Assembly: GCF_001679785.1 (NCBI RefSeq)
Contig: NZ_CP016286.1
Coordinates: 806,001-870,000, forward strand
Length of the DNA stretch: 64,000 nt
Direction: 5' to 3'
From: Rhizobium leguminosarum
GTDB lineage: Bacteria > Pseudomonadota > Alphaproteobacteria > Rhizobiales > Rhizobiaceae
In this document: positions 1 to 64,000 of the stretch, piece by piece
Layout of the letters: the number at the start of each line of letters is the position of its first letter
Position numbering within the stretch: the stretch's first letter is position 1
Notes under the pieces: generated by a model
The model's input: the letters and a program-made list of their open reading frames with translations, nothing else
Databases searched by the model: none
What the model was told of the DNA's origin: nothing
Position numbers and translations under genes: made by a program

Positions 1-1227
1 TCTTCGCTCGCGCTTGTGGCGCACTTCCAGCGCCGCGCAGCCCCAGACCGTGCCAAGCAGCAGATAGACATGGCGCCAGTGGTCGATATCGATGACGTTG
101 CCGATCGCCGCATGGCCGAGAACCGAGATCCAGGCGATCATCAGGAAGGGCTGCCACGGCCGGTCGAGCAACAGGTTTCGGAAACCGAGAGCCAGCGTCC
201 AGAGAAGCATGCCGACATAGCTGACAAAGCCGAGCCAGCCATAGGAGGTGAGCGATTTCAGCCAGATATTGTGCTCGTCCTCGGGAAACATCGTGCCGAA
301 CACCAGCGGGCCGATGCCGAGCGGGCGCTCCATCATCATGGTGAAGCCGATCCGATGGCGCTCGAAGCGGCCGAGATGTTCGCCGTCATATTGCTGTACC
401 AGCTGGGCGCGCGCCGAAAACAGTTCGGCGACCTTCGGGATCTGCAGAGCCACCAGCAGCGACGCGATCAGCATGATGATCGCCGCCAGCGACAGGACCA
501 GGACGCGCAAGCGAAAGGCGCCGCTGCGCTCCTTCAGCAGCATGATGAAGATCAGCAGCACCACGCCGAGCGCGAACAGCCCCCAGGCGGCGCGGGAAAA
601 GGAGAGGAAGATGCCGAGCGCAAGCACGAGCAGGGCGGCGGCCTTCAGCGGCGATTTCTTCAGGTCACCGACCAGGATACCGTGGACGAGATAGAGCGAT
701 GGCGGCACCAGGAAGGGGCCGAAAACATTCGGATCCTGGAAGGCGCCCTTGGCACGGTCGTAGAGCGTGAAGATTTCCGCGCCCGGGAAGGCGTGGAAAT
801 AGCCGAGTATGCCGAGCGCGGAGGTGGCGACGGCGGCAAAAGTCCAGGCATTGAAGATCAGCGGCAGCCGCTTGTGGCTGTCCTCGATGATTGCCGCGTA
901 GAAGACCGCCGTCAGCGCCAGGAAGGTCGACACCGCGATATACATCGGCGCCGTTGCCAGGTCCTTCATCTGCGTCAGCGACAGCATGCCGCCGATATTG
1001 AAGGTCAGCAGCAGGGCAAGCAGCGGCGCCACGCTGCGCGAAATCCTGAGGCCCAGGATGAACCAGAGGCCGATCAGCCCCGCCATCCAGAGTTCATAGG
1101 GTGCCGGCTCGTCGATCACGAAACCGGAAAGAAAGACGCCGAAGGCGACGAAGGCCGAGCCGATCAGGCGCAGCGTCATCCGCTGCGGTTGGGCGACACG
1201 GGGATATGTCGCCTCGATCGCGCTCAA
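1..1227 (-). CDS. O-antigen ligase / exopolysaccharide polymerase-like membrane protein (3' end outside window)
   Basis: The minus strand is open from about 1227 to the window edge and reads as a polytopic membrane protein with many hydrophobic helices. A large hydrophilic loop region is followed by a stretch rich in His, Arg and Glu around the segment reading ERHRIGFTMMMERPLGIGP, which resembles the periplasmic loop of the Wzy_C / O-antigen ligase family. Such proteins join lipid-linked polysaccharide repeat units in the inner membrane. The likely start is a TTG at 1227 that overlaps the TGA of the upstream sugar transferase gene; ATG 1179 is an alternative. It is the last visible gene of a leftward exopolysaccharide operon. 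The C-terminus is missing. The long plus-strand frame over the same DNA has antisense composition (rich in R, Q, H, D) and is not a gene. Confidence 0.75.
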   Translation of the reverse strand, partial: MSAIEATYPRVAQPQRMTLRLIGSAFVAFGVFLSGFVIDEPAPYELWMAGLIGLWFILGLRISRSVAPLLALLLTFNIGGMLSLTQMKDLATAPMYIAVSTFLALTAVFYAAIIEDSHKRLPLIFNAWTFAAVATSALGILGYFHAFPGAEIFTLYDRAKGAFQDPNVFGPFLVPPSLYLVHGILVGDLKKSPLKAAALLVLALGIFLSFSRAAWGLFALGVVLLIFIMLLKERSGAFRLRVLVLSLAAIIMLIASLLVALQIPKVAELFSARAQLVQQYDGEHLGRFERHRIGFTMMMERPLGIGPLVFGTMFPEDEHNIWLKSLTSYGWLGFVSYVGMLLWTLALGFRNLLLDRPWQPFLMIAWISVLGHAAIGNVIDIDHWRHVYLLLGTVWGCAALEVRHKRERR

Positions 1228-2804
1228 TAGGCGTTTTCCGTGTTGAGCAGTCGGATCGGCGTCAGGAACAGGATCTTGAGATCGAACCAGAGCGACCAGT
1301 TCTCGATGTAGTAGAGGTCGTAGGCCGTGCGGAACTTGATCTTCTCGTCATTGTCCACTTCGCCGCGCCAGCCGTTGATCTGCGCCCAGCCGGTGACGCC
1401 GGGCTTGACGCGATGGCGGGCGAAATAACCCTCGACGACATCGGCGAAGGCGCGATCGCGCGCCTGGGCGAGAACGGCATGCGGGCGTGGGCCGACCAGC
1501 GAGAGTTCGCCCCTCAAAACGTTGAAAAGCTGCGGCAATTCGTCGATCGAGGTCTTGCGGATGAAGCGGCCGACGCGGGTGACGCGTGGATCGCCCTTGG
1601 TTACCGCGGCCTTGCCGGTGGGGTCGGCCATGTTGGTGTACATCGAGCGGAACTTGAAGACGTTGATGATTTCGTTGTTGAAGCCGTGGCGCTTCTGCAT
1701 GAAGAAGACCGGGCCTTCGGAAGTCGCCTTAATGGCGATCGCGGTGGCGATCATCAGCGGCCAGAGCAGTGCGAGCGCGACCAAAGTGAAGAAGATGTCG
1801 AAGCCGCGCTTGGCGACGGAATCCCAGTCGCGTATCGGCTTTTTGAAAATATCGAGCATCGGCACCGAGCCGACATGCGAATAGGCGCGCGGCCGGAAGC
1901 GCAACCGGTTGGCATGCGCGGCAAGGCGGATATCGACCGGCAGAACCCAGAGCTTCTTCAAAAGGTCGTAGATACGGGCTTCGGCCGACAGCGGCAGGGC
2001 GATGATCAGCATGTCGATGCGCGTCAGCCGCACGAATTCGACGAGCTCGGCCACGGTGCCGAGCTTCGGATAACCGGCGACCATGATCGGCGAGCGTTTC
2101 TCGCCGCGGTCGTCGAAGATGCCGCAGATACGGATGTCGTTGTCGGCCTGCTGTTCGAGGATGCGGATCAGGTCCTTGGCCGGCTCGCCGCCGCCGACGA
2201 TGACGGCGCGGCGTTCCATGATGCCGTTGCGCGCCCAGTTACGGATGCCGTAGGCGACGAGGAAACGCTCGGTCGCAAGGAAGAGCGCACCCGCGGCGAA
2301 CCATGGGATATAGGCATCGACCATCGCCCATGTGGTGCCGCGAATGAGCGCGAACAGGCCGACGGTCAGGAGAAGCGCGATCGTCCACGCGGCGACGATG
2401 CGCGGCATCAGCCGCAGCTTCGCCCGAAGGGCAGGAATGGTGTAGGTGTCGGCAAGCTGCAGGCCGATGACGGTCAGGGCCGAGGCGATCGCTGCCATGC
2501 CCGTCCGCATCCAGGTGGAATCGCTGCCGTCACCGGGCCAGAAATAGCGGACGATCAGGGCAATCGCGAAGAGCGCCAGGAATTCCAGCAGCCGCAATTG
2601 CCCGATGATGATCACAGGCGAATTGGTTCCGTCGCGGAACTGTTCGGCGATCTGCCGGGCATAGGGGTTGATTTCGGTCGGGTCGGAAGGCTTCTCCTGA
2701 CCCGCGCCGCCGCGCGCCTCGATGTCGGAGACCTGCTTGCGCAGTGCTTCCACGTCGAATTGATCACCTTTTTCCAGCTTGTTCATGGGGCCCAGCTTGT
2801 TCAT
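1224..2804 (-). CDS. Undecaprenyl-phosphate sugar phosphotransferase (polyprenyl glycosylphosphotransferase, ExoY/WcaJ type)
   Basis: This 526-residue protein has the two-part architecture of WcaJ-like initiating transferases. The N-terminal half has several hydrophobic helices (about residues 70-190) and a Rossmann-like CoA-binding-type segment (VIVGGGEPAKDL). The C-terminal bacterial sugar transferase domain begins with KRGFDIFFTLVALALLWPL and carries the family signatures FKFRSMY, TSIDELPQLFNVL, GELSLVGPRP and KPGVTGWAQINGWRG. It would load the first sugar phosphate onto undecaprenyl phosphate to start repeat-unit assembly. Two starts, 2804 and 2786, lie in an 18-bp in-frame tandem repeat, so the protein may begin with MNKL twice; the real start cannot be decided. 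The stop overlaps the next gene and the upstream glycosyltransferase ends 57 bp away, consistent with an operon. Confidence 0.93.
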   Translation of the reverse strand: MNKLGPMNKLEKGDQFDVEALRKQVSDIEARGGAGQEKPSDPTEINPYARQIAEQFRDGTNSPVIIIGQLRLLEFLALFAIALIVRYFWPGDGSDSTWMRTGMAAIASALTVIGLQLADTYTIPALRAKLRLMPRIVAAWTIALLLTVGLFALIRGTTWAMVDAYIPWFAAGALFLATERFLVAYGIRNWARNGIMERRAVIVGGGEPAKDLIRILEQQADNDIRICGIFDDRGEKRSPIMVAGYPKLGTVAELVEFVRLTRIDMLIIALPLSAEARIYDLLKKLWVLPVDIRLAAHANRLRFRPRAYSHVGSVPMLDIFKKPIRDWDSVAKRGFDIFFTLVALALLWPLMIATAIAIKATSEGPVFFMQKRHGFNNEIINVFKFRSMYTNMADPTGKAAVTKGDPRVTRVGRFIRKTSIDELPQLFNVLRGELSLVGPRPHAVLAQARDRAFADVVEGYFARHRVKPGVTGWAQINGWRGEVDNDEKIKFRTAYDLYYIENWSLWFDLKILFLTPIRLLNTENAY

Positions 2805-2808
2805 GGGG
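2774..2808. repeat. 17-bp direct repeat duplicating the start codon region of the sugar transferase gene
   Basis: The 17-mer ccagcttgttcatgggg occurs at 2774-2790 and again at 2792-2808, offset by 18 bp. Each copy contains a minus-strand ATG followed by Asn-Lys-Leu codons, so the duplication is in frame and doubles the start site. Confidence 0.9.
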
Positions 2809-2860
2809 CGTAGTCGCTCGTTGTCAGCAAGCGAAATACCAGAAAGCCCCTAAGAAATAT

Positions 2861-4030
2861 TTACGAGGCGACGGGCATTGCTTGGCCGGCAGCGGGATTG
2901 ACGAGCTCATGGTACAATTTCAGGACATCACGTGCCATGACGGCGGAGGAAAACACCGCCTTCACCGCCTCGGGCTTCGGCATCGTCCTGACGTGCCAGT
3001 CGGGCGTGCTCAGCGTTTCCGCCATGACGCGGGCGAGATCGTCGGAATTGCCGGGTTCCACCAGTGCTGCGCTGTCGGCGCCAAGCACCTCGGGAATGCC
3101 TCCAACACGGCTTGCAATGATCGTCTTGCCGGCGCCGAGCCCCTCGAGCACGATATAGGGCATGGCTTCGGCGCGCGAGGGAACGACGAGGTTCTGCGCC
3201 ATGGAGAAGGCTTCGTGGACCCGCATTGCTGGCAGCATGCCGATGCGTTTGCCAAGGCCGCGTTCGACCATCATTTCACGGTAGCGGTCGCGATCCGGCC
3301 CGTCGCCGATCATCAGCGCCGACAGCGGCCTGCCGAGCAGCCGTTCGGTCTTGGCGAAGGCATCGACAAACAGATCGGGACCCTTGAGGTCCCGGAGCAT
3401 TCCGACATAGATGAAATGCACGGCATCCGAGCGGGTCGGGATCGGCTCGAAATCGCGCTCGCCGATACCGTTGTAGATCAGTCTCGTCTTCGTCCGTGGC
3501 TTACCCACCTTGCGCGCATAGGTGTCGCGCTCATATTCGCAGATGAAGACCAGCGCATCGGTGAAATATTCCTGCAGGCGCTCCATTCGGAGGACGAACT
3601 GTCCGCTGAGCGAGGAGCGCGAATAATGCAGGCTTCCGCCATGCGCGGTATAGAGGCGGGCTACGCGATACCTGTTCACCCGCAACGCTGAGCCGGCAAG
3701 TCGCGCGAGCACGCCGCCCTTGGCGCCGTGTCCGTGCAGCACATCCGGCCGCAAACTTTTGATTTTCTTGTATGTATCCCACATCGTCGCAATATCGGAC
3801 GGGCTGATCGAGCGCCGGATCGGCACGCGCGTCAGGCCGAGCGAGAGATAGGGACGGATATCGTCGAACAGGCTGTCCTCGTGCTCGCCGCCGGTCGAGC
3901 TGTCGCAGAGGATGCCGATTTCATGGCCGGCCTTGCTGTGTTCCTCGACGAGATCGCGGACATGGCGGAAAATTCCGCCGACCGGCGACCTGAAGCAATG
4001 GAGGATGCGGAGCGGCTGCTGTTTTCCCAT
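2861..4030 (-). CDS. Glycosyltransferase family 4 (GT-B fold)
   Basis: The 389-residue protein begins with a typical GT4 N-terminus (LRILHCFRSPVGGIFRHVRDL) and has the C-terminal nucleotide-sugar binding region with HFIYVGMLRDLKGPDLFVDAF, LMIGDGPDRDRY and the acidic pair in VPSRAEAMPYIVLEGLGAGKTIIASRVGGIPE (E-x7-E motif). It should transfer a sugar from a nucleotide donor to the growing lipid-linked exopolysaccharide unit on the cytoplasmic face. Only 3 bp separate its start from the stop of the export lipoprotein gene, suggesting translational coupling. The donor and acceptor cannot be read from the sequence. Confidence 0.92.
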   Translation of the reverse strand: MGKQQPLRILHCFRSPVGGIFRHVRDLVEEHSKAGHEIGILCDSSTGGEHEDSLFDDIRPYLSLGLTRVPIRRSISPSDIATMWDTYKKIKSLRPDVLHGHGAKGGVLARLAGSALRVNRYRVARLYTAHGGSLHYSRSSLSGQFVLRMERLQEYFTDALVFICEYERDTYARKVGKPRTKTRLIYNGIGERDFEPIPTRSDAVHFIYVGMLRDLKGPDLFVDAFAKTERLLGRPLSALMIGDGPDRDRYREMMVERGLGKRIGMLPAMRVHEAFSMAQNLVVPSRAEAMPYIVLEGLGAGKTIIASRVGGIPEVLGADSAALVEPGNSDDLARVMAETLSTPDWHVRTMPKPEAVKAVFSSAVMARDVLKLYHELVNPAAGQAMPVAS

Positions 4031-4033
4031 CGC

Positions 4034-4609
4034 TCAGAAAAGCCGTTCGCGAACGTAGATCGTGTCACCTGCGATGATCGGCCCTGATATGTTGATGCGG
4101 CCGGTCAGCACCTGTCCGTTGATCTTGCGGGTGACATCGACCATGCGCTGGTTGGCGCGGCTGGTGAAACCGCCGGCAACCGCGATGGCATTCTGCACCG
4201 TCATGCCGGGAACATAGGCATACTGGCCGGGCTGGCCGACTTCACCCATGATGAAGACCGAACGGTAGCGATCGACATCGATGGTGACGTCCGGATCGCG
4301 AAGATAGCCCTGCTGCAGCTTCTGGGCTATCTGCCCCGAGAGTTGCTGCAGGGTTCGGCCGCGGGCAGGGACCTGACCGATGAGCGGGAAGGCGACATAG
4401 CCGGCTTGATCCACCGTATAGGTATTGGTCAGGCTCTGCTGGTCGAATACGGTAATGCGCAGCCGATCGCCGCTGTCCAGCGTGTAGGGCTGGATGGTGG
4501 CCTCGTTGAAGGCCTTCGGCGCCGGCCTGTACGTCGTGCAGCCGCTCAGTGCTGCCGTCATGGCTGCAAGGCTCAGGGCCAAAAGGATCTTGGGCTGGAC
4601 GACAGACAT
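4034..4609 (-). CDS. Polysaccharide biosynthesis/export outer-membrane lipoprotein (Wza/GumB/ExoF-like, short form)
   Basis: The 191-residue protein has a signal peptide ending in a lipobox (residues about 20-24, ALSGC), then a polysaccharide export (Poly_export) domain (YTLDSGDRLRITVFDQQSL) and a SLBB-type segment (VFIMGEVGQPGQYAYVPG, then VQNAIAVAGG). Proteins of this type form or gate the outer-membrane exit channel for exopolysaccharide. It is the first gene of the leftward operon and is divergent from the Wzz/BY-kinase-like gene, its expected partner, across a 190-bp intergenic region that should contain both promoters. Confidence 0.93.
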   Translation of the reverse strand: MSVVQPKILLALSLAAMTAALSGCTTYRPAPKAFNEATIQPYTLDSGDRLRITVFDQQSLTNTYTVDQAGYVAFPLIGQVPARGRTLQQLSGQIAQKLQQGYLRDPDVTIDVDRYRSVFIMGEVGQPGQYAYVPGMTVQNAIAVAGGFTSRANQRMVDVTRKINGQVLTGRINISGPIIAGDTIYVRERLF

Positions 4610-4799
4610 CCGCTTGTGCTCACAAAAATGAACTCGGTGCAGTCGTTATCGATCCGTTAGGGTTAATGCCCGGTAAAGGTCGCTTGCAATTTCCCGGTAT
4701 CCTTCATCGATCATCGCTCATTTCTCGGCGAGATCGTCATTAACCGTTGAGTTACCACGATCGTTTACGCTTGCGGCACCTTTGTTGTGGAGTAAGAGC

Positions 4800-6995
4800 A
4801 TGTCCGGCGTAGCTCGTGATCAGGATGTGGACATCGATCTCGGCCAGTTGGTCCGTGCGGTCTGGGCGCGCCGTCTGCGGATTTTGACAATTACCCTCGT
4901 GGGGGCGGGCGTCGCCTTTGCCGGCGCCAAGATCATGTCGCCGCAATATCGCACCGAAACACGTATCCTCATTGAACCCCGGGCGCCGGCCTTCGCCAGC
5001 ACGCAGCAGATCAATGACGCCAGCGCCGGCCCGCTGATGGATGAGCTGAACATCGCCAGCCAGGTGCAGCTTCTGCAATCGGCCGATCTCCTCAAGAAGG
5101 TCATCAACGATCTGAAGCTCTATAACCTGCCGGAATTCGACGATGCCGCCAGCGGTTCGGCCATGAGCAGCATCCTGGTGAAGCTGCACCTGAAGAAGAA
5201 CCCGCTGGAAAATCCGCCCGAAGAGCGCGTCATCGACGCCTTCGTCGAACGCCTGCAGGTCTATCAGGTGCCGGGTTCACGCGTTATCGGCATCAATTTC
5301 ACCTCCAAGGACCCGAAGCTCGCCGCCGCTATCCCGAATGCCATGGCGAATGTCTATCTTTCGACCCAGAGCGGCGCCAAGCTCGATTCCAATTCCGAGG
5401 CGACCCGCTGGCTGGAGCCGGAGATCGAAGGTCTGCGCCAGAAGGTTAGCGAAGCCGAGAAGAAGGTCGCCGAATACCGCACCTCGCACGGGCTGCTGCA
5501 GACGAACGGCACGACCACTTTTCCGGCCCAGCAACTGAACGATATTTCCGCTGAGCTGACCCGCGTGCGGGGCGACAAGGCCAATGCCGAGGCGAGGGCG
5601 CAGGCAGTGCGCAATGCACTGTCTTCGGGCGAAGCCTCCGATACGCTGCCTGACATCATGTCCTCCCAGGCGATCCAGCGGCTGAAGGGGACGGAATCCG
5701 GCCTGCAGTCGCAGATCTCCGATCTGCAGACCAGCCTTCTCAACAACCATCCGCGGCTGAAAAGCCTGCGTGCCCAGCTCTCCGATATCCGCACCCAGAT
5801 CCGCCAGGAGACGCAGAAGATCCTGGCGAGCATCGAGAACGAGTCGAAGGTCGCGGATTTGAGGGCGAGCGAGCTCGAGCGCCAGTCGGAAACGGTGCAG
5901 GCCACCAGCGCGCGCGCCGGCGAGGACGAGGTCGGTCTCAATGCGCTGGAGCGTGAAGCAAACGCCCAGCGTCAGCTGCTCGAAACCTATCTGGTGCGCT
6001 ACCGCGAGGCCGCCTCGCGTGCCGACAGCAATTCGAGCCCGGCTGATGCCCGGATCGTTTCCAGGGCCGTCGAGCCGGTCGATCCTTATTTCCCGAAGGT
6101 GGTACCGATCGTCGTCGTCGCTGCCGTCGCGACGCTGATCATGAGCGCCATCGTCATCATGCTGGCCGAACTCTTCAGTGGCCGGGCACTCCGCCCGACA
6201 GATGCGGCTTCAGAGACAATCGAGGCAGAAGCAGTCGTCGAGGAGAAACATGCGCCGCAGGCTGCTCCGATCGCCGCTGCCGCCGGAAAACCCGTTCAAC
6301 CGAGCATGCTCGCTGTCGTCGCGGACGAAGAGGATGCGATCGAGGACGTGAGGGCTGCCGAGGAGGTGCCAGAGGACGAGCCGGAGGACGAGAATGAATT
6401 CTCCATCGCCTCGGTTGCGGATTATCTCACCGGCAGCCGCGCGCCGCTGGCAATCGCCATATCTCCGACTGGTGACAATGGATCGGCGGCGACGGTTTCG
6501 CTGACCCGCATGCTCGCCGATGCCGGCCACCGCGTCATCCTGATCGATATGACCGGCTCCGGCTACCCCACGGAACTGATGGCCGAGGACCAGGCCGCCC
6601 TTGGCGTCACCGATCTGCTTTGCGGCGAGGCCGCCTTTGGCGACACGATCCACGGCGACCGCCTTTCCGATGCCCATCTCATTCCCCAGGGTCAGAGCGA
6701 CGTGCGCCGCGCCATGCGCGGTGTCGACCGGCTGTCGTTGCTGCTCGATGCGCTCGCCGCCGCCTACGATCTCGTGCTGGTCGAATGCGGTTCGGCCGAT
6801 GTCGCCGGCGTATCGCGGCTGACGCGCAGCCGGGACGTCGAGATCATCCTCTCGCTGCCTAAGGTCGAGGAGACCATTTTCGTTGCACTGATGACGGAAT
6901 TCCAGGCTGCCGGTTATGAGCGCGTCGTGCTGATGTCGGGCGGCGAGGGGGCCGAACAGACGCTCGGCCGGGCCGCCTATGTCAAAGCTGATTAG
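4800..6995 (+). CDS. Polysaccharide co-polymerase (Wzz) with C-terminal BY-kinase-like domain, ATP site degenerate
   Basis: The 731-residue protein has an N-terminal Wzz domain with a first membrane helix (about residues 30-50), a long periplasmic coiled-coil stretch (about 190-430) with a GNVR-like segment, a second membrane helix (VVPIVVVAAVATLIMSAIVIMLA), an acidic linker, and a cytoplasmic P-loop ATPase-like domain from about residue 545. It should control chain length and export of the exopolysaccharide made by the divergent operon. The expected Walker A GKS/T is absent: the loop reads SPTGDNGSAATVSLTRML, and the Walker A' region reads ILIDMTGSG. No tyrosine cluster ends the protein. The domain therefore looks regulatory or inactive as a kinase. 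ATG 4800 is preferred over TTG 4782 because GGAG lies 7 bp upstream. The stop lies at the very edge of the downstream insertion sequence. Confidence 0.9.
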   Translation: MSGVARDQDVDIDLGQLVRAVWARRLRILTITLVGAGVAFAGAKIMSPQYRTETRILIEPRAPAFASTQQINDASAGPLMDELNIASQVQLLQSADLLKKVINDLKLYNLPEFDDAASGSAMSSILVKLHLKKNPLENPPEERVIDAFVERLQVYQVPGSRVIGINFTSKDPKLAAAIPNAMANVYLSTQSGAKLDSNSEATRWLEPEIEGLRQKVSEAEKKVAEYRTSHGLLQTNGTTTFPAQQLNDISAELTRVRGDKANAEARAQAVRNALSSGEASDTLPDIMSSQAIQRLKGTESGLQSQISDLQTSLLNNHPRLKSLRAQLSDIRTQIRQETQKILASIENESKVADLRASELERQSETVQATSARAGEDEVGLNALEREANAQRQLLETYLVRYREAASRADSNSSPADARIVSRAVEPVDPYFPKVVPIVVVAAVATLIMSAIVIMLAELFSGRALRPTDAASETIEAEAVVEEKHAPQAAPIAAAAGKPVQPSMLAVVADEEDAIEDVRAAEEVPEDEPEDENEFSIASVADYLTGSRAPLAIAISPTGDNGSAATVSLTRMLADAGHRVILIDMTGSGYPTELMAEDQAALGVTDLLCGEAAFGDTIHGDRLSDAHLIPQGQSDVRRAMRGVDRLSLLLDALAAAYDLVLVECGSADVAGVSRLTRSRDVEIILSLPKVEETIFVALMTEFQAAGYERVVLMSGGEGAEQTLGRAAYVKAD

Positions 6996-8702
6996 ATGCG
7001 CGACGCTGTCAGCCGGTTAGAAACGCGACACTTGCGCTTCGGATTAGCCGCCGATCCGACCGGCTGGACCGGGTTGCAAGGGAGGAGCGGGGGCGGGTGA
7101 GGAACACCCTTCGGCTTTAGCTTTGAGACTATGAGTGCAGGCGATCATTCCGCGGCCTCCATGCGCGCCAGCGCCTTCTGCCTTTTTGCGATGACCTCCG
7201 GATCATTCATGAAGTCCGTCCGCCGGCCAGGCTTGCGGCCACGCTTCTGATAACCATTGCCCTGGCTGCCATCGGGAATACCGAACATATGATCCGTCTG
7301 GCCGGTGCGGCGAGGGCCGCTCTTACTGCGCTGCTGTTCCCGCCCAGCCTGCAGCTCGGCGACGACGGAAAGCATGTCGTCGAGACGCTTGTTCTCGACA
7401 ACCTCTGCCCGGTGGACCGACCGCAATGTATCGAAGGTTCTGTAGGGCAGGGTGAAGCTCTCGTGCATGATCTCGAGGCGGCCGTCCGGGTAGTCGCAGA
7501 CAACGACCTTCTTTCCCGCCAGCCCTCTGGCCCGCTCCGTCGGATCGAGAATGAACAAGACCTTGTCGTAACGGAGCGTCAGGGACTGCGACAGTGTGCG
7601 GACTTCCTTGCGGCACATGGCGCCATCGAGATTCTCATGCGCGGCAAGCGGCCGGTGCATGTCCTTCGGATTGCGTGGCGGTTTGCCAAAACGGGAATTG
7701 AAATCCGCAATGAATTCTGATGCATAGCCGTTGGCCGCCTCGATCGTATCGATGCCGCGAAGCCGCATCTCCTTGACCAGCCGGTCCTGCAGCGTCTGGT
7801 TGGCGCGTTCCACACGGCCCTTTGCCTGCGGAGTATTGGCGCAGATGATGTCGATGTTCAGCTCATAAAGCGCACGACCAAACTGCGTCAGGCCGCTCGT
7901 GCGGTCTTTCTCCGACGCATGGGTCGAACGAAAGACACCATGCTTGTCGCTGTAGAAGGCCAGAGGTTTACCCCATTGCTGCAGATAAGCCTTTGTCGCA
8001 TGCAGGTAGTCGAACGTGTTCTCTGACCCAGCGAACCGCAGATGCAGCAACTTGCCGGTGGCGTCATCGATATAGACAAGCAGGGCGCATTTGGGACCAC
8101 GGTTCTCAAACCACCAGTGATGCGATCCATCGATCTGCACGAGTTCGCCGAAACAGTCGCGCCGGCCGCGCGGCTGGAAAACCCGCTGCTTACGCTCACG
8201 CCGCGAGATCCAGATGCCGGCCTCGGTCATCCATTGCCGCAGCGTCTCCTTGGCGACCGAGATCTGATGCAGTTCCATCAGCTTCTCGCGCGCCAGCGTC
8301 GGACCGAAATCCAGATAGCGCTCCCGGATCAGATCCAGCGCCGCATTGCGAAACTCCTCGCTGTGGCGCCGGTTGCTCGGCTGTGATCGCTTCTTGGAAA
8401 CAAGGCCGGCTGGACCATTCCGGTCATAAGCCTGCAGCAGCCGATGGACCTGACTTCGACTGAGGTCGAGCAGTTCGGCGGCCTGGACGACGCTCAGGCG
8501 CTCGTCACGAATCTTCTGGATAACTTCGAGGCGATGCAATTCTTTCTGCGACATGGTGATCATAAAGGACATGACGACTCCGACCGCTCATGGTCTCGAC
8601 CAGGCTGAAGATCGTCATCCTTGCTCCCGACGTTGGCATTGACCAGTGCGTAGAGAGGCGAGACTGTCGCATCTCTAACTGGCCCAACTGTCGCATTACT
8701 AA
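6994..8702 (-). mobile_element. ISNCY-type insertion sequence (IS1202-like group)
   Basis: The element contains one transposase gene and has imperfect inverted ends. The left end (about 6996-7035) contains gttagaaacgcgacac; the right end, read on the minus strand from about 8700, contains gttagagatgcgacagt, with further matching atgcg(c)gac boxes outside both. The boundaries are approximate. The left end abuts or includes the stop codon of the upstream exopolysaccharide gene. No target duplication could be confirmed by eye. Confidence 0.65.
7145..8572 (-). CDS. ISNCY-family transposase (rve/DDE integrase core)
   Basis: The 475-residue protein has an N-terminal helix-turn-helix region (LSVVQAAELLDLSRSQVHRLLQAY) and an integrase-type catalytic core. 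The first Asp is in ELVQIDGSHHWWF, the second in LAFYSDKHGVFR and the Glu in PQAKGRVERANQTLQDRLV, so the D-D-E triad is present. The C-terminus has a basic tail (KRGRKPGRRTDFMNDP). The reading frame is intact and the start at 8572 is preceded on the minus strand by GGAG five bases upstream, so the protein could be active. It would mobilise the surrounding element. Confidence 0.9.
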   Translation of the reverse strand: MSFMITMSQKELHRLEVIQKIRDERLSVVQAAELLDLSRSQVHRLLQAYDRNGPAGLVSKKRSQPSNRRHSEEFRNAALDLIRERYLDFGPTLAREKLMELHQISVAKETLRQWMTEAGIWISRRERKQRVFQPRGRRDCFGELVQIDGSHHWWFENRGPKCALLVYIDDATGKLLHLRFAGSENTFDYLHATKAYLQQWGKPLAFYSDKHGVFRSTHASEKDRTSGLTQFGRALYELNIDIICANTPQAKGRVERANQTLQDRLVKEMRLRGIDTIEAANGYASEFIADFNSRFGKPPRNPKDMHRPLAAHENLDGAMCRKEVRTLSQSLTLRYDKVLFILDPTERARGLAGKKVVVCDYPDGRLEIMHESFTLPYRTFDTLRSVHRAEVVENKRLDDMLSVVAELQAGREQQRSKSGPRRTGQTDHMFGIPDGSQGNGYQKRGRKPGRRTDFMNDPEVIAKRQKALARMEAAE

Positions 8703-8737
8703 ATAGCCGCTACACGCCTAGTACCACGCCACAGAGA

Positions 8738-9853
8738 TTATGACTCTTTGACGGGGTAAGCTTTACGGAGCTTTTTGCGGGCATTTTCGGTTGTGAACAT
8801 CCATTGGATCTTTGCGCCGTGGGCGTTGCGTTGCTGCTCCCAGGCTGCGACTTCGGCGATTATGGTGTCTTTGTTGTCGATACGACGGTCGAGGCATTGG
8901 CTACGCAGGACACCGATCTCGATCTCGACCATGTTGAGCCAACTGGCGTGCTTGGGCGTGTGGTGGAACTCCAGTCGCTTCAGCACCCTTCGAGCTTGCG
9001 GGGCGGGAAATGCGTCGTAAAGCGCCCCGGCGGAATGAGTGGAGAGGTTGTCCATCACCACGCGGATGATCGGCGCGTCGGGATAATCGACGTCGACCAG
9101 TTCGCGCATGCACTCGGCGAAGTCTTGGTTGGTTCGCCGATCGGTGACCTTCACCCTGCGCCAGGGCCGGTGGGCGTCCATGAAGACAAACAGATTGACC
9201 GTGCCGTTTCGGCGATACTCGCAATCGTAGCGTTCAAGCTGGCCAGGCTTGGCCGCAATGGGCTCGCGCACTTCGCCGATGAGTTGGGTCGGGCTCTCGT
9301 CGAAGCAGACCACGGGCCTTTGTGGATCAGGCGTTTCTGCGTAGAGGTCGAGAACATCCTCCATGCGCGCGACGTATTCCCCATCGATCTTTGGGATGCA
9401 CCACATGTCTTTGCGCCAAGGCTTGAGATGGTTCTCAGCCAGCCGGCGACGCACGGTCTCCGAGGACAACTGGTCATGATCGGTGAGCCGGACCATCTCA
9501 TCTGCCAGAAGCTCCAGGGTCCAGCGGGCTCGCCCGGGCGGCGGCTTTGAGCAGGCGGTCGCTACCAACAGCGCCTCCTCCTTGCTCGATAGCTTGCGCT
9601 CAACACCCGGGCGCGGTTCTTCGCTGAGCGCCCCTTCCAGATTGGCTTCCACAAACCGGCGTTTGGTCCGGTAAATCGTCGATCCGCTGACGTTCAAGGT
9701 TGCCGCGATCACCTCGTCGCTGAAGCCTTCGTTCGCTGCGACCAGGATCTGGGCGCGCTTGATCTTGCGCGACCTGTGGCACCCCCCGCTCAACAAAGCG
9801 GCCAGTTGGTCACGTTCCGATTGGCTAAGCTCTATGTGAAACTTTATATTCAT
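8738..9853 (-). CDS. IS630-family transposase
   Basis: The 371-residue protein has an N-terminal helix-turn-helix (FSDEVIAATLNVSGSTIYRTKRRF), a second winged-helix-like region, and the DDE superfamily 3 core with the first Asp in RPVVCFDESPTQL, the second in PIIRVVMDNLSTH and the Glu in HASWLNMVEIEIGVL. The start at 9853 is chosen because AAGGAGGTGTCG directly precedes it on the minus strand; the open frame continues upstream without support. The stop codon lies inside the terminal repeat. The frame is intact. Confidence 0.93.
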   Translation of the reverse strand: MNIKFHIELSQSERDQLAALLSGGCHRSRKIKRAQILVAANEGFSDEVIAATLNVSGSTIYRTKRRFVEANLEGALSEEPRPGVERKLSSKEEALLVATACSKPPPGRARWTLELLADEMVRLTDHDQLSSETVRRRLAENHLKPWRKDMWCIPKIDGEYVARMEDVLDLYAETPDPQRPVVCFDESPTQLIGEVREPIAAKPGQLERYDCEYRRNGTVNLFVFMDAHRPWRRVKVTDRRTNQDFAECMRELVDVDYPDAPIIRVVMDNLSTHSAGALYDAFPAPQARRVLKRLEFHHTPKHASWLNMVEIEIGVLRSQCLDRRIDNKDTIIAEVAAWEQQRNAHGAKIQWMFTTENARKKLRKAYPVKES

Positions 9854-9881
9854 CGACACCTCCTTCAGCGTGGAGACGCAG

Positions 9882-10166
9882 ATGAATCCCAAAATGAGTC
9901 CCTCACTTGACCCGCAAGCCGCAACGGCAAGACGGGGCCTTACGCAGATCCAAGGCCAGTACCTGGCCTTCATCTACGCCTACAGCCGCATCTTCAAACA
10001 GCCTCCGGCCGAAGCCGACATGCGTCGCCACTTCGGCGTTACGGCTCCGTCTGTTCACCAGATGGTGCTGACCCTCGAGAAGGCGGGTTTTATATCTCGC
10101 GTGCCAGGCGCCGCACGCAGCATCCAACTTCTCATCCCACCAGAAGCCCTGCCAATTCTACGATAA
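9882..10166 (+). CDS. Small winged-helix DNA-binding protein carried by the IS630 element
   Basis: The 94-residue protein reads as a LexA/MarR-like winged helix: LTQIQGQYLAFIYAYSRIFKQPPAEADMRRHFGVTAPSVHQMVLTLEKAGFISRVPGAARSI. This is close in pattern to the LexA N-terminal DNA-binding domain, with no protease domain following. The start at 9882 has GGAG six bases upstream; a GTG at 9870 is an alternative. It diverges from the transposase with only 28 bp between the two starts, all inside the IS ends, so it is a passenger gene that could repress the transposase. That role is inference. Confidence 0.75.
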   Translation: MNPKMSPSLDPQAATARRGLTQIQGQYLAFIYAYSRIFKQPPAEADMRRHFGVTAPSVHQMVLTLEKAGFISRVPGAARSIQLLIPPEALPILR

Positions 10167-10212
10167 GACAAACCGTCATAATCTCTGTGGCGTGGTACTA
10201 GTCTTTTGACAG

Positions 10213-11454
10213 TCAGCCGATCCGTGCCCGGATGCCCTGGGCGAATTTATAGAGCTTCGGGCGCACCTTGATGTGCGCCTTGGTGCGGGTAACGAGCCGG
10301 TGGGCGGTGCCGGCGACGACGCCGAAAGACGATACCGGCAACACCACGTCGTAATGCGCGGTCTCGACCGGCGCCCAGGAACGCTTGTAGGTCTGGTCGC
10401 CGAGGCCGAAATCGAACAGCGCGACACCCTTGCCATGCAATCCCGAGATGATCTGCCAATAGAGAAATTCGCCGGGGCTGGTATCCGGCACGAGCTCTTC
10501 ATCGATCGCGCCGAACTGGCAGATGATATGGTCGCCCTTTCGCGAAATCCCTGAAATTGCGGCGATCTTACCCTCATGCTCGCCCTTGAGCCGGAGCATA
10601 TGCATCTGCAGCCCGAGATACTGCCTGCTGTCATCCAGCTTGTCGATGAGACCGTGCAGGAAGGTCTGTGTTTCCCTGTCGGCAAAGACGTCGGGCAGGC
10701 CGAGGCTGGCGAAGCGGGCGCTTTTCAGGCGGAAGAAGATATCGAGCAGGCCGTGCTGTTCTGCCGATGTCTCGGGAATGACGTATTCGAAGCCGCCCGC
10801 CGCCTCGAGGCGCTTCGACTGAACACGGAATTTCTTGCGCCGGTTCTTGGCGTTGAGCTGCTTCAGTGTGTCCTCGAAAGCGGGAAGGAACGGCAGCTGA
10901 TAGGCGTGATTCTGGTTCTGCACCATCGGCAGCCCGGCGAGCGGGCTCTCTCGCCCGCGCCATTCCAGCGGAATGTTCTGCAGCAGCAGCAGATCGGCGC
11001 GGCCCTTCAGCGCATGCCGGAGCTTGCCGGCGAACTCATGGGGGGCGATGGTCCTGCCGGCTTCGGCAAAGCTCTCCGCGAACAGGCCAGTATTGATATT
11101 GCTGTGATCTGCGGCAATGAATTTCGCCGCGCTGAGCCCGCGGGACTTGACGATCTCGACCGGCAGAATGAAGGCGGTCTGACCCGCATGAGTGGCTTTG
11201 AGGATCGCAAGCGGCCGCTGGAAGGCGCTCACCCAGGCGGCGCACCAGTCGTAGCTCTGATGCAGGGACTGGAGATTGTCGCGCTCCAGCGCCCGCCAGT
11301 CATCCTCCAGCGGCTGCATCGCGTCGAAGACTTCGATGTCCAGTTGGGCCATGGCAAGTTTGATGCTCAGCTGGCGCAGGCGCGAAATGGCCGTATCGGC
11401 CAGCGCCACGTCGTCGGACGGCTGTTCATGGACATCGAGCTGTTGCGTCTGCAC
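10213..11454 (-). CDS. GNAT-type acyltransferase, CelD/BcsL-like (cellulose or exopolysaccharide modification)
   Basis: The 413-residue protein has the CelD-type N-terminal region (LEDDWRALERDNLQSLHQSYDWCAAWVSAF) and a C-terminal GNAT/FemAB-like domain (LNAKNRRKKFRVQSKRLEAAGG, then SPGEFLYWQIISGLHGKGVALFDFGLGDQTYKRSWAP). Members are linked to cellulose or exopolysaccharide synthesis and are predicted to acylate sugars or intermediates. It begins with GTG, preceded by GGAGAAGACC. Before the two IS elements arrived it would have lain about 3.2 kb closer to the exopolysaccharide locus, so it may belong to that cluster. The substrate is unknown. Confidence 0.85.
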   Translation of the reverse strand: MQTQQLDVHEQPSDDVALADTAISRLRQLSIKLAMAQLDIEVFDAMQPLEDDWRALERDNLQSLHQSYDWCAAWVSAFQRPLAILKATHAGQTAFILPVEIVKSRGLSAAKFIAADHSNINTGLFAESFAEAGRTIAPHEFAGKLRHALKGRADLLLLQNIPLEWRGRESPLAGLPMVQNQNHAYQLPFLPAFEDTLKQLNAKNRRKKFRVQSKRLEAAGGFEYVIPETSAEQHGLLDIFFRLKSARFASLGLPDVFADRETQTFLHGLIDKLDDSRQYLGLQMHMLRLKGEHEGKIAAISGISRKGDHIICQFGAIDEELVPDTSPGEFLYWQIISGLHGKGVALFDFGLGDQTYKRSWAPVETAHYDVVLPVSSFGVVAGTAHRLVTRTKAHIKVRPKLYKFAQGIRARIG

Positions 11455-11574
11455 GGTCTTCTCCGGTCAAGAATGCTGAACGGGAGGGTAGGTATGCCGG
11501 ACGTATATTTGGTTTAACCGCAGGCGATGGGCGAGGTTTTCCGCAGATCACGGTTATTCGGCCGTTAATGGCCC

Positions 11575-11680
11575 TAAAGCATGTCGCGCAAAAGTGTGCC
11601 GCGGTTTTGCGACAACGACATGCGTAAAAACAAAGACCCAAAGCGCGACAAACGAATCTGAAAGATCGCGCCGCGCTTTA
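11575..11680. repeat. Rhizobial palindromic intergenic repeat (RIME-like), full copy
   Basis: About 106 bp starting taaagcatgtcgcgcaaaag and ending gcgccgcgcttta. It is closely similar over its whole length to 46975-47080 and contains two nested dyads. The DUF2842 stop codon lies inside its end. Confidence 0.85.
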
Positions 11681-11887
11681 GCTATGCGTTGGTCCGGCCA
11701 TCCATTTGATGATCACCATCGCCGGCAATACCCAGAGCAGGCCGGTGAGCAGGAAATAGAGCAGATGTCCCCACCAGGGCGCGTTGCCGAGCGTTGCCAC
11801 CGCGATCGTATTGGCCACCAGCGCATAGACGACCACGAGCACGATGATGAGGATCGTGCCGATGAATTTGCGGAGGCGGACGGGCAT
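11678..11887 (-). CDS. DUF2842 small membrane protein
   Basis: The 69-residue protein has two hydrophobic helices separated by a short polar turn (about residues 8-30 and 40-62), with the [20 protein letters not shown] signature I associate with DUF2842 of alphaproteobacteria. Its function is unknown. It sits divergently upstream of ctaA, an arrangement common in Rhizobiales. Its stop codon overlaps the end of an intergenic repeat. Confidence 0.8.
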
Positions 11888-12002
11888 CGGTTATCTTTCG
11901 GCATGGAGGGGACGAACCGCCGCGACGGCATGCCGCAAAGGTTCGGGGCTTGTTTTGCATGAGCCGGTAGGGCAAATCAACTGCCGGATAGAAGGAGACT
12001 TC

Positions 12003-13106
12003 ATGGCCGTCGCAAACCCGACCACGGAACAGGCGATCCTGAGCGAAATGCGCAAGCAGAGCCGCGACCGCCGCGCCTTGCGCTTCTGGCTCGGCTTCGT
12101 GCTTTTGGCGCTCTTCTGTCTCGTGCTCGTCGGCGGCGCCACGCGGCTGACCAATTCCGGCCTGTCGATCACCGAGTGGAAGCCGATCCACGGCGTCATC
12201 CCGCCGCTGTCGGCTGCCGAATGGGAGGAGGAATTCCGCCTCTACCAGCGCATTCCCGAATTTCAGCAGCTGAACAGTTCCATGACCGTCGATGAGTTCA
12301 AGGGCATCTTCTGGTGGGAATGGGCGCACCGGCTGATCGCGCGTGCCATCGGCGTGATCTTCGCGCTGCCGCTCATCTATTTCTGGCTGACCGGGCGGAT
12401 CGAGAAGCGTCTGCGCTGGCCGCTCGTCGGCATCCTGGCGCTCGGCGGCCTGCAGGGTTTTATCGGTTGGTGGATGGTGTCCTCGGGACTTTCCGTCCGC
12501 ACCGACGTCAGCCAGTACAGGCTGGCGACGCATCTCGTCATGGCCTGCCTGATCTTTGCCGGCTGCATGTGGATCATGCGCGGTCTCTCCAGACATTCCA
12601 ACGATCCGGCGCCGACAAGAAGCTCGCGCGGTTTTGCCGCCGCGATCGCCATTTTCTCTCTGTTCCAGATCTATCTGGGCGCGCTGGTGGCGGGGCTCGA
12701 CGCTGGTTTGTCCTACAATACCTGGCCGCTGATGGATGGCGCCGTCATCCCTCCCGATCTGCTGATCCAGCAGCCCTTCTGGATCAATGTCTTCGAGAAC
12801 CCGAAGACGGTGCAGTTCATTCACCGCATCGGTGCCTATACGCTCTTCGCATTGACGCTGATCAACATGGTGATTGCTCTTGGTGCAGCGCCATGGACCA
12901 CCCATGCGCGCCGCGCGATCCTGCTTTTCGTGCTGGTGACGCTGCAGGCGGCAATCGGCATAGCGACGCTGCTGATGCAGGTGCCGCTTCACTGGGGCCT
13001 GCTGCACCAGGCCGGTGCGCTGGTGGTTTTCGGTTTCGCCGTCGCCAACTGGCGCGGCTTTTACGGCGAATATCCGCACGGGACGATAATCGCCGAACGT
13101 AATTGA
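12003..13106 (+). CDS. ctaA: Heme A synthase (COX15/CtaA)
   Basis: The 367-residue inner-membrane protein converts heme O to heme A for the aa3-type cytochrome oxidase. It has the COX15 eight-helix pattern with the conserved histidines visible in [45 protein letters not shown] and [16 protein letters not shown], and the [19 protein letters not shown] loop diagnostic of the family. The start at 12003 has GAAGGAGACTTC directly upstream. The length is normal for alphaproteobacterial type 2 proteins. Confidence 0.97.
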
Positions 13107-13136
13107 AGCGAGCGGCCCTAGTCTCCACCAGCGGTT

Positions 13137-13898
13137 CTAGCGCAACACCCCATCGAGCAGCGGCATGCCGATGATCGCGGCGGCGGCGATCAGGACATAG
13201 CAGGCTATGCGGAAGGTCCGTTCCTCGGCAAGGCCGAACAGTTTCGAGCCGCCGTAGAGTCCGACCATGTAACTCGGCAGGATGACGACGGTGAGCGCGA
13301 AGACAGCGGGCACGAACAGTCCGCCGATATAATAGCTGATGGCGCTGAAGACCGACGAGATCGAGAAGTAGAGCACGACATTCGCCCTGACGCGGGTGAA
13401 GTCGCTCTTGCCGCCGAGCCAGTAGGCGACGACTGGCGGCCCGCCGAGCTGCGCGGCGCCGCTGCTGAGCGGTGCCGAAGGCGCACCGTGGTAGCGCCAT
13501 CCCGAGACGAGGAGCGCAAGCAGGGCGATGGCGATGATCGTGATGCTCCAGCGCAAAATCGTCGGGTCGAGCAGCGCCAGCATCGCCGTGCCGGCCGGGA
13601 CGCCGAGCGCGGCGCCCGCCGCCATGATGAGGACCTCGCGCCGGTTGGCGCCGCGCCAGGCCGGCGGGATCATCCCGAGTGTGGCAATGCCGTCGATGAC
13701 GAGCAGGATCGGCGAGATCAGCTTCGGTCCGACGATCGCGCCGCCGAGCGGAATGAAGATCAATGCAGCGCCAAAGCCCGAAAAACCGCGGGCAAGCCCG
13801 GCGATGAAGGCAAATGCCATCAGCGCATAGATGCCATGATCGGGCAAGGCGGCGGCAAACCATGCGCCGACGCCAGCGCTAATCGCATCCAGCGTCAT
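13137..13898 (-). CDS. TauE/SafE-family sulfite/anion exporter
   Basis: The 253-residue protein has eight or so hydrophobic helices and two repeats of the family motif: FIAGLARGFSGFGAALIFIPL near the N-terminus and GAAQLGGPPVVAYWLGG in the middle. These transporters move sulfite, sulfonates or related anions across the inner membrane; the substrate here is unknown. The start at 13898 is chosen because the mature fold begins there and GGAG lies upstream; the open frame extends further 5' without homology-like sequence. Confidence 0.85.
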   Translation of the reverse strand: MTLDAISAGVGAWFAAALPDHGIYALMAFAFIAGLARGFSGFGAALIFIPLGGAIVGPKLISPILLVIDGIATLGMIPPAWRGANRREVLIMAAGAALGVPAGTAMLALLDPTILRWSITIIAIALLALLVSGWRYHGAPSAPLSSGAAQLGGPPVVAYWLGGKSDFTRVRANVVLYFSISSVFSAISYYIGGLFVPAVFALTVVILPSYMVGLYGGSKLFGLAEERTFRIACYVLIAAAAIIGMPLLDGVLR

Positions 13899-14082
13899 GA
13901 CATCGGCTCCGTGATTCGGGATGGGCGGCGAGGAAGGATCCGGTTTCATAGCCCAATCGTCATCGATGATCGAGCGCGAAAGCGATGCTGCGGCCGCCGA
14001 TGCAGGCAGCCGCGGAAAGATCATGATGAAGACATCGATACAAAGCTCGAGCGGCATCCACGCTGATGCCGTCGTCTGTGCC

Positions 14083-15015
14083 TTACGAGGCGAGCATCAG
14101 GTCCATGTTCTGGACGGCGGCGCCCGACGCCCCCTTGCCGAGATTGTCGAGCAGCGCCACCAAATTGACCTGCGAAGCGCCTGGTGTGCCGAAGACGAAG
14201 AGCTTCATCGTGTCCTTGCCTTCGAGCTCGATGGCATTGACGCGGGGCAGGGCCTTGCTTTCGGCCAGCGGTACGACACTGACGATATCCTGGCCGGCAT
14301 AATGGGCGACGAGGGCCGCATGGATACTCTCCATCGTCGTGCCCTCGGCGAGATCGTCGAGATGCAGCGGCACCTGCACGATCATGCCCTGCGCGAACTT
14401 GCCGACGGACGGCGAGAAGATCGGCGCGCGGTCGAGCAGGCCGTGAACGGTCATCTCGGGCACGTGTTTGTGGGTGAGCGGCAGGCCGTAGAGGAAATGC
14501 GGCGCGGTGATCGCATCCGGGTGATCCGGGTTTTCCATCTGCGCGATCATCTGCTTGCCGCCGCCGGTATAGCCGGAGACCGCGTTGACCGTAATCGGAT
14601 AGCCGTCCGGCAGAATGCCGGCGGCGCGAAGCGGCCGGATGAGGCCGATCGCTCCGGTGGGATAGCAGCCGGGATTGGCGACGAAACGGGCGGCAGCGAT
14701 CTTGTCGGCCTGCTGCTTGTCCATTTCCGCAAAACCATAGGCCCAGCCGGGATTGACGCGGAAGGCGGTCGAAGTGTCGATGACGCGCACATTGTTGTTG
14801 GCCGAAACCATCTGAACCGCTTCTTTCGACGCATCGTCGGGCAGGCAGAGAATGGCGATGTCGGCGCCGTTCAGCATGTCCTCGCGCATGGCGGCGTTGC
14901 GCCGCTCGGCTTCGGGTATGGACAGAAGTTCGACATCGCGGCGGCCGGCCATGCGCGTGCGGATCTGTAGACCCGTCGTGCCGTGTTCGCCGTCGATGAA
15001 GATTTTCGGTGCCAT
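14083..15015 (-). CDS. argC: N-acetyl-gamma-glutamyl-phosphate reductase, short (type 2) form
   Basis: The 310-residue enzyme reduces N-acetylglutamyl phosphate to the semialdehyde with NADPH in arginine biosynthesis. The N-terminus has the short-form signature [17 protein letters not shown], and the catalytic cysteine is in [19 protein letters not shown]. The segment [13 protein letters not shown] carries the conserved histidines. Its length matches the approximately 310-residue class. It lies 60 bp downstream of speB on the same strand, linking arginine synthesis with an arginase-family enzyme. Confidence 0.96.
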
Positions 15016-15075
15016 GTTAAACCTGCGCTTTCAATGGGTTCTGAAGGTTTCCGGATTCAGTTTGAGGATGATAGG

Positions 15076-16038
15076 TCAGCCTTGTGACACGGCGATGGCG
15101 CGTCGCTCGGCATGAAGCCCCAGCATATACATCGCCACCGTTGCCCCCGCAATGGCGGTGATATCGGCATGATCGTAGGGCGGCGATACCTCGACGACGT
15201 CGGCGCCGCGGATATCGAGCTGGTGCAGGCGCTGCAGCACCGAGAGGATCTTGGCGCTCGATGGCCCACCTGAAACCGGCGTGCCGGTGCCCGGCGCGAA
15301 GGCCGGATCGAGGCAATCGATATCGAAGGTGAGATAGGCCGGCGCCCCGCGCGTCTGGGAGATGATCGCCGAGGCGATATCGCTGGCGCTCATCTCCTCG
15401 ACCTGATGACCATAGAGAATATTGACGCCGCAATCCTCCGGCGCATGGGTGCGGATGCCGATCTGAATGGAGCGGTCGGGATCGATGATGCCCTCGCGGG
15501 CGGCCCGCGCTACGAAAGAGCCATGGTCGATGCGCCGTTCCTCGTCGAACCAGGTATCCTGGTGCGCGTCAAATTGCATGAGCGCCAGCGGCCCATGTTT
15601 TGCCACATGGGCTTTCAGCAGCGGCCAGGTGACGTAGTGATCGCCGCCAAGCGTCAGCAGGAAGGCGCCGCTGTCGAGGATGACATTCGCCTGGCGTTCG
15701 ATAGCGGCCGGCGTGTCCTGATGATTGCCATAGTCGAGCAGGCAATCGCCGTAGTCGATCACGGACATGTCGGCGAAGAGTTCGCGGTTGAAGGGATATT
15801 GCGCATCATTGTCGAAGATCGCCGAAGCGCGCCGGATCGCCTGCGGTCCGAAGCGTGTACCCGGCCTGTTCGATGTGGCGGCATCGAAGGGAATGCCCCA
15901 GACGGCGACGTCGACGCCGGCGAGCTCCTTGGTGAACCGGCGGCGCATGAAGGACAGCGCGCCGGCAAAGGTCGGGTCGCTCGCGGCGGAAGTGAGGCTG
16001 GTCGCCGTGAAGGCGTGGTCGATCGATCTGTTCGCCAA
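15076..16038 (-). CDS. speB: Agmatinase / ureohydrolase family
   Basis: The 320-residue protein has the binuclear manganese site of the arginase superfamily: GGDHYVTWPL, LMQFDAHQDTWFDEE and LTFDIDCLDPAFAPGTGTPVSGG. Agmatinase releases urea from agmatine to give putrescine. GTRFGPQAIRRAS near residue 60 is typical of SpeB. A related ureohydrolase activity such as guanidinobutyrase cannot be excluded from sequence alone. It is followed by argC and lies downstream of the rplM-rpsI terminator. Confidence 0.93.
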   Translation of the reverse strand: MANRSIDHAFTATSLTSAASDPTFAGALSFMRRRFTKELAGVDVAVWGIPFDAATSNRPGTRFGPQAIRRASAIFDNDAQYPFNRELFADMSVIDYGDCLLDYGNHQDTPAAIERQANVILDSGAFLLTLGGDHYVTWPLLKAHVAKHGPLALMQFDAHQDTWFDEERRIDHGSFVARAAREGIIDPDRSIQIGIRTHAPEDCGVNILYGHQVEEMSASDIASAIISQTRGAPAYLTFDIDCLDPAFAPGTGTPVSGGPSSAKILSVLQRLHQLDIRGADVVEVSPPYDHADITAIAGATVAMYMLGLHAERRAIAVSQG

Positions 16039-16206
16039 GGGGGGCTCCTTTTTCGGTCGTGAAAGGTCAAGGCGTCGACAACGGGTAGGCGACCGAGCCG
16101 CGAATTACAAGCGATCGGCGATGGAGTGGCGGGCAAAAGCACGCCGCGGTGCTGCGCCTTGGTAATGATGTGCGCGAGCGAAGAAAGAGAAACGCGGACC
16201 TGCAAA

Positions 16207-16235
16207 ACAAAAAGGCCGGGTTGCCCCGGCCTTCG
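16207..16235 (-). terminator. Rho-independent terminator of rplM-rpsI
   Basis: On the minus strand the stem aaggccggg/cccggcctt with a short loop is followed by a run of T. It lies about 25 bp past the rpsI stop codon. Confidence 0.85.
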
Positions 16236-16258
16236 TAAATTCCGTCTGTCCGAAGCGA

Positions 16259-16726
16259 TTAACGCTTGGAGAACTGGAACGAGCGGCGGGCCTTTGCCTT
16301 GCCGTACTTCTTGCGTTCGACGACGCGGCTGTCGCGGGTCAGGAAGCCGCCCTTCTTCAGTACCGCGCGCAGGCCCGGTTCGAAGTAGGTGAGCGCCTTG
16401 GACACGCCATGGCGAACGGCACCGGCCTGGCCGGAGAGGCCGCCGCCGGCAACGGTTGCGACGATGTCGAACTGGCCGTCACGGGCAGCCGCAACGATCG
16501 GCTGGCGCAGGATCATCTGCAGCACCGGACGTGCGAAATATTCCGCGAATTCCTTGCCGTTGACGGTGATCTTGCCGGAGCCCGGCTTGACCCAGACGCG
16601 GGCGACGGCGTTCTTGCGCTTGCCGGTCGCGTAGGAGCGGCCGAGCGAATCGACCTTGCGGACGTGGGCCGGAGCAGCAGCTTCGGAAACCGTGCCGAGA
16701 TCCTTCAGGGAGGAGAGGTCAGCCAT
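16259..16726 (-). CDS. rpsI: 30S ribosomal protein S9
   Basis: The 155-residue protein has the S9 core ([27 protein letters not shown]) and the universal C-terminus ([26 protein letters not shown]) that reaches the ribosomal P site. It lies 2 bp downstream of rplM, the usual L13-S9 operon, and ends in a strong terminator. Confidence 0.99.
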
Positions 16727-16728
16727 GA

Positions 16729-17193
16729 TCAGGCGCTCCTTACATTCTTTTTGTTGAGCGCGGCAACATCGAGGGCGACCGGCTGCTGGGCTTCATGGGG
16801 ATGGTTGGAGCCGGCGTAAACGCGCAGGTTCTTCATCTGGCGACGGCCGAGCGGGCCACGCGGAACCATACGTTCGACGGCCTTTTCGAGGACGCGCTCC
16901 GGGAAGCGGCCTTCGATGATCTGGCGTGCGCTGCGTTCCTTGATGCCGCCGGCATAACCGGTGTGCCAGTAGTAGACCTTGTCGGAATACTTCTTGCCGG
17001 TGAAAACGACCTTTTCGGCATTGATGACGATGACGTTGTCGCCGTCGTCAACGTGAGGCGTGAAGGTTGCCTTGTGCTTGCCGCGCAGGCGCATAGCGAT
17101 GATGGAAGCGAGACGGCCAACGACCAGCCCTTCGGCGTCGATGATCACCCACTTCTTCTCCACCTCTGCAGGCTTCTGGGAGAAGGTTGCCAT
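16729..17193 (-). CDS. rplM: 50S ribosomal protein L13
   Basis: The 154-residue protein has the L13 fold signatures [31 protein letters not shown] and [18 protein letters not shown]. The start at 17193 gives the standard N-terminus [15 protein letters not shown]; the open frame runs further upstream but without L13-like sequence. It is first gene of the rplM-rpsI operon. Confidence 0.98.
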
Positions 17194-17508
17194 AGTGAAT
17201 ACTCTCTTTTGAGACCCTTGGCCCGAAGGCTTGAAGGGCGTTTCTTGTTGCTTGGATTGGCAGGCTTTAGGCATGCCAAAAAGAAAGCAGCCCGGACAGG
17301 CTGCGTTCTGGCGCGGTGTATAAAGGGAACATGACATCGGGTCAATATCGACGTTCCGAAGGTTTGGAAAAATTGTGAAGTAAAAACAAATACTTAGATA
17401 TGTGGTATTTTGATACCTCATATTTCTGCGGTCGCGAACTGCTGCGCTTGACGTTTTTCACGTCGTCTCTGCCGGTTTGAAATAGCATCCCATGGTCGAA
17501 AGCGGCTC
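17194..17508. other. Intergenic region upstream of rplM
   Basis: This 315-bp stretch should hold the rplM promoter and leader. It contains an AT-rich segment around 17360-17430. No convincing gene is visible, and promoter hexamers could not be fixed with confidence. Confidence 0.5.
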
Positions 17509-18387
17509 TTAACCTTTGAACGCGCGCAGGCATTTCATCATTTCGCGAAGGCCGCGTGTCAGATGTTTGTCCCGGCGCAGAACCATGCCGAGGCGGCGCG
17601 TGAGCCGCGGGTTCAGCGATGAAGTCGCAACGAGGCCAGCGCGGTCACGCTTCAGCGCCAGGCCCGGCAGGATCGACCAGCCGAGCCCCACGGCCACCAG
17701 CTCCTTGATCGCCTCGATGCTGCCGAACTCCATCGCAGGCCGGATCCTGGTATCCGGTGCAGCCAGCCACGCGTCGATCGCCCGCCTGGTATTGCCGCCC
17801 TCATAAAGCAGCAGCGTCCTGTCGCGCATGAAGGCGGCGTCCGGCCCGCCTTCGGGCATCAGGCTGCCCGTAGGAGCGACGGCTAGCAATTCCTCCTCGT
17901 AGAACGGCTCGATCTCGAAGTTCCGTCCGGATGCCGGCAGGGCGACGACGGCGATGTCGAGGCTGTTGGCCTCCAGATCGCGCAGAATGTCGTCAGCGTC
18001 GCCGATGCGCACGGTGATTTCGAGGCCGGGCATGGATTTTCTGGCGACGGCGATGGCGCGAGGAAGCAAATGGATCGACGCCGTGCCGCCGCTGCCGATG
18101 CGCACGCGGCCGTTGGCGCCATCTCTGTACGGCATCATCGCTTCTTCCGCGGCAGCCGATTCCTGAAGCAGTCGCCTTGCATGCACGAGCAGGTCGAGGC
18201 CTGCCGCGGTCGGCTGGGCCCGCCGCCCGACACGCTCGATCAGCCGGACGCCGAGCCGCTGTTCGAGCCCCTTCACCTGCAGGCTGATGGCCGGTTGCGT
18301 CAGGCCTTCCTTGTCCGCCGCAGCCGTAAAGCTTCCGAGATCGGCGACATTGACGAAGGCGGCAAGCTGATCGAGGTGAAGAGGCAT
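17509..18387 (-). CDS. LysR-family transcriptional regulator
   Basis: The 292-residue protein has the LysR N-terminal winged helix (LDQLAAFVNVADLGSFTAAADKEGLTQPAISLQVKGLEQRLGVRLIER) and a periplasmic-binding-like effector domain from about residue 90. The start at 18387 gives the standard LysR beginning MPLHLDQL. It diverges from the DUF1127 gene across 95 bp that contain a LysR-type dyad. The target and effector are unknown; self-regulation and control of the DUF1127 gene are inference. Confidence 0.93.
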   Translation of the reverse strand: MPLHLDQLAAFVNVADLGSFTAAADKEGLTQPAISLQVKGLEQRLGVRLIERVGRRAQPTAAGLDLLVHARRLLQESAAAEEAMMPYRDGANGRVRIGSGGTASIHLLPRAIAVARKSMPGLEITVRIGDADDILRDLEANSLDIAVVALPASGRNFEIEPFYEEELLAVAPTGSLMPEGGPDAAFMRDRTLLLYEGGNTRRAIDAWLAAPDTRIRPAMEFGSIEAIKELVAVGLGWSILPGLALKRDRAGLVATSSLNPRLTRRLGMVLRRDKHLTRGLREMMKCLRAFKG

Positions 18388-18400
18388 ACAAAAGAAATCC

Positions 18401-18424
18401 TTATGCATATCATAATATCCATAA
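18401..18424. promoter_or_regulatory. Candidate LysR operator between LysR and DUF1127 genes
   Basis: An AT-rich dyad with arms TTATG (18401-18405) and CATAA (18420-18424) sits 14 bp upstream of the LysR start. It contains the T-N11-A pattern typical of LysR boxes. Only the pattern is seen. Confidence 0.4.
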
Positions 18425-18482
18425 GCTTCTTTCGCGGCATCTTCCAGCGCATCTTTCATCCGTTGAAGAAAAGGACGAAGAG

Positions 18483-18713
18483 ATGGCTCTGGAATTAAGC
18501 GGGATCTTTGAAACACCTCGCGATATCGTTCGGTCGAAACTTCGCGGGATGGCGCGATGGAGCCTGCGGCTGCTGATGACGATCGAACATCACCTCGAAA
18601 AGCGCTGCAGCCGCCGCACGCTTTTGGAACTCACCGACGACGAGCTTTGCGATGTCGGTCTGACCCGTGCACAGGCGAGGGCAGAAACATCGAAGTCGTG
18701 GTTCTGGTCCTGA
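18483..18713 (+). CDS. DUF1127 domain protein
   Basis: The 76-residue protein ends with the arginine-rich DUF1127 (YjiS-like) motif, here RTLLELTDDELCDVGLTRAQARAE. Short DUF1127 proteins in Rhizobiaceae have been linked to RNA turnover and phosphate or stress responses; here the role is unknown. The region N-terminal to the motif is amphipathic (LSLRLLMTIEHH-like). It is divergent from the LysR gene and may be its target. Confidence 0.85.
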   Translation: MALELSGIFETPRDIVRSKLRGMARWSLRLLMTIEHHLEKRCSRRTLLELTDDELCDVGLTRAQARAETSKSWFWS

Positions 18714-18809
18714 GGGCAGCGGCCTCTGGGGAGAGTGCGGATCCTGCTCGAAATTTCCGGCGCCTTGTGGCAAAACGTCTGCCTGGAATCGAGCGCAGGG
18801 AGCAGCATC

Positions 18810-19643
18810 ATGGCCGAAATCGTATCCTTCCGGAAGGACGCCGCCGGAGCGGAAGAGGGCGGCTTGCTGACCCGCTCGCTGCGCGACGGCGTGCTGCGGC
18901 TCGTGCTCAACAACCCACCGGCCAATGTGCTTTCGATCGCGCTTCTCGAAGCGCTGATGCAAGAACTCGAGACGGCCGGGGCGGAGCAGGATGCGCGCGT
19001 CGTCGTCATCGCCTCGACCGGCAATGTCTTTTCCGCCGGACATGATCTGAAAGAGCTGACGGCCCATCGCGCCGATGAAGATCAGGGTGCCGGTTTCTTC
19101 GAAAAGACCTTCCGGCTCTGCGCCGATCTGATACTGAAGATCGCGCATCTGCCGAAGCCCGTCATTGCCGAGATCGATGGGCTGGCGACGGCTGCTGGCT
19201 GCCAGCTCGTTGCTTCCTGCGATCTGGCGATCTGCACGGACAGTTCGACATTCTGTACGCCGGGCGTCAACATCGGCCTGTTCTGTTCGACGCCGATGGT
19301 GGCCGTTTCCCGTGCCGCGCACCGCAAACAGGCGATGGAGATGCTGCTGACCGGCGAGACAATCGACGCCTCGACCGCCAAGGATTTCGGCCTCGTCAAC
19401 CGTATCGTGCCGAAGCAATATCTGGCGCAGGTGGTTTCCAAATATGCGGCTGTGATCGCCAGCAAGTCGCCGTTGACACTGAAGATCGGCAAGGAAGCCT
19501 TCAACCGGCAGCTCGAACTGCCGGTGGAGGCGGCATATGATTATACCGCCAGGGTGATGGTCGAGAACATGCTGACTAAGGATGCGCAGGAAGGGATCGG
19601 CGCGTTCCTTGGCAAGCGCAAGGCCGAATGGACAGGTGAGTGA
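18810..19643 (+). CDS. Enoyl-CoA hydratase/isomerase family protein (ECHDC3-like)
   Basis: The 277-residue crotonase-fold protein has the two oxyanion-hole segments FSAGHDLKEL and IDGLATAAGCQLVASCDLAI, plus VNIGLFCSTPMVAVSRAA, the pattern of the ECHDC3-like subgroup. It should act on a short or medium acyl-CoA in the cytosol. The ATG at 18810 is preceded by GGGAG. The open frame extends to 18735 without homologous sequence. It is convergent with the EamA transporter gene with no space between stop codons. Confidence 0.92.
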   Translation: MAEIVSFRKDAAGAEEGGLLTRSLRDGVLRLVLNNPPANVLSIALLEALMQELETAGAEQDARVVVIASTGNVFSAGHDLKELTAHRADEDQGAGFFEKTFRLCADLILKIAHLPKPVIAEIDGLATAAGCQLVASCDLAICTDSSTFCTPGVNIGLFCSTPMVAVSRAAHRKQAMEMLLTGETIDASTAKDFGLVNRIVPKQYLAQVVSKYAAVIASKSPLTLKIGKEAFNRQLELPVEAAYDYTARVMVENMLTKDAQEGIGAFLGKRKAEWTGE

Positions 19644-20480
19644 TCACGCCAGTTTCAGAAGCAGCCCGCCGATCGCGATGACGACGCCGGCGACGTAGCG
19701 CCAGATGCTGGCTTTTTCCTTGAAGACGGTGATCGAGATCACCAGCGCAAAGAGGATTGCGGTTTCGCGCAAGGCTGCGACGGTCGCGACCGGGGCTTTC
19801 GTCATCGCCCAGAGTGCCAGCCCGTAGGAAGCGATCGAGCCGGCGCCGCCGATAAGGCCGCGCCACCAGTTACAGCGAACATGACGCACCACTGCCAAAG
19901 CGCCGCGCTGGGACGCTGCCCAGGAAAACAGCAGCACCGGCGGCAGCAGCGACATCCACAAAGTGTAGGAAACCGCATTGCCGGAGATGCGCGCGCCGAT
20001 TCCGTCGACATAGGTGTAGCTGGCGATGACGCAGGCATTGGCAAGCGAGAGGATGACGGCCCGGCTGCTGCCACGCCGCGCCTCCAGGGCGAGCGTCAGC
20101 ACGCCGGCCGAGATCGTCATTGTGCCTGCAAGGGCACCGCCGGAAAGATTTTCCTGCAGAATGAAACCGCTTGTCGCGGCGATCAGCAGCGGCGCGCAGC
20201 CACGCATCAGCGGATAGACGAGGCCGATATCGCCGGCCCGGTAGGCGGCGGCGACCAATTGGAAATAAGCAAATTGCAGGATGGCGGAGGCACCGATGAA
20301 CGGCCACGCCGAGGCGTGCGGCAACGGCAGGAATGCAAGGAACGGCAGCGCCGAAACCGCGCCGCCGGCCGAGATCAGCGCCGCATCGAGGGACTTATCG
20401 CTCCCCGCCTTGATGATGGCGTTCCATGTCGCGTGTAGCAGTGCGCCGAAGAGAACAAGCAGGATAACGTCGAGAGGCAA
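19644..20480 (-). CDS. EamA-family (DMT superfamily) transporter
   Basis: The protein has ten hydrophobic helices in two EamA repeats, beginning DVILLVLFGALLHATWNAIIKAGSDK and ending ISITVFKEKASIWRYVAGVVIAIGGLLLKLA. Such inner-membrane proteins export metabolites or amino acids; the substrate is unknown. The start is uncertain. A TTG at 20480 gives the family-like N-terminus (278 residues), while a TTG at 20555 would add 25 residues of no recognisable homology. Neither has a strong ribosome binding site. Confidence 0.85.
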   Translation of the reverse strand: MPLDVILLVLFGALLHATWNAIIKAGSDKSLDAALISAGGAVSALPFLAFLPLPHASAWPFIGASAILQFAYFQLVAAAYRAGDIGLVYPLMRGCAPLLIAATSGFILQENLSGGALAGTMTISAGVLTLALEARRGSSRAVILSLANACVIASYTYVDGIGARISGNAVSYTLWMSLLPPVLLFSWAASQRGALAVVRHVRCNWWRGLIGGAGSIASYGLALWAMTKAPVATVAALRETAILFALVISITVFKEKASIWRYVAGVVIAIGGLLLKLA

Positions 20481-20555
20481 GGGAGTGAATCCGGAGAGGA
20501 TGAGAGGAAGCGGAATACGCCTCGCCTTCGGCGTTTCAAATTCCTGAAAAGACAA

Positions 20556-20957
20556 CTGGGATTTGCACGAAAACGCGCGGCGGCGGTCGCTTATGCGTTC
20601 ATATGTCGAATAGCATCCTTACGGTATGTGGACAATGGCGGGCTATTTGAGCAATTTTTACGTGCGCGCGACATGCGTTCAATCCACGGCCCTCCTTTCA
20701 ACTATGAGATGTCTCTAATGGATGCAGGAACAAAGCGCGAAACTGTCAAGAACAAAAAAAGAAAACATCTCCAGGAGTTCGGGAGCGGATTATTCTATGC
20801 TGCTGAAATATAGATATTATTCTATAACTTCGATATAGGGGAAAATTAAAGCTTATGATTGTGCAATCGTTACGAAATCGCAGCGCGGGATTGATCCTCA
20901 AACCTTTCGCAAGCGCGAAAGGCGTACAGTTCCTGCGTAGCTATGACGGCGAAAACA
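20556..20957. other. Intergenic region without a convincing gene
   Basis: About 400 bp, partly AT-rich (20730-20860). Short plus-strand frames here have no recognisable features. It probably contains the EamA gene promoter. Confidence 0.5.
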
Positions 20958-21281
20958 TCAGAGCTGATGATGCGGAACGAAGAGCATCCCGTCAAGGTTG
21001 TCGATGTTTTGGCAGTTCAGAACTCGGCAGCGAGTAGTGTCTTTCGAAGGGATATACGTCCATTCCGCATAATCGGTCGCGTCGCAATAATTGCTGTTGC
21101 GGACATAGCGATCGTAGAGCGGCAAGCCACGGGGAGACGGGTAGCGGAAGATGACTGCGCCTTGATTGTGGATGGCGGCGCACACACTGGCACAGCTCAT
21201 GGTGAGCGGATTGTAGCGAGAGATCGCCAGCGCCGGCGATGCGGCGAGCACGAGCATGAGGGCAAGAGCGATTTTTTTCAC
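20958..21281 (-). CDS. Small secreted cysteine-containing protein, unknown function
   Basis: The 107-residue protein has a clear signal peptide (VKKIALALMLVLAASPALA, cleavage after ALA) and a mature part with four or more cysteines (SCASVCAAIHNQG, NSNYCDATDY, TRCRVLNCQN). The GTG start at 21281 is chosen because GAGGA lies upstream and the signal peptide begins there. The MSCASVCAAIHNQGAVIFRYPS pattern recurs, from memory, in small rhizobial secreted proteins of unknown role. Periplasmic with disulfides is inference. Confidence 0.72.
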   Translation of the reverse strand: MKKIALALMLVLAASPALAISRYNPLTMSCASVCAAIHNQGAVIFRYPSPRGLPLYDRYVRNSNYCDATDYAEWTYIPSKDTTRCRVLNCQNIDNLDGMLFVPHHQL

Positions 21282-21401
21282 CGAATCATCCTCAGGGAGT
21301 ATCCATTTCATATATACAGAAAAGACACGCAGCCGGTTTCACGGAAACGCAAAAAAACATGCCGGCCGAGCCGAAGGGCTCTCAGGAGTGGAGAAGCGGA
21401 C

Positions 21402-21830
21402 ATGAACCACGACGCCTACACGGATGATTACCTCGCCGGAATCCTGCAATCGGTAAAGACCATCGCGCTGACCGGCGCATCGCCCAATCCGGCTCGGCCG
21501 ATCAACGGCGTCATGGGCTATCTGCTGTCGCGCGGCTACGAGGTCATTCCTGTCAATCCCGGGCAGGCGGGCAAACAGATCCAGGGCCGCACCGTCTATG
21601 CCCGGCTCACCGACATTCCCGTGCCGATCGACATGGTCGATGTATTTCGCGCTTCCGAATATCTGGGTGGGGTCGTCGAGGAGGCGCTGGCGCTGAGGCC
21701 GCTGCCGAAGATCATCTGGTCTCAACTTGGTGTGCGCGACGATGCCGCCGCGGCAAAGGCGGAGGCCGCCGGCATCCAGGTGGTGATGAACCGCTGCCCG
21801 GCGATCGAGTATCCTCGTCTTATTGCCTGA
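21402..21830 (+). CDS. CoA-binding domain protein (YccU-like)
   Basis: The 142-residue protein is a single CoA_binding domain: IALTGASPNPARPINGVMGYLLSRGYEVIPVNPGQAGKQIQGRTVYARL, then MVDVFRASEYLGGVVEEAL and IIWSQLGVRDDAAAAKAEAAGIQVVMNRCPAIEYPRL. This matches the stand-alone Rossmann-type proteins related to succinyl-CoA synthetase alpha. The function is not known; the conserved cysteine in NRCPAIE is family-typical. ATG 21402 follows GGAGAAGCGGAC. It lies 117 bp ahead of metY and may share its transcript. Confidence 0.9.
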   Translation: MNHDAYTDDYLAGILQSVKTIALTGASPNPARPINGVMGYLLSRGYEVIPVNPGQAGKQIQGRTVYARLTDIPVPIDMVDVFRASEYLGGVVEEALALRPLPKIIWSQLGVRDDAAAAKAEAAGIQVVMNRCPAIEYPRLIA

Positions 21831-21947
21831 GTTGCGGTCCGCTGAGACGGATTTTCCACCGAACGCCCATGGGTTGAAATGGATCGCGATTAACTTTCGC
21901 AAGCGACCGGCTATGATCCTGCCCGTCAGCAACAACTGGAGGACGAC

Positions 21948-23231
21948 ATGGCCAAGAACGATCCGGGATTCAACACGTTGGCGATCCATGCCGGTGCGCA
22001 GCCCGACCCGGCGACGGGCGCGCGGGTCACGCCGATCTACCAGACGACCGCTTTCGTCTTCAATGATTCCGATCATGCCGCCGCCCTCTTCGGTTTGCAG
22101 GCTTTCGGCAACATCTATACCCGCATCATGAACCCGACGCAGGCCGTGCTCGAGGAGCGCGTCGCAGCGCTCGAGGGCGGCACGGCGGCCCTTGCCGTCG
22201 CCTCCGGCCATGCGGCGCAGATGATCGTCTTCCACACCATCATGCGCCCCGGCGAGAATTTCATCGCCGCCAACAGGCTCTATGGCGGCTCGATCAACCA
22301 GTTCGGCCATGCCTTCGAGAATTTCGGCTGGCAGGTGCGCTGGGCCGACACCGCCGATCCGGCAAGCTTCGAAAGCCAGATCGACGACAAGACGCGCGGC
22401 ATCTTCATCGAAAGCCTGGCCAATCCCGGCGGCACCTTCGTCGATATCGCCGCCATTGCCGACGTCGCGCATCGCCACGGCCTGCCGCTGATCGTCGACA
22501 ATACGATGGCAACACCCTATTTCATCCGTCCGATCGAGCACGGCGCCGACATCGTCGTGCATTCGCTGACGAAGTTTCTCGGCGGCCACGGCAATTCCAT
22601 GGGTGGCCTCATCGTCGACGGCGGCACCTTCGACTGGTCGAAATCCGGCAATTACCCGATGCTGTCGAGCCCGCGGCCGGAATATAACGGCATGGTGTTG
22701 CACGCGACTTTCGGCAATTTCGCCTTTGCGATCGCTGCCCGTGTGCTCGGCCTGCGCGATCTCGGGCCGGCGATCTCGCCCTTCAATGCCTTCCTGATCC
22801 TGACCGGCATCGAGACGCTGCCGCTCAGGATGCAGCGCCACAGCGACAATGCGATCGCCGTCGCGAAATGGCTGAAGGCGCACAGCAAGATCGCCTGGGT
22901 GAATTATGCCGGCCTCGACGACGACCCGAACCACGCCCTGCAGCAGCGCTACTCGCCGAAGGGCGCCGGCTCCGTCTTCACCTTCGGCGTCAAGGGCGGC
23001 TATGAGGCGGGCAAGACGCTGGTCGAGGGGCTGGAACTCTTCTCCCATCTTGCCAATATCGGCGACACCCGTTCGCTCGTCATCCATCCGGCCTCGACGA
23101 CACACCGGCAGTTGACCGACGAGCAAAGGATCGCCGCCGGCGCAGGCCCTGACGTGGTGCGCCTTTCCGTCGGCATCGAGGACGTCAAGGACATCATCGC
23201 CGATCTCGAACAGGCGCTCTCGAAGATCTGA
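21948..23231 (+). CDS. metY: O-acetylhomoserine aminocarboxypropyltransferase (sulfhydrylase)
   Basis: The 427-residue PLP enzyme of the Cys/Met metabolism family makes homocysteine from O-acetylhomoserine and sulfide. The PLP lysine is near residue 210 in IVVHSLTKFLGGHGNSMGG, and the phosphate-binding segment is ALAVASGHAAQMIVF. The length of about 430 residues and the N-terminus GFNTLAIHAGAQPDPATGARVTPIYQTTAF fit the MetY class rather than shorter MetZ. The start follows GGAGGACGAC. No SAM-II riboswitch motif is evident upstream. Confidence 0.95.
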   Translation: MAKNDPGFNTLAIHAGAQPDPATGARVTPIYQTTAFVFNDSDHAAALFGLQAFGNIYTRIMNPTQAVLEERVAALEGGTAALAVASGHAAQMIVFHTIMRPGENFIAANRLYGGSINQFGHAFENFGWQVRWADTADPASFESQIDDKTRGIFIESLANPGGTFVDIAAIADVAHRHGLPLIVDNTMATPYFIRPIEHGADIVVHSLTKFLGGHGNSMGGLIVDGGTFDWSKSGNYPMLSSPRPEYNGMVLHATFGNFAFAIAARVLGLRDLGPAISPFNAFLILTGIETLPLRMQRHSDNAIAVAKWLKAHSKIAWVNYAGLDDDPNHALQQRYSPKGAGSVFTFGVKGGYEAGKTLVEGLELFSHLANIGDTRSLVIHPASTTHRQLTDEQRIAAGAGPDVVRLSVGIEDVKDIIADLEQALSKI

Positions 23232-23313
23232 TGAGGTTCGTCACATACCTCTGACACCTACGTCAGTTCCTTTGACACATTTTTGAACTGGTTGCATTGA
23301 TTCGACCGCCGCT

Positions 23314-23338
23314 AAAGCCATGAAAACGTGGCTTTTTT
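23314..23338 (+). terminator. Rho-independent terminator downstream of metY
   Basis: The stem aaagcca / tggcttt with an 8-nt loop is followed by a T run, 83 bp past the metY stop. Confidence 0.7.
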
Positions 23339-24296
23339 GGCGGTCAAATCTTCAAAAAATCGACCTTCTGAAAATTTTTTTGGTTGTGCTCGAAGGCGGT
23401 TTTGTTAACTGTTGCGCCGAGATCGAGGTGGTGAATCCACGCTCGGAAACCTCGACCAAGAGGCCAACTCTTCGGGCTGCCGTCTCCGAAACCCTCAACA
23501 AGCAGCAAAAAAATCAAAGAACTCGGGGTCGCTCGGGAGCGCTCCCGCGCCGACGTCACAAGAGCCGTCGTGTCTTATTCAAGACGTCGTCACCCGAGTT
23601 AATGGAAGACGTTGATTTCGCCGTCGACAATTCGCACAGTGGGACCGTCCCCGCGGCTGCAGGATTCATGCGGCTGGCAAAGCGCTACATGAGAGGATCG
23701 GGGAGCCGATCTCGGCCATGCGCTCAGATCGCCGCGCGGATCACAATCTCGGACGCCAGGAATGGAAGACGCCGATGCGGGTGCGTCTCGAACCATGATC
23801 GCGAATTTATCTGGAACTCGCGGTTTTCAGCCCGCGACCAGAGCCCTTCAAGCTCAATATGAGTGCAATCAGCTTTCTCGTCGAAAGAGTTAACGCGGGA
23901 TTGGGGCAGCGCTGGTCAGGTCGAAAGCGGCACCGAAGCCGTTAAGTTCTCATTAAGGGGATGACGACAAGCTCGACCTGTTAAACGAACTTAAACCTAA
24001 TCCGTCGATATTCTCGGGGAGGAGGAGAGAGCCGGCCTAAATGGTTTGGACGACCGGCCCGGCTCTCTCATTGACACCCTTCCGAAGAAAGGAGGTATGC
24101 ATGCTTCTTTAAGCTCACTCAGTATGGCCGGTGGAGGTTAACGCAACGTTGGCGCGGTTAAATGGCGCGCGCGTGATCGATTTTCCGTGCCCGCCGCCCT
24201 TGATCCCGCTTGATTTTTATTGCGTTCGCTACTTGTTCCTGCGATCAAAGTTTGAGGGACGCCCCCTCCGATCTCGACCGCAGGAAGAGCATTTCG
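23339..24296. other. Accessory intergenic region without a convincing gene
   Basis: Nearly 1 kb with lower coding character than the core genes. Open frames on both strands lack recognisable domains or good start sites. The only structured parts seen are the hairpin at 24023-24070 and a strong Shine-Dalgarno-like site at 24087-24095. It marks the left edge of the decayed accessory region. Confidence 0.5.
24022..24141 (+). other. Hairpin followed by strong ribosome binding site and micro-ORFs
   Basis: A GC-rich stem (gagagccggcc with ggcccggctctc) spans about 24029-24070. It is followed by AAAGGAGG ending at 24095 and two overlapping tiny frames: ATG 24101 (Met-Leu-Leu-stop, ideal spacing) and ATG 24097 (14 codons, MHASLSSLSMAGGG, spacing too short). 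It could be a leader or small RNA, or the relic of a gene start. Confidence 0.3.
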
Positions 24297-24692
24297 TCAG
24301 GCTTTGTCGCCAAATGCAGCGGCAATGACCGGATATGCCAGGTGTTGCTCCTCAAACCAAACTGTAGCGATCTGGGATACAAATTCATCCGGGTCCAACG
24401 GAAGTCCAGCGGCACGAACGGTCGCAGCGTTTTCTTGCAAAACGCTCGCGAGCGCCTGACGATGGTATGCATAAAGCGCACCGCTCTTGATGCAACAGGC
24501 CGCCGCGTCGAATTGAACCGTTGCGAGGCCACGCTTTGCCGCATCGTCGGCAAGAGCTTCCGGTGAAAGTCGTAAGAATTTTTCGATTGTGTAGAGTGGC
24601 AGATAGCCAATTGGCTTAGACAAGCCTACTGCCGTCAAACTCTGCAATAGCGCATTTCGTCGCTCGTCGCTCAGATCGGGGTGCGCTTCCAT
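24297..24692 (-). CDS. Hypothetical protein coupled to IS66 tnpC remnant (y4hQ-like passenger)
   Basis: The 131-residue protein (MEAHPDLSDERRNALLQSLTAVGLSKPIGYLPLYTIEKFLRLSPEALADDAAKRGLATVQFDAAACC...) has natural coding composition and no domain I recognise. Its ATG overlaps the TGA of the preceding IS66 transposase remnant (TGATG at 24694-24690), the arrangement expected of translationally coupled genes. IS66 elements of rhizobia, for example the y4hN-y4hO-y4hP-y4hQ set of NGR234, carry a small gene of unknown function after tnpC. Assignment to that gene is inference. Confidence 0.6.
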   Translation of the reverse strand: MEAHPDLSDERRNALLQSLTAVGLSKPIGYLPLYTIEKFLRLSPEALADDAAKRGLATVQFDAAACCIKSGALYAYHRQALASVLQENAATVRAAGLPLDPDEFVSQIATVWFEEQHLAYPVIAAAFGDKA

Positions 24693-24800
24693 CAAGCAGC
24701 GGCCTCAATTCGGTGACAACGCCAATTCCACGGACGCAATTGCTCCAGCCTGCTGATCGGTGTGTCGGCGATGCGGCCGAGGACATCGGTAAGCCGTAAT
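24692..24800 (-). pseudogene. IS66-family transposase (TnpC) C-terminal remnant
   Basis: Read on the minus strand, this encodes LTDVLGRIADTPISRLEQL then RPWNWRCHRIEAAA and a stop, the standard C-terminal end of IS66 TnpC proteins (the ...ADHP..RI.ELLPW... tail). Upstream of about 24800 the IS66-like sequence is lost, so only some 35 codons remain. No IS66 end was identified. Confidence 0.75.
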
Positions 24801-24851
24801 ATCAGGGCCCGCATGATCCGATTCGCAACCATCCGCTTCTTTTACTCGCTG

Positions 24852-25118
24852 TCATCGGTGAACGATAGTCAGAGCAGCGATGCCCGCTTCATCGGCCGCA
24901 CGCAGGAACGCGTCCCAAAATTGCTGTGGAGTGATCTCACCGCTGATCGCATCGACGCAAGCCTTCACTGCAGTGACGTATTCTTCGCCGTCATCGGATG
25001 GCCAGTCCTTGAGCAGCATGTATGCCGCGTCGCCGAGGGTGCGGACGATCCTGTGAGCTGGCTGACCGCGCAGAGCCAGCCCGACGGGTGTGAATGCAGA
25101 GGTTGCGTCCCAGTCCAT
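24852..25118 (-). CDS. DUF982 domain protein
   Basis: The 88-residue protein has the DUF982 pattern: an N-terminal strand region, LGDAAYMLLKDWPSDDGEEYVTAVKACVDAISGEITPQQFWDAFLRAADEAGI. DUF982 proteins are small, largely rhizobial and of unknown function, often on plasmids and islands. The start at 25118 has GAGG upstream. A dyad lies about 40 bp further upstream (25156-25178). Confidence 0.8.
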   Translation of the reverse strand: MDWDATSAFTPVGLALRGQPAHRIVRTLGDAAYMLLKDWPSDDGEEYVTAVKACVDAISGEITPQQFWDAFLRAADEAGIAALTIVHR

Positions 25119-25155
25119 TATCGTCGACCTCAGGGCAGGGATCGCAATCCCCGAG

Positions 25156-25178
25156 GGGTAATATACGCGTGTATTCCC
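25156..25178. promoter_or_regulatory. Imperfect palindrome upstream of DUF982 gene
   Basis: The sequence GGxAATAxACGCGTxTATTxCC is centred on ACGCGT and is a dyad with two mismatched pairs. Its position about 40-60 bp upstream of the DUF982 start suggests an operator or terminator-like element. Confidence 0.35.
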
Positions 25179-25387
25179 AATTCGTAATTGACGATTGATT
25201 ACCTGGAGTGACCGGGTGTGAAGGCATGCGGCTGAAAAGGAGTGGGCGCTCTACGATTTTGTATAGTTGGAGACGATCGGAATTTCGCTGGATTGCGGAT
25301 GCATTCGCGCTATGATGATTCGGTTGGTCTTTGGGGGCCAGCTTGGGAGATGTTGACGCTCTCTGCCTCTGTCTGCGGGGAGGGGAA

Positions 25388-25615
25388 TTGGGCCCGCTTT
25401 CTGATTTCGCGATTGACATTGACGACCTCGAATTCCTCCAGGCGATCCTCGTCGATGCATGCAATGAGCTGAAGATTACTCCAGACCATCAGGGCTTCGT
25501 GGCGCGGGTCGTAGACCTGCGCTCCCAAGGTCACTCCCGGGAGGAAATCCTTCAAAGTCTTAGGGTGGAGTTCGCGAGACTCCCTGACCGTGGGCATACT
25601 GCCATTGATCCATGA
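25388..25615 (+). CDS. Small hypothetical protein
   Basis: A 75-residue frame from TTG 25388, directly after GGGGAGGGGAA, reads MGPLSDFAIDIDDLEFLQAILVDACNELKITPDHQGFVARVVDLRSQGHSREEILQSLRVEFARL. The helical, amphipathic pattern (DDLEFLQ..L...C.E) resembles short rhizobial proteins of unknown function that I recall only in outline. No domain name can be given, and it could be a chance frame. Confidence 0.45.
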   Translation: MGPLSDFAIDIDDLEFLQAILVDACNELKITPDHQGFVARVVDLRSQGHSREEILQSLRVEFARLPDRGHTAIDP

Positions 25616-25859
25616 GGACTTTGGTGATCGGATCGAAGTGCCCGCAACGCGGACTGTGCACTGGGAGCCAGTTCTGTCATTATGCCCGGCGTGTGACTAG
25701 CTAGTTTCCGTCCATAAACGCTGGTTTTCTTGAGCTTGCAGCGCACTTGGGTTCCGCTTGGTGGCCGCTTTGAAGCCATGCGGTGTGGCTCATGGGTGCT
25801 AATTGCGGCGGCCAGGATTTCTGGTGGACATGCGCGCATTGGCAACTGCCGGCGTCACG

Positions 25860-27300
25860 CCGGTCCGGTTTTGGCTGGCGACATGGGATGTCAGGTCGGC
25901 CTGAGGCGGGCGAAGAGGGCGAGATTGTATGCGACCACCGAGGACCAGACATAAGCCTTGAAGTGGTCGAGCCCACGCCAGGTGCAGCGCCCCAAGCCGT
26001 AGGCGCGTTTGAGGCAGGAGATGCCGGCCTCGATGCCGGCGCGGAAGTTGCGCAGCTTGCGATAGACCCAGCGGCTCTTGACCATGTCTTCGATCCTGAG
26101 GCCGCACTTCTTGTGGAAGGCCATGTCGCAGATGCCCCAGGCTTTGGCTCGGCTCAAATTATCGCGGCTGGCATAGCCGCCGTCGGCCGCCGCCTGACGC
26201 GGCGCCTCGCCCCAGATGCCGATGTGGCGTTCCAGCATCGGCAGCAAGCGCTCGCTGTCGGCCGGGTTGCCGGTTTCGACGACGAGGTCGAGGATCAGCC
26301 CGCTTGTGCCGGTGGTCAAATTGATCTTATGGCCATACTCGACGTCGCGGCTGCCTTTGACGATGATGTCGGCATGCGGCTCGAACAAACTGACCAGCTT
26401 GTCGCCAGCCGGCACCGCCTCGCCGGCCAGGACCCGCCGCTCGGTCTGGGCGATGATCCGTTCGATCAGCGGCTTATAGTGGCGGAGTTGGGCCTGCCAG
26501 AGTTCGACCGCCGGGCCCGCCGCCAAGGGCAGTTGCGCCGCCGCCTGTTCGAGATAGCTCAAGGTGGTGCGCGTGATCCTGAGCAGCGCGCGATAGTGCT
26601 GAACTCGTTTCGGACGACCGCGGGTAAATTGGATCGCCCGGGATCGCTTCTTCGCCGCGCGGCAGTGATCGTGCCATGAGATGGCGCTGCCCAAGGAAGC
26701 CGCCTGCTGCAACAGCCGCACCATCACCCGCACGCAGTCCCACAAAAGACTACTGTCGCTCGGTTCGTGCATCAGCGCCGAAGTGACGGTGCTGTCGATG
26801 CGCACGACCTTGCCGCGTTCCACCTTGTCCTGCCGGGCGCTCGTCAACAGCACGCGATTGATCGCTTCAAAGGTCCCGGCCCGGATCGCGCTGATCGTCT
26901 TGTGCAAGACCGACTTCTTCGGGTTCCACCCCCACGGCAGCCGGGCAAAGGCCCGGAACGAGGCGGAATCTTCCAGATGAAAGGCCAACTCCTCATAACT
27001 CAACTGACGGTGTTGTTTGAGCAGGGCGCAACGCAGCACGGCCTCCGCCGGCAGGCCCTCGCGGCCGGTCTCCTTGACGCCGTGGCGGCGCAGGTCCTGC
27101 GCTACCAGCCCGAGCAGATCACGATGCTCATCCAGCCATTGCGACATGGCTTTCAGCTCGCGGCCGATCTCGTGTTCGGCGAAAAGATCGAATATATTGG
27201 CTTGGACGGTGCGTTCTTGGCGCATTGTCGGCTCCGGCGGTTGCGGGTTTGTCTTTAGAATCAATGGCTTGATCTAAAGTATACCTGAAACCGCCGGGCT
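25860..27300 (-). mobile_element. Second ISNCY-type insertion sequence (approximate limits)
   Basis: Defined by an intact transposase gene and by flanks with no other coding function. Terminal inverted repeats could not be recognised by eye, so both limits are estimates. Confidence 0.6.
25891..27225 (-). CDS. ISNCY-family transposase (IS4/IS5-like DDE fold)
   Basis: The 444-residue protein starts MRQERTVQANIFDLFAEHEIGRELKAMSQWLDEH and continues with PAEAVLRCALLKQHRQLSYEELAFHLEDSASFRAFARLP, the pattern of a rhizobial transposase group usually annotated ISNCY. Catalytic acidic residues are likely in VVRIDSTVTSALMHEPSDSSLLWD, AAADGGYASRDN and RNFRAGIEAGISCLKRAYGLGR (last Glu). ATG 27225 is preceded by CCGGAGCCGACA; the frame is open upstream without support. 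The frame is intact, so activity is possible. It is unrelated to the other ISNCY transposase in this window. Confidence 0.87.
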   Translation of the reverse strand: MRQERTVQANIFDLFAEHEIGRELKAMSQWLDEHRDLLGLVAQDLRRHGVKETGREGLPAEAVLRCALLKQHRQLSYEELAFHLEDSASFRAFARLPWGWNPKKSVLHKTISAIRAGTFEAINRVLLTSARQDKVERGKVVRIDSTVTSALMHEPSDSSLLWDCVRVMVRLLQQAASLGSAISWHDHCRAAKKRSRAIQFTRGRPKRVQHYRALLRITRTTLSYLEQAAAQLPLAAGPAVELWQAQLRHYKPLIERIIAQTERRVLAGEAVPAGDKLVSLFEPHADIIVKGSRDVEYGHKINLTTGTSGLILDLVVETGNPADSERLLPMLERHIGIWGEAPRQAAADGGYASRDNLSRAKAWGICDMAFHKKCGLRIEDMVKSRWVYRKLRNFRAGIEAGISCLKRAYGLGRCTWRGLDHFKAYVWSSVVAYNLALFARLRPT

Positions 27301-27363
27301 TTGCCCGTCGCAATATCGCTATTCCTCCAATAATTTCAGTGGTTTACCGTTTGTGGACGGGCA

Positions 27364-27607
27364 CTAGCTATCGGTCGTGTCGCGGTCCTGCATCCTATCA
27401 TGCACGTTCTCCGGCCCCGCGATCAAAGCGGCGATCGCCGTCGCCTTCTCCCCGATTACCGTAGCCCGCCACATAGGCCTCCAACAGGACGCTTCTGCCC
27501 ACCATGCTTACAGAGATGGACGAGCCTTTCAGCTCTGGTTCCGCGGACACCGCGGCCTGCACGCTCGCAAGCTGATCGCAGGCTAGGCTTTCCGGCTCAA
27601 AGGTCAT
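27364..27607 (-). pseudogene. BON-domain protein, single-base frameshift
   Basis: From ATG 27607, preceded by AAGGAGGACTGCC, the minus strand reads MTFEPESLACDQLASVQAAVSAEPELKGSSISVSMVGRSVLLEAYVAGYGNR, a BON-type start. Around 27446-27452 a run of four G shifts the frame. Removing one G restores EKATAIAALIAGPENVHDRMQDRDTTDS and a stop at 27364, the expected BON end. BON domains bind phospholipid or are periplasmic; this version lacks a signal peptide. A sequencing slip in the G run is possible. Confidence 0.7.
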
Positions 27608-28284
27608 GGCAGTCCTCCTTCGTGATAGGAAGGAAACAGCGGATAGGTAATTTGGTTCGCGATAGGGACTTAGGTCCGAGAAGGCTGTGGGCGGCCCCGC
27701 AGTCGACCCGGGGGAGTCCTTTCATGAGCATTGGTTCGCCCAGAATGTGGGAGCGCCTAGATGGCCTTTGTTGAACGTCCTTCTCATCGAAAGGACCACG
27801 GACCTGAGGTCTAAAAGTACAAGTGACCGTTTGATTGCCCCGAGTCCGAAAGAAGCTGAAAGATACAATGTAATGGATGCCGCTTAGTCTGCAATATCGC
27901 CGAGTAAAGCCATTGACGGGCCTTCGACGATGGGTCGGACGAACGTACATCATTTGTTACTTCGCACCTGCGGTAATTGTCATACGATTCAAAACGCTAA
28001 TTAATAACAAAAATCAGTTGCTTACTCGAAGGTTCTCGACTACGTTTTTTACAGAATAGTTCCGAAATAACCGGCCCCTCGCCGGCGATACTCAGCGGTC
28101 GTTTGACCTCGCTTGAGGAGGATGATGACGTTGTTTGCCCGACTTCGTTTCTTCGCAATGGTGCAGCGAGTGCGTGATCTCGTCTCGATCCGATACCGAA
28201 CTACGACGGCAATCTGACGCGTCGTAAACCCTTTGTTCCACTTTTCTAAGATGGTGCTCCCGTATGGCGCGCCCGAGGTTTGTT
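27608..28284. other. Accessory region without a convincing gene
   Basis: No open frame here has a good start, composition or recognisable domain. The minus strand of 28080-28240 contains a possible decayed coding stretch (GFTTRQIAVVVRYRIETRSRT...) with helix-turn-helix flavour, but it has no supported start. Confidence 0.45.
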
Positions 28285-28479
28285 ATGCAAAAGCAAGCTG
28301 TCGTATTCAACGGTCAGGAAGTCGGGATCGCGGTCCCTGTCGAAAACCGCCTCAAATTCATCGCTGTCCGCTTCAATGTCATCGACTTGGACAACAGGCT
28401 CTTCGACACGGTTACCGAAATCCGGCGCGCCATTACTGAGCATCTCGCGTCCAGCGGTCGTGCGATCACCTCGCACTGA
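28285..28479 (+). CDS. Small hypothetical protein
   Basis: A 64-residue frame starting at ATG 28285, six bases after GAGG, reads MQKQAVVFNGQEVGIAVPVENRLKFIAVRFNVIDLDNRLFDTVTEIRRAITEHL. The composition is natural, with a beta-rich N-terminal half and a helical end. I recall similar short rhizobial plasmid proteins but no named domain. Confidence 0.55.
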   Translation: MQKQAVVFNGQEVGIAVPVENRLKFIAVRFNVIDLDNRLFDTVTEIRRAITEHLASSGRAITSH

Positions 28480-28774
28480 ATGGCAGGAGATATTTTTCTA
28501 CGTCATGCGGCGTCCGTCATCGGAGTCCGACATGAACGCAATCCCCATCTGCTTCACAACGCTGCCCGATTACGAGAACTCAAAGGTGAAGAATGGTGGA
28601 CGAAAGACCATCAGCCGAGGCGGTTCAATGCCCCACGTCTCAACCATGAAACTCCCGAACACCATCATCGAACTGAATTCTCTCGTGGCTCCGAGGTCGG
28701 TTGTCGTGTTGATGTCCGATTGAGGTTCCTTGGGCCCAGAAAGCTGATCGGCCAGTGCTCAGGGCTCTTGCTTC
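28480..28774. other. No supported feature
   Basis: About 295 bp of accessory DNA; frames on both strands lack plausible start sites or recognisable sequence. Confidence 0.45.
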
Positions 28775-29047
28775 CTACTCACGAACTTCAAGCTTGTCGC
28801 CATATTTCAAGGCGAGCCGACGGCAGTCCTCGCAATTCAACATAATGCCCTCCGCAACGACACTCGCGGCGGCGGTCGTGCAAACCGAAACGTCCAGTCT
28901 CGCGACATGCAGAATTGCATTACCCAGTAGCATATCGCAGGGCGCAGTCTCGACTTCGGCCCCGCCCACGCTATGCGCAACGACGCCGCGCACGGTCGCC
29001 AGCATTCCGCGCTTTCTTAATATGGTTATGTCGGCATCCCTTGCCAT
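28775..29047 (-). CDS. Small hypothetical protein, doubtful
   Basis: A 90-residue frame from ATG 29047 reads [55 protein letters not shown] and ends [20 protein letters not shown]. Composition is acceptable and a CxxC is present, but the ribosome binding site is weak and no domain is recognised. Confidence 0.35.
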
Positions 29048-29094
29048 GACGATCTCTTCTGCCGCCCGAGGCGCAGGATGTCCGCCCAATACGC

Positions 29095-29395
29095 CGCATC
29101 TGCAACTAAACGGCCGCGAGACACCGAAGTTCCCATCGCCTATCCAGCGGACATTCCAGGAAGAAGCGGTGCTGACCGCCGACAAGAACCATCATCGGCA
29201 CTACCCGGCCCGTGTCGCCGTCCTGAAGACCTCGCGTTTCCGCGACGAGGAAGAGAACGGAATCGTGGAGGCGCTCGACCCTGCGGGCACGGAGATGAAG
29301 GACCTCGTATGGGTCCAGGAATCCTCGTCGGTGAAAGTCCTCCGCGACGGGAACTATCCCGTGATGCGCGGCACCCTCTTTTACAGGGGTCGACA
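29095..29395 (+). pseudogene. Apparent remnant of a prokaryotic Argonaute PIWI domain
   Basis: The plus-strand frame reads [19 protein letters not shown], then [56 protein letters not shown]. The order (P-x-R-V-x-x-x-K-T-x-R-F-x-x-E-E-x-x-G-I-x-E-A-L, then R-D-G-N-Y-P-V-x-R-G-T) matches the PIWI segment of long prokaryotic Argonautes just before the final catalytic residues. The similarity stops abruptly at about 29390, no upstream start is visible and the N-terminal domains are absent. I judge it from pattern memory only; another nuclease-like family is possible. Confidence 0.5.
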
Positions 29396-29751
29396 TCAAC
29401 GCCGTAGCCATAGCTAACTGGTTCTCCGTCTTTAACGATCCACAACAGGCCTGACTTAACTTTGATGTTTATTCCCGGGACCGAGGGCTCGCAGGCGTAC
29501 AATTCGCCGGGAAAGTCCATGCGGTATTTCGCATCTGTTGTGTTTACCAAAGTGATGTTGAATTCGCCGATTTTATAGGCCGAAAACAGGCCCCAGATCG
29601 CGGCCCTGTAGGCCCAAGCAAAACCAGTTGCTAGAACGACGCCGGCGAGCAAAATCGGTATGGTCTGGGATCGCCAGTTTTGCAGCAGCCAAATGATGTT
29701 CTTTATTATTTGCGGCGGTTCTGCATCGCCGCCACCGCGAGCCGACCTCAT
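29140..29751 (-). CDS. Membrane protein whose C-terminal part is antisense to the Argonaute-like remnant (probable truncated gene)
   Basis: Residues 1-118 have natural composition: one hydrophobic helix ([27 protein letters not shown]) and a hydrophilic domain ([58 protein letters not shown]). From about residue 120 (near 29393) the sequence turns into Arg, Pro and Ser-rich antisense of the plus-strand remnant. The most likely reading is a gene cut by a rearrangement at about 29390-29400 and running by chance to 29140. The function is unknown. Confidence 0.45.
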
Positions 29752-30180
29752 TCGAGTCTGATCCTGACAGCATTGGCATCAGAGCTAAATGTAACACTAC
29801 TTATTCGTGAGTCCACTGTGGTTAGTGGTGGCTTGTTCTCGAGTTCGGCTCGCGGGACAAGCTGTTCGTAAGTGCGGGTCATAAGCTCCTTAGAATCAAG
29901 ACGAAGCGACAACTCCGCATCCGTCCTTCCCTTGTGGCTGTTCGACAGCCAGTCCGGCGCAAGGCGTGCATGCGATAAATTTTAAAAAAACAATGGTTTA
30001 GTTTGTGGTTGTAGAATTGGTCAAGGGTATTTGACGTAAGGAACATGCTTGAGCAAAGGTATGTGAGGAAACAGCCAGACGTACGTGACGCTTCCGCAGG
30101 AAAAGCTCTATGATTTCAATAGGGAAGTTGTCAAAGGTATGTGCGAACCACATCTGAGATCAGAGGGATCTACGGCGACC
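29752..30180. other. Intergenic region, right edge of the accessory segment
   Basis: No convincing gene is seen. An AT-rich stretch lies at about 29970-30030. The cupin promoter should be here. Confidence 0.45.
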
Positions 30181-30525
30181 ATGACAAATTTCATCACCTT
30201 CAGCATTGATGGCGTCCAACCGGAATTCGGCGCCCCCGAAGCCGATCGGATTATCTCCGGCGATCCGCATTTTCGCACCTGGAATCTGGAGGAGGCCGAA
30301 GGCGGCCTCTATTCCGGCATCTGGGAGGCGACACTGGGCAAGTGGCGGATCGTTTACGAGGAATGGGAATATTTCAGTCTGCTGTCCGGCCATTCGATCG
30401 TGACGGAGGACGGCGGTGAGCCGGTTCATCTGAAGGCGGGCGACCGGATGATCCTCAGGCCCGGCTTCAAGGGGACGTGGGAAGTCATTGAAACGACTCG
30501 CAAGGACTATGTGATCAAGGTTTGA
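30181..30525 (+). CDS. Cupin domain protein (DUF861 type)
   Basis: The 114-residue protein is a single small cupin: TWNLEEAEGGLYSGIWEATLGKWRIVYEEWEYFSLLSGHSIVTEDGGEPVHLKAGDRMILRPGFKGTWEVIETTRKDYVIKV. The E-Y-F and G-D-x-x-x-L-x-P-G-F-x-G-x-W pattern matches the DUF861 group (ureidoglycolate-hydrolase-like cupins and EutQ-like). The canonical HxH metal pair is missing. ATG 30181 is chosen since homologous-looking sequence begins there. The substrate is unknown. Confidence 0.85.
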   Translation: MTNFITFSIDGVQPEFGAPEADRIISGDPHFRTWNLEEAEGGLYSGIWEATLGKWRIVYEEWEYFSLLSGHSIVTEDGGEPVHLKAGDRMILRPGFKGTWEVIETTRKDYVIKV

Positions 30526-30778
30526 GCGGGGCGAACGAAGCCGACCCTGTTCCGTTTTCGGCTTCACCTTGTCGTCTCTTTCACGGCGATAATCCCTGAC
30601 GGCAAGCAGGCAACGACGGTATTCATGACCCGTTGTCCCGGATTGAAATGCTTTTAACCAATCCCATTAATCGTGCCTACATCGGCAAATGCTAAACCTT
30701 GTCTGCAGCGCATTGCGGACATGATGTCTCCTGCCGTCTCATAGACATGGCCTTGCAATTAATCATTCCGGAATTGGC

Positions 30779-32908
30779 ATGTCGTCGAATCTTGCAGGTA
30801 GGTACGTTCGAACCCAGACGTCTTCCATCATCGCGACAACGGTCTTCTTCCTAGTCGTCGCCCTCGTATTGACCGGCCTGATGGCACATGTCGTCGTCAC
30901 GATGACCCGGTCGGCCAACGAGATCGACGATGCCAGGGCCAGTCGCGCCGCCCGCGCGGCGGTCGCAGCCTTTGTGGGTCGCTTGAGCGGGACAACGACG
31001 GACAATGCCATATGGGACGATGCCTATAGCGCTGCCTCATCTCCAGCCGCTGCGGATTGGGCCTATGAGAATTGGGGAAAAACCAGCGAGGATTATGCGC
31101 TTTATGACGGCGCGATCGTAACCGGCCCTGACCGGTCTTCGATCGTCTCGGCCTATGCCAAAGGCAAGCCCTTCCAGCCGGGCACGTTTTTCGGGGAAGC
31201 CTTTTATCAGCAGACCAATGCGGCCGCAGCTCCGGCGAGGGCGCCGGTGGTCAATTTCATCAAGACCGAAAGCGGTATAGCCCTGATCGCCTCGCAGGCG
31301 ATCCAGCCTTTCGAGGTGACCGCGGAGCTTCCGAAGCTCAGCACGCTGAGTTTCTACAAGGAATTTACATCGGAAGTTATCGACACGCTCTCGAACGAAC
31401 ATGAACTTGAAGGCTTGCGCCTTGAGACGACGCCGAAGCCGGAGTTCCTGAACACGCCGATCACCGACATGAAGGGGGCCGTCATCGGCTATCTCGTCTG
31501 GCCCAGCAAAGCGCCGGGAAGCGCCGTGTTTCATCAGGTCTACCCCTATGTCGCAGCCGCTATCGTCATCCTTGCGCTGTTCCTGATCGGCGTTCTGCTG
31601 GTTGGCGCCTCCGAGGCGCGGCGCCTGCGCCAATTGGCGCAAACAGCGATTTTCGAAGCCGACCACGATAGCCTGAGCGGCCTGTTGAACAGACACGGGC
31701 TTCTCAACCTATTGGAAGAGTTAGAAAATTCGGCCTTTTCGCCACATCGGCTTTATCTCGTCGACCTTGATGGCTTCAAGGCCGTCAACGACGCCTGGGG
31801 CCATGCGGTGGGGGACGATTTGATCCGGCTGGTCTCCAAGGCGCTAACCGCCTGCCACCCCGAAATCATTGCCACGGCGCGGCTCGGGGGCGATGAATTT
31901 GCGCTGGTGCACGTCGGTTCCGCCACGTGCGGAGATATGGAAAAGACGATTTTGGCGCTGTTTGCCGAGCCCTTCAAAATCGACGGACGAACAATCGAAG
32001 TTGGCGCAAGCATAGGAGCTGCTGCTCGCGACGGCGACGTGCCGCCCTTGGAGCTTCTCCGCAGAGCGGACATGGCCCTTTATCGTGCCAAGGCGAATGG
32101 CAGAGGCCAGGCGATCGAATACGACCCCGAACTGGACCGGGAACGCCAACGGGTCGCCGAACTAGAAGGCCTGTTGAAGAATGCCATCAGCAGTGGCGCA
32201 ATCGAGGCCGTTTTCCAACCTCTCGTCTCTGCTTCGACCGGCGCTGTGACCGGTCTTGAAGCACTGGCGCGCTGGCGAACTGCAACCGGAAATATCAGCC
32301 CGGAGATTTTCATCCCTCTTGCCGAGAGATGCGGCCTCATCGATGCACTCGGCGTTCATATGCTGAGGACATCGATCGAGCATGCCAAGGGCTGGCCCGA
32401 TCTGGCATTGTCGGTGAACGTTTCGCCGATCCAGCTCTGCAATCCGGAATTTGCCGCCGAAGTGATCTCGGTCCTGCAGGAGCTCGATTTCAATCCCAAC
32501 CGCCTGACATTGGAGATCACCGAAGGCGTTCTGATGACAAACCCGGATCAGGCCCGTCGGTCGATAGACCAGCTCAAGCGCGTCGGCATAAAGTTCGCGC
32601 TCGACGACTTTGGCTGCGGATACGCCAGCATCGGCGCATTGCGGCAGTTCGGGTTTGATCGCATGAAAATCGACCGTTCACTCGTGTCGGCCCTCGACGA
32701 AGGCGCTAATGGCGCTGATGTTCTCCGGGCAACCATCTCGCTCGCGACCGCGCTACGAATTCCCGTTACCGCGGAAGGTATCGAGACTATCCGCCAGGCG
32801 GCGATCTTGCGCGACGCCGGCTGCGATCAGCTTCAAGGATATCTGATTGGAAAACCTATGTCGGCATACGACATATCAAGCAGGCTGGAAGAAGAGTCAG
32901 CCGCATGA
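30779..32908 (+). CDS. CHASE4-GGDEF-EAL membrane protein (cyclic-di-GMP turnover)
   Basis: The 709-residue protein has a first membrane helix (residues about 18-42), a periplasmic CHASE4-like sensor (about 55-245; GRLSGTTTDNAIWDDAYSAA), a second helix (about 258-280), a GGDEF domain (ARLGGDEFALVHVG, about residues 363-376) and an EAL domain (TGLEALARW near 495, and later DDFGCGYAS and AEGIET). Both catalytic signatures are intact, so it could make or degrade cyclic-di-GMP. No RxxD inhibitory site is evident near the GGDEF. The EAL side has its metal-site residues, so phosphodiesterase activity is plausible. Confidence 0.94.
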   Translation: MSSNLAGRYVRTQTSSIIATTVFFLVVALVLTGLMAHVVVTMTRSANEIDDARASRAARAAVAAFVGRLSGTTTDNAIWDDAYSAASSPAAADWAYENWGKTSEDYALYDGAIVTGPDRSSIVSAYAKGKPFQPGTFFGEAFYQQTNAAAAPARAPVVNFIKTESGIALIASQAIQPFEVTAELPKLSTLSFYKEFTSEVIDTLSNEHELEGLRLETTPKPEFLNTPITDMKGAVIGYLVWPSKAPGSAVFHQVYPYVAAAIVILALFLIGVLLVGASEARRLRQLAQTAIFEADHDSLSGLLNRHGLLNLLEELENSAFSPHRLYLVDLDGFKAVNDAWGHAVGDDLIRLVSKALTACHPEIIATARLGGDEFALVHVGSATCGDMEKTILALFAEPFKIDGRTIEVGASIGAAARDGDVPPLELLRRADMALYRAKANGRGQAIEYDPELDRERQRVAELEGLLKNAISSGAIEAVFQPLVSASTGAVTGLEALARWRTATGNISPEIFIPLAERCGLIDALGVHMLRTSIEHAKGWPDLALSVNVSPIQLCNPEFAAEVISVLQELDFNPNRLTLEITEGVLMTNPDQARRSIDQLKRVGIKFALDDFGCGYASIGALRQFGFDRMKIDRSLVSALDEGANGADVLRATISLATALRIPVTAEGIETIRQAAILRDAGCDQLQGYLIGKPMSAYDISSRLEEESAA

Positions 32909-33173
32909 TGGCGCAAAAGGTCGTGGCATAGGCTCGGTATTGACGGATCGTTACCGGCGGCGACCGTATTTTCCATTGGATAGTTTTCGGCTGTGGCCGG
33001 CTTTTTCTGGCGGTTCCGCTCGCCGCCGCGATTTCCATGGTTGGGGGCGCGGCGGTCGCCTTTCGGCCTTCGGCTTCGGTTTCCTCTACAGGTACAGAAT
33101 GGGATCCGGTCGCGCGGCGGCGCGATCGAACTGCTCGCCGGCATTCCAGACATTGCCCAGCTCAGAGGACGGA

Positions 33174-34418
33174 TCACCATTGCAGATCCAGCCGGTCCAG
33201 CCCGTGGAAATGGTAGACGTCCTTGACCACCGGCGTCTTCGCCAGCCTCAGGCGGGTAAGCCGTTCGAACAGGATCGGCAGCACGACGTTGAGCTCCAGC
33301 CGCGCCAGCGGCGCGCCGATGCAGAAATGGATGCCGGCGCCGAAGGAGAGGTTTGCCGCCTCGTTGCGGTCGGGCTTGAAGGTGAGGGGATCGGTGAATT
33401 TCGCCGGGTCGAGATTGGCGGCGGCGAGGATGAGGCTAACCTTGTCGCCGCGCTTGAAGGAGACGCCGTCGATTTCGGCAGGCTCCAGGGCCCAGCGCTG
33501 GAAGATGTGGACCGGCGCGCAGATGCGCAGGGTTTCCTCGACGGTGCGCTCCGTCGTCGCCTCGTCCCGGAAGAGTACCGCCGGATCGCAGCCGCTGTCG
33601 AGAATGGTGCGCACGGAGTTGCCGATCTGATGCACGGTCGCCTCATGTCCGGCATTGAGCAGCACGATCGTCGTCGAGACGAGCTCCTCCTCGGTCAGAT
33701 ATTGGCCCTTATGCTCGGTATGGATCATGTGGGTCAGCAGGTCGTCGCGCGGTTCGACACGGCGTTCTGCGATGACCGTCTTGACGTAGTCGGAAAATTC
33801 CTTGGCCGCCCGTTCGGCCTCTTCCTCCTGCTCGCGCGTACGGCCGAACATGTACATGCGGACATAGGCGTGCGACCAGGCGAGCAGTTGCGGCCCCATC
33901 TCCTCGGGAATGCCGATCATCCGGGCGATCATCGTCACCGGGATGATGTCGGCAAAGGCCGAGAGCAACTCGATCTCACGCTTCTCCGCGAAGCCGTCGA
34001 TCAGCCGGTTGGCGAGTTCGGCAAGTTCCGGCTTCATCTTCTCGACATGGCGGGAAACGAAGGCGCGGTTGACGAGCGTGCGGAGCCGCGTGTGCTCCGG
34101 CGGTTCGAGTTCGAGCAGGGAATAGCGCTCCGAGAGATCGAAACTGGCAAGATGCGGCATCGGCTCGGCAAGGCCGAGCTCCTCGCGGCTGGCGATATGC
34201 AGGATCTGCCGGCCGAAGCGCCGGTCGCGCAGCAGGCCGTTCACATGGTCGTAACCCGTGAAGAACCACTGCTTCTGCTCGCTCCAATAGAAGGTCGGGC
34301 AATGGGCATGAAGTGCGGCATAGACGGCATTCGGGTTGCCGTAGAAGGCCGGGTTGCGGCCGTCCAGCGAGACATGACGGTTGACGCGGTCGATCGAGAG
34401 AAAGGATGGGATCATCAT
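33174..34418 (-). CDS. Cytochrome P450
   Basis: The 414-residue soluble bacterial P450 has the I-helix oxygen-binding segment (LLNAGHEATVHQIGNSVR), the ExxR motif (EETLR) and the heme-binding loop FGAGIHFCIGAPLARLEL with its cysteine ligand. It lacks a membrane anchor and would need separate ferredoxin and reductase partners, which are not nearby. ATG 34418 is chosen; the open frame continues upstream into non-homologous sequence. It lies between two cyclic-di-GMP enzymes. The substrate is unknown. Confidence 0.95.
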   Translation of the reverse strand: MMIPSFLSIDRVNRHVSLDGRNPAFYGNPNAVYAALHAHCPTFYWSEQKQWFFTGYDHVNGLLRDRRFGRQILHIASREELGLAEPMPHLASFDLSERYSLLELEPPEHTRLRTLVNRAFVSRHVEKMKPELAELANRLIDGFAEKREIELLSAFADIIPVTMIARMIGIPEEMGPQLLAWSHAYVRMYMFGRTREQEEEAERAAKEFSDYVKTVIAERRVEPRDDLLTHMIHTEHKGQYLTEEELVSTTIVLLNAGHEATVHQIGNSVRTILDSGCDPAVLFRDEATTERTVEETLRICAPVHIFQRWALEPAEIDGVSFKRGDKVSLILAAANLDPAKFTDPLTFKPDRNEAANLSFGAGIHFCIGAPLARLELNVVLPILFERLTRLRLAKTPVVKDVYHFHGLDRLDLQW

Positions 34419-34476
34419 GTCCCGAGCCTTATCGGATTTGCCGGACCTCGGAAAGATGTGGGGCAGGGATCCCGGA

Positions 34477-35760
34477 CTACCCGGCCCGCGACAGCGTGCC
34501 CATGCGTCGCAGCGCTTCGACCTGGTCGTCGACCGTCGGCACGAGTTCGCCGGCAGTGCTGTTCGGCGTGGCTGGTGCAGGGGCTGCGGCCTCCGCTTCG
34601 CCGAAGGTGACCGTGCAGTTGCGGCCGGCGGCCTTCGCCGCATAGAGCGCCCGGTCGGCGGCCGAGATCAGCTTGTCGATATTGGCTTCGATCGAGGAGG
34701 CGAGCGCGATGCCGATGCTGACGGTGACCGGAACGATCGCTTCGCCGGTGCTGATGGGAAGACGGCAGAATTCGGTGCGGATCGCTTCGGCGATCGCCTC
34801 GGCTTCCGTCTGGTCCGCGACGGCGGCGAAGGCGGCGAATTCCTCGCCGCCCATGCGGCCGAAGATGTTGTTCGGAATATACTGGCGGGCCATGCGCGCA
34901 AAGGCGGTCAACACGGCATCGCCGGACTGGTGGCCGAAACGGTCATTGACGCGCTTGAAATGGTCAAGATCGAAAAGGATCACCGCAACCTGGCGCTGCT
35001 CGTTATGAGCACGTTCCTGGATGCCGTTGAAATAGCCGAGCAGGCCGCGGCGGTTGAGCACGCCGGTCAGCGAGTCGGTCAGGGTGAGGGCACGCAGGTG
35101 CCGTTCGGAGCGCTCCATGATCAGCCGGCAGGTGAACGCGAAGGCGATGGTCAGCAGGAAGGCGCTGGCCATGGCGGAGGCGCCGCCAAGATTGGTCGCC
35201 TCGATATCGCTTGGCATCGTCAATGCCATCGTCAGCGCCGAGCCGAAGCACAGGCAGCCCTGGAGGATGAACACACCCATGAGCTTGATGCGGGTACGCT
35301 CACGGCGCATGTCGCCGGCGGCGACCGCCATGGCGAGTGCCGTCGCACCCGTCGCCGAAGCAAGGTTGTAGAGCACCACCCGGTTTGAATAATCGCTGTT
35401 GACCCAGGGCAGGAAGACACCGGCGAGCCAAATTACCGGCGGCAGCAGTGCCCACCATTCGATCCTCTTGCGGTCGAGTGCCAGAAAACCAGCCACCCAG
35501 GCGCTCTGGCCGAGCAGGGCGATGGCATTGCCCGCCTCTACTGAAAGCACGCTGGGGATTTCGCCGCGCAGCGCGACCATCGCAAAGCCGATGCCGGTCA
35601 GGAGGAAGCCCAGGCCCCAATAGAGATAGGCCTCGTTCCTGACATTGTGGCGCCAGGCGACGAACAGCACCAAAGCGAGCGTCATGGCCTCGGAACACCA
35701 GATGGCGAGACCTGTAGCGAAATTGAACACGGCAGCAACCCCTTGTCTGTCCGTTCGCAT
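34477..35760 (-). CDS. Membrane-bound GGDEF diguanylate cyclase
   Basis: The 427-residue protein has about six N-terminal membrane helices (residues about 10-215) followed by a GGDEF domain: DSLTGVLNRRGLL, LFDLDHFKRVNDRFGHQSGDAVL, GRMGGEEFAAFAAV. The active-site GGEEF is intact, so cyclic-di-GMP synthesis is expected; an RxxD inhibitory site is not evident. A GTG at 35730 (MFNFATGLAIWCSEA...) is an alternative start, since AGGGGTT lies upstream of it. Its C-terminus is proline/alanine-rich. It points toward the P450 gene, which follows 58 bp downstream. Confidence 0.93.
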   Translation of the reverse strand: MRTDRQGVAAVFNFATGLAIWCSEAMTLALVLFVAWRHNVRNEAYLYWGLGFLLTGIGFAMVALRGEIPSVLSVEAGNAIALLGQSAWVAGFLALDRKRIEWWALLPPVIWLAGVFLPWVNSDYSNRVVLYNLASATGATALAMAVAAGDMRRERTRIKLMGVFILQGCLCFGSALTMALTMPSDIEATNLGGASAMASAFLLTIAFAFTCRLIMERSERHLRALTLTDSLTGVLNRRGLLGYFNGIQERAHNEQRQVAVILFDLDHFKRVNDRFGHQSGDAVLTAFARMARQYIPNNIFGRMGGEEFAAFAAVADQTEAEAIAEAIRTEFCRLPISTGEAIVPVTVSIGIALASSIEANIDKLISAADRALYAAKAAGRNCTVTFGEAEAAAPAPATPNSTAGELVPTVDDQVEALRRMGTLSRAG

Positions 35761-35965
35761 CCTTGCCGAGGAAGCTCGCTACTTCCTTAATGTCGCTGCG
35801 CTGCGGCATTGTTTTAGGCCGATATCTGCCGGTAGGCTTTCCGTCGGGTAAACGTGCATGAGTATTGTCGAATAGAGTAAGCCTTCCTTCATCCTGTCAT
35901 GGAGAAAAGCCGGGGGAGACCGTACAAAGAGCTCGCCGTTAACAGGCGTTTGAGGGAAAGAGGCT

Positions 35966-36022
35966 CAATGCATGTCGCCCGGAAGTGTGCAGCGGTTCCG
36001 GGATAACGACATGCATGAAAAG
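35966..36022. repeat. RIME-like palindromic repeat, partial copy
   Basis: The segment caatgcatgtcgcccggaag to cgacatgcatg matches the first half of the repeats at 11575 and 46975 (gtgtgcagcggtt core). The second half is missing. Confidence 0.7.
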
Positions 36023-36073
36023 AAGGAGCTTAGCCGCCTTGCCCCGCCTTCTTAACGTTATCCTCATGCGTGT

Positions 36074-36103
36074 CTTGAAGAGAAGGGCCGGGACACTCTA
36101 TGT
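36074..36103 (+). promoter_or_regulatory. Candidate sigma-32-type promoter of clpP
   Basis: CTTGAAG at 36074 and TCTATGT at 36097 are separated by about 19 bases after CTTG, close to the alphaproteobacterial heat-shock consensus (CTTG, about 18 bp, CYTATNT). The distance to the clpP ATG is about 64 bp. Confidence 0.45.
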
Positions 36104-36166
36104 AGGGGTAAGAGATTTTTCTTTGATTCCCGGCGCCGGCCGGCGAGACGTTGACAAAGGACGCAC

Positions 36167-36802
36167 ATGAGAAACCCAGTCGATACCGCAATGGCCCTCG
36201 TTCCGATGGTCGTGGAACAGACCAACCGCGGTGAACGCTCCTACGACATTTATTCCCGCCTGTTGAAGGAACGCATCATCTTCCTGACAGGTGCTGTCGA
36301 GGACCATATGGCGACGCTCGTCTGCGCCCAGCTGCTCTTCCTCGAGGCGGAAAACCCGAAGAAGGAAATCGCCCTCTACATCAATTCGCCCGGTGGCGTC
36401 GTCACCGCCGGTATGGCGATCTACGATACGATGCAGTTCATCAAGCCCGCGGTTTCGACGCTCTGCATCGGCCAGGCCGCGTCCATGGGCTCGCTGCTTC
36501 TCGCAGCCGGCCACAAGGACATGCGCTTTGCCACGCCGAATTCACGCATCATGGTGCACCAGCCCTCGGGCGGCTTTCAGGGCCAGGCTTCGGACATCGA
36601 GCGTCATGCCCGCGACATCCTCAAGATGAAGCGCCGCCTGAACGAGGTCTACGTCAAGCACACGGGCCGGACCTATGAGGAAGTTGAAAAGACGCTCGAT
36701 CGTGACCATTTCATGGATGCGGACGAAGCCCAGAGCTGGGGCGTGATCGACAAGGTTCTGACGTCGCGCCTCGAAATGGAAGGCGAGCAGGCTAGTAATT
36801 AA
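36167..36802 (+). CDS. clpP: ATP-dependent Clp protease proteolytic subunit
   Basis: The 211-residue serine protease forms the chamber that works with ClpX or ClpA. The catalytic Ser is in [14 protein letters not shown], the His in [16 protein letters not shown] and the Asp in [16 protein letters not shown] region. The length is standard. It is followed by clpX after about 296 bp, as in many alphaproteobacteria. Confidence 0.98.
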
Positions 36803-37098
36803 TAGGGATGGTGTTTTCCTCGCCACAGTTCTATCCCATTTGTGATTGAACAAGGGCTTTCATCCGGCGACGAAGACGCTAATAGTAACTATTAATGCTA
36901 TGTTGAATTTTTATGACATAGCATTCGGCATTCGAAGGGGAATTCGTTGCCGCCGGGGCCAGGACATGATTGGTTGGGCCCGGTTCGTAGCCCCTGAAGC
37001 CCTTCTCGGCAAAGGCTCCGGAAACGGAGTGCCGCCAGGAGCTGATAGAGTGGACCGCGATTTCGCCTTGAAATGCGGCGTGCTGGAAGGAAAGTGAT

Positions 37099-38376
37099 AT
37101 GAGCAAGGTCAGCGGCAGCAACGGCGGCGACTCCAAGAACACTCTTTATTGTTCGTTCTGCGGAAAGAGCCAGCACGAAGTCCGGAAACTGATTGCCGGA
37201 CCGACCGTCTTCATCTGCGATGAATGCGTCGAATTGTGCATGGACATCATCCGTGAGGAAAACAAGTCCTCGATGGTCAAGTCCCGCGACGGCGTTCCGA
37301 CGCCCCAGGACATCATCAAGGTCCTCGACGAATATGTCATCGGCCAGCGGCAGGCGAAGAAGATCCTGTCGGTAGCCGTACACAACCATTACAAGCGCCT
37401 GGCGCACGCCTCCAAGAACGGCGAAGTCGAGCTGGCGAAGTCGAACATCATGCTCGTCGGTCCGACCGGCTGCGGCAAAACTTATCTTGCCCAGACGCTT
37501 GCCCGCATCATCGACGTTCCCTTCACCATGGCTGATGCGACGACGCTGACCGAGGCCGGTTATGTCGGCGAGGATGTCGAAAACATCATCCTGAAGCTGC
37601 TGCAGTCGGCCGACTACAACGTCGAGCGTGCACAGCGCGGCATCGTCTACATCGACGAAGTCGACAAGATTTCGCGCAAGTCCGACAACCCCTCGATTAC
37701 CCGTGACGTCTCGGGCGAGGGCGTGCAGCAGGCGCTGCTGAAGATCATGGAAGGCACGGTCGCTTCCGTTCCGCCGCAGGGCGGCCGCAAGCACCCGCAG
37801 CAGGAATTCCTGCAGGTCGACACGACGAACATCCTGTTCATCTGCGGCGGCGCTTTTGCCGGCCTCGACAAGATCATCTCTGCCCGTGGCGAGAAGACCT
37901 CGATCGGCTTTGGCGCTAGCGTCAAGTCGCAGGATGACCGCCGCGTCGGCGAGGTTCTGCGCGAACTGGAGCCTGAAGATCTGGTCAAGTTCGGCCTGAT
38001 CCCTGAGTTCATCGGCCGCTTGCCGGTTCTGGCGACGCTCGAGGACCTCGATGAGGACGCGCTGATCCAGATCCTGTCCGAGCCGAAGAACGCGTTGATC
38101 AAGCAGTATCAGCGCCTGTTCGAGATGGAAGACGTGGAATTGAACTTCCACGAGGACGCTCTTCGCGAAATCGCCCGCAAGGCGATCGTGCGCAAGACCG
38201 GCGCCCGCGGCCTTCGCTCGATCATGGAGAAGATCCTGCTCGACACGATGTTCGAACTGCCGACGCTGGAAGGTGTGCGCGAGGTCGTCATCTCCGAGGA
38301 AGTGGTGCGCGGTTCGGCCCGTCCGCTTTACATCTATGCCGATCGCCAGGAAGAAAAAGCCAACGCTTCGGCGTGA
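37099..38376 (+). CDS. clpX: ATP-dependent Clp protease ATP-binding subunit ClpX
   Basis: The 425-residue unfoldase has the N-terminal C4 zinc-binding domain ([20 protein letters not shown] ... CDECVELC), Walker A ([16 protein letters not shown]), Walker B ([10 protein letters not shown]), the pore loop ([14 protein letters not shown]) and the sensor 2 region ([17 protein letters not shown]). It feeds substrates to ClpP. The start follows GGAAAGTGAT. A hairpin with a T-rich end lies downstream. Confidence 0.98.
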
Positions 38377-38401
38377 TCTTTACCGCTTTCGCGTGATTAT
38401 T

Positions 38402-38434
38402 TTGGGGGCTTGCCATAGGCAGGCCCCTTTCTAT
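38402..38434 (+). terminator. Terminator-like hairpin downstream of clpX
   Basis: Stem ggggcttgcc / ggcaggcccc with a 2-4 nt loop, followed by tttctattt, 26 bp past the clpX stop. Confidence 0.6.
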
Positions 38435-38780
38435 TTGAAAAACCATGCAAGGCACTGTTAGTATTTGCCCGTGGGAACCGAAATTGCCTTTGCCGATGTT
38501 GCGCAAGGGATCGTGCTTGGCAATGATGCAATGTTTCCGTAAGCCTCTTGCTGGTGTTTGTATTTTAGCCGGCTCGGAAGTGGTAAGCGCCGGTCCAGCC
38601 ACGCGCTTCATAGTGTTGGCGTTCCGTTGTAATAATGCCGTCACATCCGAGGGACGCGGGCGTTAGCGTGGCTTGAAAAGCGTAGTCAGAACCTCCACTT
38701 GTAGCAACAAGTGAGAGTGCCGGCCGGTCCCAAGCGGCCGTGCAGAGAGCCCGGCAACGGGACGATGGAAAGGACATAAA
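38435..38780. other. Long leader/intergenic region upstream of lon
   Basis: About 345 bp with no supported gene. It includes CTTGAAAAG at 38672 (possible heat-shock -35, but no matching -10 nearby) and a small perfect hairpin (cacttg / caagtg, 38696-38713) in the probable lon leader. Confidence 0.4.
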
Positions 38781-41198
38781 ATGACGAAGAAAACGTCTGT
38801 AGCGAGCAGCACTGCCTACCCTGTTCTGCCCCTGCGCGACATCGTGGTTTTCCCGCATATGATCGTGCCGCTGTTCGTCGGACGGGAAAAGTCGATCCGT
38901 GCGCTCGAAGAGGTCATGGGTTCCGACAAGCAGATCATGCTGGTGACGCAGATCAACGCCAGCGACGACGATCCGGATCCTTCCGCGATCCACAATGTCG
39001 GCACCGTGGCAAACGTGCTGCAGCTCTTGAAGCTGCCCGACGGCACCGTCAAGGTTCTGGTCGAAGGCCGCGCCCGCGCCGAGATCGACACCTATACCAG
39101 CCGTGAGGATTTCTATGAGGCGCTTGGCCATGTGCTCGAGGAGCCGCATGACGATCCGGTCGAACTGGAAGCCTTGTCGCGTTCGGTCGTCTCCGAATTC
39201 GAGAGCTACGTGAAGCTCAACAAGAAGATTTCGCCCGAAGTGGTCGGCGCCGCAAGCCAGATCGACGACTATTCCAAGCTCGCCGATACGGTCGCCTCGC
39301 ATCTGTCGATCAAGATCACCGAGAAGCAGGAGATGCTGGAAACCACCAGCGTCAAGCAGCGCCTCGAAAAGGCCCTCGGCTTCATGGAAGGCGAGATCTC
39401 GGTGCTGCAGGTCGAAAAGCGCATCCGCTCGCGCGTCAAGCGCCAGATGGAGAAGACTCAGCGCGAGTATTACCTCAATGAACAGATGAAGGCGATCCAG
39501 AAGGAACTCGGCGACGGCGAGGAAGGCCGCGACGAGATGAGCGAACTGGAAGAGCGCATCTCCAAGACCAAGCTGTCCAAGGAAGCCCGTGAAAAGGCCG
39601 ATGCGGAGCTGAAGAAGCTGCGCCAGATGAGCCCGATGTCGGCGGAAGCCACCGTCGTGCGCAATTATCTGGACTGGCTGCTCGGCATTCCCTGGGGCAA
39701 GAAGTCGAAGATCAAGGCCGATCTCAACAATGCCGAGAAGATCCTCGAAGCCGATCACTTCGGTCTCGACAAGGTCAAGGAGCGCATCGTCGAATATCTG
39801 GCCGTGCAGGCCCGTGCTACCAAGATCAAGGGCCCTATCCTCTGCCTCGTCGGCCCTCCGGGCGTCGGCAAGACCTCGCTCGCCCAGTCGATCGCCAAGG
39901 CGACCGGCCGTGAGTATGTCCGCATGGCGCTTGGCGGCGTTCGCGACGAAGCCGAAATCCGTGGTCACCGCCGCACCTATATCGGCTCGATGCCCGGCAA
40001 AGTCATCCAGTCGATGAAGAAGGCGAAGAAGTCCAACCCGCTGTTCCTGCTCGACGAAATCGACAAGCTCGGCCAGGACTATCGCGGCGATCCGTCTTCG
40101 GCTCTGCTCGAAGTGCTCGATCCGGCGCAGAACATGACCTTCATGGACCACTATCTGGAAGTCGAGTACGACCTGTCGGATGTGATGTTCATCACGACGG
40201 CGAATACACTGAATATTCCAGCGCCCCTGATGGATCGCATGGAGATCATCCGTATCGCCGGCTACACCGAGGATGAAAAGCGCGAGATCGCCAAGCGGCA
40301 CCTGCTGCCGAAGGCCATCAAGGAACATGCGTTGCAGCCGGAAGAATTCTCGGTCAGCGACGACGCCCTGATGGCGATCAGCCAGCAGTACACCCGCGAA
40401 GCCGGCGTCCGCAACTTCGAACGCGAACTGATGAAACTCGCCCGCAAGGCGGTCACCGAGATCATCAAGGGCAAGACGAAGGCCGTTCACGTGACGGCGG
40501 CCAACATCTCCGACTACCTGGGCGTCCCGCGCTTCCGCCATGGCGAAGCAGAGGGCGAGGATCAGGTCGGCGTCGTGACCGGTCTTGCCTGGACGGAAGT
40601 CGGTGGCGAGCTGCTGACCATCGAAGGCGTGATGATGCCGGGCAAGGGCCGCATGACGGTCACCGGCAATCTGAAGGAAGTCATGAAGGAATCGATCTCG
40701 GCAGCGGCCTCCTATGTCCGCTCGCGCGCTGTCGATTTCGGCATCGAGCCGCCGCGCTTCGACAAGAGCGACATCCACGTGCACGTGCCGGAAGGCGCGA
40801 CGCCGAAGGATGGCCCCTCGGCCGGCGTCGCCATGGCAACCGCGATCGTCTCGATCATGACCGGGATCCCGGTGGACAGGCATGTGGCCATGACCGGTGA
40901 AATCACCCTTCGCGGCCGTGTGCTGCCGATCGGCGGTCTCAAGGAAAAGTTGCTCGCAGCGCTTCGCGGCGGCATCAAGAAGGTGCTGATTCCGGAGGAA
41001 AACGCCAAGGACCTGGCGGAGATTCCTGATAACGTGAAGAACAACATGGAGATCATCCCGGTATCCCGCATGGGCGAGGTGATCAAGCATGCGTTGATCC
41101 GGCGGCCGGAGCCGATCGAATGGGACGGCACGGTGGAAACGCCGGTCATCGCAACGGTCGAAGGCCTCGATGAGACAGGCGCAACCATAGCGCATTGA
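38781..41198 (+). CDS. lon: ATP-dependent Lon protease
   Basis: The 805-residue protein has the LAN substrate-binding domain (PVLPLRDIVVFPHMIVPLFVGREKS), a coiled-coil region, an AAA+ module with Walker A (LVGPPGVGKTSLAQSIAKA) and Walker B (LFLLDEIDKLGQDYRGDP), and the C-terminal protease domain with the catalytic Ser in PKDGPSAGVAMATA and Lys in GGLKEKLLAALRGGIKKVL. It degrades damaged and regulatory proteins in the cytosol. The start follows GGAAAGGAC. A very strong terminator ends it. Confidence 0.99.
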   Translation: MTKKTSVASSTAYPVLPLRDIVVFPHMIVPLFVGREKSIRALEEVMGSDKQIMLVTQINASDDDPDPSAIHNVGTVANVLQLLKLPDGTVKVLVEGRARAEIDTYTSREDFYEALGHVLEEPHDDPVELEALSRSVVSEFESYVKLNKKISPEVVGAASQIDDYSKLADTVASHLSIKITEKQEMLETTSVKQRLEKALGFMEGEISVLQVEKRIRSRVKRQMEKTQREYYLNEQMKAIQKELGDGEEGRDEMSELEERISKTKLSKEAREKADAELKKLRQMSPMSAEATVVRNYLDWLLGIPWGKKSKIKADLNNAEKILEADHFGLDKVKERIVEYLAVQARATKIKGPILCLVGPPGVGKTSLAQSIAKATGREYVRMALGGVRDEAEIRGHRRTYIGSMPGKVIQSMKKAKKSNPLFLLDEIDKLGQDYRGDPSSALLEVLDPAQNMTFMDHYLEVEYDLSDVMFITTANTLNIPAPLMDRMEIIRIAGYTEDEKREIAKRHLLPKAIKEHALQPEEFSVSDDALMAISQQYTREAGVRNFERELMKLARKAVTEIIKGKTKAVHVTAANISDYLGVPRFRHGEAEGEDQVGVVTGLAWTEVGGELLTIEGVMMPGKGRMTVTGNLKEVMKESISAAASYVRSRAVDFGIEPPRFDKSDIHVHVPEGATPKDGPSAGVAMATAIVSIMTGIPVDRHVAMTGEITLRGRVLPIGGLKEKLLAALRGGIKKVLIPEENAKDLAEIPDNVKNNMEIIPVSRMGEVIKHALIRRPEPIEWDGTVETPVIATVEGLDETGATIAH

Positions 41199-41240
41199 GT
41201 GGCCTTTGCCACATTTATGCCCAATTGGCCCAAAACACGC

Positions 41241-41272
41241 AAAAAGGCTGGCGGAAACGCCAGCCTTTTTTG
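41241..41272. terminator. Rho-independent terminator of lon
   Basis: Stem aaaaaggctggcg / cgccagccttttt with a GAAA-type loop and T-run, 42 bp past the lon stop. The symmetry makes it potentially bidirectional. Confidence 0.9.
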
Positions 41273-41404
41273 TGAAAACGTCATGTAGACGCTTGCTTTT
41301 CCTTGATTTGCAGGGCTTTTGGGTTTTCGGCGGGCCTGATGAAACCTATTCTGCGCCTAGCTTACTTTTGAGTCGTTTCATACCATTTAGAAAGGGGTGG
41401 AAAC

Positions 41405-41680
41405 ATGAACAAGAATGAACTCGTGTCCGCAGTAGCCGAAAAGGCAGGACTGACGAAGTCTGACGCGGCTTCCGCTGTTGACGCGGTTTTTGACGTTGTC
41501 CAGGCTGAACTCAAGAACAAGGGCGACATCCGCCTCGCGGGTTTCGGCAGCTTCACCGTTTCTCATCGTGCCGCATCGAAGGGCCGTAACCCGTCGACGG
41601 GCGCTGAAGTCGACATTCCGGCTCGCAACGTTCCGAAATTCACGCCCGGCAAGGGCCTGAAGGACGCCGTCAACGGCTGA
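41405..41680 (+). CDS. hupB: DNA-binding protein HU
   Basis: The 91-residue histone-like protein has the HU fold: MNKNELVSAVAEKAGLTKSDAASAVDAVFDVVQAEL, the DNA-binding arm with RNPSTGAEVDIPARNVPKFTPGKGLKDAVNG. It bends and compacts DNA as a dimer. Its location downstream of lon is common in proteobacteria. The start follows AAGGGGTGGAAAC. Confidence 0.98.
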   Translation: MNKNELVSAVAEKAGLTKSDAASAVDAVFDVVQAELKNKGDIRLAGFGSFTVSHRAASKGRNPSTGAEVDIPARNVPKFTPGKGLKDAVNG

Positions 41681-41730
41681 TCTGAGATTATCCACCAGCC
41701 GGAAACGAGACCAGCTGTGCAGGATTTGAG

Positions 41731-41760
41731 AGGGGTTCGGCTTTGCCGAACCCCTTTTGC
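41731..41760 (+). terminator. Rho-independent terminator of hupB
   Basis: Stem aggggttcgg / ccgaacccct with loop ctttg and a T-rich end, 50 bp past the hupB stop. Confidence 0.9.
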
Positions 41761-41761
41761 T

Positions 41762-41878
41762 TTAGAGCATGATGCCGAAAAGTGTGAGCGGTTTTCGGAC
41801 GACATCATGCTCTACTTTTTGATTTAGATTCGGATTCAGATTTTAGGCCGATCCGGCCTAAAATCATCTGGATCTAGG
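41762..41878. repeat. RIME-like palindromic repeat, variant copy
   Basis: Contains agcatgatgccgaaaagtgt, a gcggttttcgg core and catcatgctct, followed by a second dyad (gattttaggcc / ggcctaaaatc) ending near ggatcta. The layout matches the repeats at 11575 and 46975 but the sequence is more diverged. Confidence 0.65.
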
Positions 41879-41920
41879 AGCACTTGCCGCCGCGCGGGCT
41901 TTGATCTACGACGTTTCTGT

Positions 41921-42068
41921 TCTCAGGGCGGGGTGAAACTCCCCACCGGCGGTAAGGGTTTCGGCTCGAGCCCGCGAGCGCCTTTCCCCGTGTCCAAGCG
42001 GGGGAGGGGTCAGCAGATCCGGTGCGATTCCGGAGCCGACGGTTAAAGTCCGGATGGAAGAGAATGAG
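41921..42068 (+). promoter_or_regulatory. FMN riboswitch (RFN element)
   Basis: All conserved RFN blocks are visible in order: agggcggggtgaaactcccc, ccaccggcggt, agcccgcgagcgcc, ggtcagcagatccggtg and ccgacggttaaagtccggatg. FMN binding should lower expression of the following transporter gene. About 90 bp between the aptamer and the ATG should hold the expression platform; whether it acts on transcription or translation is not decided. Confidence 0.96.
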
Positions 42069-42162
42069 CGTCGGTCGTGCGAGGGTGGGGATCCGCCATG
42101 TCGTTCGTGTCCGTGCCTCATGCGTCCTGATTTATGTTGGTCCCTGGTCACGGATGAAAGAC

Positions 42163-43061
42163 ATGAATCAGAATTCCCTTGCAGTCGAGCCGTCCCGCGC
42201 CGTTGTCGGCGCACTTTGGATGGTCCTTGCCGGCATTGCCTTTTCGCTTCTCAACGTCGTCACCCAATGGCTGACGATGAAGCTTGCCTTTCCCTCGGCG
42301 TCGGCAGCCTTCTGGCAATATGGCTTCGCCTTCCTGTTTTCGCTGCCGTTCCTGAAGAGGCTCGGCCTTGCAGCGATGTGCACACACTATCCCTGGCGCC
42401 ATCTTGCGCGCGTCGCGCTTGCCGCGCTCGGCGTCGAGGCTTGGGTTGCCGGCCTTGCCACGGTGCCGATCTGGCAGGCGATTGCACTGGTGATGACCTC
42501 GCCCTTCTTCATCATTCTGGGCGCCCGGCTATTTCTGGGTGAGCGTGTCGGCCCGGCCCGCTGGGCTGCGACGGCGGCGGGCTTCACCGGGGCGATGATC
42601 ATTCTGCAGCCATGGTCTGATGGTTTTGGCTGGGCGGCTCTCTTGCCTGTGCTTTCGGCGCTGCTGTGGGGCGGCTCGTCGCTGATCACCAAGAGCCTGA
42701 CAGGCATCGAACGGCCGGAGACGATCACCGTCTGGCTGCTCGTTCTGCTGACGCCGATAAATGGCGGGCTGGCGCTTGCGGCAGGTTTTGCAGTGCGACG
42801 GGTGCAACCCTTGCCCTGTTGCTGCTGGCGGGGCTGCTGACTGCCGTAGCGCAGTATTTCCTGACGCTCGCCTATGCTGCAGCCGATGCCGCCTACGTCC
42901 AGCCGTTCGACGATCTGAAGCTGCCGTTGAACGTGCTGGCCGGTTGGCTGTTCTTCGGTTATGCGCCGGCGGGCTACCTCTGGCTGGGAGCGGCTCTTAT
43001 TCTCTCCGCTTCTCTGTTCATCATGCGCAACGAGATGCGCCGGGAGCGGAAACTCGCCTGA
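42163..43061 (+). pseudogene. ribN: Riboflavin transporter RibN-like (EamA/DMT), frameshifted
   Basis: The first frame encodes about 210 residues of a DMT-type transporter (ALWMVLAGIAFSLLNVVTQWLTMKLAFPSASAAFWQYGFAF...), with the GLALAAGF segment near 42780. It then shifts and stops at 42840. A second frame resumes at about 42790 as ATLALLLLAGLLTAVAQYFLTLAYAAADAAYVQPFDDLKLPLNVLAGWLFFGYAP and runs to 43061. Together they make a normal ten-helix protein of about 300 residues. The FMN riboswitch upstream fits RibN, the rhizobial riboflavin importer. Starts 42154 and 42163 are both possible. The break may be a real mutation or a sequencing error. Confidence 0.8.
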
Positions 43062-43156
43062 CATGATCTGACGCAAAATGCCGCATCTGTCATGCCTCTG
43101 TCATGCCGCTCCCGCAGAAAACTCATGTTTCGAATGTTCGACACATGGGGGATTTC

Positions 43157-45355
43157 ATGACAATTTCATCGCGCAAGGCAGCGCTTGCTGCCGTGCTTCT
43201 CGCATCCGTTGCCTTCCCGGCCGCGGCCGAGCCGGTTTTCAACCGCATCGCTTCCTTCCCGGTCGCAGAGAACCTGCCGGTCGACAAGGACAAGCTGTCG
43301 GTGAGCTCCGCCGAGATCATCACCGCGACCGACGACGGCAACACGCTGATCTATAGCGACAGCCCGCTCGGCGCGATCGGCTTTATCGACATTACCGATG
43401 CCAAGGGCCCCAAGGCCGGCGGCGCGCTGATGATGGACGGCGAGCCGACTTCGGTCACCTCGAGCGCCGGCAAGGCGTTCGTTGCCGTCAACACCTCCGA
43501 AAGCAAGGCGAAGCCCTCGGGCCGTCTGGCGATCGTCGACGTGGCGAGCAAGAAGATCGAAAGCACGTGCGATCTCGGCGGTCAGCCGGATTCGATCGCC
43601 CTCAACAAGGACAAGACGCTCGGCGCCATAGCGATCGAAAACGAGCGCGACGAAGACGTCAATGACGGCAAGATCCCGCAGATGCCGGCCGGCGATCTCG
43701 TCGTCTTCCAGGTCAAGAACGGCACCGTCGATTGCGGCACCATCAAGCACGTGGCGCTGACCGGGCTTACCGGCGTCGCCCCGGAGGATCCGGAGCCGGA
43801 ATTCGTCGCCTTCAACAGCCTGAATGAGATTGCCCTGACGCTGCAGGAAAACAACGAGATCGTCATCATCGACGCCAACACGGCTGAAGTGAAGACGCAT
43901 TTCTCCGCCGGCAGCGTCGATCTCTCCGGTATCGACACCAAGCGTGACGGCGCCCTGAAATTCTCAGGCGAAGCCAAAGGCGTGCTGCGCGAGCCCGACG
44001 CCGTGAAGTGGCTGGACGACAACCGCCTCGTCGTCGCCAATGAAGGCGACTACCAGGGCGGCTCACGCGGCTTCACCATCTTCGACAAGACGGGCAAGCT
44101 TCTCTACGAATCGGGCGCTTCCTTCGAACGCGCCGTCGCCCATATCGGCCACTATCCGGAAAGCCGCTCGGGATCGAAGGGTGTCGAGCCCGAAGGCCTC
44201 GAAGCCGCCAAGTTCGGCGACATCAATTATTTCTTCCTGCTCGCCGAACGTGCCTCGGTCGTCGGCGTCTATAAGGATACCGGCGCCGATCCCGAACTCG
44301 TCCAGCTGCTGCCATCAGGCATTTCGCCGGAAGGCGCGATCGCCATTCCCGCCCGCAATCTCTTTGCGACCGCCAACGAGGTCGATCTCGGCAAGGATGG
44401 CGGCACGCGTTCGCATGTGATGATCTACGAGCGCTCGGAAGGCGAGAAGGCCTATCCGCAGATCGTTTCCGCCGAGAAGGACGGCAATCCGATCGGCTTT
44501 GCAGCCCTTTCGGGTCTCGCCGCCGTTCCGGGCAAACCGGGCATGCTCTACGCCGTCAGTGACAGCGTTCTGGGCTCGCAGCCGACGATCTACTCGATCG
44601 ATGCCAGCAAGAAGCCGGCCGTCATCATCGACGCCCTCGTCGTCAAGCGTGACGGCGCCCCGGCCCAGAAGCTCGACATCGAAGGCATCGCGGCTGCCGC
44701 CGATGGCTCCTTCTGGCTCGCCTCGGAAGGCTACAGCGAGCGTCTCGTCCCGCACGCCCTCTACAACGTCAATGCCAAGGGCGACATCAGGGCCGAGATC
44801 GCCCTGCCGAAGGAGCTCGTCGCCAACGAAATCCGCTACGGCTTCGAAGGCGTGACCATTGTCGGTACCGGCGACGACATCACGCTCTGGATGGCGGTCC
44901 AGCGTGAGTGGAGCGACGACGAGAAGGGCTTCGTCAAGCTCGTCTCCTACAATCCGAAGAAGAAGGAATGGGGTGCCGTTCGCTATCCGCTCGACAAGAC
45001 GGAAAGCGGCTGGGTCGGCCTGTCGGAAATCTCGGCTCAGGGCGACAGCGTTTACATCATCGAGCGCGACAATCTCGTCGGCGATGCCGCCAGGCTGAAG
45101 AAGCTCTACAAGGTGGCGATATCGGAGCTGAAGCCCGCCAAGCTCGGCGGCGAGTTGCCGGTCGTCAAGAAGACCGAAGCCCATGACTTCCTCGGTGAGC
45201 TGAAGTCTGCCACCAACGGCTATGTGCTGGACAAGCTCGAAGGCTTCACTTTCGACGCGTCGGGCAAGCCCTACGCGGTCACCGACAATGACGGCGTCAG
45301 CGACTCCTCCGGCGAGACCCTGTTCTTCCCGGTCGACCTGACCGCCACGAACTGA
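43157..45355 (+). CDS. Secreted esterase-like protein of the phytase family
   Basis: The 732-residue protein has a signal peptide (MTISSRKAALAAVLLASVAFPAAA) and a large beta-rich region with propeller-like repeats (EIITATDDGNTLIYSDSPLGAIGFIDI, SGRLAIVDVASKKIES, EFVAFNSLNEIALTLQENNEIVIIDA). The C-terminal half has the esterase-like-activity-of-phytase pattern (DIEGIAAAADGSFWLASEGYSERLVPHALYNV, then YGFEGVTIVG and LDKLEGFTFDASGKPYAVTDNDGVSDSSGET). It should be periplasmic or secreted; the substrate is unknown, though a phosphoester is inferred from the family. ATG 43157 is chosen with GGGG upstream. Confidence 0.85.
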   Translation: MTISSRKAALAAVLLASVAFPAAAEPVFNRIASFPVAENLPVDKDKLSVSSAEIITATDDGNTLIYSDSPLGAIGFIDITDAKGPKAGGALMMDGEPTSVTSSAGKAFVAVNTSESKAKPSGRLAIVDVASKKIESTCDLGGQPDSIALNKDKTLGAIAIENERDEDVNDGKIPQMPAGDLVVFQVKNGTVDCGTIKHVALTGLTGVAPEDPEPEFVAFNSLNEIALTLQENNEIVIIDANTAEVKTHFSAGSVDLSGIDTKRDGALKFSGEAKGVLREPDAVKWLDDNRLVVANEGDYQGGSRGFTIFDKTGKLLYESGASFERAVAHIGHYPESRSGSKGVEPEGLEAAKFGDINYFFLLAERASVVGVYKDTGADPELVQLLPSGISPEGAIAIPARNLFATANEVDLGKDGGTRSHVMIYERSEGEKAYPQIVSAEKDGNPIGFAALSGLAAVPGKPGMLYAVSDSVLGSQPTIYSIDASKKPAVIIDALVVKRDGAPAQKLDIEGIAAAADGSFWLASEGYSERLVPHALYNVNAKGDIRAEIALPKELVANEIRYGFEGVTIVGTGDDITLWMAVQREWSDDEKGFVKLVSYNPKKKEWGAVRYPLDKTESGWVGLSEISAQGDSVYIIERDNLVGDAARLKKLYKVAISELKPAKLGGELPVVKKTEAHDFLGELKSATNGYVLDKLEGFTFDASGKPYAVTDNDGVSDSSGETLFFPVDLTATN

Positions 45356-45378
45356 GCTTCTGATAGTTACACGACAGA

Positions 45379-45412
45379 AAAATGGCCGGGCGAAAACCCG
45401 GCCATTTTGCCT
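45379..45412. terminator. Bidirectional terminator between the esterase-like and aldo/keto reductase genes
   Basis: Perfect stem aaaatggccggg / cccggccatttt with loop cgaaaa, positioned between two convergent genes. Confidence 0.88.
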
Positions 45413-45444
45413 TTCGGCCATTTGCATTTTGGAATATCGATAGC

Positions 45445-46431
45445 CTACCAGCGCTGGTGCACATGCGGCGCGATCAGCCGCTCATAGATCTCGCGCGTTG
45501 CCGCCATGACATCGGCTGACAGCGGCGCAAGGTCGGCGGCAGCCGCGTTGGCCCTGGCCTGCTCGGCATTGCGGGCGCCGGGGATGACGACGGTGACAGC
45601 GTCGCTCATCAGAATCCAGCGGAGCGCGAAGGCAGCCATGGTCGTGCCCTCGGGCACCAGCTTGCGCACCTCTTCCACCGCCTGCAGGCCGACCTCGAAG
45701 GGAACGCCGGCAAAGGTCTCGCCGACATCGAAGGCCTCGCCGTTGCGGTTGAAATTGCGGTGGTCGTCGCTGGCAAAATGTGTGTCCCGGGTGATCTTGC
45801 CGGAGAGAAGACCGCTGGCGAGCGGCACACGGGCGATGATCGCCACATTCCTGCGGCGCGCTTCCTGGAAGAAGAGGTGGTCGGGGCGCTGGCGGAAGAT
45901 GTTGTAGATGATCTGGATGCTGACGACGCCGGGATATTCGATCGCCTTCAGCCCGTCTTCGACCTTTTCGACGCTGACACCGTAACCCTTGATCTTGCCG
46001 GCCTTCTGCAGCGCGTTCAGGCCCTCGAAGACCTCAGGCTGGTAAAGCACTTCGCGCGGCGGGCAGTGGAGCTGCACGAGGTCGAGGCTGTCGACGGCAA
46101 GATTCGCCAGGCTGCGGTCGATGAAGCCTTCAAGATTAGCCTTGGTGTAGCCTTCGGCGACATGCGGGTTGAGGCGGCGGCCCGCCTTGGTGGCGACCAT
46201 CGGGCGTTCGCCACCGCGCGTCTTCAGCACGTCGGCAATGATTTTTTCAGAGCGGCCATCGCCATAGACATCGGCCGTATCGATGAATGTCATGCCGGCA
46301 TCGAGCGCGGCATTCAGCGCCGCGCGCCCGTCGGCCTCGCTGACATCACCCCAGGAGCCGCCGATCTGCCATGCGCCGAAGCCGACATTGGTGACGGTGA
46401 AGGGCATGCGGCCAAAAGCATGGTGTTTCAT
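45445..46431 (-). CDS. Aldo/keto reductase
   Basis: The 328-residue NADPH-dependent (beta/alpha)8 barrel has the family signature GMTFIDTADVYGDGRSEKIIADVLK with catalytic Asp and Tyr, the Lys in MVATKAGRR and the His in DLVQLHCPP. The C-terminal cofactor region reads AVTVVIPGARNAEQARANAAA. It reduces carbonyl substrates in the cytosol; the natural substrate cannot be read off. GGAGGATTTTTC precedes the ATG. It diverges from a cupin gene. Confidence 0.95.
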   Translation of the reverse strand: MKHHAFGRMPFTVTNVGFGAWQIGGSWGDVSEADGRAALNAALDAGMTFIDTADVYGDGRSEKIIADVLKTRGGERPMVATKAGRRLNPHVAEGYTKANLEGFIDRSLANLAVDSLDLVQLHCPPREVLYQPEVFEGLNALQKAGKIKGYGVSVEKVEDGLKAIEYPGVVSIQIIYNIFRQRPDHLFFQEARRRNVAIIARVPLASGLLSGKITRDTHFASDDHRNFNRNGEAFDVGETFAGVPFEVGLQAVEEVRKLVPEGTTMAAFALRWILMSDAVTVVIPGARNAEQARANAAAADLAPLSADVMAATREIYERLIAPHVHQRW

Positions 46432-46575
46432 GAAAAATCCTCCGTAGGTGAAAGGTGTTGGAATTATCAGTCGGGTGAGTCCGCAGCAATTGCCGATCCA
46501 GCTTTGATTGGTCGCCTCGATGAAATATCGTCGCGATATAGGGCTTCAACCGCAATCAATGGAAAAGGAAAGATC

Positions 46576-46977
46576 ATGGAGATCAAACCCGTCGGCTCTC
46601 GCTCCTCGACGAAGCCACCGGCCGACTATTTCACCGGCACCGTTCGCCAGGATCCGCTGATGGAAACGCCGGCGCCGGCACGGGTGAGGGCGGTCTCCGT
46701 CACCTTCGAACCCGGCGCCCGCACGGCCTGGCATACGCATCCGCTCGGCCAGACGCTGATCGTGACATCAGGCAAGGGCCTCGCTCAGAGTTGGGGTGGG
46801 GACATCCGCGAGATCCGTGCCGGCGATACCGTCTGGTTCGCGCCGGGCGAAAAACATTGGCACGGTGCTGCCCCGGATACGGCGATGACGCACATCGCCA
46901 TTCATGAGGCGCTGGACGGCAATCACGTCGACTGGATGGAAAAGGTCAGCGACGAGCAATATTCCGGCCAGGCGTAA
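46576..46977 (+). CDS. Cupin domain protein
   Basis: The 133-residue protein is a small cupin with both metal-binding motifs: VTFEPGARTAWHTHPLGQTLIVTSGKGLAQSWGG (H-x-H, with downstream Glu/Gln position) and GDTVWFAPGEKHWHGAAPDTAMTHIAIHE. This pattern is typical of the carboxymuconolactone-decarboxylase-associated or quercetinase-like small cupins. The start at 46576 follows GGAAAAGGAAAG. Its stop codon overlaps a RIME-like repeat. The substrate is unknown. Confidence 0.9.
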   Translation: MEIKPVGSRSSTKPPADYFTGTVRQDPLMETPAPARVRAVSVTFEPGARTAWHTHPLGQTLIVTSGKGLAQSWGGDIREIRAGDTVWFAPGEKHWHGAAPDTAMTHIAIHEALDGNHVDWMEKVSDEQYSGQA

Positions 46978-47080
46978 AGCATGTCACGCAAAAGTGTGCA
47001 GCGGTTTTGCGGTGAAGACATGCGCAAGACCAAAGACCTAAAGCGTGTGAAGCGAATCTGAAAGATCGCGCCGCGCTTTA
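46975..47080. repeat. RIME-like palindromic intergenic repeat, full copy
   Basis: About 106 bp from taaagcatgtcacgcaaaag to gcgccgcgcttta, closely matching 11575-11680 throughout. The cupin stop codon lies at its left edge, so this copy, like the other, sits against a stop codon. Confidence 0.85.
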
Positions 47081-47086
47081 GACTGA

Positions 47087-47692
47087 TCAGAGCCGCTTTA
47101 GGCAATAGGAAAAATGCGCGTGTGATTCGACCGTCAGGAACTCGAATTGCCAGCCGTAATCCTTGCAGAATTTGGTAACCGCCTCGACGACGCCGTAGAC
47201 GATCGGCTTGACCGTATTGCCGGTGCAGAAATCATGCCCGGCAATACGCCCCGTCCGCTTCACCTTTTTTTCGCAGAGCAGGAGTTCCTGCCAGGTGAGC
47301 TCGAAGGAATGATCGGTATCGATATAGGCCCAGTCGAGGAAATCGTCCTCGAATTCGGCAAGCTTCTCGAGCGATGTGCCCTGCATCAGGTGCAGCCGGC
47401 CGGCCTCGATCTCGGCCGCGAAATTCGTGTGGATCGAGTCGAGCCCGGAACTGTAGCGATCCATCGACCAGGGATCGATGAGGTAGAGCTGTGCCGGTCG
47501 GTTCTTTTCCAGGATCTCCGCCGTATATTCGCCAAAGGCCGCTCCCACCTCGACGCCGATGCCGCCGTTCGGAATCCGGTAGAGCAGCTCGCCGCGATCC
47601 GGCAGCAGCCGGGCGTTTTCCATATGATGGGCGCTGAGCGGGGTGCGCGGCATGCTCGCCCGGAGCGCCTGCCTTTCTTCACGTGTCTTCAT
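47087..47692 (-). CDS. Class I SAM-dependent methyltransferase (Methyltransf_24-like)
   Basis: The 201-residue protein has a Rossmann-type methyltransferase pattern: NGGIGVEVGAAFGEYTAEILEKNRPAQLYLIDPW (motif I with acidic end), the later DFLDWAYIDTDHSFELTWQELLLCEKKVKRTGRIAGHDF. Such proteins are often tied to polysaccharide or small-molecule methylation. ATG 47692 is chosen with GAGATCAAG upstream; the open frame runs further 5' without support. The substrate is unknown. Confidence 0.85.
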   Translation of the reverse strand: MKTREERQALRASMPRTPLSAHHMENARLLPDRGELLYRIPNGGIGVEVGAAFGEYTAEILEKNRPAQLYLIDPWSMDRYSSGLDSIHTNFAAEIEAGRLHLMQGTSLEKLAEFEDDFLDWAYIDTDHSFELTWQELLLCEKKVKRTGRIAGHDFCTGNTVKPIVYGVVEAVTKFCKDYGWQFEFLTVESHAHFSYCLKRL

Positions 47693-47856
47693 CTTGATCT
47701 CGGGATTGCGGGCGACTGACGGCCCTGATGCGGTTTGACGGGAAGGTAGGAGCAGCCGGCACCGATGACAACCGCATGACAGGAATTTGCTTCTTTCGAA
47801 CAAACCGCTAAGTTCCATCTGTGAACTGACGAAAAAGCCTCGGGAGGAGCGATTTC

Positions 47857-48210
47857 ATGAGACGCATGTGGCCTGAAGAATTCAACGCCATCATCAGCGG
47901 AGCTGAGGAGGTGGTGTTGGAAACACCAGCCGAGGCCGGCGAAGCGCCGCTGCAGCGCAAGGCGCTGAAGGCGCGAATCACCATGCAGGATTACGAGCGG
48001 ATCTGGCCGCTCGCCGAGATGCGCTTCCGGCTTGGCGAAAGAGATGGCAAGGCCATTACGCTGATCACCACCAACCCCCACTATCATCCCTGGCATCCGA
48101 AGGACGGCGGTAGCGTCGATTCCGTGTCGGACAGTGGCCGCCATTACAAGACGGATTATCTCGTCGTGCACTTCCTGCTCGACGACGTCAGGGAAACTTC
48201 GCCAGCCTGA
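47857..48210 (+). CDS. Conserved hypothetical protein
   Basis: The 117-residue protein starts after GGGAGGAG and reads MRRMWPEEFNAIISGAEEVVLETPAEAGEAPLQRKALKARITMQDYERIWPLAEMRFRL, ending KTDYLVVHFLLDDVRETSPA. It is soluble and has natural composition. No domain is recognised. Confidence 0.7.
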   Translation: MRRMWPEEFNAIISGAEEVVLETPAEAGEAPLQRKALKARITMQDYERIWPLAEMRFRLGERDGKAITLITTNPHYHPWHPKDGGSVDSVSDSGRHYKTDYLVVHFLLDDVRETSPA

Positions 48211-48351
48211 TATCTCTGCCCATAGAGCCGGCGCCGGCCGCAAGGCCGGGCTGGCAGCCGGAGTGACGCCGAGTTGATCCCGTCGCTGATGACAACGGCT
48301 GCGATATCGCTAAGTTGAGCGAAGGACAGATTGCTGAAATTGGAGGTTCCC

Positions 48352-48900
48352 GTGACGGGCAATGTGCTGGATATCCCGGTCAAGACTGTGGATGGTCGTC
48401 AAATGACGCTCAACGAATACAAGGGCAGGGTGATTCTGATCGTTAACGTCGCCTCGAAATGCGGGCTAACCCCGCAGTATGACGGGCTGGAAAAGCTCTA
48501 TGGGGAAAAGCGCGAGCGCGGCTTCGTCATCGCCGCCTTTCCCGCAAACGACTTCAAGGGCCAGGAGCCCGGCACCGACGCCGAGATCCTCGATTTCTGC
48601 ACCAGCACCTACGACGTCACCTTCCCGATCTTCTCGAAGATCTCGGTCAAGGGCGAGGCCCAGCACCCGCTTTACCGGCAGCTGACCAAGTCGGGTGTCG
48701 CGACGACGGGTGACGGACCAATGCGCGAACGCCTGAAATCCCATGGCATGACAGGCGGCGATGAGGACGATATCCTCTGGAATTTCGAAAAATTCCTGAT
48801 CGGCCGCGACGGCAAAGTCGTCGCCCGATTCGCGCCCGATGTGACGGCCGACGATTCGCGGCTGGTTTCGGCGGTGGAGAAGGAATTGGCGAAGGCATGA
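48352..48900 (+). CDS. Glutathione peroxidase (Cys type)
   Basis: The 182-residue thioredoxin-fold peroxidase has the active-site segment VNVASKCGLTPQYDGLEKLY with Cys in place of selenocysteine, FPANDFKGQEPGTDAEI with the conserved Gln, and the Trp in ILWNFEKFLIGRDGK. It reduces peroxides using glutathione or thioredoxin. The GTG start at 48352 is preferred because GGAGG lies five bases upstream; the open frame begins at 48331. Confidence 0.95.
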   Translation: MTGNVLDIPVKTVDGRQMTLNEYKGRVILIVNVASKCGLTPQYDGLEKLYGEKRERGFVIAAFPANDFKGQEPGTDAEILDFCTSTYDVTFPIFSKISVKGEAQHPLYRQLTKSGVATTGDGPMRERLKSHGMTGGDEDDILWNFEKFLIGRDGKVVARFAPDVTADDSRLVSAVEKELAKA

Positions 48901-48950
48901 ATTGGAGGGTATGCGCGCGGCAAGGCATGCCCATCACCCCAAACACATGG

Positions 48951-49349
48951 TCACATCTGTGTCAGAGAAAATGAGAAGGCGCATCGGGCGCCGCTCATAA
49001 ACGAAACGCGGTTTTGGAAAAACGAAAACGTATATTCATCGCCGCTTTGACCGCTGTCTTTGAAAGATGCGGGGAATCGGCTGATTGTGCTTAAGACGCC
49101 GCGCTGGCTGGTTTTCTTGATTTCCAGGCTGCAGGCTGAATTGTCCGCATCGACCGAAAAATTAATCGGCAGATCTGACGGCATTCTCAGGAGATAGGTC
49201 CTGGCTTCACGCGCCGGGGTTTCCCCCGAGGTCGTCATCGTCTGGTCCCCGGCAGACAGGAACACCTCTTGCGCCGGCTCTCTGGCAATGCACGGCGGCG
49301 CAGCCACGCCTGCGAGAAGCAGCGTAGAGATGATGGCAACGGTTTTCAT
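48951..49349 (-). CDS. Small secreted protein, unknown function
   Basis: The 132-residue protein has a signal peptide (MKTVAIISTLLLAGVAAPPCIA, likely cleaved near residue 22) and a hydrophilic mature part with two cysteines (NSACSLEIKK, SGARCAFSFSL). GGAG precedes the ATG. No domain is recognised; periplasmic location is predicted. Confidence 0.68.
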   Translation of the reverse strand: MKTVAIISTLLLAGVAAPPCIAREPAQEVFLSAGDQTMTTSGETPAREARTYLLRMPSDLPINFSVDADNSACSLEIKKTSQRGVLSTISRFPASFKDSGQSGDEYTFSFFQNRVSFMSGARCAFSFSLTQM

Positions 49350-49449
49350 GAGGTGTCTCCTGACAAAACACCTTGCGCAGATACTGGCCGGATTAGCGAG
49401 CTAATTCGGAAGCCTAATCTGATGAACAAGCAGCAGGAATGTTTGGAAA

Positions 49450-49525
49450 TGGTGGGCGATGACGGACTCGAACCGCCGACATCCTCGGTGTAAACGAGGC
49501 GCTCTACCAACTGAGCTAATCGCCC
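49450..49525 (-). tRNA. tRNA-Val (anticodon TAC), CCA encoded
   Basis: Minus-strand cloverleaf: acceptor GGGCGAT/ATCGCCC-type pairing, D-arm with AGCTCAGTTGGTAGAGC, anticodon loop with TAC, T-arm GGTTCGAGTCC and encoded CCA. The length is 76 nt. Confidence 0.96.
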
Positions 49526-49929
49526 ATCGCAAACGAAGCCGGATCGGCCTGTCGCGTTGGTGGCCGTGATCTATGCGGATCGCGGCAAAACCGCAAGAGT
49601 GTTTGTGAAGATTTTTTGATTTTTTTGGTGGTGGTCCCGTGTCTGGCAATGCCGCTCAGGCCCGGCGCGGGTGTAAAAAAGTGAGGGGCGGGCGGCGGGC
49701 ATGTCCGTTTCGAAGGCACTGTGTCGGCACCTGAGCATCGCCGCGGAAGACGGAAGTGCCGGCTTTTGTTCGTCTTGCACCCGACCCACCGAAACAATTC
49801 GCGGACTGTCATGGTTTTGTCTCCAAACCTGCTTGACACTAAAAGGCGAACCCCGTAGTTAGCCGCTCATCGAAACGGGCAGCCGTTTTGGAGAGGGTGC
49901 GAAGGCATCCGGACTGCTTGAAATGAATT
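49526..49929. other. Intergenic region between tRNA-Val and tRNA-Asp
   Basis: About 400 bp with divergent tRNA genes on either side. A sigma-70-like promoter for tRNA-Asp lies at 49834-49862. No protein gene is supported. Confidence 0.5.
49834..49862 (+). promoter_or_regulatory. Sigma-70-type promoter of the tRNA-Asp genes
   Basis: TTGACA (49834-49839), 17-bp spacer and TAGTTA (49857-49862), about 68 bp upstream of the first tRNA-Asp. Confidence 0.6.
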
Positions 49930-50006
49930 GCGGGTGTAGCTCAGTTGGTTAGAGTGCCGGCCTGTCACGCCGGAGGTCGCGGGTTCGAGCCCCGTCACTC
50001 GCGCCA
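49930..50006 (+). tRNA. tRNA-Asp (anticodon GTC), first copy, CCA encoded
   Basis: Cloverleaf with acceptor GCGGGTG/CACTCGC, D-arm GTAGCTCAGTTGGTTAGAGT, anticodon loop CTGTCAC (GTC), T-arm GGGTTCGAGCCCC, discriminator G and encoded CCA; 77 nt. Confidence 0.97.
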
Positions 50007-50090
50007 TTTCAAGTCTTGTAAAACGCAAATGCGATTTGTCGTTTGTCCGGTTCTCTTTATCCTCGCGGCCGCAAAATGGCCGATCAATGC

Positions 50091-50167
50091 GCGGGTGTAG
50101 CTCAGTCGGTTAGAGTGCCGGCCTGTCACGCCGGAGGTCGCGGGTTCGAGCCCCGTCACTCGCGCCA
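50091..50167 (+). tRNA. tRNA-Asp (anticodon GTC), second copy, CCA encoded
   Basis: Identical to the first copy except one base in the D-loop (C for T in the TTGGTT segment). It lies 84 bp downstream and is probably cotranscribed. Confidence 0.97.
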
Positions 50168-50410
50168 TTTCTTCCGAAAGCTATGCAGTTTCCAATGGTC
50201 AGGCATGCAGGTTCAAACGGCTTGCACGGATTTGTCGCGACATCGTTGCATCTGCTTGATAATGTCCGCGCGACACGCGTCGAATTGCCTCTGTAAAAGT
50301 CTTGCGCCGGGGCCTCGGCTGCGCTAACCACGGCTTGTTGCAACGCACGTTCGCTTGCCGGGCATTTGCCCAAATGCGCCGCCTGGCGTCACCGGCAAGC
50401 AGGGATGAAC

Positions 50411-50779
50411 ATGATGACTGAACTGCTCAGTTCTTATATTCCGATCGCTATCTTCATTGCTATTGCGCTCGTTATCGGCCTGGCGCTGCTCATTGCGCCG
50501 TTCGCCGTGGCTTTCAAAGCGCCCGATTCGGAAAAGCTCTCGGCTTACGAATGCGGCTTCAACGCTTTCGACGACGCCCGCATGAAGTTCGACATCCGCT
50601 TCTACCTCGTGTCGATCCTCTTCATCATCTTCGACCTCGAAGTCGCCTTCCTCTTCCCCTGGGCCGTCTCCTTCGGCGCCATTGGCTGGTTCGGCTTCTG
50701 GTCCATGATGGTCTTCCTTCTCGTGCTGACCATCGGCTTTATCTATGAATGGAAGAAGGGAGCCCTGGAATGGGAGTAG
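50411..50779 (+). CDS. nuoA: NADH-quinone oxidoreductase subunit A
   Basis: The 122-residue membrane subunit of complex I has three hydrophobic helices and the NuoA signatures [39 protein letters not shown]. The start is ATG 50411 (or the adjacent 50414) after AGGGATGAAC. It opens the nuo operon and overlaps nuoB by a few bases. Confidence 0.98.
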
Positions 50780-51354
50780 CCCCTGTGAGCAATCAGCCGC
50801 TTGTTGCCCAGCAGCCGAAGGGGATTATCGATCCCTCGACCGGCAAGCCGGTCGGCAGCAACGACCCATTTTTCGGCGAGATCAACAATGAGCTTGCCGA
50901 CAAGGGTTTCCTCGTCACCTCGACCGATGATCTGATCAACTGGGCCCGCACGGGCTCGCTGATGTGGATGACCTTCGGTCTTGCCTGCTGCGCCGTCGAA
51001 ATGATGCAGCTGTCCATGCCGCGTTACGACGTCGAGCGCTTCGGTTTTGCGCCGCGCGCTTCGCCGCGCCAGTCCGACGTGATGATCGTCGCCGGCACGC
51101 TGACCAACAAGATGGCGCCGGCGCTGCGCAAGGTCTACGACCAGATGCCCGAGCCGCGCTACGTCATCTCGATGGGCTCCTGCGCCAATGGCGGCGGCTA
51201 TTATCACTATTCCTATTCGGTGGTGCGCGGCTGCGACCGCATCGTGCCGATCGACATCTACGTGCCGGGCTGTCCCCCCACGGCAGAGGCGCTGCTTTAC
51301 GGCGTGCTTCTGCTGCAGAAGAAGATCCGGCGTACCGGCACGATCGAACGCTAA
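50770..51354 (+). CDS. nuoB: NADH-quinone oxidoreductase subunit B
   Basis: The 194-residue peripheral subunit binds cluster N2, which passes electrons to quinone. Ligands are visible in [27 protein letters not shown] and [15 protein letters not shown]. The start at 50770 overlaps the nuoA end and has GGGAG seven bases upstream. Confidence 0.98.
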
Positions 51355-51372
51355 GGGTTAAGGACAAGGCAT

Positions 51373-51975
51373 ATGAGTGAAGCCCTGACTGAGCTTGCGT
51401 CCTACCTTGGCGAAGCGCGCGGCAACCTGATCGCCGCATCGCAGATCAAGTATGGCGAACTGACGCTGACGACGACGGGTGAAAACCTGGTCGCGCTTCT
51501 GACCTTCCTGCGCGACGATGCCAAATGCGGTTTCGTCAACCTGATCGATATTTGCGGAGTCGACTGGCCGCAGCGCGAGCTGCGTTTCGATGTCGTCTAC
51601 CACTTGCTGTCGCCGAAGAAGAACCTGCGCATCCGCATCAAGGTCGCGACCGACGAGGATACGCCGGTTCCGTCGGCCTGCCCCGTCTATCCCGGCGCCG
51701 ACTGGTTCGAGCGCGAGACCTGGGACATGTACGGCGTGCTCTTCACCGGCCATCCGGACCTGCGCCGCATCCTGACCGACTACGGCTTCGAAGGCCACCC
51801 TCTGCGCAAGGACTTCCCGACCACCGGTTTCGTCGAGGTTCGCTACGACGACGCGGCAAAGCGCGTCGTCTACGAGCCGGTCGAGCTGAAGCAGGAATTC
51901 CGCAACTTCGACTTTATGTCGCCTTGGGAAGGCACGGAGTATGTGCTGCCTGGGGATGAAAAGGCGAAGCCATAA
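51373..51975 (+). CDS. nuoC: NADH-quinone oxidoreductase subunit C
   Basis: The 200-residue subunit has the 30-kDa-type pattern [47 protein letters not shown]. It is separate from nuoD, as in other alphaproteobacteria. Its stop is followed at once by the left inverted repeat of the inserted four-helix-bundle cassette. Confidence 0.98.
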
Positions 51976-51976
51976 C

Positions 51977-52008
51977 GGCGAATAGTGAGTAGCGAATAGC
52001 GAATAGTT
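51977..52008. repeat. Left inverted repeat of the nuoC-nuoD cassette
   Basis: Begins ggcgaatagtgag and ends agcgaatagcgaatagtt. It starts two bases after the nuoC stop codon. Confidence 0.9.
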
Positions 52009-52026
52009 GGAAGGGGCGGGCAGACG

Positions 52027-52383
52027 ATAAACTCCTACAAGGATCTTAAGGTCTGGCAGATGGCGATCGATCTCGCGGTGGATTGCTATCAACTGACCAG
52101 AAAATTTCCCAGGGAGGAGGTTTACGGTCTGACGGCTCAGATACGCAGGGCGGCGACTTCAATCGCAGCCAATATTGCTGAAGGACACGGACGTGAAGTC
52201 ACGGGAAGTTTCATTCAGTTTCTGCGTATCTCTCAAGGTTCGTTGAAGGAATTGGAAACGGATATGCTCATTTCTCATCGCATCGGCCTGATCGACGAGA
52301 GTGAGTTCAGGCAGATGACCGGAAAGTGCGACGAGATCGGACGAATGATTCGAGCGCTAATACGGAGTCTCCAGGAGAAATGA
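52027..52383 (+). CDS. Four-helix bundle protein (23S rRNA intervening-sequence protein family)
   Basis: The protein reads [27 protein letters not shown]..., [46 protein letters not shown]. The S-I-x-x-N-I-A-E-G-x-G-R motif is the hallmark of the IVP/S23 four-helix-bundle family, also related to the Avd protein of diversity-generating retroelements. The expected initiator Met, before [10 protein letters not shown], is an ATA at 52027 with AAGGGG upstream. An ATG at 52060 would drop the first 11 residues, including the conserved KVWQ. So either ATA is used or the gene is damaged. The protein's molecular role is unknown. Confidence 0.85.
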
Positions 52384-52396
52384 TGAGACCGAACGA

Positions 52397-52428
52397 AACT
52401 ATTCGCTATTCGCCATTCGCTATTCGCC
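52397..52428. repeat. Right inverted repeat of the nuoC-nuoD cassette
   Basis: Begins aactattcgctattcgcc and ends cattcgctattcgcc, the near-perfect reverse complement of 51977-52008. It ends 34 bp before nuoD. Confidence 0.9.
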
Positions 52429-52462
52429 TGATTGGCAACGCGTTTGGCATGGAGCACGCAGC

Positions 52463-53653
52463 ATGACCGAACATAACGTCCGCAACTTCAACATCAACTT
52501 CGGACCGCAGCATCCGGCGGCGCACGGCGTTCTTCGTCTTGTCCTGGAGCTTGACGGCGAAATTGTGGAGCGTGTCGATCCGCATATCGGCCTTTTGCAT
52601 CGCGGCACCGAGAAGCTGATCGAGACCAAGACGTATCTTCAGGCCGTGCCCTATTTCGATCGCCTCGACTACGTCGCGCCGATGAACCAGGAGCATGCCT
52701 ATGCGATGGCCGTCGAAAAGCTGCTCGGCATCGAGATCCCGATTCGTGGCCAGCTGATCCGCGTTCTCTATTCGGAAATCGGCCGCATCCTTTCGCACCT
52801 CCTGAACGTCACGACGCAGGCCATGGACGTCGGCGCGCTGACGCCGCCGCTCTGGGGCTTCGAAGAGCGTGAAAAGCTGATGGTGTTCTACGAGCGCGCC
52901 AGCGGCTCACGCATGCATGCCGCTTATATCCGTCCGGGCGGCGTCCACCAGGATCTGCCCGAACAGCTCGTGCAGGATATCGGCGCCTGGTGCGACCCGT
53001 TCCTGAAGGCGCTCGACGACATCGACAACCTGTTGACCGGCAACCGCATCTTCAAGCAGCGCAACGTCGATATCGGCGTCGTCTCGCTGGAGGAATGCTG
53101 GGCTTGGGGCTTTTCCGGCGTCATGGTGCGTGGTTCGGGTGCGGCCTGGGATCTGCGTCGCGCCCAGCCCTATGAATGTTATTCCGATCTCGAATTCGAC
53201 ATCCCGATCGGCAAGAATGGCGACAACTACGACCGTTATCTGATCCGTATGATCGAGATGCGCGAATCGGTCCGCATCATGAAGCAATGCGTCAACCGCC
53301 TGCTCTCGGATGCCAGGACCGGTCCTTTCTCGTCGATCGACGGCAAGGTCGTGCCGCCGAAGCGCGGCGAGATGAAGCGCTCGATGGAAGCGCTGATCCA
53401 CCACTTCAAGCTCTATACCGAAGGCTACCATGTGCCGGCCGGCGAGGTTTACGCCGCCGTCGAGGCGCCGAAGGGCGAATTCGGCGTCTATCTCGTCTCC
53501 GACGGCACCAATAAGCCCTATCGCTGCAAGATCCGCGCCCCCGGTTATGCCCATCTGCAGGCGATGGACTTCATGTGCCGCGGCCATCAGCTTGCCGACG
53601 TCGCGGCCGTCCTCGGCTCGCTCGACATCGTCTTCGGCGAGGTGGATCGCTGA
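52463..53653 (+). CDS. nuoD: NADH-quinone oxidoreductase subunit D
   Basis: The 396-residue 49-kDa-type subunit forms the quinone site with NuoB. Signatures are [41 protein letters not shown] and [27 protein letters not shown]. Complete length. GGAG lies upstream of the ATG. The stop overlaps the start of the next small gene. Confidence 0.98.
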
Positions 53654-53925
53654 TGCAGCTTATGCCGCTGGCCGTCGTTATCCTTCTTTCGGCGTCCGGG
53701 GTTTCGGCTCAGGAGTCCGATAGCCTCGGCACGCCGCTCGGCCATAAGGAAGAGACGCCGCCGGCGCAGCAATCGTCCATGGGTGAGCTTTTGTCCAAGG
53801 GCTATCAGATTAAGGCTGCCATTCCGAACGGCAGCAAATTCGTAGTGTTTATGCAAAAAGACCAGTCGGCCTATGCCTGCGAAATGCAGTCTTTGACCGC
53901 TTCGCGGTGTGGAACCCTAAACTGA
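53653..53925 (+). CDS. Small secreted protein between nuoD and nuoE
   Basis: The 90-residue protein begins with an apparent signal peptide ([19 protein letters not shown], cleavage likely after VSA). The mature part reads QESDSLGTPLGHKEETPPAQQSSMGELLSKGYQIKAAIPNGSKFVVFMQKDQSAYACEMQSLTASRCGTLN, with two cysteines near the end. It overlaps the nuoD stop (TGATG), indicating coupled translation, and nuoE follows after 16 bp. Its function is unknown; it is not a standard complex I subunit. Confidence 0.8.
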   Translation: MQLMPLAVVILLSASGVSAQESDSLGTPLGHKEETPPAQQSSMGELLSKGYQIKAAIPNGSKFVVFMQKDQSAYACEMQSLTASRCGTLN

Positions 53926-53941
53926 CAAGGCGTGAGAAAGA

Positions 53942-55108
53942 ATGTCCGTTCGTCGATTAGCCGAAGATCAATTCCAGCCTGCCGCATTCGCCTTCAGCGA
54001 TGAGAATGCGGTCTGGGCGGACAAGACGATCCAGAAATACCCCGCCGGCCGCCAGCAATCGGCCGTCATCCCGCTGTTGATGCGGGCGCAGGAGCAGGAC
54101 GGCTGGGTCACGCGCGCGGCGATCGAAAAGATCGCCGACATGCTTGATATGGCCTATATCCGCGTGCTTGAGGTCGCGACCTTCTATACGCAGTTCCAGC
54201 TGCATCCGGTCGGCACCCGCGCCCATGTCCAGGTCTGCGGCACCACGCCCTGCATGCTGCGCGGCTCGGAAGCGCTGATGTCGGTCTGCAAGAGCAAGAT
54301 CCATGCCCATGCCTTCGAGCGCAATGCCGAAGGCACGCTGTCCTGGGAAGAGGTCGAATGTCTCGGGGCCTGCGTCAATGCGCCGATGGTGATGATCGGC
54401 AAGGACACTTATGAGGACCTGACGCCCGCGCGTCTCGAAGAGATCATCGACGTCTTTGCCGCCGGCAATGGCGCCAGCATCAAGCCCGGCACCCAGATCG
54501 ACCGGGTGTTTTCGGCGCCTGAAGGCGGCCTGACCTCGCTGACGACCGAAGAGCCGAAGGCAAGGGCGCGCGCCAAGAAGGCCGATGCCGAAACCGTATC
54601 GGCTCCGGTCGATGCTGCCCCGGTTCCGCCCTCCGAGGCCGCCCGCCCGAAGAGCACCGATGCCGAGACCAATGCGGCGCTGAAGACGCCGGCAACGGCG
54701 CCCAAGGCGGCTGCGAAAAACGCAAAGGCAGCCGAGCAGCAGCCGATATCAGGCACTGCGGCGGCCGAACCGGCGCCGAAAGCTGCCGTCAAGGCCGAGG
54801 CTGCCTCAGCGGCAAAGCCTGCTCTGACCGACAAGAACCGTCCGTCCGGCATCGAAAAGCCCGCCGCACCGGATGATCTGAAGATGATCTCGGGTGTCGG
54901 CCCGAAAATCGAGGCGACGTTGAACGAAATCGGTATCTTCACCTTCGCGCAGGTCGCGGGCTGGAAGAAGGCCGAACGCGAATGGGTCGACGGCTATTTG
55001 AATTTCCGCGGCCGCATCGAGCGCGATGACTGGGTCAAGCAGGCCAAGGCGCTCGCCAAGGGCGGGGAAGCGGAATATATCAAGGTCTTCGGCAAGAAGC
55101 CGCGGTAA
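53942..55108 (+). CDS. nuoE: NADH-quinone oxidoreductase subunit E with long C-terminal extension
   Basis: Residues 1-190 are a normal NuoE thioredoxin-like [2Fe-2S] domain with cysteines in VCGTTPCMLRGS and EVECLGACVNAPM. The 388-residue total is about twice the usual length. The extension is a low-complexity Ala/Pro/Lys linker (about 200-300) followed by a folded helix-hairpin-helix-like segment: DDLKMISGVGPKIEATLNEIGIFTFAQVAGWKKAEREWVDGYLNFRGRIERDDWVKQAKALAKGG. The same segment ends the protein encoded between nuoF and nuoG. Its role in complex I is not known. Confidence 0.97.
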   Translation: MSVRRLAEDQFQPAAFAFSDENAVWADKTIQKYPAGRQQSAVIPLLMRAQEQDGWVTRAAIEKIADMLDMAYIRVLEVATFYTQFQLHPVGTRAHVQVCGTTPCMLRGSEALMSVCKSKIHAHAFERNAEGTLSWEEVECLGACVNAPMVMIGKDTYEDLTPARLEEIIDVFAAGNGASIKPGTQIDRVFSAPEGGLTSLTTEEPKARARAKKADAETVSAPVDAAPVPPSEAARPKSTDAETNAALKTPATAPKAAAKNAKAAEQQPISGTAAAEPAPKAAVKAEAASAAKPALTDKNRPSGIEKPAAPDDLKMISGVGPKIEATLNEIGIFTFAQVAGWKKAEREWVDGYLNFRGRIERDDWVKQAKALAKGGEAEYIKVFGKKPR

Positions 55109-55118
55109 GAGGTGAAGC

Positions 55119-56423
55119 ATGTTACAAGATAAAGACCGCATCTTTACCAACATCTACGGCCTCAAGGACAAGTCCCTGAAGGGCGCGATGAGCCGCGGCC
55201 ACTGGGACGGCACCAAGCAGATCCTCGAAAAGGGCCGTGACTGGATCATCAACGAGATGAAGGCGTCTGGCCTTCGCGGCCGCGGCGGCGCCGGCTTCCC
55301 GACAGGCCTCAAATGGTCCTTCATGCCGAAGGAAAGCGACGGCCGACCGCATTACCTCGTCGTCAACGCCGACGAATCGGAGCCCGGCACCTGCAAGGAC
55401 CGCGACATCATGCGCCACGATCCGCATACGCTGATCGAAGGCTGTGTCATCGCGAGCTTCGCCATGGGCGCCAATGCCGCCTACATTTATGTGCGCGGCG
55501 AATATATCCGCGAGCGTGAGGCGCTGCAGGCGGCGATCGACGAATGCTATGATTATGGCCTGCTCGGCAAGAACAACAAGCTCGGCTGGGACATGGACAT
55601 CTTCGTCCATCACGGCGCCGGCGCCTATATCTGCGGCGAGGAAACCGCGCTGCTTGAAAGCCTCGAAGGCAAGAAGGGCCAGCCGCGTCTGAAGCCGCCG
55701 TTCCCGGCCAATATGGGCCTCTACGGCTGCCCGACGACGGTCAATAACGTCGAATCGATCGCTGTTGCGCCGACGATCCTGCGCCGCGGCGCCGGCTGGT
55801 TCTCGGCCATCGGCCGTCCGAACAATGTCGGCACCAAGCTGTTCATGCTCTCCGGCCACGTCAACAAGCCGTGCACGGTCGAAGAAGAAATGGGCATCAC
55901 CTTCCGCGAACTGGTCGACCGCCATGCCGGCGGCATCCGCGGCGGCTGGGACAACCTGCTTGCCGTCATTCCGGGCGGGGCATCCTGCCCGATCGTTCCG
56001 GCCAAGGACATCATCGATTGCCCGATGGATTTCGACGGCCTGCGCGGCGTCGGCTCTTCCTTCGGTACGGCGGCCGCGATCGTCATGGACAAGTCCACCG
56101 ACGTCATCAAGGCGATCGCCCGTATCTCCGCCTTCTTCAAGCATGAGAGCTGCGGCCAGTGCACGCCCTGCCGCGAAGGCACGGGCTGGATGTGGCGCGT
56201 GATGGAGCGCATGGCCAAGGGCAATGCTCAGAAGCGCGAAATCGACATGCTGTTCCAGGTGACGAAGCAGATCGAAGGCCACACCATCTGCGCGCTCGGC
56301 GACGCCGCCGCATGGCCGGTGCAGGGTCTGATCCGTAACTTCCGTCCCGAGATCGAAAAGCGCATCGACCAGTATACGGCGAGCGCGCTTGATCACGGCG
56401 CGGTTCTGGAGGCGGCTGAATAA
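55119..56423 (+). CDS. nuoF: NADH-quinone oxidoreductase subunit F
   Basis: The 434-residue NADH-binding subunit carries FMN and cluster N3. Signatures are [18 protein letters not shown] (nucleotide loop), [34 protein letters not shown] and the cluster ligands in [16 protein letters not shown]. It lies 10 bp after nuoE. Confidence 0.99.
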
Positions 56424-56425
56424 TC

Positions 56426-57142
56426 ATGGTGGACAATGCATCCAAGGGTAGGAAAAACGAAGAAGCCGCCGATTTCGCGGCGGGTTTCGGCCGTCTTGCT
56501 GCCGAGATGCTGGAAAATGCCCGGGCGATGCCGGTGCATCCGCTGATGGCGCATCCCGCTGCAGCCTTTGCCGCCGCAACGGCGATCGGCTTCGGTTTCT
56601 CGACCCAGATGGCAGGCGCCTTCTTCGGGGCCTTCCAGAGCGCCCTGGAAACCACCAGCAAGGTCGCGGCCGCCCTCGATGACACGCCGCCGGACGAACT
56701 GAAGCCCGATGTCGATATCCGGCCGGAGAATATTCGCCCGGTCGTGAAGGCGTTCACCAAGCCACCGGCCGCGCAGAAGGCAGGACCGAAACTGACGGTT
56801 GTCAAGCCGGTCGGCGAGCCGACGCCAGTAAGCCAGGCGAAGCCAGCCAGCCAGGCGAAGCCAGCCCGCCAAGCGAAGGCCAGCGAGCCAAAGCCGGCCG
56901 TGAAGGCAAAACCGGTTGCGCGGGGGAAGACCGACGACCTCAAGCTGATCGCCGGCATCGGCCCGAAGCTGGAGCAGGTACTGAACGCCAAGGGCATTCG
57001 CAGCTTCGCCGAGATCGCTGCCTGGACCGACGAGGAAATCGCCCGGCTCGACGCCGAGCTCGGCTTTAACGGCCGCATCGGCCGTGACGATTGGACCGGC
57101 CAGGCGAAAGTTCTGGCAGGACGGGGCCGTAGAAAGAAATGA
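56426..57142 (+). CDS. Protein sharing NuoE's C-terminal helix-hairpin-helix-like domain, between nuoF and nuoG
   Basis: The 238-residue protein has an N-terminal region with two helical hydrophobic stretches (FAAGFGRLAAEMLENARAMPVHPLMAHPAAAFAAATAIGFGFSTQMAGAFFG), a linker with AKPASQ-like repeats, and the C-terminal segment DDLKLIAGIGPKLEQVLNAKGIRSFAEIAAWTDEEIARLDAELGFNGRIGRDDWTGQAKVLAGRG. The last part closely matches the NuoE extension, so one is probably a copy of the other. It lies 2 bp after the nuoF stop, so it is cotranscribed. The N-terminal region resembles small phasin-like or membrane-associated helices. Its role is unknown. Confidence 0.85.
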   Translation: MVDNASKGRKNEEAADFAAGFGRLAAEMLENARAMPVHPLMAHPAAAFAAATAIGFGFSTQMAGAFFGAFQSALETTSKVAAALDDTPPDELKPDVDIRPENIRPVVKAFTKPPAAQKAGPKLTVVKPVGEPTPVSQAKPASQAKPARQAKASEPKPAVKAKPVARGKTDDLKLIAGIGPKLEQVLNAKGIRSFAEIAAWTDEEIARLDAELGFNGRIGRDDWTGQAKVLAGRGRRKK

Positions 57143-57147
57143 ACTGT

Positions 57148-57168
57148 CCGGCCGTGTCAATCGGCCGG
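57148..57168 (+). other. Intra-operon hairpin before nuoG
   Basis: Stem ccggccg / cggccgg with a 7-nt loop lies just after the stop of the preceding gene, in a 218-bp gap before nuoG. It has no T run, so it may be an mRNA-processing or stability element rather than a terminator. Confidence 0.5.
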
Positions 57169-57360
57169 AAAGATGGGCAGGTCGGCGGACGGGCGGGGGC
57201 CTCAGGATGCCGGTGCGGGTTCCGGATCTGGGACGCGCGACAGAGAATTTGGGCGACATCAGATGTCGGCAGGACGAAAGATCCGGCTTGGCAATGAGAG
57301 TGCTGCAAAAATAGGTTTGTTTGCCGTCATCAGGCAAACGGGAAACAGGACTGAGCGACG

Positions 57361-59442
57361 ATGGCAAAACTGAAGATTGACGGCAACGAGATCGAAGTTC
57401 CGGATCATTACACGCTATTGCAGGCGTGCGAGGATGCCGGTGCCGAGGTTCCGCGCTTCTGCTTCCATGAGCGCTTGTCGGTTGCCGGCAATTGCCGCAT
57501 GTGCCTTGTCGAGGTGAAGGGCGGCCCGCCGAAGCCGCAGGCTTCCTGCGCCATGAGCGTGCGCGATATCCGCGGTGGCCCGAACGGCGAACTGCCTGAG
57601 GTCTTCACCAACACCCCGATGGTCAAGAAGGCCCGCGAAGGTGTGATGGAATTCCTGCTGATCAACCATCCGCTCGATTGCCCGATCTGCGACCAGGGCG
57701 GCGAATGCGACCTGCAGGACCAGGCGATGGCCTTTGGCATCGACACCTCGCGCTATCAGGAAGACAAGCGCGCCGTCGAGGACAAGTATATCGGCCCGCT
57801 CGTCAAGACGGTGATGAACCGCTGCATCCACTGCACGCGCTGCGTCCGCTTCACCACCGAGGTCGCCGGAATTTCCGAACTCGGCCTGATCGGCCGCGGC
57901 GAGGATGCCGAGATCACCACCTATCTCGAGCAGGCGATGACCTCCGAGCTGCAGGGCAACGTCGTTGACCTTTGCCCGGTCGGCGCGCTGACCTCGAAGC
58001 CCTTCGCCTTCACCGCGCGCCCGTGGGAATTGAACAAGACTGAATCGATCGACGTCATGGATGCCGTCGGTTCGGCGATCCGCGTCGACACCCGCGGCCG
58101 TGAGGTCATGCGCATCCTGCCGCGCGTCAATGAGGCGATCAACGAGGAGTGGATCTCCGACAAGAGCCGCTTCATCTGGGACGGCCTGAAGACCCAGCGC
58201 CTCGACCGGCCTTATGTCCGCCGCGACGGCCGCCTGCAGCCCGCCACCTGGGCCGAAGCCTTCGGCGCCATCAAGGCCGCCGTCGGCGCCACCTCGGGCG
58301 ACAAGATCGGCGCTGTCGCCGGCGACCTCGCTTCCGTCGAGGAAATGTATGCACTCTCCGAACTGGTGAAATCGCTGGGGTCGGTCAATCTCGACTGTCG
58401 CCAGGATGGGGCGGCACTCGATCCGTCGCTCGGCCGTGCAAGCTATCTCTTCAACCCGACCATATCGGGCATCGACCAGGCCGACGCGCTGTTGATCATC
58501 GGCGCCAATCCGCGCTTCGAAGCAGCCATCCTCAACGCCCGCATCCGCAAGCGCTGGCGCCGCGGCAAGTTCCCGATCGGCGTGATCGGCGAGCCGGGTG
58601 AACTGCGCTACAGCTATGATTACCTCGGCGGCGGTCCGGACACGCTGAAGGATCTGATCGACGGTACCCACGCCTTCGCGGATGTGCTGAAGAATGCCGC
58701 CAAGCCGATGATCATCATCGGCCAGGGCGCGCTCTCGCGCACCGACGGCGCCGGCGTTCTCGCCAGTGCTGCCCAACTTGCCGGCTCGGTCGGCGCGGTT
58801 GCCGAAGGCTGGAACGGTTTTGCCGTCCTCCATACCGCAGCGTCGCGCGTCGGCGGCCTCGACCTCGGCTTCGTGCCGGGCGCCAAGGGCGTCAATGCCG
58901 CCGAGATGCTGGCGGCGATGGACGTGCTCTTCCTGCTCGGTGCAGACGAACTCGACTTCACTGCCAAGAAGGCCAAGCTCACCGTCTATATCGGCTCGCA
59001 CGGCGATAACGGCGCGCATCATGCCGATGTCATCCTGCCGGCCGCAGCCTATACCGAAAAGTCCGGCACCTGGGTCAATACCGAAGGCCGCGTTCAGATG
59101 GGCAACCGCGCAGGCTTTGCGCCGGGTGACGCCCGCGAGGACTGGGCGATCATCCGTGCGCTTTCCGACGTGCTCGGCAAGAAGCTTCCCTTCGATTCGC
59201 TCAGCGAATTGCGTGTCCGGCTTTATGCCGCTTTCCCGCATTTCGCCGCCACCGACGAGATCGCTGAAGCCGATAGCGCCCAAATTGCCGCAGTTGCGAA
59301 AAAAGCCGGCAAGATGAACAAATCCGGGTTTGCGTCGCCGGTGAAAGACTTCTATTTGACGAACCCGATAGCGCGTGCCTCGGCTGTCATGGCGGAGTGC
59401 TCGGCATTGGCCCGCAACAACTTCAAAGTCGCGGCAGAGTAA
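57361..59442 (+). CDS. nuoG: NADH-quinone oxidoreductase subunit G
   Basis: The 693-residue iron-sulfur subunit has an N-terminal [2Fe-2S] ferredoxin domain (EVPRFCFHERLSVAGNCRMCLVEVKG), the His-Cys3 motif region (PLDCPICDQGGECDLQDQAM), the [4Fe-4S] ligands (CIHCTRCVRFTTEVAG) and a molybdopterin-oxidoreductase-like C-terminal part. It is part of the NADH-oxidising arm of complex I. A 218-bp gap separates it from the upstream gene. Confidence 0.98.
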   Translation: MAKLKIDGNEIEVPDHYTLLQACEDAGAEVPRFCFHERLSVAGNCRMCLVEVKGGPPKPQASCAMSVRDIRGGPNGELPEVFTNTPMVKKAREGVMEFLLINHPLDCPICDQGGECDLQDQAMAFGIDTSRYQEDKRAVEDKYIGPLVKTVMNRCIHCTRCVRFTTEVAGISELGLIGRGEDAEITTYLEQAMTSELQGNVVDLCPVGALTSKPFAFTARPWELNKTESIDVMDAVGSAIRVDTRGREVMRILPRVNEAINEEWISDKSRFIWDGLKTQRLDRPYVRRDGRLQPATWAEAFGAIKAAVGATSGDKIGAVAGDLASVEEMYALSELVKSLGSVNLDCRQDGAALDPSLGRASYLFNPTISGIDQADALLIIGANPRFEAAILNARIRKRWRRGKFPIGVIGEPGELRYSYDYLGGGPDTLKDLIDGTHAFADVLKNAAKPMIIIGQGALSRTDGAGVLASAAQLAGSVGAVAEGWNGFAVLHTAASRVGGLDLGFVPGAKGVNAAEMLAAMDVLFLLGADELDFTAKKAKLTVYIGSHGDNGAHHADVILPAAAYTEKSGTWVNTEGRVQMGNRAGFAPGDAREDWAIIRALSDVLGKKLPFDSLSELRVRLYAAFPHFAATDEIAEADSAQIAAVAKKAGKMNKSGFASPVKDFYLTNPIARASAVMAECSALARNNFKVAAE

Positions 59443-59454
59443 GGGCAGGGGACT

Positions 59455-60498
59455 ATGGATTCTTTCTTTTCAAGCTATGTCTTGCCGGCGATCATCATGG
59501 TCGGCCAGTCGCTGCTGCTTCTCGTCTGCCTGCTCGTCTTCATCGCCTACGTGCTGCTCGCCGACCGCAAGATCTGGGCGGCCGTGCAGCTGCGCCGCGG
59601 CCCGAACGTCGTCGGTCCCTTCGGCCTGTTCCAGTCCTTCGCCGATCTTTTGAAGTTCGTCTTCAAGGAGCCGATCATTCCGGCCGGCGCCAACAAGGCG
59701 GTCTTCCTGCTTGCCCCGTTGGTGACGGTCCTTCTGGCGCTGTCGACCTGGGCGGTGGTGCCGCTGGCAGACGGATGGGTGATCGCCAACATCAATGTCG
59801 GCATCCTCTATATTTTCGCGATCTCCTCGCTCGAGGTTTACGGCATCATCATGGGTGGCTGGGCTTCGAACTCGAAGTATCCGTTCCTCGGCGCGCTGCG
59901 CTCGGCGGCACAGATGGTGTCCTATGAAGTCTCGATCGGTTTCGTCATCGTCACGGTGCTTCTCTGTGTGGGTTCGCTGAACCTGACCGATATCGTCAAT
60001 GCGCAGCATACCGGCCTCGGCACCATGCTCGGCCTGCCGGCGTCGTTCCTCGACTGGCACTGGCTGTCGCTCTTCCCGATGTTCATCATCTTCTTCATTT
60101 CGGCGCTCGCCGAAACGAACCGCCCGCCCTTCGACCTTCCGGAAGCCGAATCGGAACTCGTCGCCGGCTTCATGGTCGAATACGGCTCCTCGCCATACAT
60201 GATGTTCATGCTCGGCGAATATGCGGCCGTCTGCCTGATGTGCGCGCTGACGACGATCCTCTTCCTCGGCGGCTGGCTGCCCCCGGTCGATATCTGGATC
60301 CTCAACTGGGTCCCAGGCATCATCTGGTTCACGCTGAAGGCCTGCCTGGTGTTCTTCATGTTCGCGATGGTCAAGGCCTTCGTTCCGCGCTACCGCTACG
60401 ACCAGCTCATGCGCCTCGGCTGGAAGGTCTTCCTGCCCCTGTCGCTCGCCATGGTCGTCATCGTTGCATTCGTGCTGAAACTGATGGGTTGGGCATGA
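59455..60498 (+). CDS. nuoH: NADH-quinone oxidoreductase subunit H
   Basis: The 347-residue membrane subunit links the quinone site with the proton-pumping arm. It has eight or more helices and the conserved [27 protein letters not shown] and [27 protein letters not shown] segments. It lies 12 bp after nuoG. Confidence 0.99.
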
Positions 60499-60538
60499 TG
60501 CTGCCCGCTCTCGTTTTCGGCAAAATTGGAGGTTGAAG

Positions 60539-61030
60539 ATGGCAAGCTTGTCCGGCTCCATCAACTCGCTGTTTCTCAAGGAATTCGTCGGCGCGTTCTT
60601 TCTGTCGATGCGCTATTTCTTCCGCCAGAAGGCGACGATCAACTATCCCTTCGAAAAGGGTCCTGTCTCCCCGCGTTTCCGCGGCGAGCATGCGCTGCGC
60701 CGTTATCCGAACGGCGAGGAACGCTGCATCGCCTGCAAGCTCTGCGAGGCGATCTGTCCTGCCCAGGCGATCACCATCGAGGCCGGGCCGCGCCGCAATG
60801 ACGGCACGCGCCGCACGGTGCGCTACGACATCGACATGGTGAAGTGCATCTATTGTGGCTTCTGCCAGGAAGCCTGCCCGGTCGACGCGATCGTCGAAGG
60901 CCCGAATTTCGAATTTGCGACGGAAACCCGCGAAGAGCTCTACTTCGACAAGGCACGGCTTCTGGATAACGGAGACCGGTGGGAGCGCGAAATCGCCCGC
61001 AACATCGCGATCGACTCGCCGTACCGCTGA
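60539..61030 (+). CDS. nuoI: NADH-quinone oxidoreductase subunit I
   Basis: The 163-residue subunit carries clusters N6a and N6b through the two motifs [19 protein letters not shown] and [16 protein letters not shown]. The ATG at 60539 follows GGAGG; the open frame begins at 60533 with TTG. Confidence 0.98.
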
Positions 61031-61174
61031 TTGAGATTTTGAAATGCCGCGGTGGAGCGCTGTTGCTCCTGTCGCGGTCAACATGCACAGGAGCTTTTCC
61101 GGTTAACGCCAGGGAGAACTCCATCGGGCAGGGAAACTCCCGGCTGCCCGGGGGAAGATGAAAAAGGCACCAAC

Positions 61175-61789
61175 ATGGGTCTGCAGGCTCTATTTTTCTA
61201 TCTTTTCGCCTTTGTCGCGGTGGCGTCGGCGTTCATGGTCATCTGGGCGAAGAACCCGGTTCACTCGGTTCTCTTCCTGATCCTGGTGTTCTTCAATGCG
61301 GCTGGCCTCTTCCTGCTGCTCGGTGCCGAATTCCTGGCGATGATCCTGCTTGTCGTCTATGTCGGCGCCGTCGCCGTCCTCTTCCTCTTCGTCGTGATGA
61401 TGCTCGATATCGACTTCACCGAACTGAGGGCTGGCGTTCTCGAATATGCGCCGATCGGCGGGCTGATCGGGGTGATCCTCGCAGCCGAACTGATCGTCGT
61501 CATCGGCGGCAGCGTCATCTCGCCTGAGATCGCCAAATCAGTCGCCATGCCGATCCCGGCGCTGAGCGAGCGCACCAATACGGCCGCCCTCGGCGACGTG
61601 CTCTATACCAACTACGTCTATTTCTTCCAGATCGCCGGTCTGGTGCTCCTGGTCGCCATGATCGGCGCGATCGTGCTGACGTTGAGACACCGCACCAACA
61701 TCAAGCGGCAGAATATTCCCAGGCAGGTTGCCCGCACGCCCGCCACCGCCGTCGAGGTGGTTTCGGTCAAGCCCGGGCAGGGCGTCTAA
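61175..61789 (+). CDS. nuoJ: NADH-quinone oxidoreductase subunit J
   Basis: The 204-residue membrane subunit has five helices and the NuoJ pattern [54 protein letters not shown]. The ATG at 61175 is chosen because homologous sequence starts there. A 144-bp gap separates it from nuoI. Confidence 0.98.
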
Positions 61790-61812
61790 AGGCAGGTCAA
61801 GGAACAAAGAAC

Positions 61813-62121
61813 ATGGTCATCGGACTTTCCCACTACCTGACGGTCAGCGCCATCCTCTTCACGCTCGGCGTCTTCGGCATCTTCCTGAACCGGAAGAACG
61901 TCATCGTCATCTTGATGTCGATTGAACTGATCCTGCTTGCCGTCAACATCAACATGGTCGCCTTCTCCTCCTTCCTGAACGACATCGTCGGCCAGGTCTT
62001 CGCGCTGTTCATCCTGACGGTCGCGGCTGCCGAAGCGGCGATCGGTCTTGCAATTCTCGTTGTCTTCTACCGCAACCGCGGCTCGATCGCGGTCGAAGAC
62101 GTCAATATGATGAAGGGCTGA
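61813..62121 (+). CDS. nuoK: NADH-quinone oxidoreductase subunit K
   Basis: The 102-residue antiporter-like subunit has three helices with the conserved glutamates in [17 protein letters not shown] and [20 protein letters not shown]. It lies 23 bp after nuoJ and 7 bp before nuoL. Confidence 0.98.
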
Positions 62122-62128
62122 GTGGCTC

Positions 62129-64000
62129 ATGTTCCTCTATAAGGCTATCGTCTTTCTTCCCTTGATCGGTGCGATCGTCGCCGGCCTTTTCGGCCGCGCG
62201 ATCGGCGCCAAGGCTTCGGAATATGTCACCAGCGGCCTGATGATCATCGCCGCCATCCTGTCCTGGGTCGTCTTCTTCACCGTCGGCATGGGCCATGCCG
62301 AAGGCGGCCCGATCAAGGTCGAGGTGCTGCGCTGGATCCAGTCCGGCGGCATCGACGTCTCATGGTCGCTGCGCATCGACACGCTGACCTCGGTCATGCT
62401 GATCGTCGTCAACACCGTCTCGACGCTGGTGCATGTCTATTCGATCGGCTACATGCACACTGATCCGCATCGTCCGCGCTTCTTCGCCTATCTCTCGCTC
62501 TTTACCTTCGCCATGCTGATGCTGGTGACCGCTGACAACCTCGCCCAGATGTTCTTCGGCTGGGAAGGTGTCGGTCTCGCTTCCTATTTGCTGATCGGCT
62601 TCTGGTTCAAGAAGCCGTCGGCGACGGCGGCGGCGATGAAAGCCTTCATCGTCAACCGTGTCGGCGACTTCGGCTTCGTGCTCGGCATTGCCGGCGTCTT
62701 CGTCCTCTTCGGCTCGATCAACCTCGATACCATCTTCGCCAATGCCTCGAATTTCGCCCCGCACGAAGGCGGCGGCGAGGCGGGCGGAGTGTTCCTCAAC
62801 CTCTTCGGCATGCAGCTCGACAAGGCGCATGCGCTGACCGGCGTCTGCCTGCTGCTCTTCATGGGCGCAATGGGCAAGTCGGCACAGTTCCTGCTGCACA
62901 CCTGGCTGCCGGATGCCATGGAAGGCCCGACCCCGGTCTCGGCCCTCATCCATGCCGCGACCATGGTCACCGCCGGCGTCTTCCTCGTCGCCCGCATGTC
63001 GCCGCTCTTCGAACTGTCGCCGGATGCGCTGGTCGTCGTCACCGTGATCGGTGCGATCACCGCCTTCTTCGCGGCCACCGTCGGCCTCGTGCAGAACGAT
63101 ATCAAGCGCGTCATCGCCTATTCCACCTGCTCGCAGCTCGGCTACATGTTCGTGGCGCTCGGGGTAGGGGCCTATGGCGCGGCGATCTTCCATCTCTTCA
63201 CGCACGCCTTCTTCAAGGCGCTGCTCTTCCTCTGCGCCGGCTCGGTCATCCATGCCGTCGATGGCGAGCAGGACATGCGCTACATGGGCGGCCTGCGTCC
63301 GCACATTAAGTGGACGTTCCGTATGATGATTGTCGGAACGCTGGCAATCACCGGTGTCGGCATCCCCTTCACGCCGTTCGGCTTGGCCGGCTTCTTCTCC
63401 AAGGACGTGATCATCGAGGCGGCCTATGCATCGCATTCGCCGGTCTCGGGCTTTGCCTTCGCGCTGCTGGTCATCGCGGCTCTGTTCACCAGCTTCTATT
63501 CCTGGCGCCTGATCTTCATGACCTTCTTCGGCAAGCCGCGCGCCTCGCACGAGGTTATGCACCACGTTCACGAATCGCCGCAGGTCATGCTGGTGCCGCT
63601 CTACCTCCTCGCGATCGGAGCCGTTTTCGCCGGCTACTTCTTCGAAGGCCGGTTCTACGGCGAGGAGTATGCCGAGTTCTGGAAGGGTGCGCTCTTTACC
63701 GGCGCCGAGAACGAACTCGTCGAAGAGTTCCATCATGTTCCCGCACTTGTGGCTTTGAGCCCCTTCATCGCCATGGTGCTCGGCTTCGTCACCGCCTGGT
63801 ACATGTATATCCGCTCGCCGCAGACGCCGCGTATCCTCGCCCAGCAGCACCGCGTGCTCTACCAGTTCCTGCTGAACAAGTGGTATTTCGACGAACTCTA
63901 CGACTTCCTCTTCGTCCGCTCCGCCAAGGCGCTCGGCCGCTTCCTGTGGAAGAAGGGTGATGTCGGCGTCATCGACACCTACGGCCCGAACGGCGTCGCC
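62129..64000 (+). CDS. nuoL: NADH-quinone oxidoreductase subunit L (3' end outside window)
   Basis: The frame from ATG 62129 is open for exactly 624 codons to the window end. It reads [26 protein letters not shown] and the antiporter core [67 protein letters not shown], with the conserved Lys and Glu of the proton channel. The C-terminal lateral helix region is missing or just beginning. nuoM and nuoN are expected beyond the edge. Confidence 0.97.

Follow-up and report, generated by a model that had tools for sequence, protein, structure and literature searches.

A heptamer-flanked S23 gene between nuoC and nuoD of Rhizobium leguminosarum, a possible member of a REPIN-like class of elements

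S23 genes, rRNA intervening sequences (IVSs) and heptamer arrays are each already known. In the window analysed here (a stretch of 64,000 nt from Rhizobium leguminosarum, contig NZ_CP016286.1, positions 806,001 to 870,000), a gene of the S23, or intervening-sequence-protein (IVP), family was found between nuoC and nuoD, enclosed by inverted heptamer arrays. What kind of element places such a gene in the nuo operon, and what do its arms do there?

The cassette and its predicted fold

An earlier note on this DNA had placed an S23/IVP gene between the two nuo genes, and profile searches agree with it. The gene product (window 52030-52380) scored 134.6 bits against PF05635 (cut-off 33.8) and 129.8 bits against TIGR02436 (cut-off 24), and NF008911 was also matched. 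The solved chains found for the product were 2gsc (the nearest, E 1.6e-20) and 2rld. Among the best 80 of 154 relatives, the closest named ones were Rhizobium strains, with protein identities of up to 97%. PF05635 had no second match in the window's own genome, and nuoC, the S23 gene and nuoD all lie on the + strand. The features of the locus are as follows.

51373..51975, + strand: nuoC, the upstream neighbour (profile matches); its stop codon TAA ends 2 bases before the left array
51978..52008, + strand: left (5') heptamer array, GCGAATA GTGAGTA GCGAATA GCGAATA GTT (sequence, arm comparison)
52009..52016, + strand: possible Shine-Dalgarno stretch GGAAGGGG, 10 nt before ATA (suggested by the sequence)
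52027..52383, + strand: S23/IVP four-helix-bundle gene of 118 codons, with a putative AUA start at 52027-52029 and TGA at 52381-52383 (PF05635, TIGR02436, NF008911, frame, omega)
52397..52427, + strand: right (3') heptamer array, an inverted copy of the left one with CTATTCG-type units (arm comparison)
51978..52427, + strand: long stem predicted for the RNA, its loop containing the gene (fold of 51970-52436)
52463..53653, + strand: nuoD, the downstream neighbour (profile matches)

The inverted GCGAATA-type repeats that had been described on both sides of the gene are indeed present. The left arm opens with four heptamers (GCGAATA-GTGAGTA-GCGAATA-GCGAATA), and the arms 51978-52008 and 52397-52427 were complementary at 28 of 31 positions in one register, against 5 to 9 when shifted by 1 to 3 bases. 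The suggestion that the repeats could form a long stem around the gene was borne out by the predicted RNA fold of 51970-52436, in which the arms were paired (MFE -189.7 kcal/mol, z -8.06, with none of 100 shuffles as low). A single arm taken alone did not fold and was not used as evidence.

No rRNA family was matched anywhere in the window, and profile searches of the S23, NuoC and NuoD proteins found no transposase family of a DNA transposon or insertion sequence. PADLOC gave no match, so the defence-system reading was dropped. An FMN riboswitch aptamer was observed at window positions 41915-42069 (114.4 bits).

Heptamer arms with and without an S23 gene

Relatives were collected by a scan of species genomes, which gave 154; the 80 best of these were used. 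A PF05635 search of 398 Pseudomonadota genomes gave matches in 62, with 58 above the cut-off. Twenty-nine loci from this search, 40 further fetched stretches and the relatives' loci were deduplicated to 149 loci, nearly all from Pseudomonadota, with partial matches and short-flank loci excluded. The complementarity score between upstream and downstream flanks had a median of 22.2 at these S23 loci, compared to 8.5 in 294 control segments taken from the same loci (95% point 11.2, maximum 14). The score lay above the control 95% point in 133 of the 149 loci and above the control maximum in 126; 16 loci stayed below the 95% point. In the 122 loci with clear arms (a score of 15 or more), letter identity at lag 7 was 0.68 in the left arm and 0.73 in the right, compared to 0.20-0.28 at those tested lags that 7 does not divide; the best period was 7 in 117. 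Inverted heptamer arrays were also read in the flanks of nearly all relatives' loci among the matches listed.

The heptamers varied between loci and agreed within a locus (own-partner permutation z 12.8, 79 loci). In a non-redundant set of 38 loci, with S23 proteins less than 60% identical, the left arm again fitted its own right arm best (permutation z 17.3), the own partner ranking first in 19 of the 38. The clear-arm loci of this set had 16 different commonest heptamers, and the GCGAATA of the window is one of many. Scores above the control maximum were found at 21 of the 38 loci, that is, at 17 of 21 in the near part of the family and at 4 of 17 in the divergent part, where the gene ends, set by a profile, may also be off.

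The two arms differ in composition. Across the 122 loci the left array was purine-rich (G 0.38, A 0.34), and stops in all three frames were found in the left arm at 85 loci, against 11.8% in shuffled sequences, and in the right arm at 2. In the window, TAG stands at every unit boundary of the left array, which therefore carries stops in all three frames; with a repeat length of 7, which 3 does not divide, three successive units with one stop each are enough to close every frame. We infer that the left array halts ribosomes leaving the upstream gene before they reach the stem, an idea that the enrichment figures describe and do not test, because related loci are not independent.

The arrangement extends beyond Pseudomonadota chromosomes. 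The best 80 relatives include three from Planctomycetota and one from Acidobacteriota; by eye, arms were present at three of these loci (L055, L075, L082) and on the right only at the fourth (L085). Of 44 plasmid records, 12 loci were read, ten of them cyanobacterial. Seven had inverted heptamer arms (short at L340), one had weak arms of period 8, two had arrays in direct order (L341, L342) and two had no arms. In three cyanobacterial plasmids (L339, L341, L345) the S23 gene stood between CRISPR genes, twice cas6/cas4 and once Cas10(Cmr2)/Cmr3. Earlier work exists on small mobile repeats in cyanobacteria. Two S23 loci of a single genome, G276 (L201 and L202), had flanks that were identical as far as read. 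At L158, an rfbB-like frame (249-1451) between two S23 genes contained two in-frame heptamer-type stretches, at 654-760 and about 1190-1310 (for example GAGACGG at 671 and CATCTCA at 703); to our knowledge, normal RfbB has no such stretches. A pattern search of viral contigs gave one stretch, which was not confirmed, and phage records gave no match; carriage of the cassette by phages or viruses was rejected on these searches.

Heptamer hairpins also occur without the gene. In another genus (g26), 50 spacers were read at a second S23 site, 49 of them anchored, whose flanking genes we take to be ATP-grasp-like and alpha-E. Twenty-six spacers were of cassette length (465-506 nt), 15 had a heptamer hairpin with a different loop and no gene (one genome, read twice, accounts for two of them), and three were short spacers of 24 nt. 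Five had only the right array together with what were, by eye, the last codons of S23, and are deletion remnants. Proportions among these spacers are meaningless, because the 50 consist of 30 best and 20 chosen split matches. In the window's genus, gene-free heptamer arrays, often as inverted pairs round a short loop, were recognised by eye at L212, L213, L217, L266, L268 and L269, and stretches of L266 and L213 folded as hairpins (z -3.9 and -6.6). Gene-free copies are dispersed in at least one genome: the hairpin loop of L267 occurs three times in genome G002 (100, 98 and 82% identity) and in none of 60 other genomes, and the flanks, read for the first two copies, differ.

The search for repeats elsewhere in the window's own genome, proposed in the earlier note, found two identical solo arrays (up to 2 mismatches) and no gene-free inverted pair; other heptamer types were sought there by the TAG pattern alone. 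With one S23 copy and only these two identical arrays, recent transposition in this genome was rejected. The solo array that was tested lies in the 23S-5S spacer, which in G009 holds a full inverted pair and in G016 a solo array. In four genomes of the genus, heptamer arrays or a hairpin lie next to 23S in the rRNA operons (L263, L264, L270, L282).

A pattern of four TAG heptads gave 4760 matches in 119 g26 genomes and its reversed control 108; where matches overlapped within an array, each was counted. The median was 37 matches in the 99 genomes with S23 and 12 in the 20 without (p 4e-5, relatedness uncontrolled), and the association was weaker after 6 matches per S23 copy had been subtracted (p 0.027); S23 copies numbered 1 to 5 matches per g26 genome. 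In the window's genus, more than 2 further matches were found in 8 of 16 genomes with S23 and 3 of 21 without (Fisher p 0.030, rank test p 0.18), a borderline difference with relatedness likewise uncontrolled. Genomes rich in arrays and lacking S23 were G453, G461 and G555, as well as G006 and G021.

Turnover at nuoC/nuoD and the S23 reading frame

A comparison of nuoC-nuoD spacing in relatives had been proposed as a check on the cassette. Rather than being present in all relatives, with its repeats nowhere else, the cassette was found in 16 of 37 genomes of the window's genus and was absent from 21. Each of the 16 had S23 once and, by coordinates, at nuoC/nuoD (in G023 in two pieces). Five spacer alleles could be distinguished. 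Allele A, that of the window, has GCGAATA arms (6 genomes), B has GTGATTAG-type arms (3 genomes) and C has GGCAATA-type arms (7 genomes), while the two cassette-free alleles measure 64-67 nt (12 genomes) and 71-79 nt (9 genomes). By eye, cassette-free spacers (G001, G008, G011, G029 and others) have short inverted repeats of their own. In other families, 9 of 14 nuoC-nuoD spacers were 0 to 25 nt long; G053, G056 and G037 had spacers of 425, 440 and 1396 nt with other sequence, in genomes without a PF05635 match.

On the NuoC/NuoD tree (36 inner branches, 19 well supported and 8 unresolved), presence of the cassette changed at least 11 times and the allele 15 times. On the S23 tree, which is based on few columns, types A, B and C lay in different parts: A grouped with nuo-site copies of Neorhizobium and others, C grouped with Shinella, and B stood near Mesorhizobium alphaE-site and Devosia copies with weak support. 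The site label, set by flanking motifs, needed 8 changes over 140 tips, against 60.8 when shuffled. From these few label changes and the spread of A, B and C over the tree, it follows that S23 lineages mostly keep one site and change it now and then, and that nuoC/nuoD appears to have been occupied on more than one occasion. Fifty-six of the best 80 named loci lay at nuoC and/or nuoD, a share that is biased upward, since these 80 were the top matches among 154 relatives of the window gene itself.

The earlier note had proposed an IVS-like mobile unit. The anatomy outside rRNA, the turnover of the site and the arrays elsewhere with and without the gene speak for it; no clean insertion was seen. 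No target duplication was seen by eye in the 37 nuoC-nuoD spacers of the genus. Clean insertion into an empty spacer was rejected since, on comparison by eye, spacers with and without the cassette could not be matched to each other, at the alphaE site as at nuo. An isolated insertion event likewise gave way to a recurrent site at which whole spacer alleles differ.

The S23 frame of the window opens after the TAG at 51997-51999 and contains no ATG, GTG or TTG ahead of the conserved N-terminus; its only near-start codons are ATA, at 52003 and 52027. An ATG start at 52060 was rejected, as it would remove the conserved N-terminal KDLKVWQ. The same holds more widely: 51 of the 149 loci had no in-frame ATG, GTG or TTG between the last stop and the conserved protein start or first codons, and in 49 of these 51 ATC, ATA or ATT directly preceded the conserved start (ATA in the window). 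An AUH start (AUA in the window) would be the simplest reading of these sequences. We must also note that Ile occupies the position before the conserved start in 100 of the 149 loci, also where an ordinary start lies upstream, so that the Ile codon may instead be conserved because the protein requires it, translation then starting in some other way. In the type C genomes an ATG was present and out of frame in 6 of 7, the seventh (G009) having one in frame. Programmed frameshifting in place of the AUA start was dropped because the small out-of-frame ORFs that end close to the start in A and C, judged by eye, differ in relative frame and thus give no common rule across types.

The S23 protein is under purifying selection, with omega about 0.09 (0.07-0.10 in five groups). 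The Nei-Gojobori medians were 0.086 for A (9 sequences), 0.104 for C (6), 0.083 for B (3), 0.093 for the alphaE-site group (8) and 0.073 for the hibadh group (5). Broken S23 copies were found at L018, L068 and L077 and in G023.

Possible explanations and known systems

We tentatively favour, with a confidence that falls a little short of even, a pair of S23 gene and dispersed hairpins analogous to REPINs and RAYTs, with S23 in the place of the transposase. The cassette would then belong to a wide class of compact S23 elements (about 450 bp) in intercistronic and rRNA sites, in which tandem heptamers form the two arms of a stem and the gene occupies its loop, and the rRNA IVSs would probably be the rRNA-resident part of the class. 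At nuoC/nuoD, spacers with a cassette, from three S23 lineages, and spacers without one would replace each other among close relatives. The repeated stops of the left array would end upstream translation in all frames, as their enrichment suggests, and leave the stem and the downstream ribosome site undisturbed. S23 protein would presumably be made at a low level from the AUA start and may act on heptamer hairpins as single strands, either DNA or RNA. This action would let a hairpin, with or without the gene, spread by a putative route and be repaired to symmetry. What was observed is the anatomy, its recurrence across the family, the match of the arms within loci, the turnover of the site, the gene-free copies and the purifying selection on the protein; how S23 would act on hairpins and how these would spread is conjecture. 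We know of no catalytic domain in S23; because the protein is a four-helix bundle without known cutting activity, another nuclease would be needed. Against the REPIN-like explanation we count the missing insertion footprint, the few arrays in the window's own genome, the association of arrays with S23 that weakens on correction, the array-rich genomes lacking S23, the 16 of 149 loci below the 95% point, the plasmid loci with direct-order, period-8 or no arms, the weak divergent part of the family and, unlike in RAYTs, the frequent presence of more than one S23 gene per genome.

A broader proposition, which we consider doubtful, is that S23/IVP proteins are the trans-acting factors of a widespread REPIN-like system. 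They would recognise hairpins of seven-base pitch by shape and not by sequence, and in this way would spread heptamer hairpins and keep them uniform, whether or not these contain the S23 gene, in the spacers between cistrons and in rRNA operons of Pseudomonadota, Cyanobacteriota, Planctomycetota and Acidobacteriota. The outcomes would include rRNA IVSs and also the heptamer arrays of Xanthomonas, Nostoc and rhizobia.

It is unlikely that the cassette is instead an IVS-type element working in the mRNA, where RNase III would cut the stem, free the S23 mRNA and split the nuo message before nuoD, with selection for this cut keeping the arms complementary. The predicted pairing of the arms (z -8.06) fits such an element, as do the neighbours at 56 nuo loci, which lie on the strand of S23 in a count that took same-strand matches only, and the heptamer arrays or hairpin beside 23S in four genomes of the genus. 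Moreover, in the part of the Coxiella paper available to us (PMC4990558), the IVS is cut by RNase III in a 28-bp stem and has tandem heptamers before the S23 gene. RNA-level selection on pairing, however, predicts more G-U than A-C mismatches, and no excess of G-U was found either in the 149 loci (168 G-U and 153 A-C, p = 0.43) or in the non-redundant set (11 and 21, p = 0.11); the direct order of the arrays at two plasmid loci also disagrees with a cut stem. Nothing here thus shows RNA-level selection, and purely RNA-level selection on the arms gained no support from mismatch types. The arms may owe their symmetry to processes acting on DNA, and the transcript may still be cut.

Nor do we think it probable that the repeats grew by slippage around a passenger gene, with template switching perfecting the inverted pairs and cassettes moving only by homologous exchange via nuoC/nuoD. 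The lack of wobble bias is consistent with that course of events, and so are the unit numbers, which vary strongly within one site (for example L145 and L148, L330), the alleles that differ as whole spacers and the S23 lineages that mostly keep their site (8 label changes against 60.8 shuffled, 140 tips). In 28 genomes, the within-allele likeness of the last 60 nt of nuoC was reached by 31 of 1000 permutations and that of the first 60 nt of nuoD by 43 (uncorrected), whereas the distal parts showed no such likeness (299 and 105 of 1000). As the junction flanks are only slightly more alike, homologous exchange is possible and would have left little trace. Nevertheless, slippage and exchange do not agree with one hairpin loop at three places in G002, two of them with different flanks, with S23 lineages that switch site on the tree, or with arrays that enclose S23 genes far more often than control segments.

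An ordinary regulatory gene of the nuo operon, with incidental repeats, would suit the strong purifying selection on the protein but is highly improbable, as S23 is missing from 21 of 37 congeners and the same family has the same kind of arms at many unrelated sites.

The recurrence of the arrangement suggests a type of dispersed genetic element that has received little description, and bears on the role of S23 proteins and on the origin of rRNA intervening sequences. If S23 genes generally sit in heptamer hairpins, rRNA is just one setting, and S23 function could be tested in easy hosts at an mRNA site. If the REPIN-like explanation is true, it would account for the heptamer arrays described from several groups of bacteria, and would add to the systems that may move small hairpins a protein for which no nuclease activity is known. 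In the titles and abstract beginnings of the open-licence literature we found no paper tying S23 genes outside rRNA to heptamer arrays, which is not proof of absence; heptamers beside an S23 ORF are in print in the Coxiella IVS paper, as its available part shows (PMC4990558).

Four known systems can be compared with the cassette. The Avd/bAvd proteins of diversity-generating retroelements form a related family (phrog_3206, E 1.9e-11), but the S23 product stayed below the cut-offs of PF22296 (26.4 bits, cut-off 40) and NF033474 (26.6 bits, cut-off 80), and its neighbours are nuoC and nuoD. Xanthomonas and Nostoc have intergenic tandem heptamers (GGGAATC and GGGGA(C/T)T), sometimes inverted and variable in length as in the S23 arrays (PMC4692102); the available text of that paper makes no link to S23, and the terms S23, four helix and intervening are absent from it.

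The 23S rRNA IVS of Coxiella burnetii, according to the accessible part of its description (PMC4990558), is 428-444 nt long; terminal repeats form its stem, and the loop contains an S23-family ORF. Tandem heptamers GACAGAT, variable in number among strains, precede the ORF, whose translation signals are poor and which is described as undergoing reductive evolution. The window cassette resembles it in size, in its heptamers and in poor translation signals, and shares the S23 ORF in the loop of a predicted terminal inverted-repeat stem. It differs in lying between nuoC and nuoD, outside 23S rRNA, in having heptamer arrays as both arms, and in an S23 protein under purifying selection.

As far as the parts of the RAYT papers available to us describe them (PMC2817692, PMC3116915), RAYTs are single-copy genes flanked by inverted REPs and not self-moving, and REP doublets form hairpins. 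S23 is a four-helix bundle and not an IS200/IS605-type tyrosine transposase; the profile search of the window gene gave only PF05635 and, below cut-off, bAvd, and no transposase of that type. The S23 repeat is a degenerate heptamer array free to change in sequence, unlike the fixed palindrome of a REPIN in those texts, and g26 genomes often have more than one S23 copy. Two identical solo arrays are the only further occurrences of the repeat in the window's own genome; arrays and pairs are commoner in relatives. The likeness to REPINs and RAYTs, within what those sources cover, lies in the gene flanked by inverted repeats, in gene-free inverted pairs that are dispersed in extragenic DNA and capable of forming hairpins, and in gene lineages that mostly stay in place.
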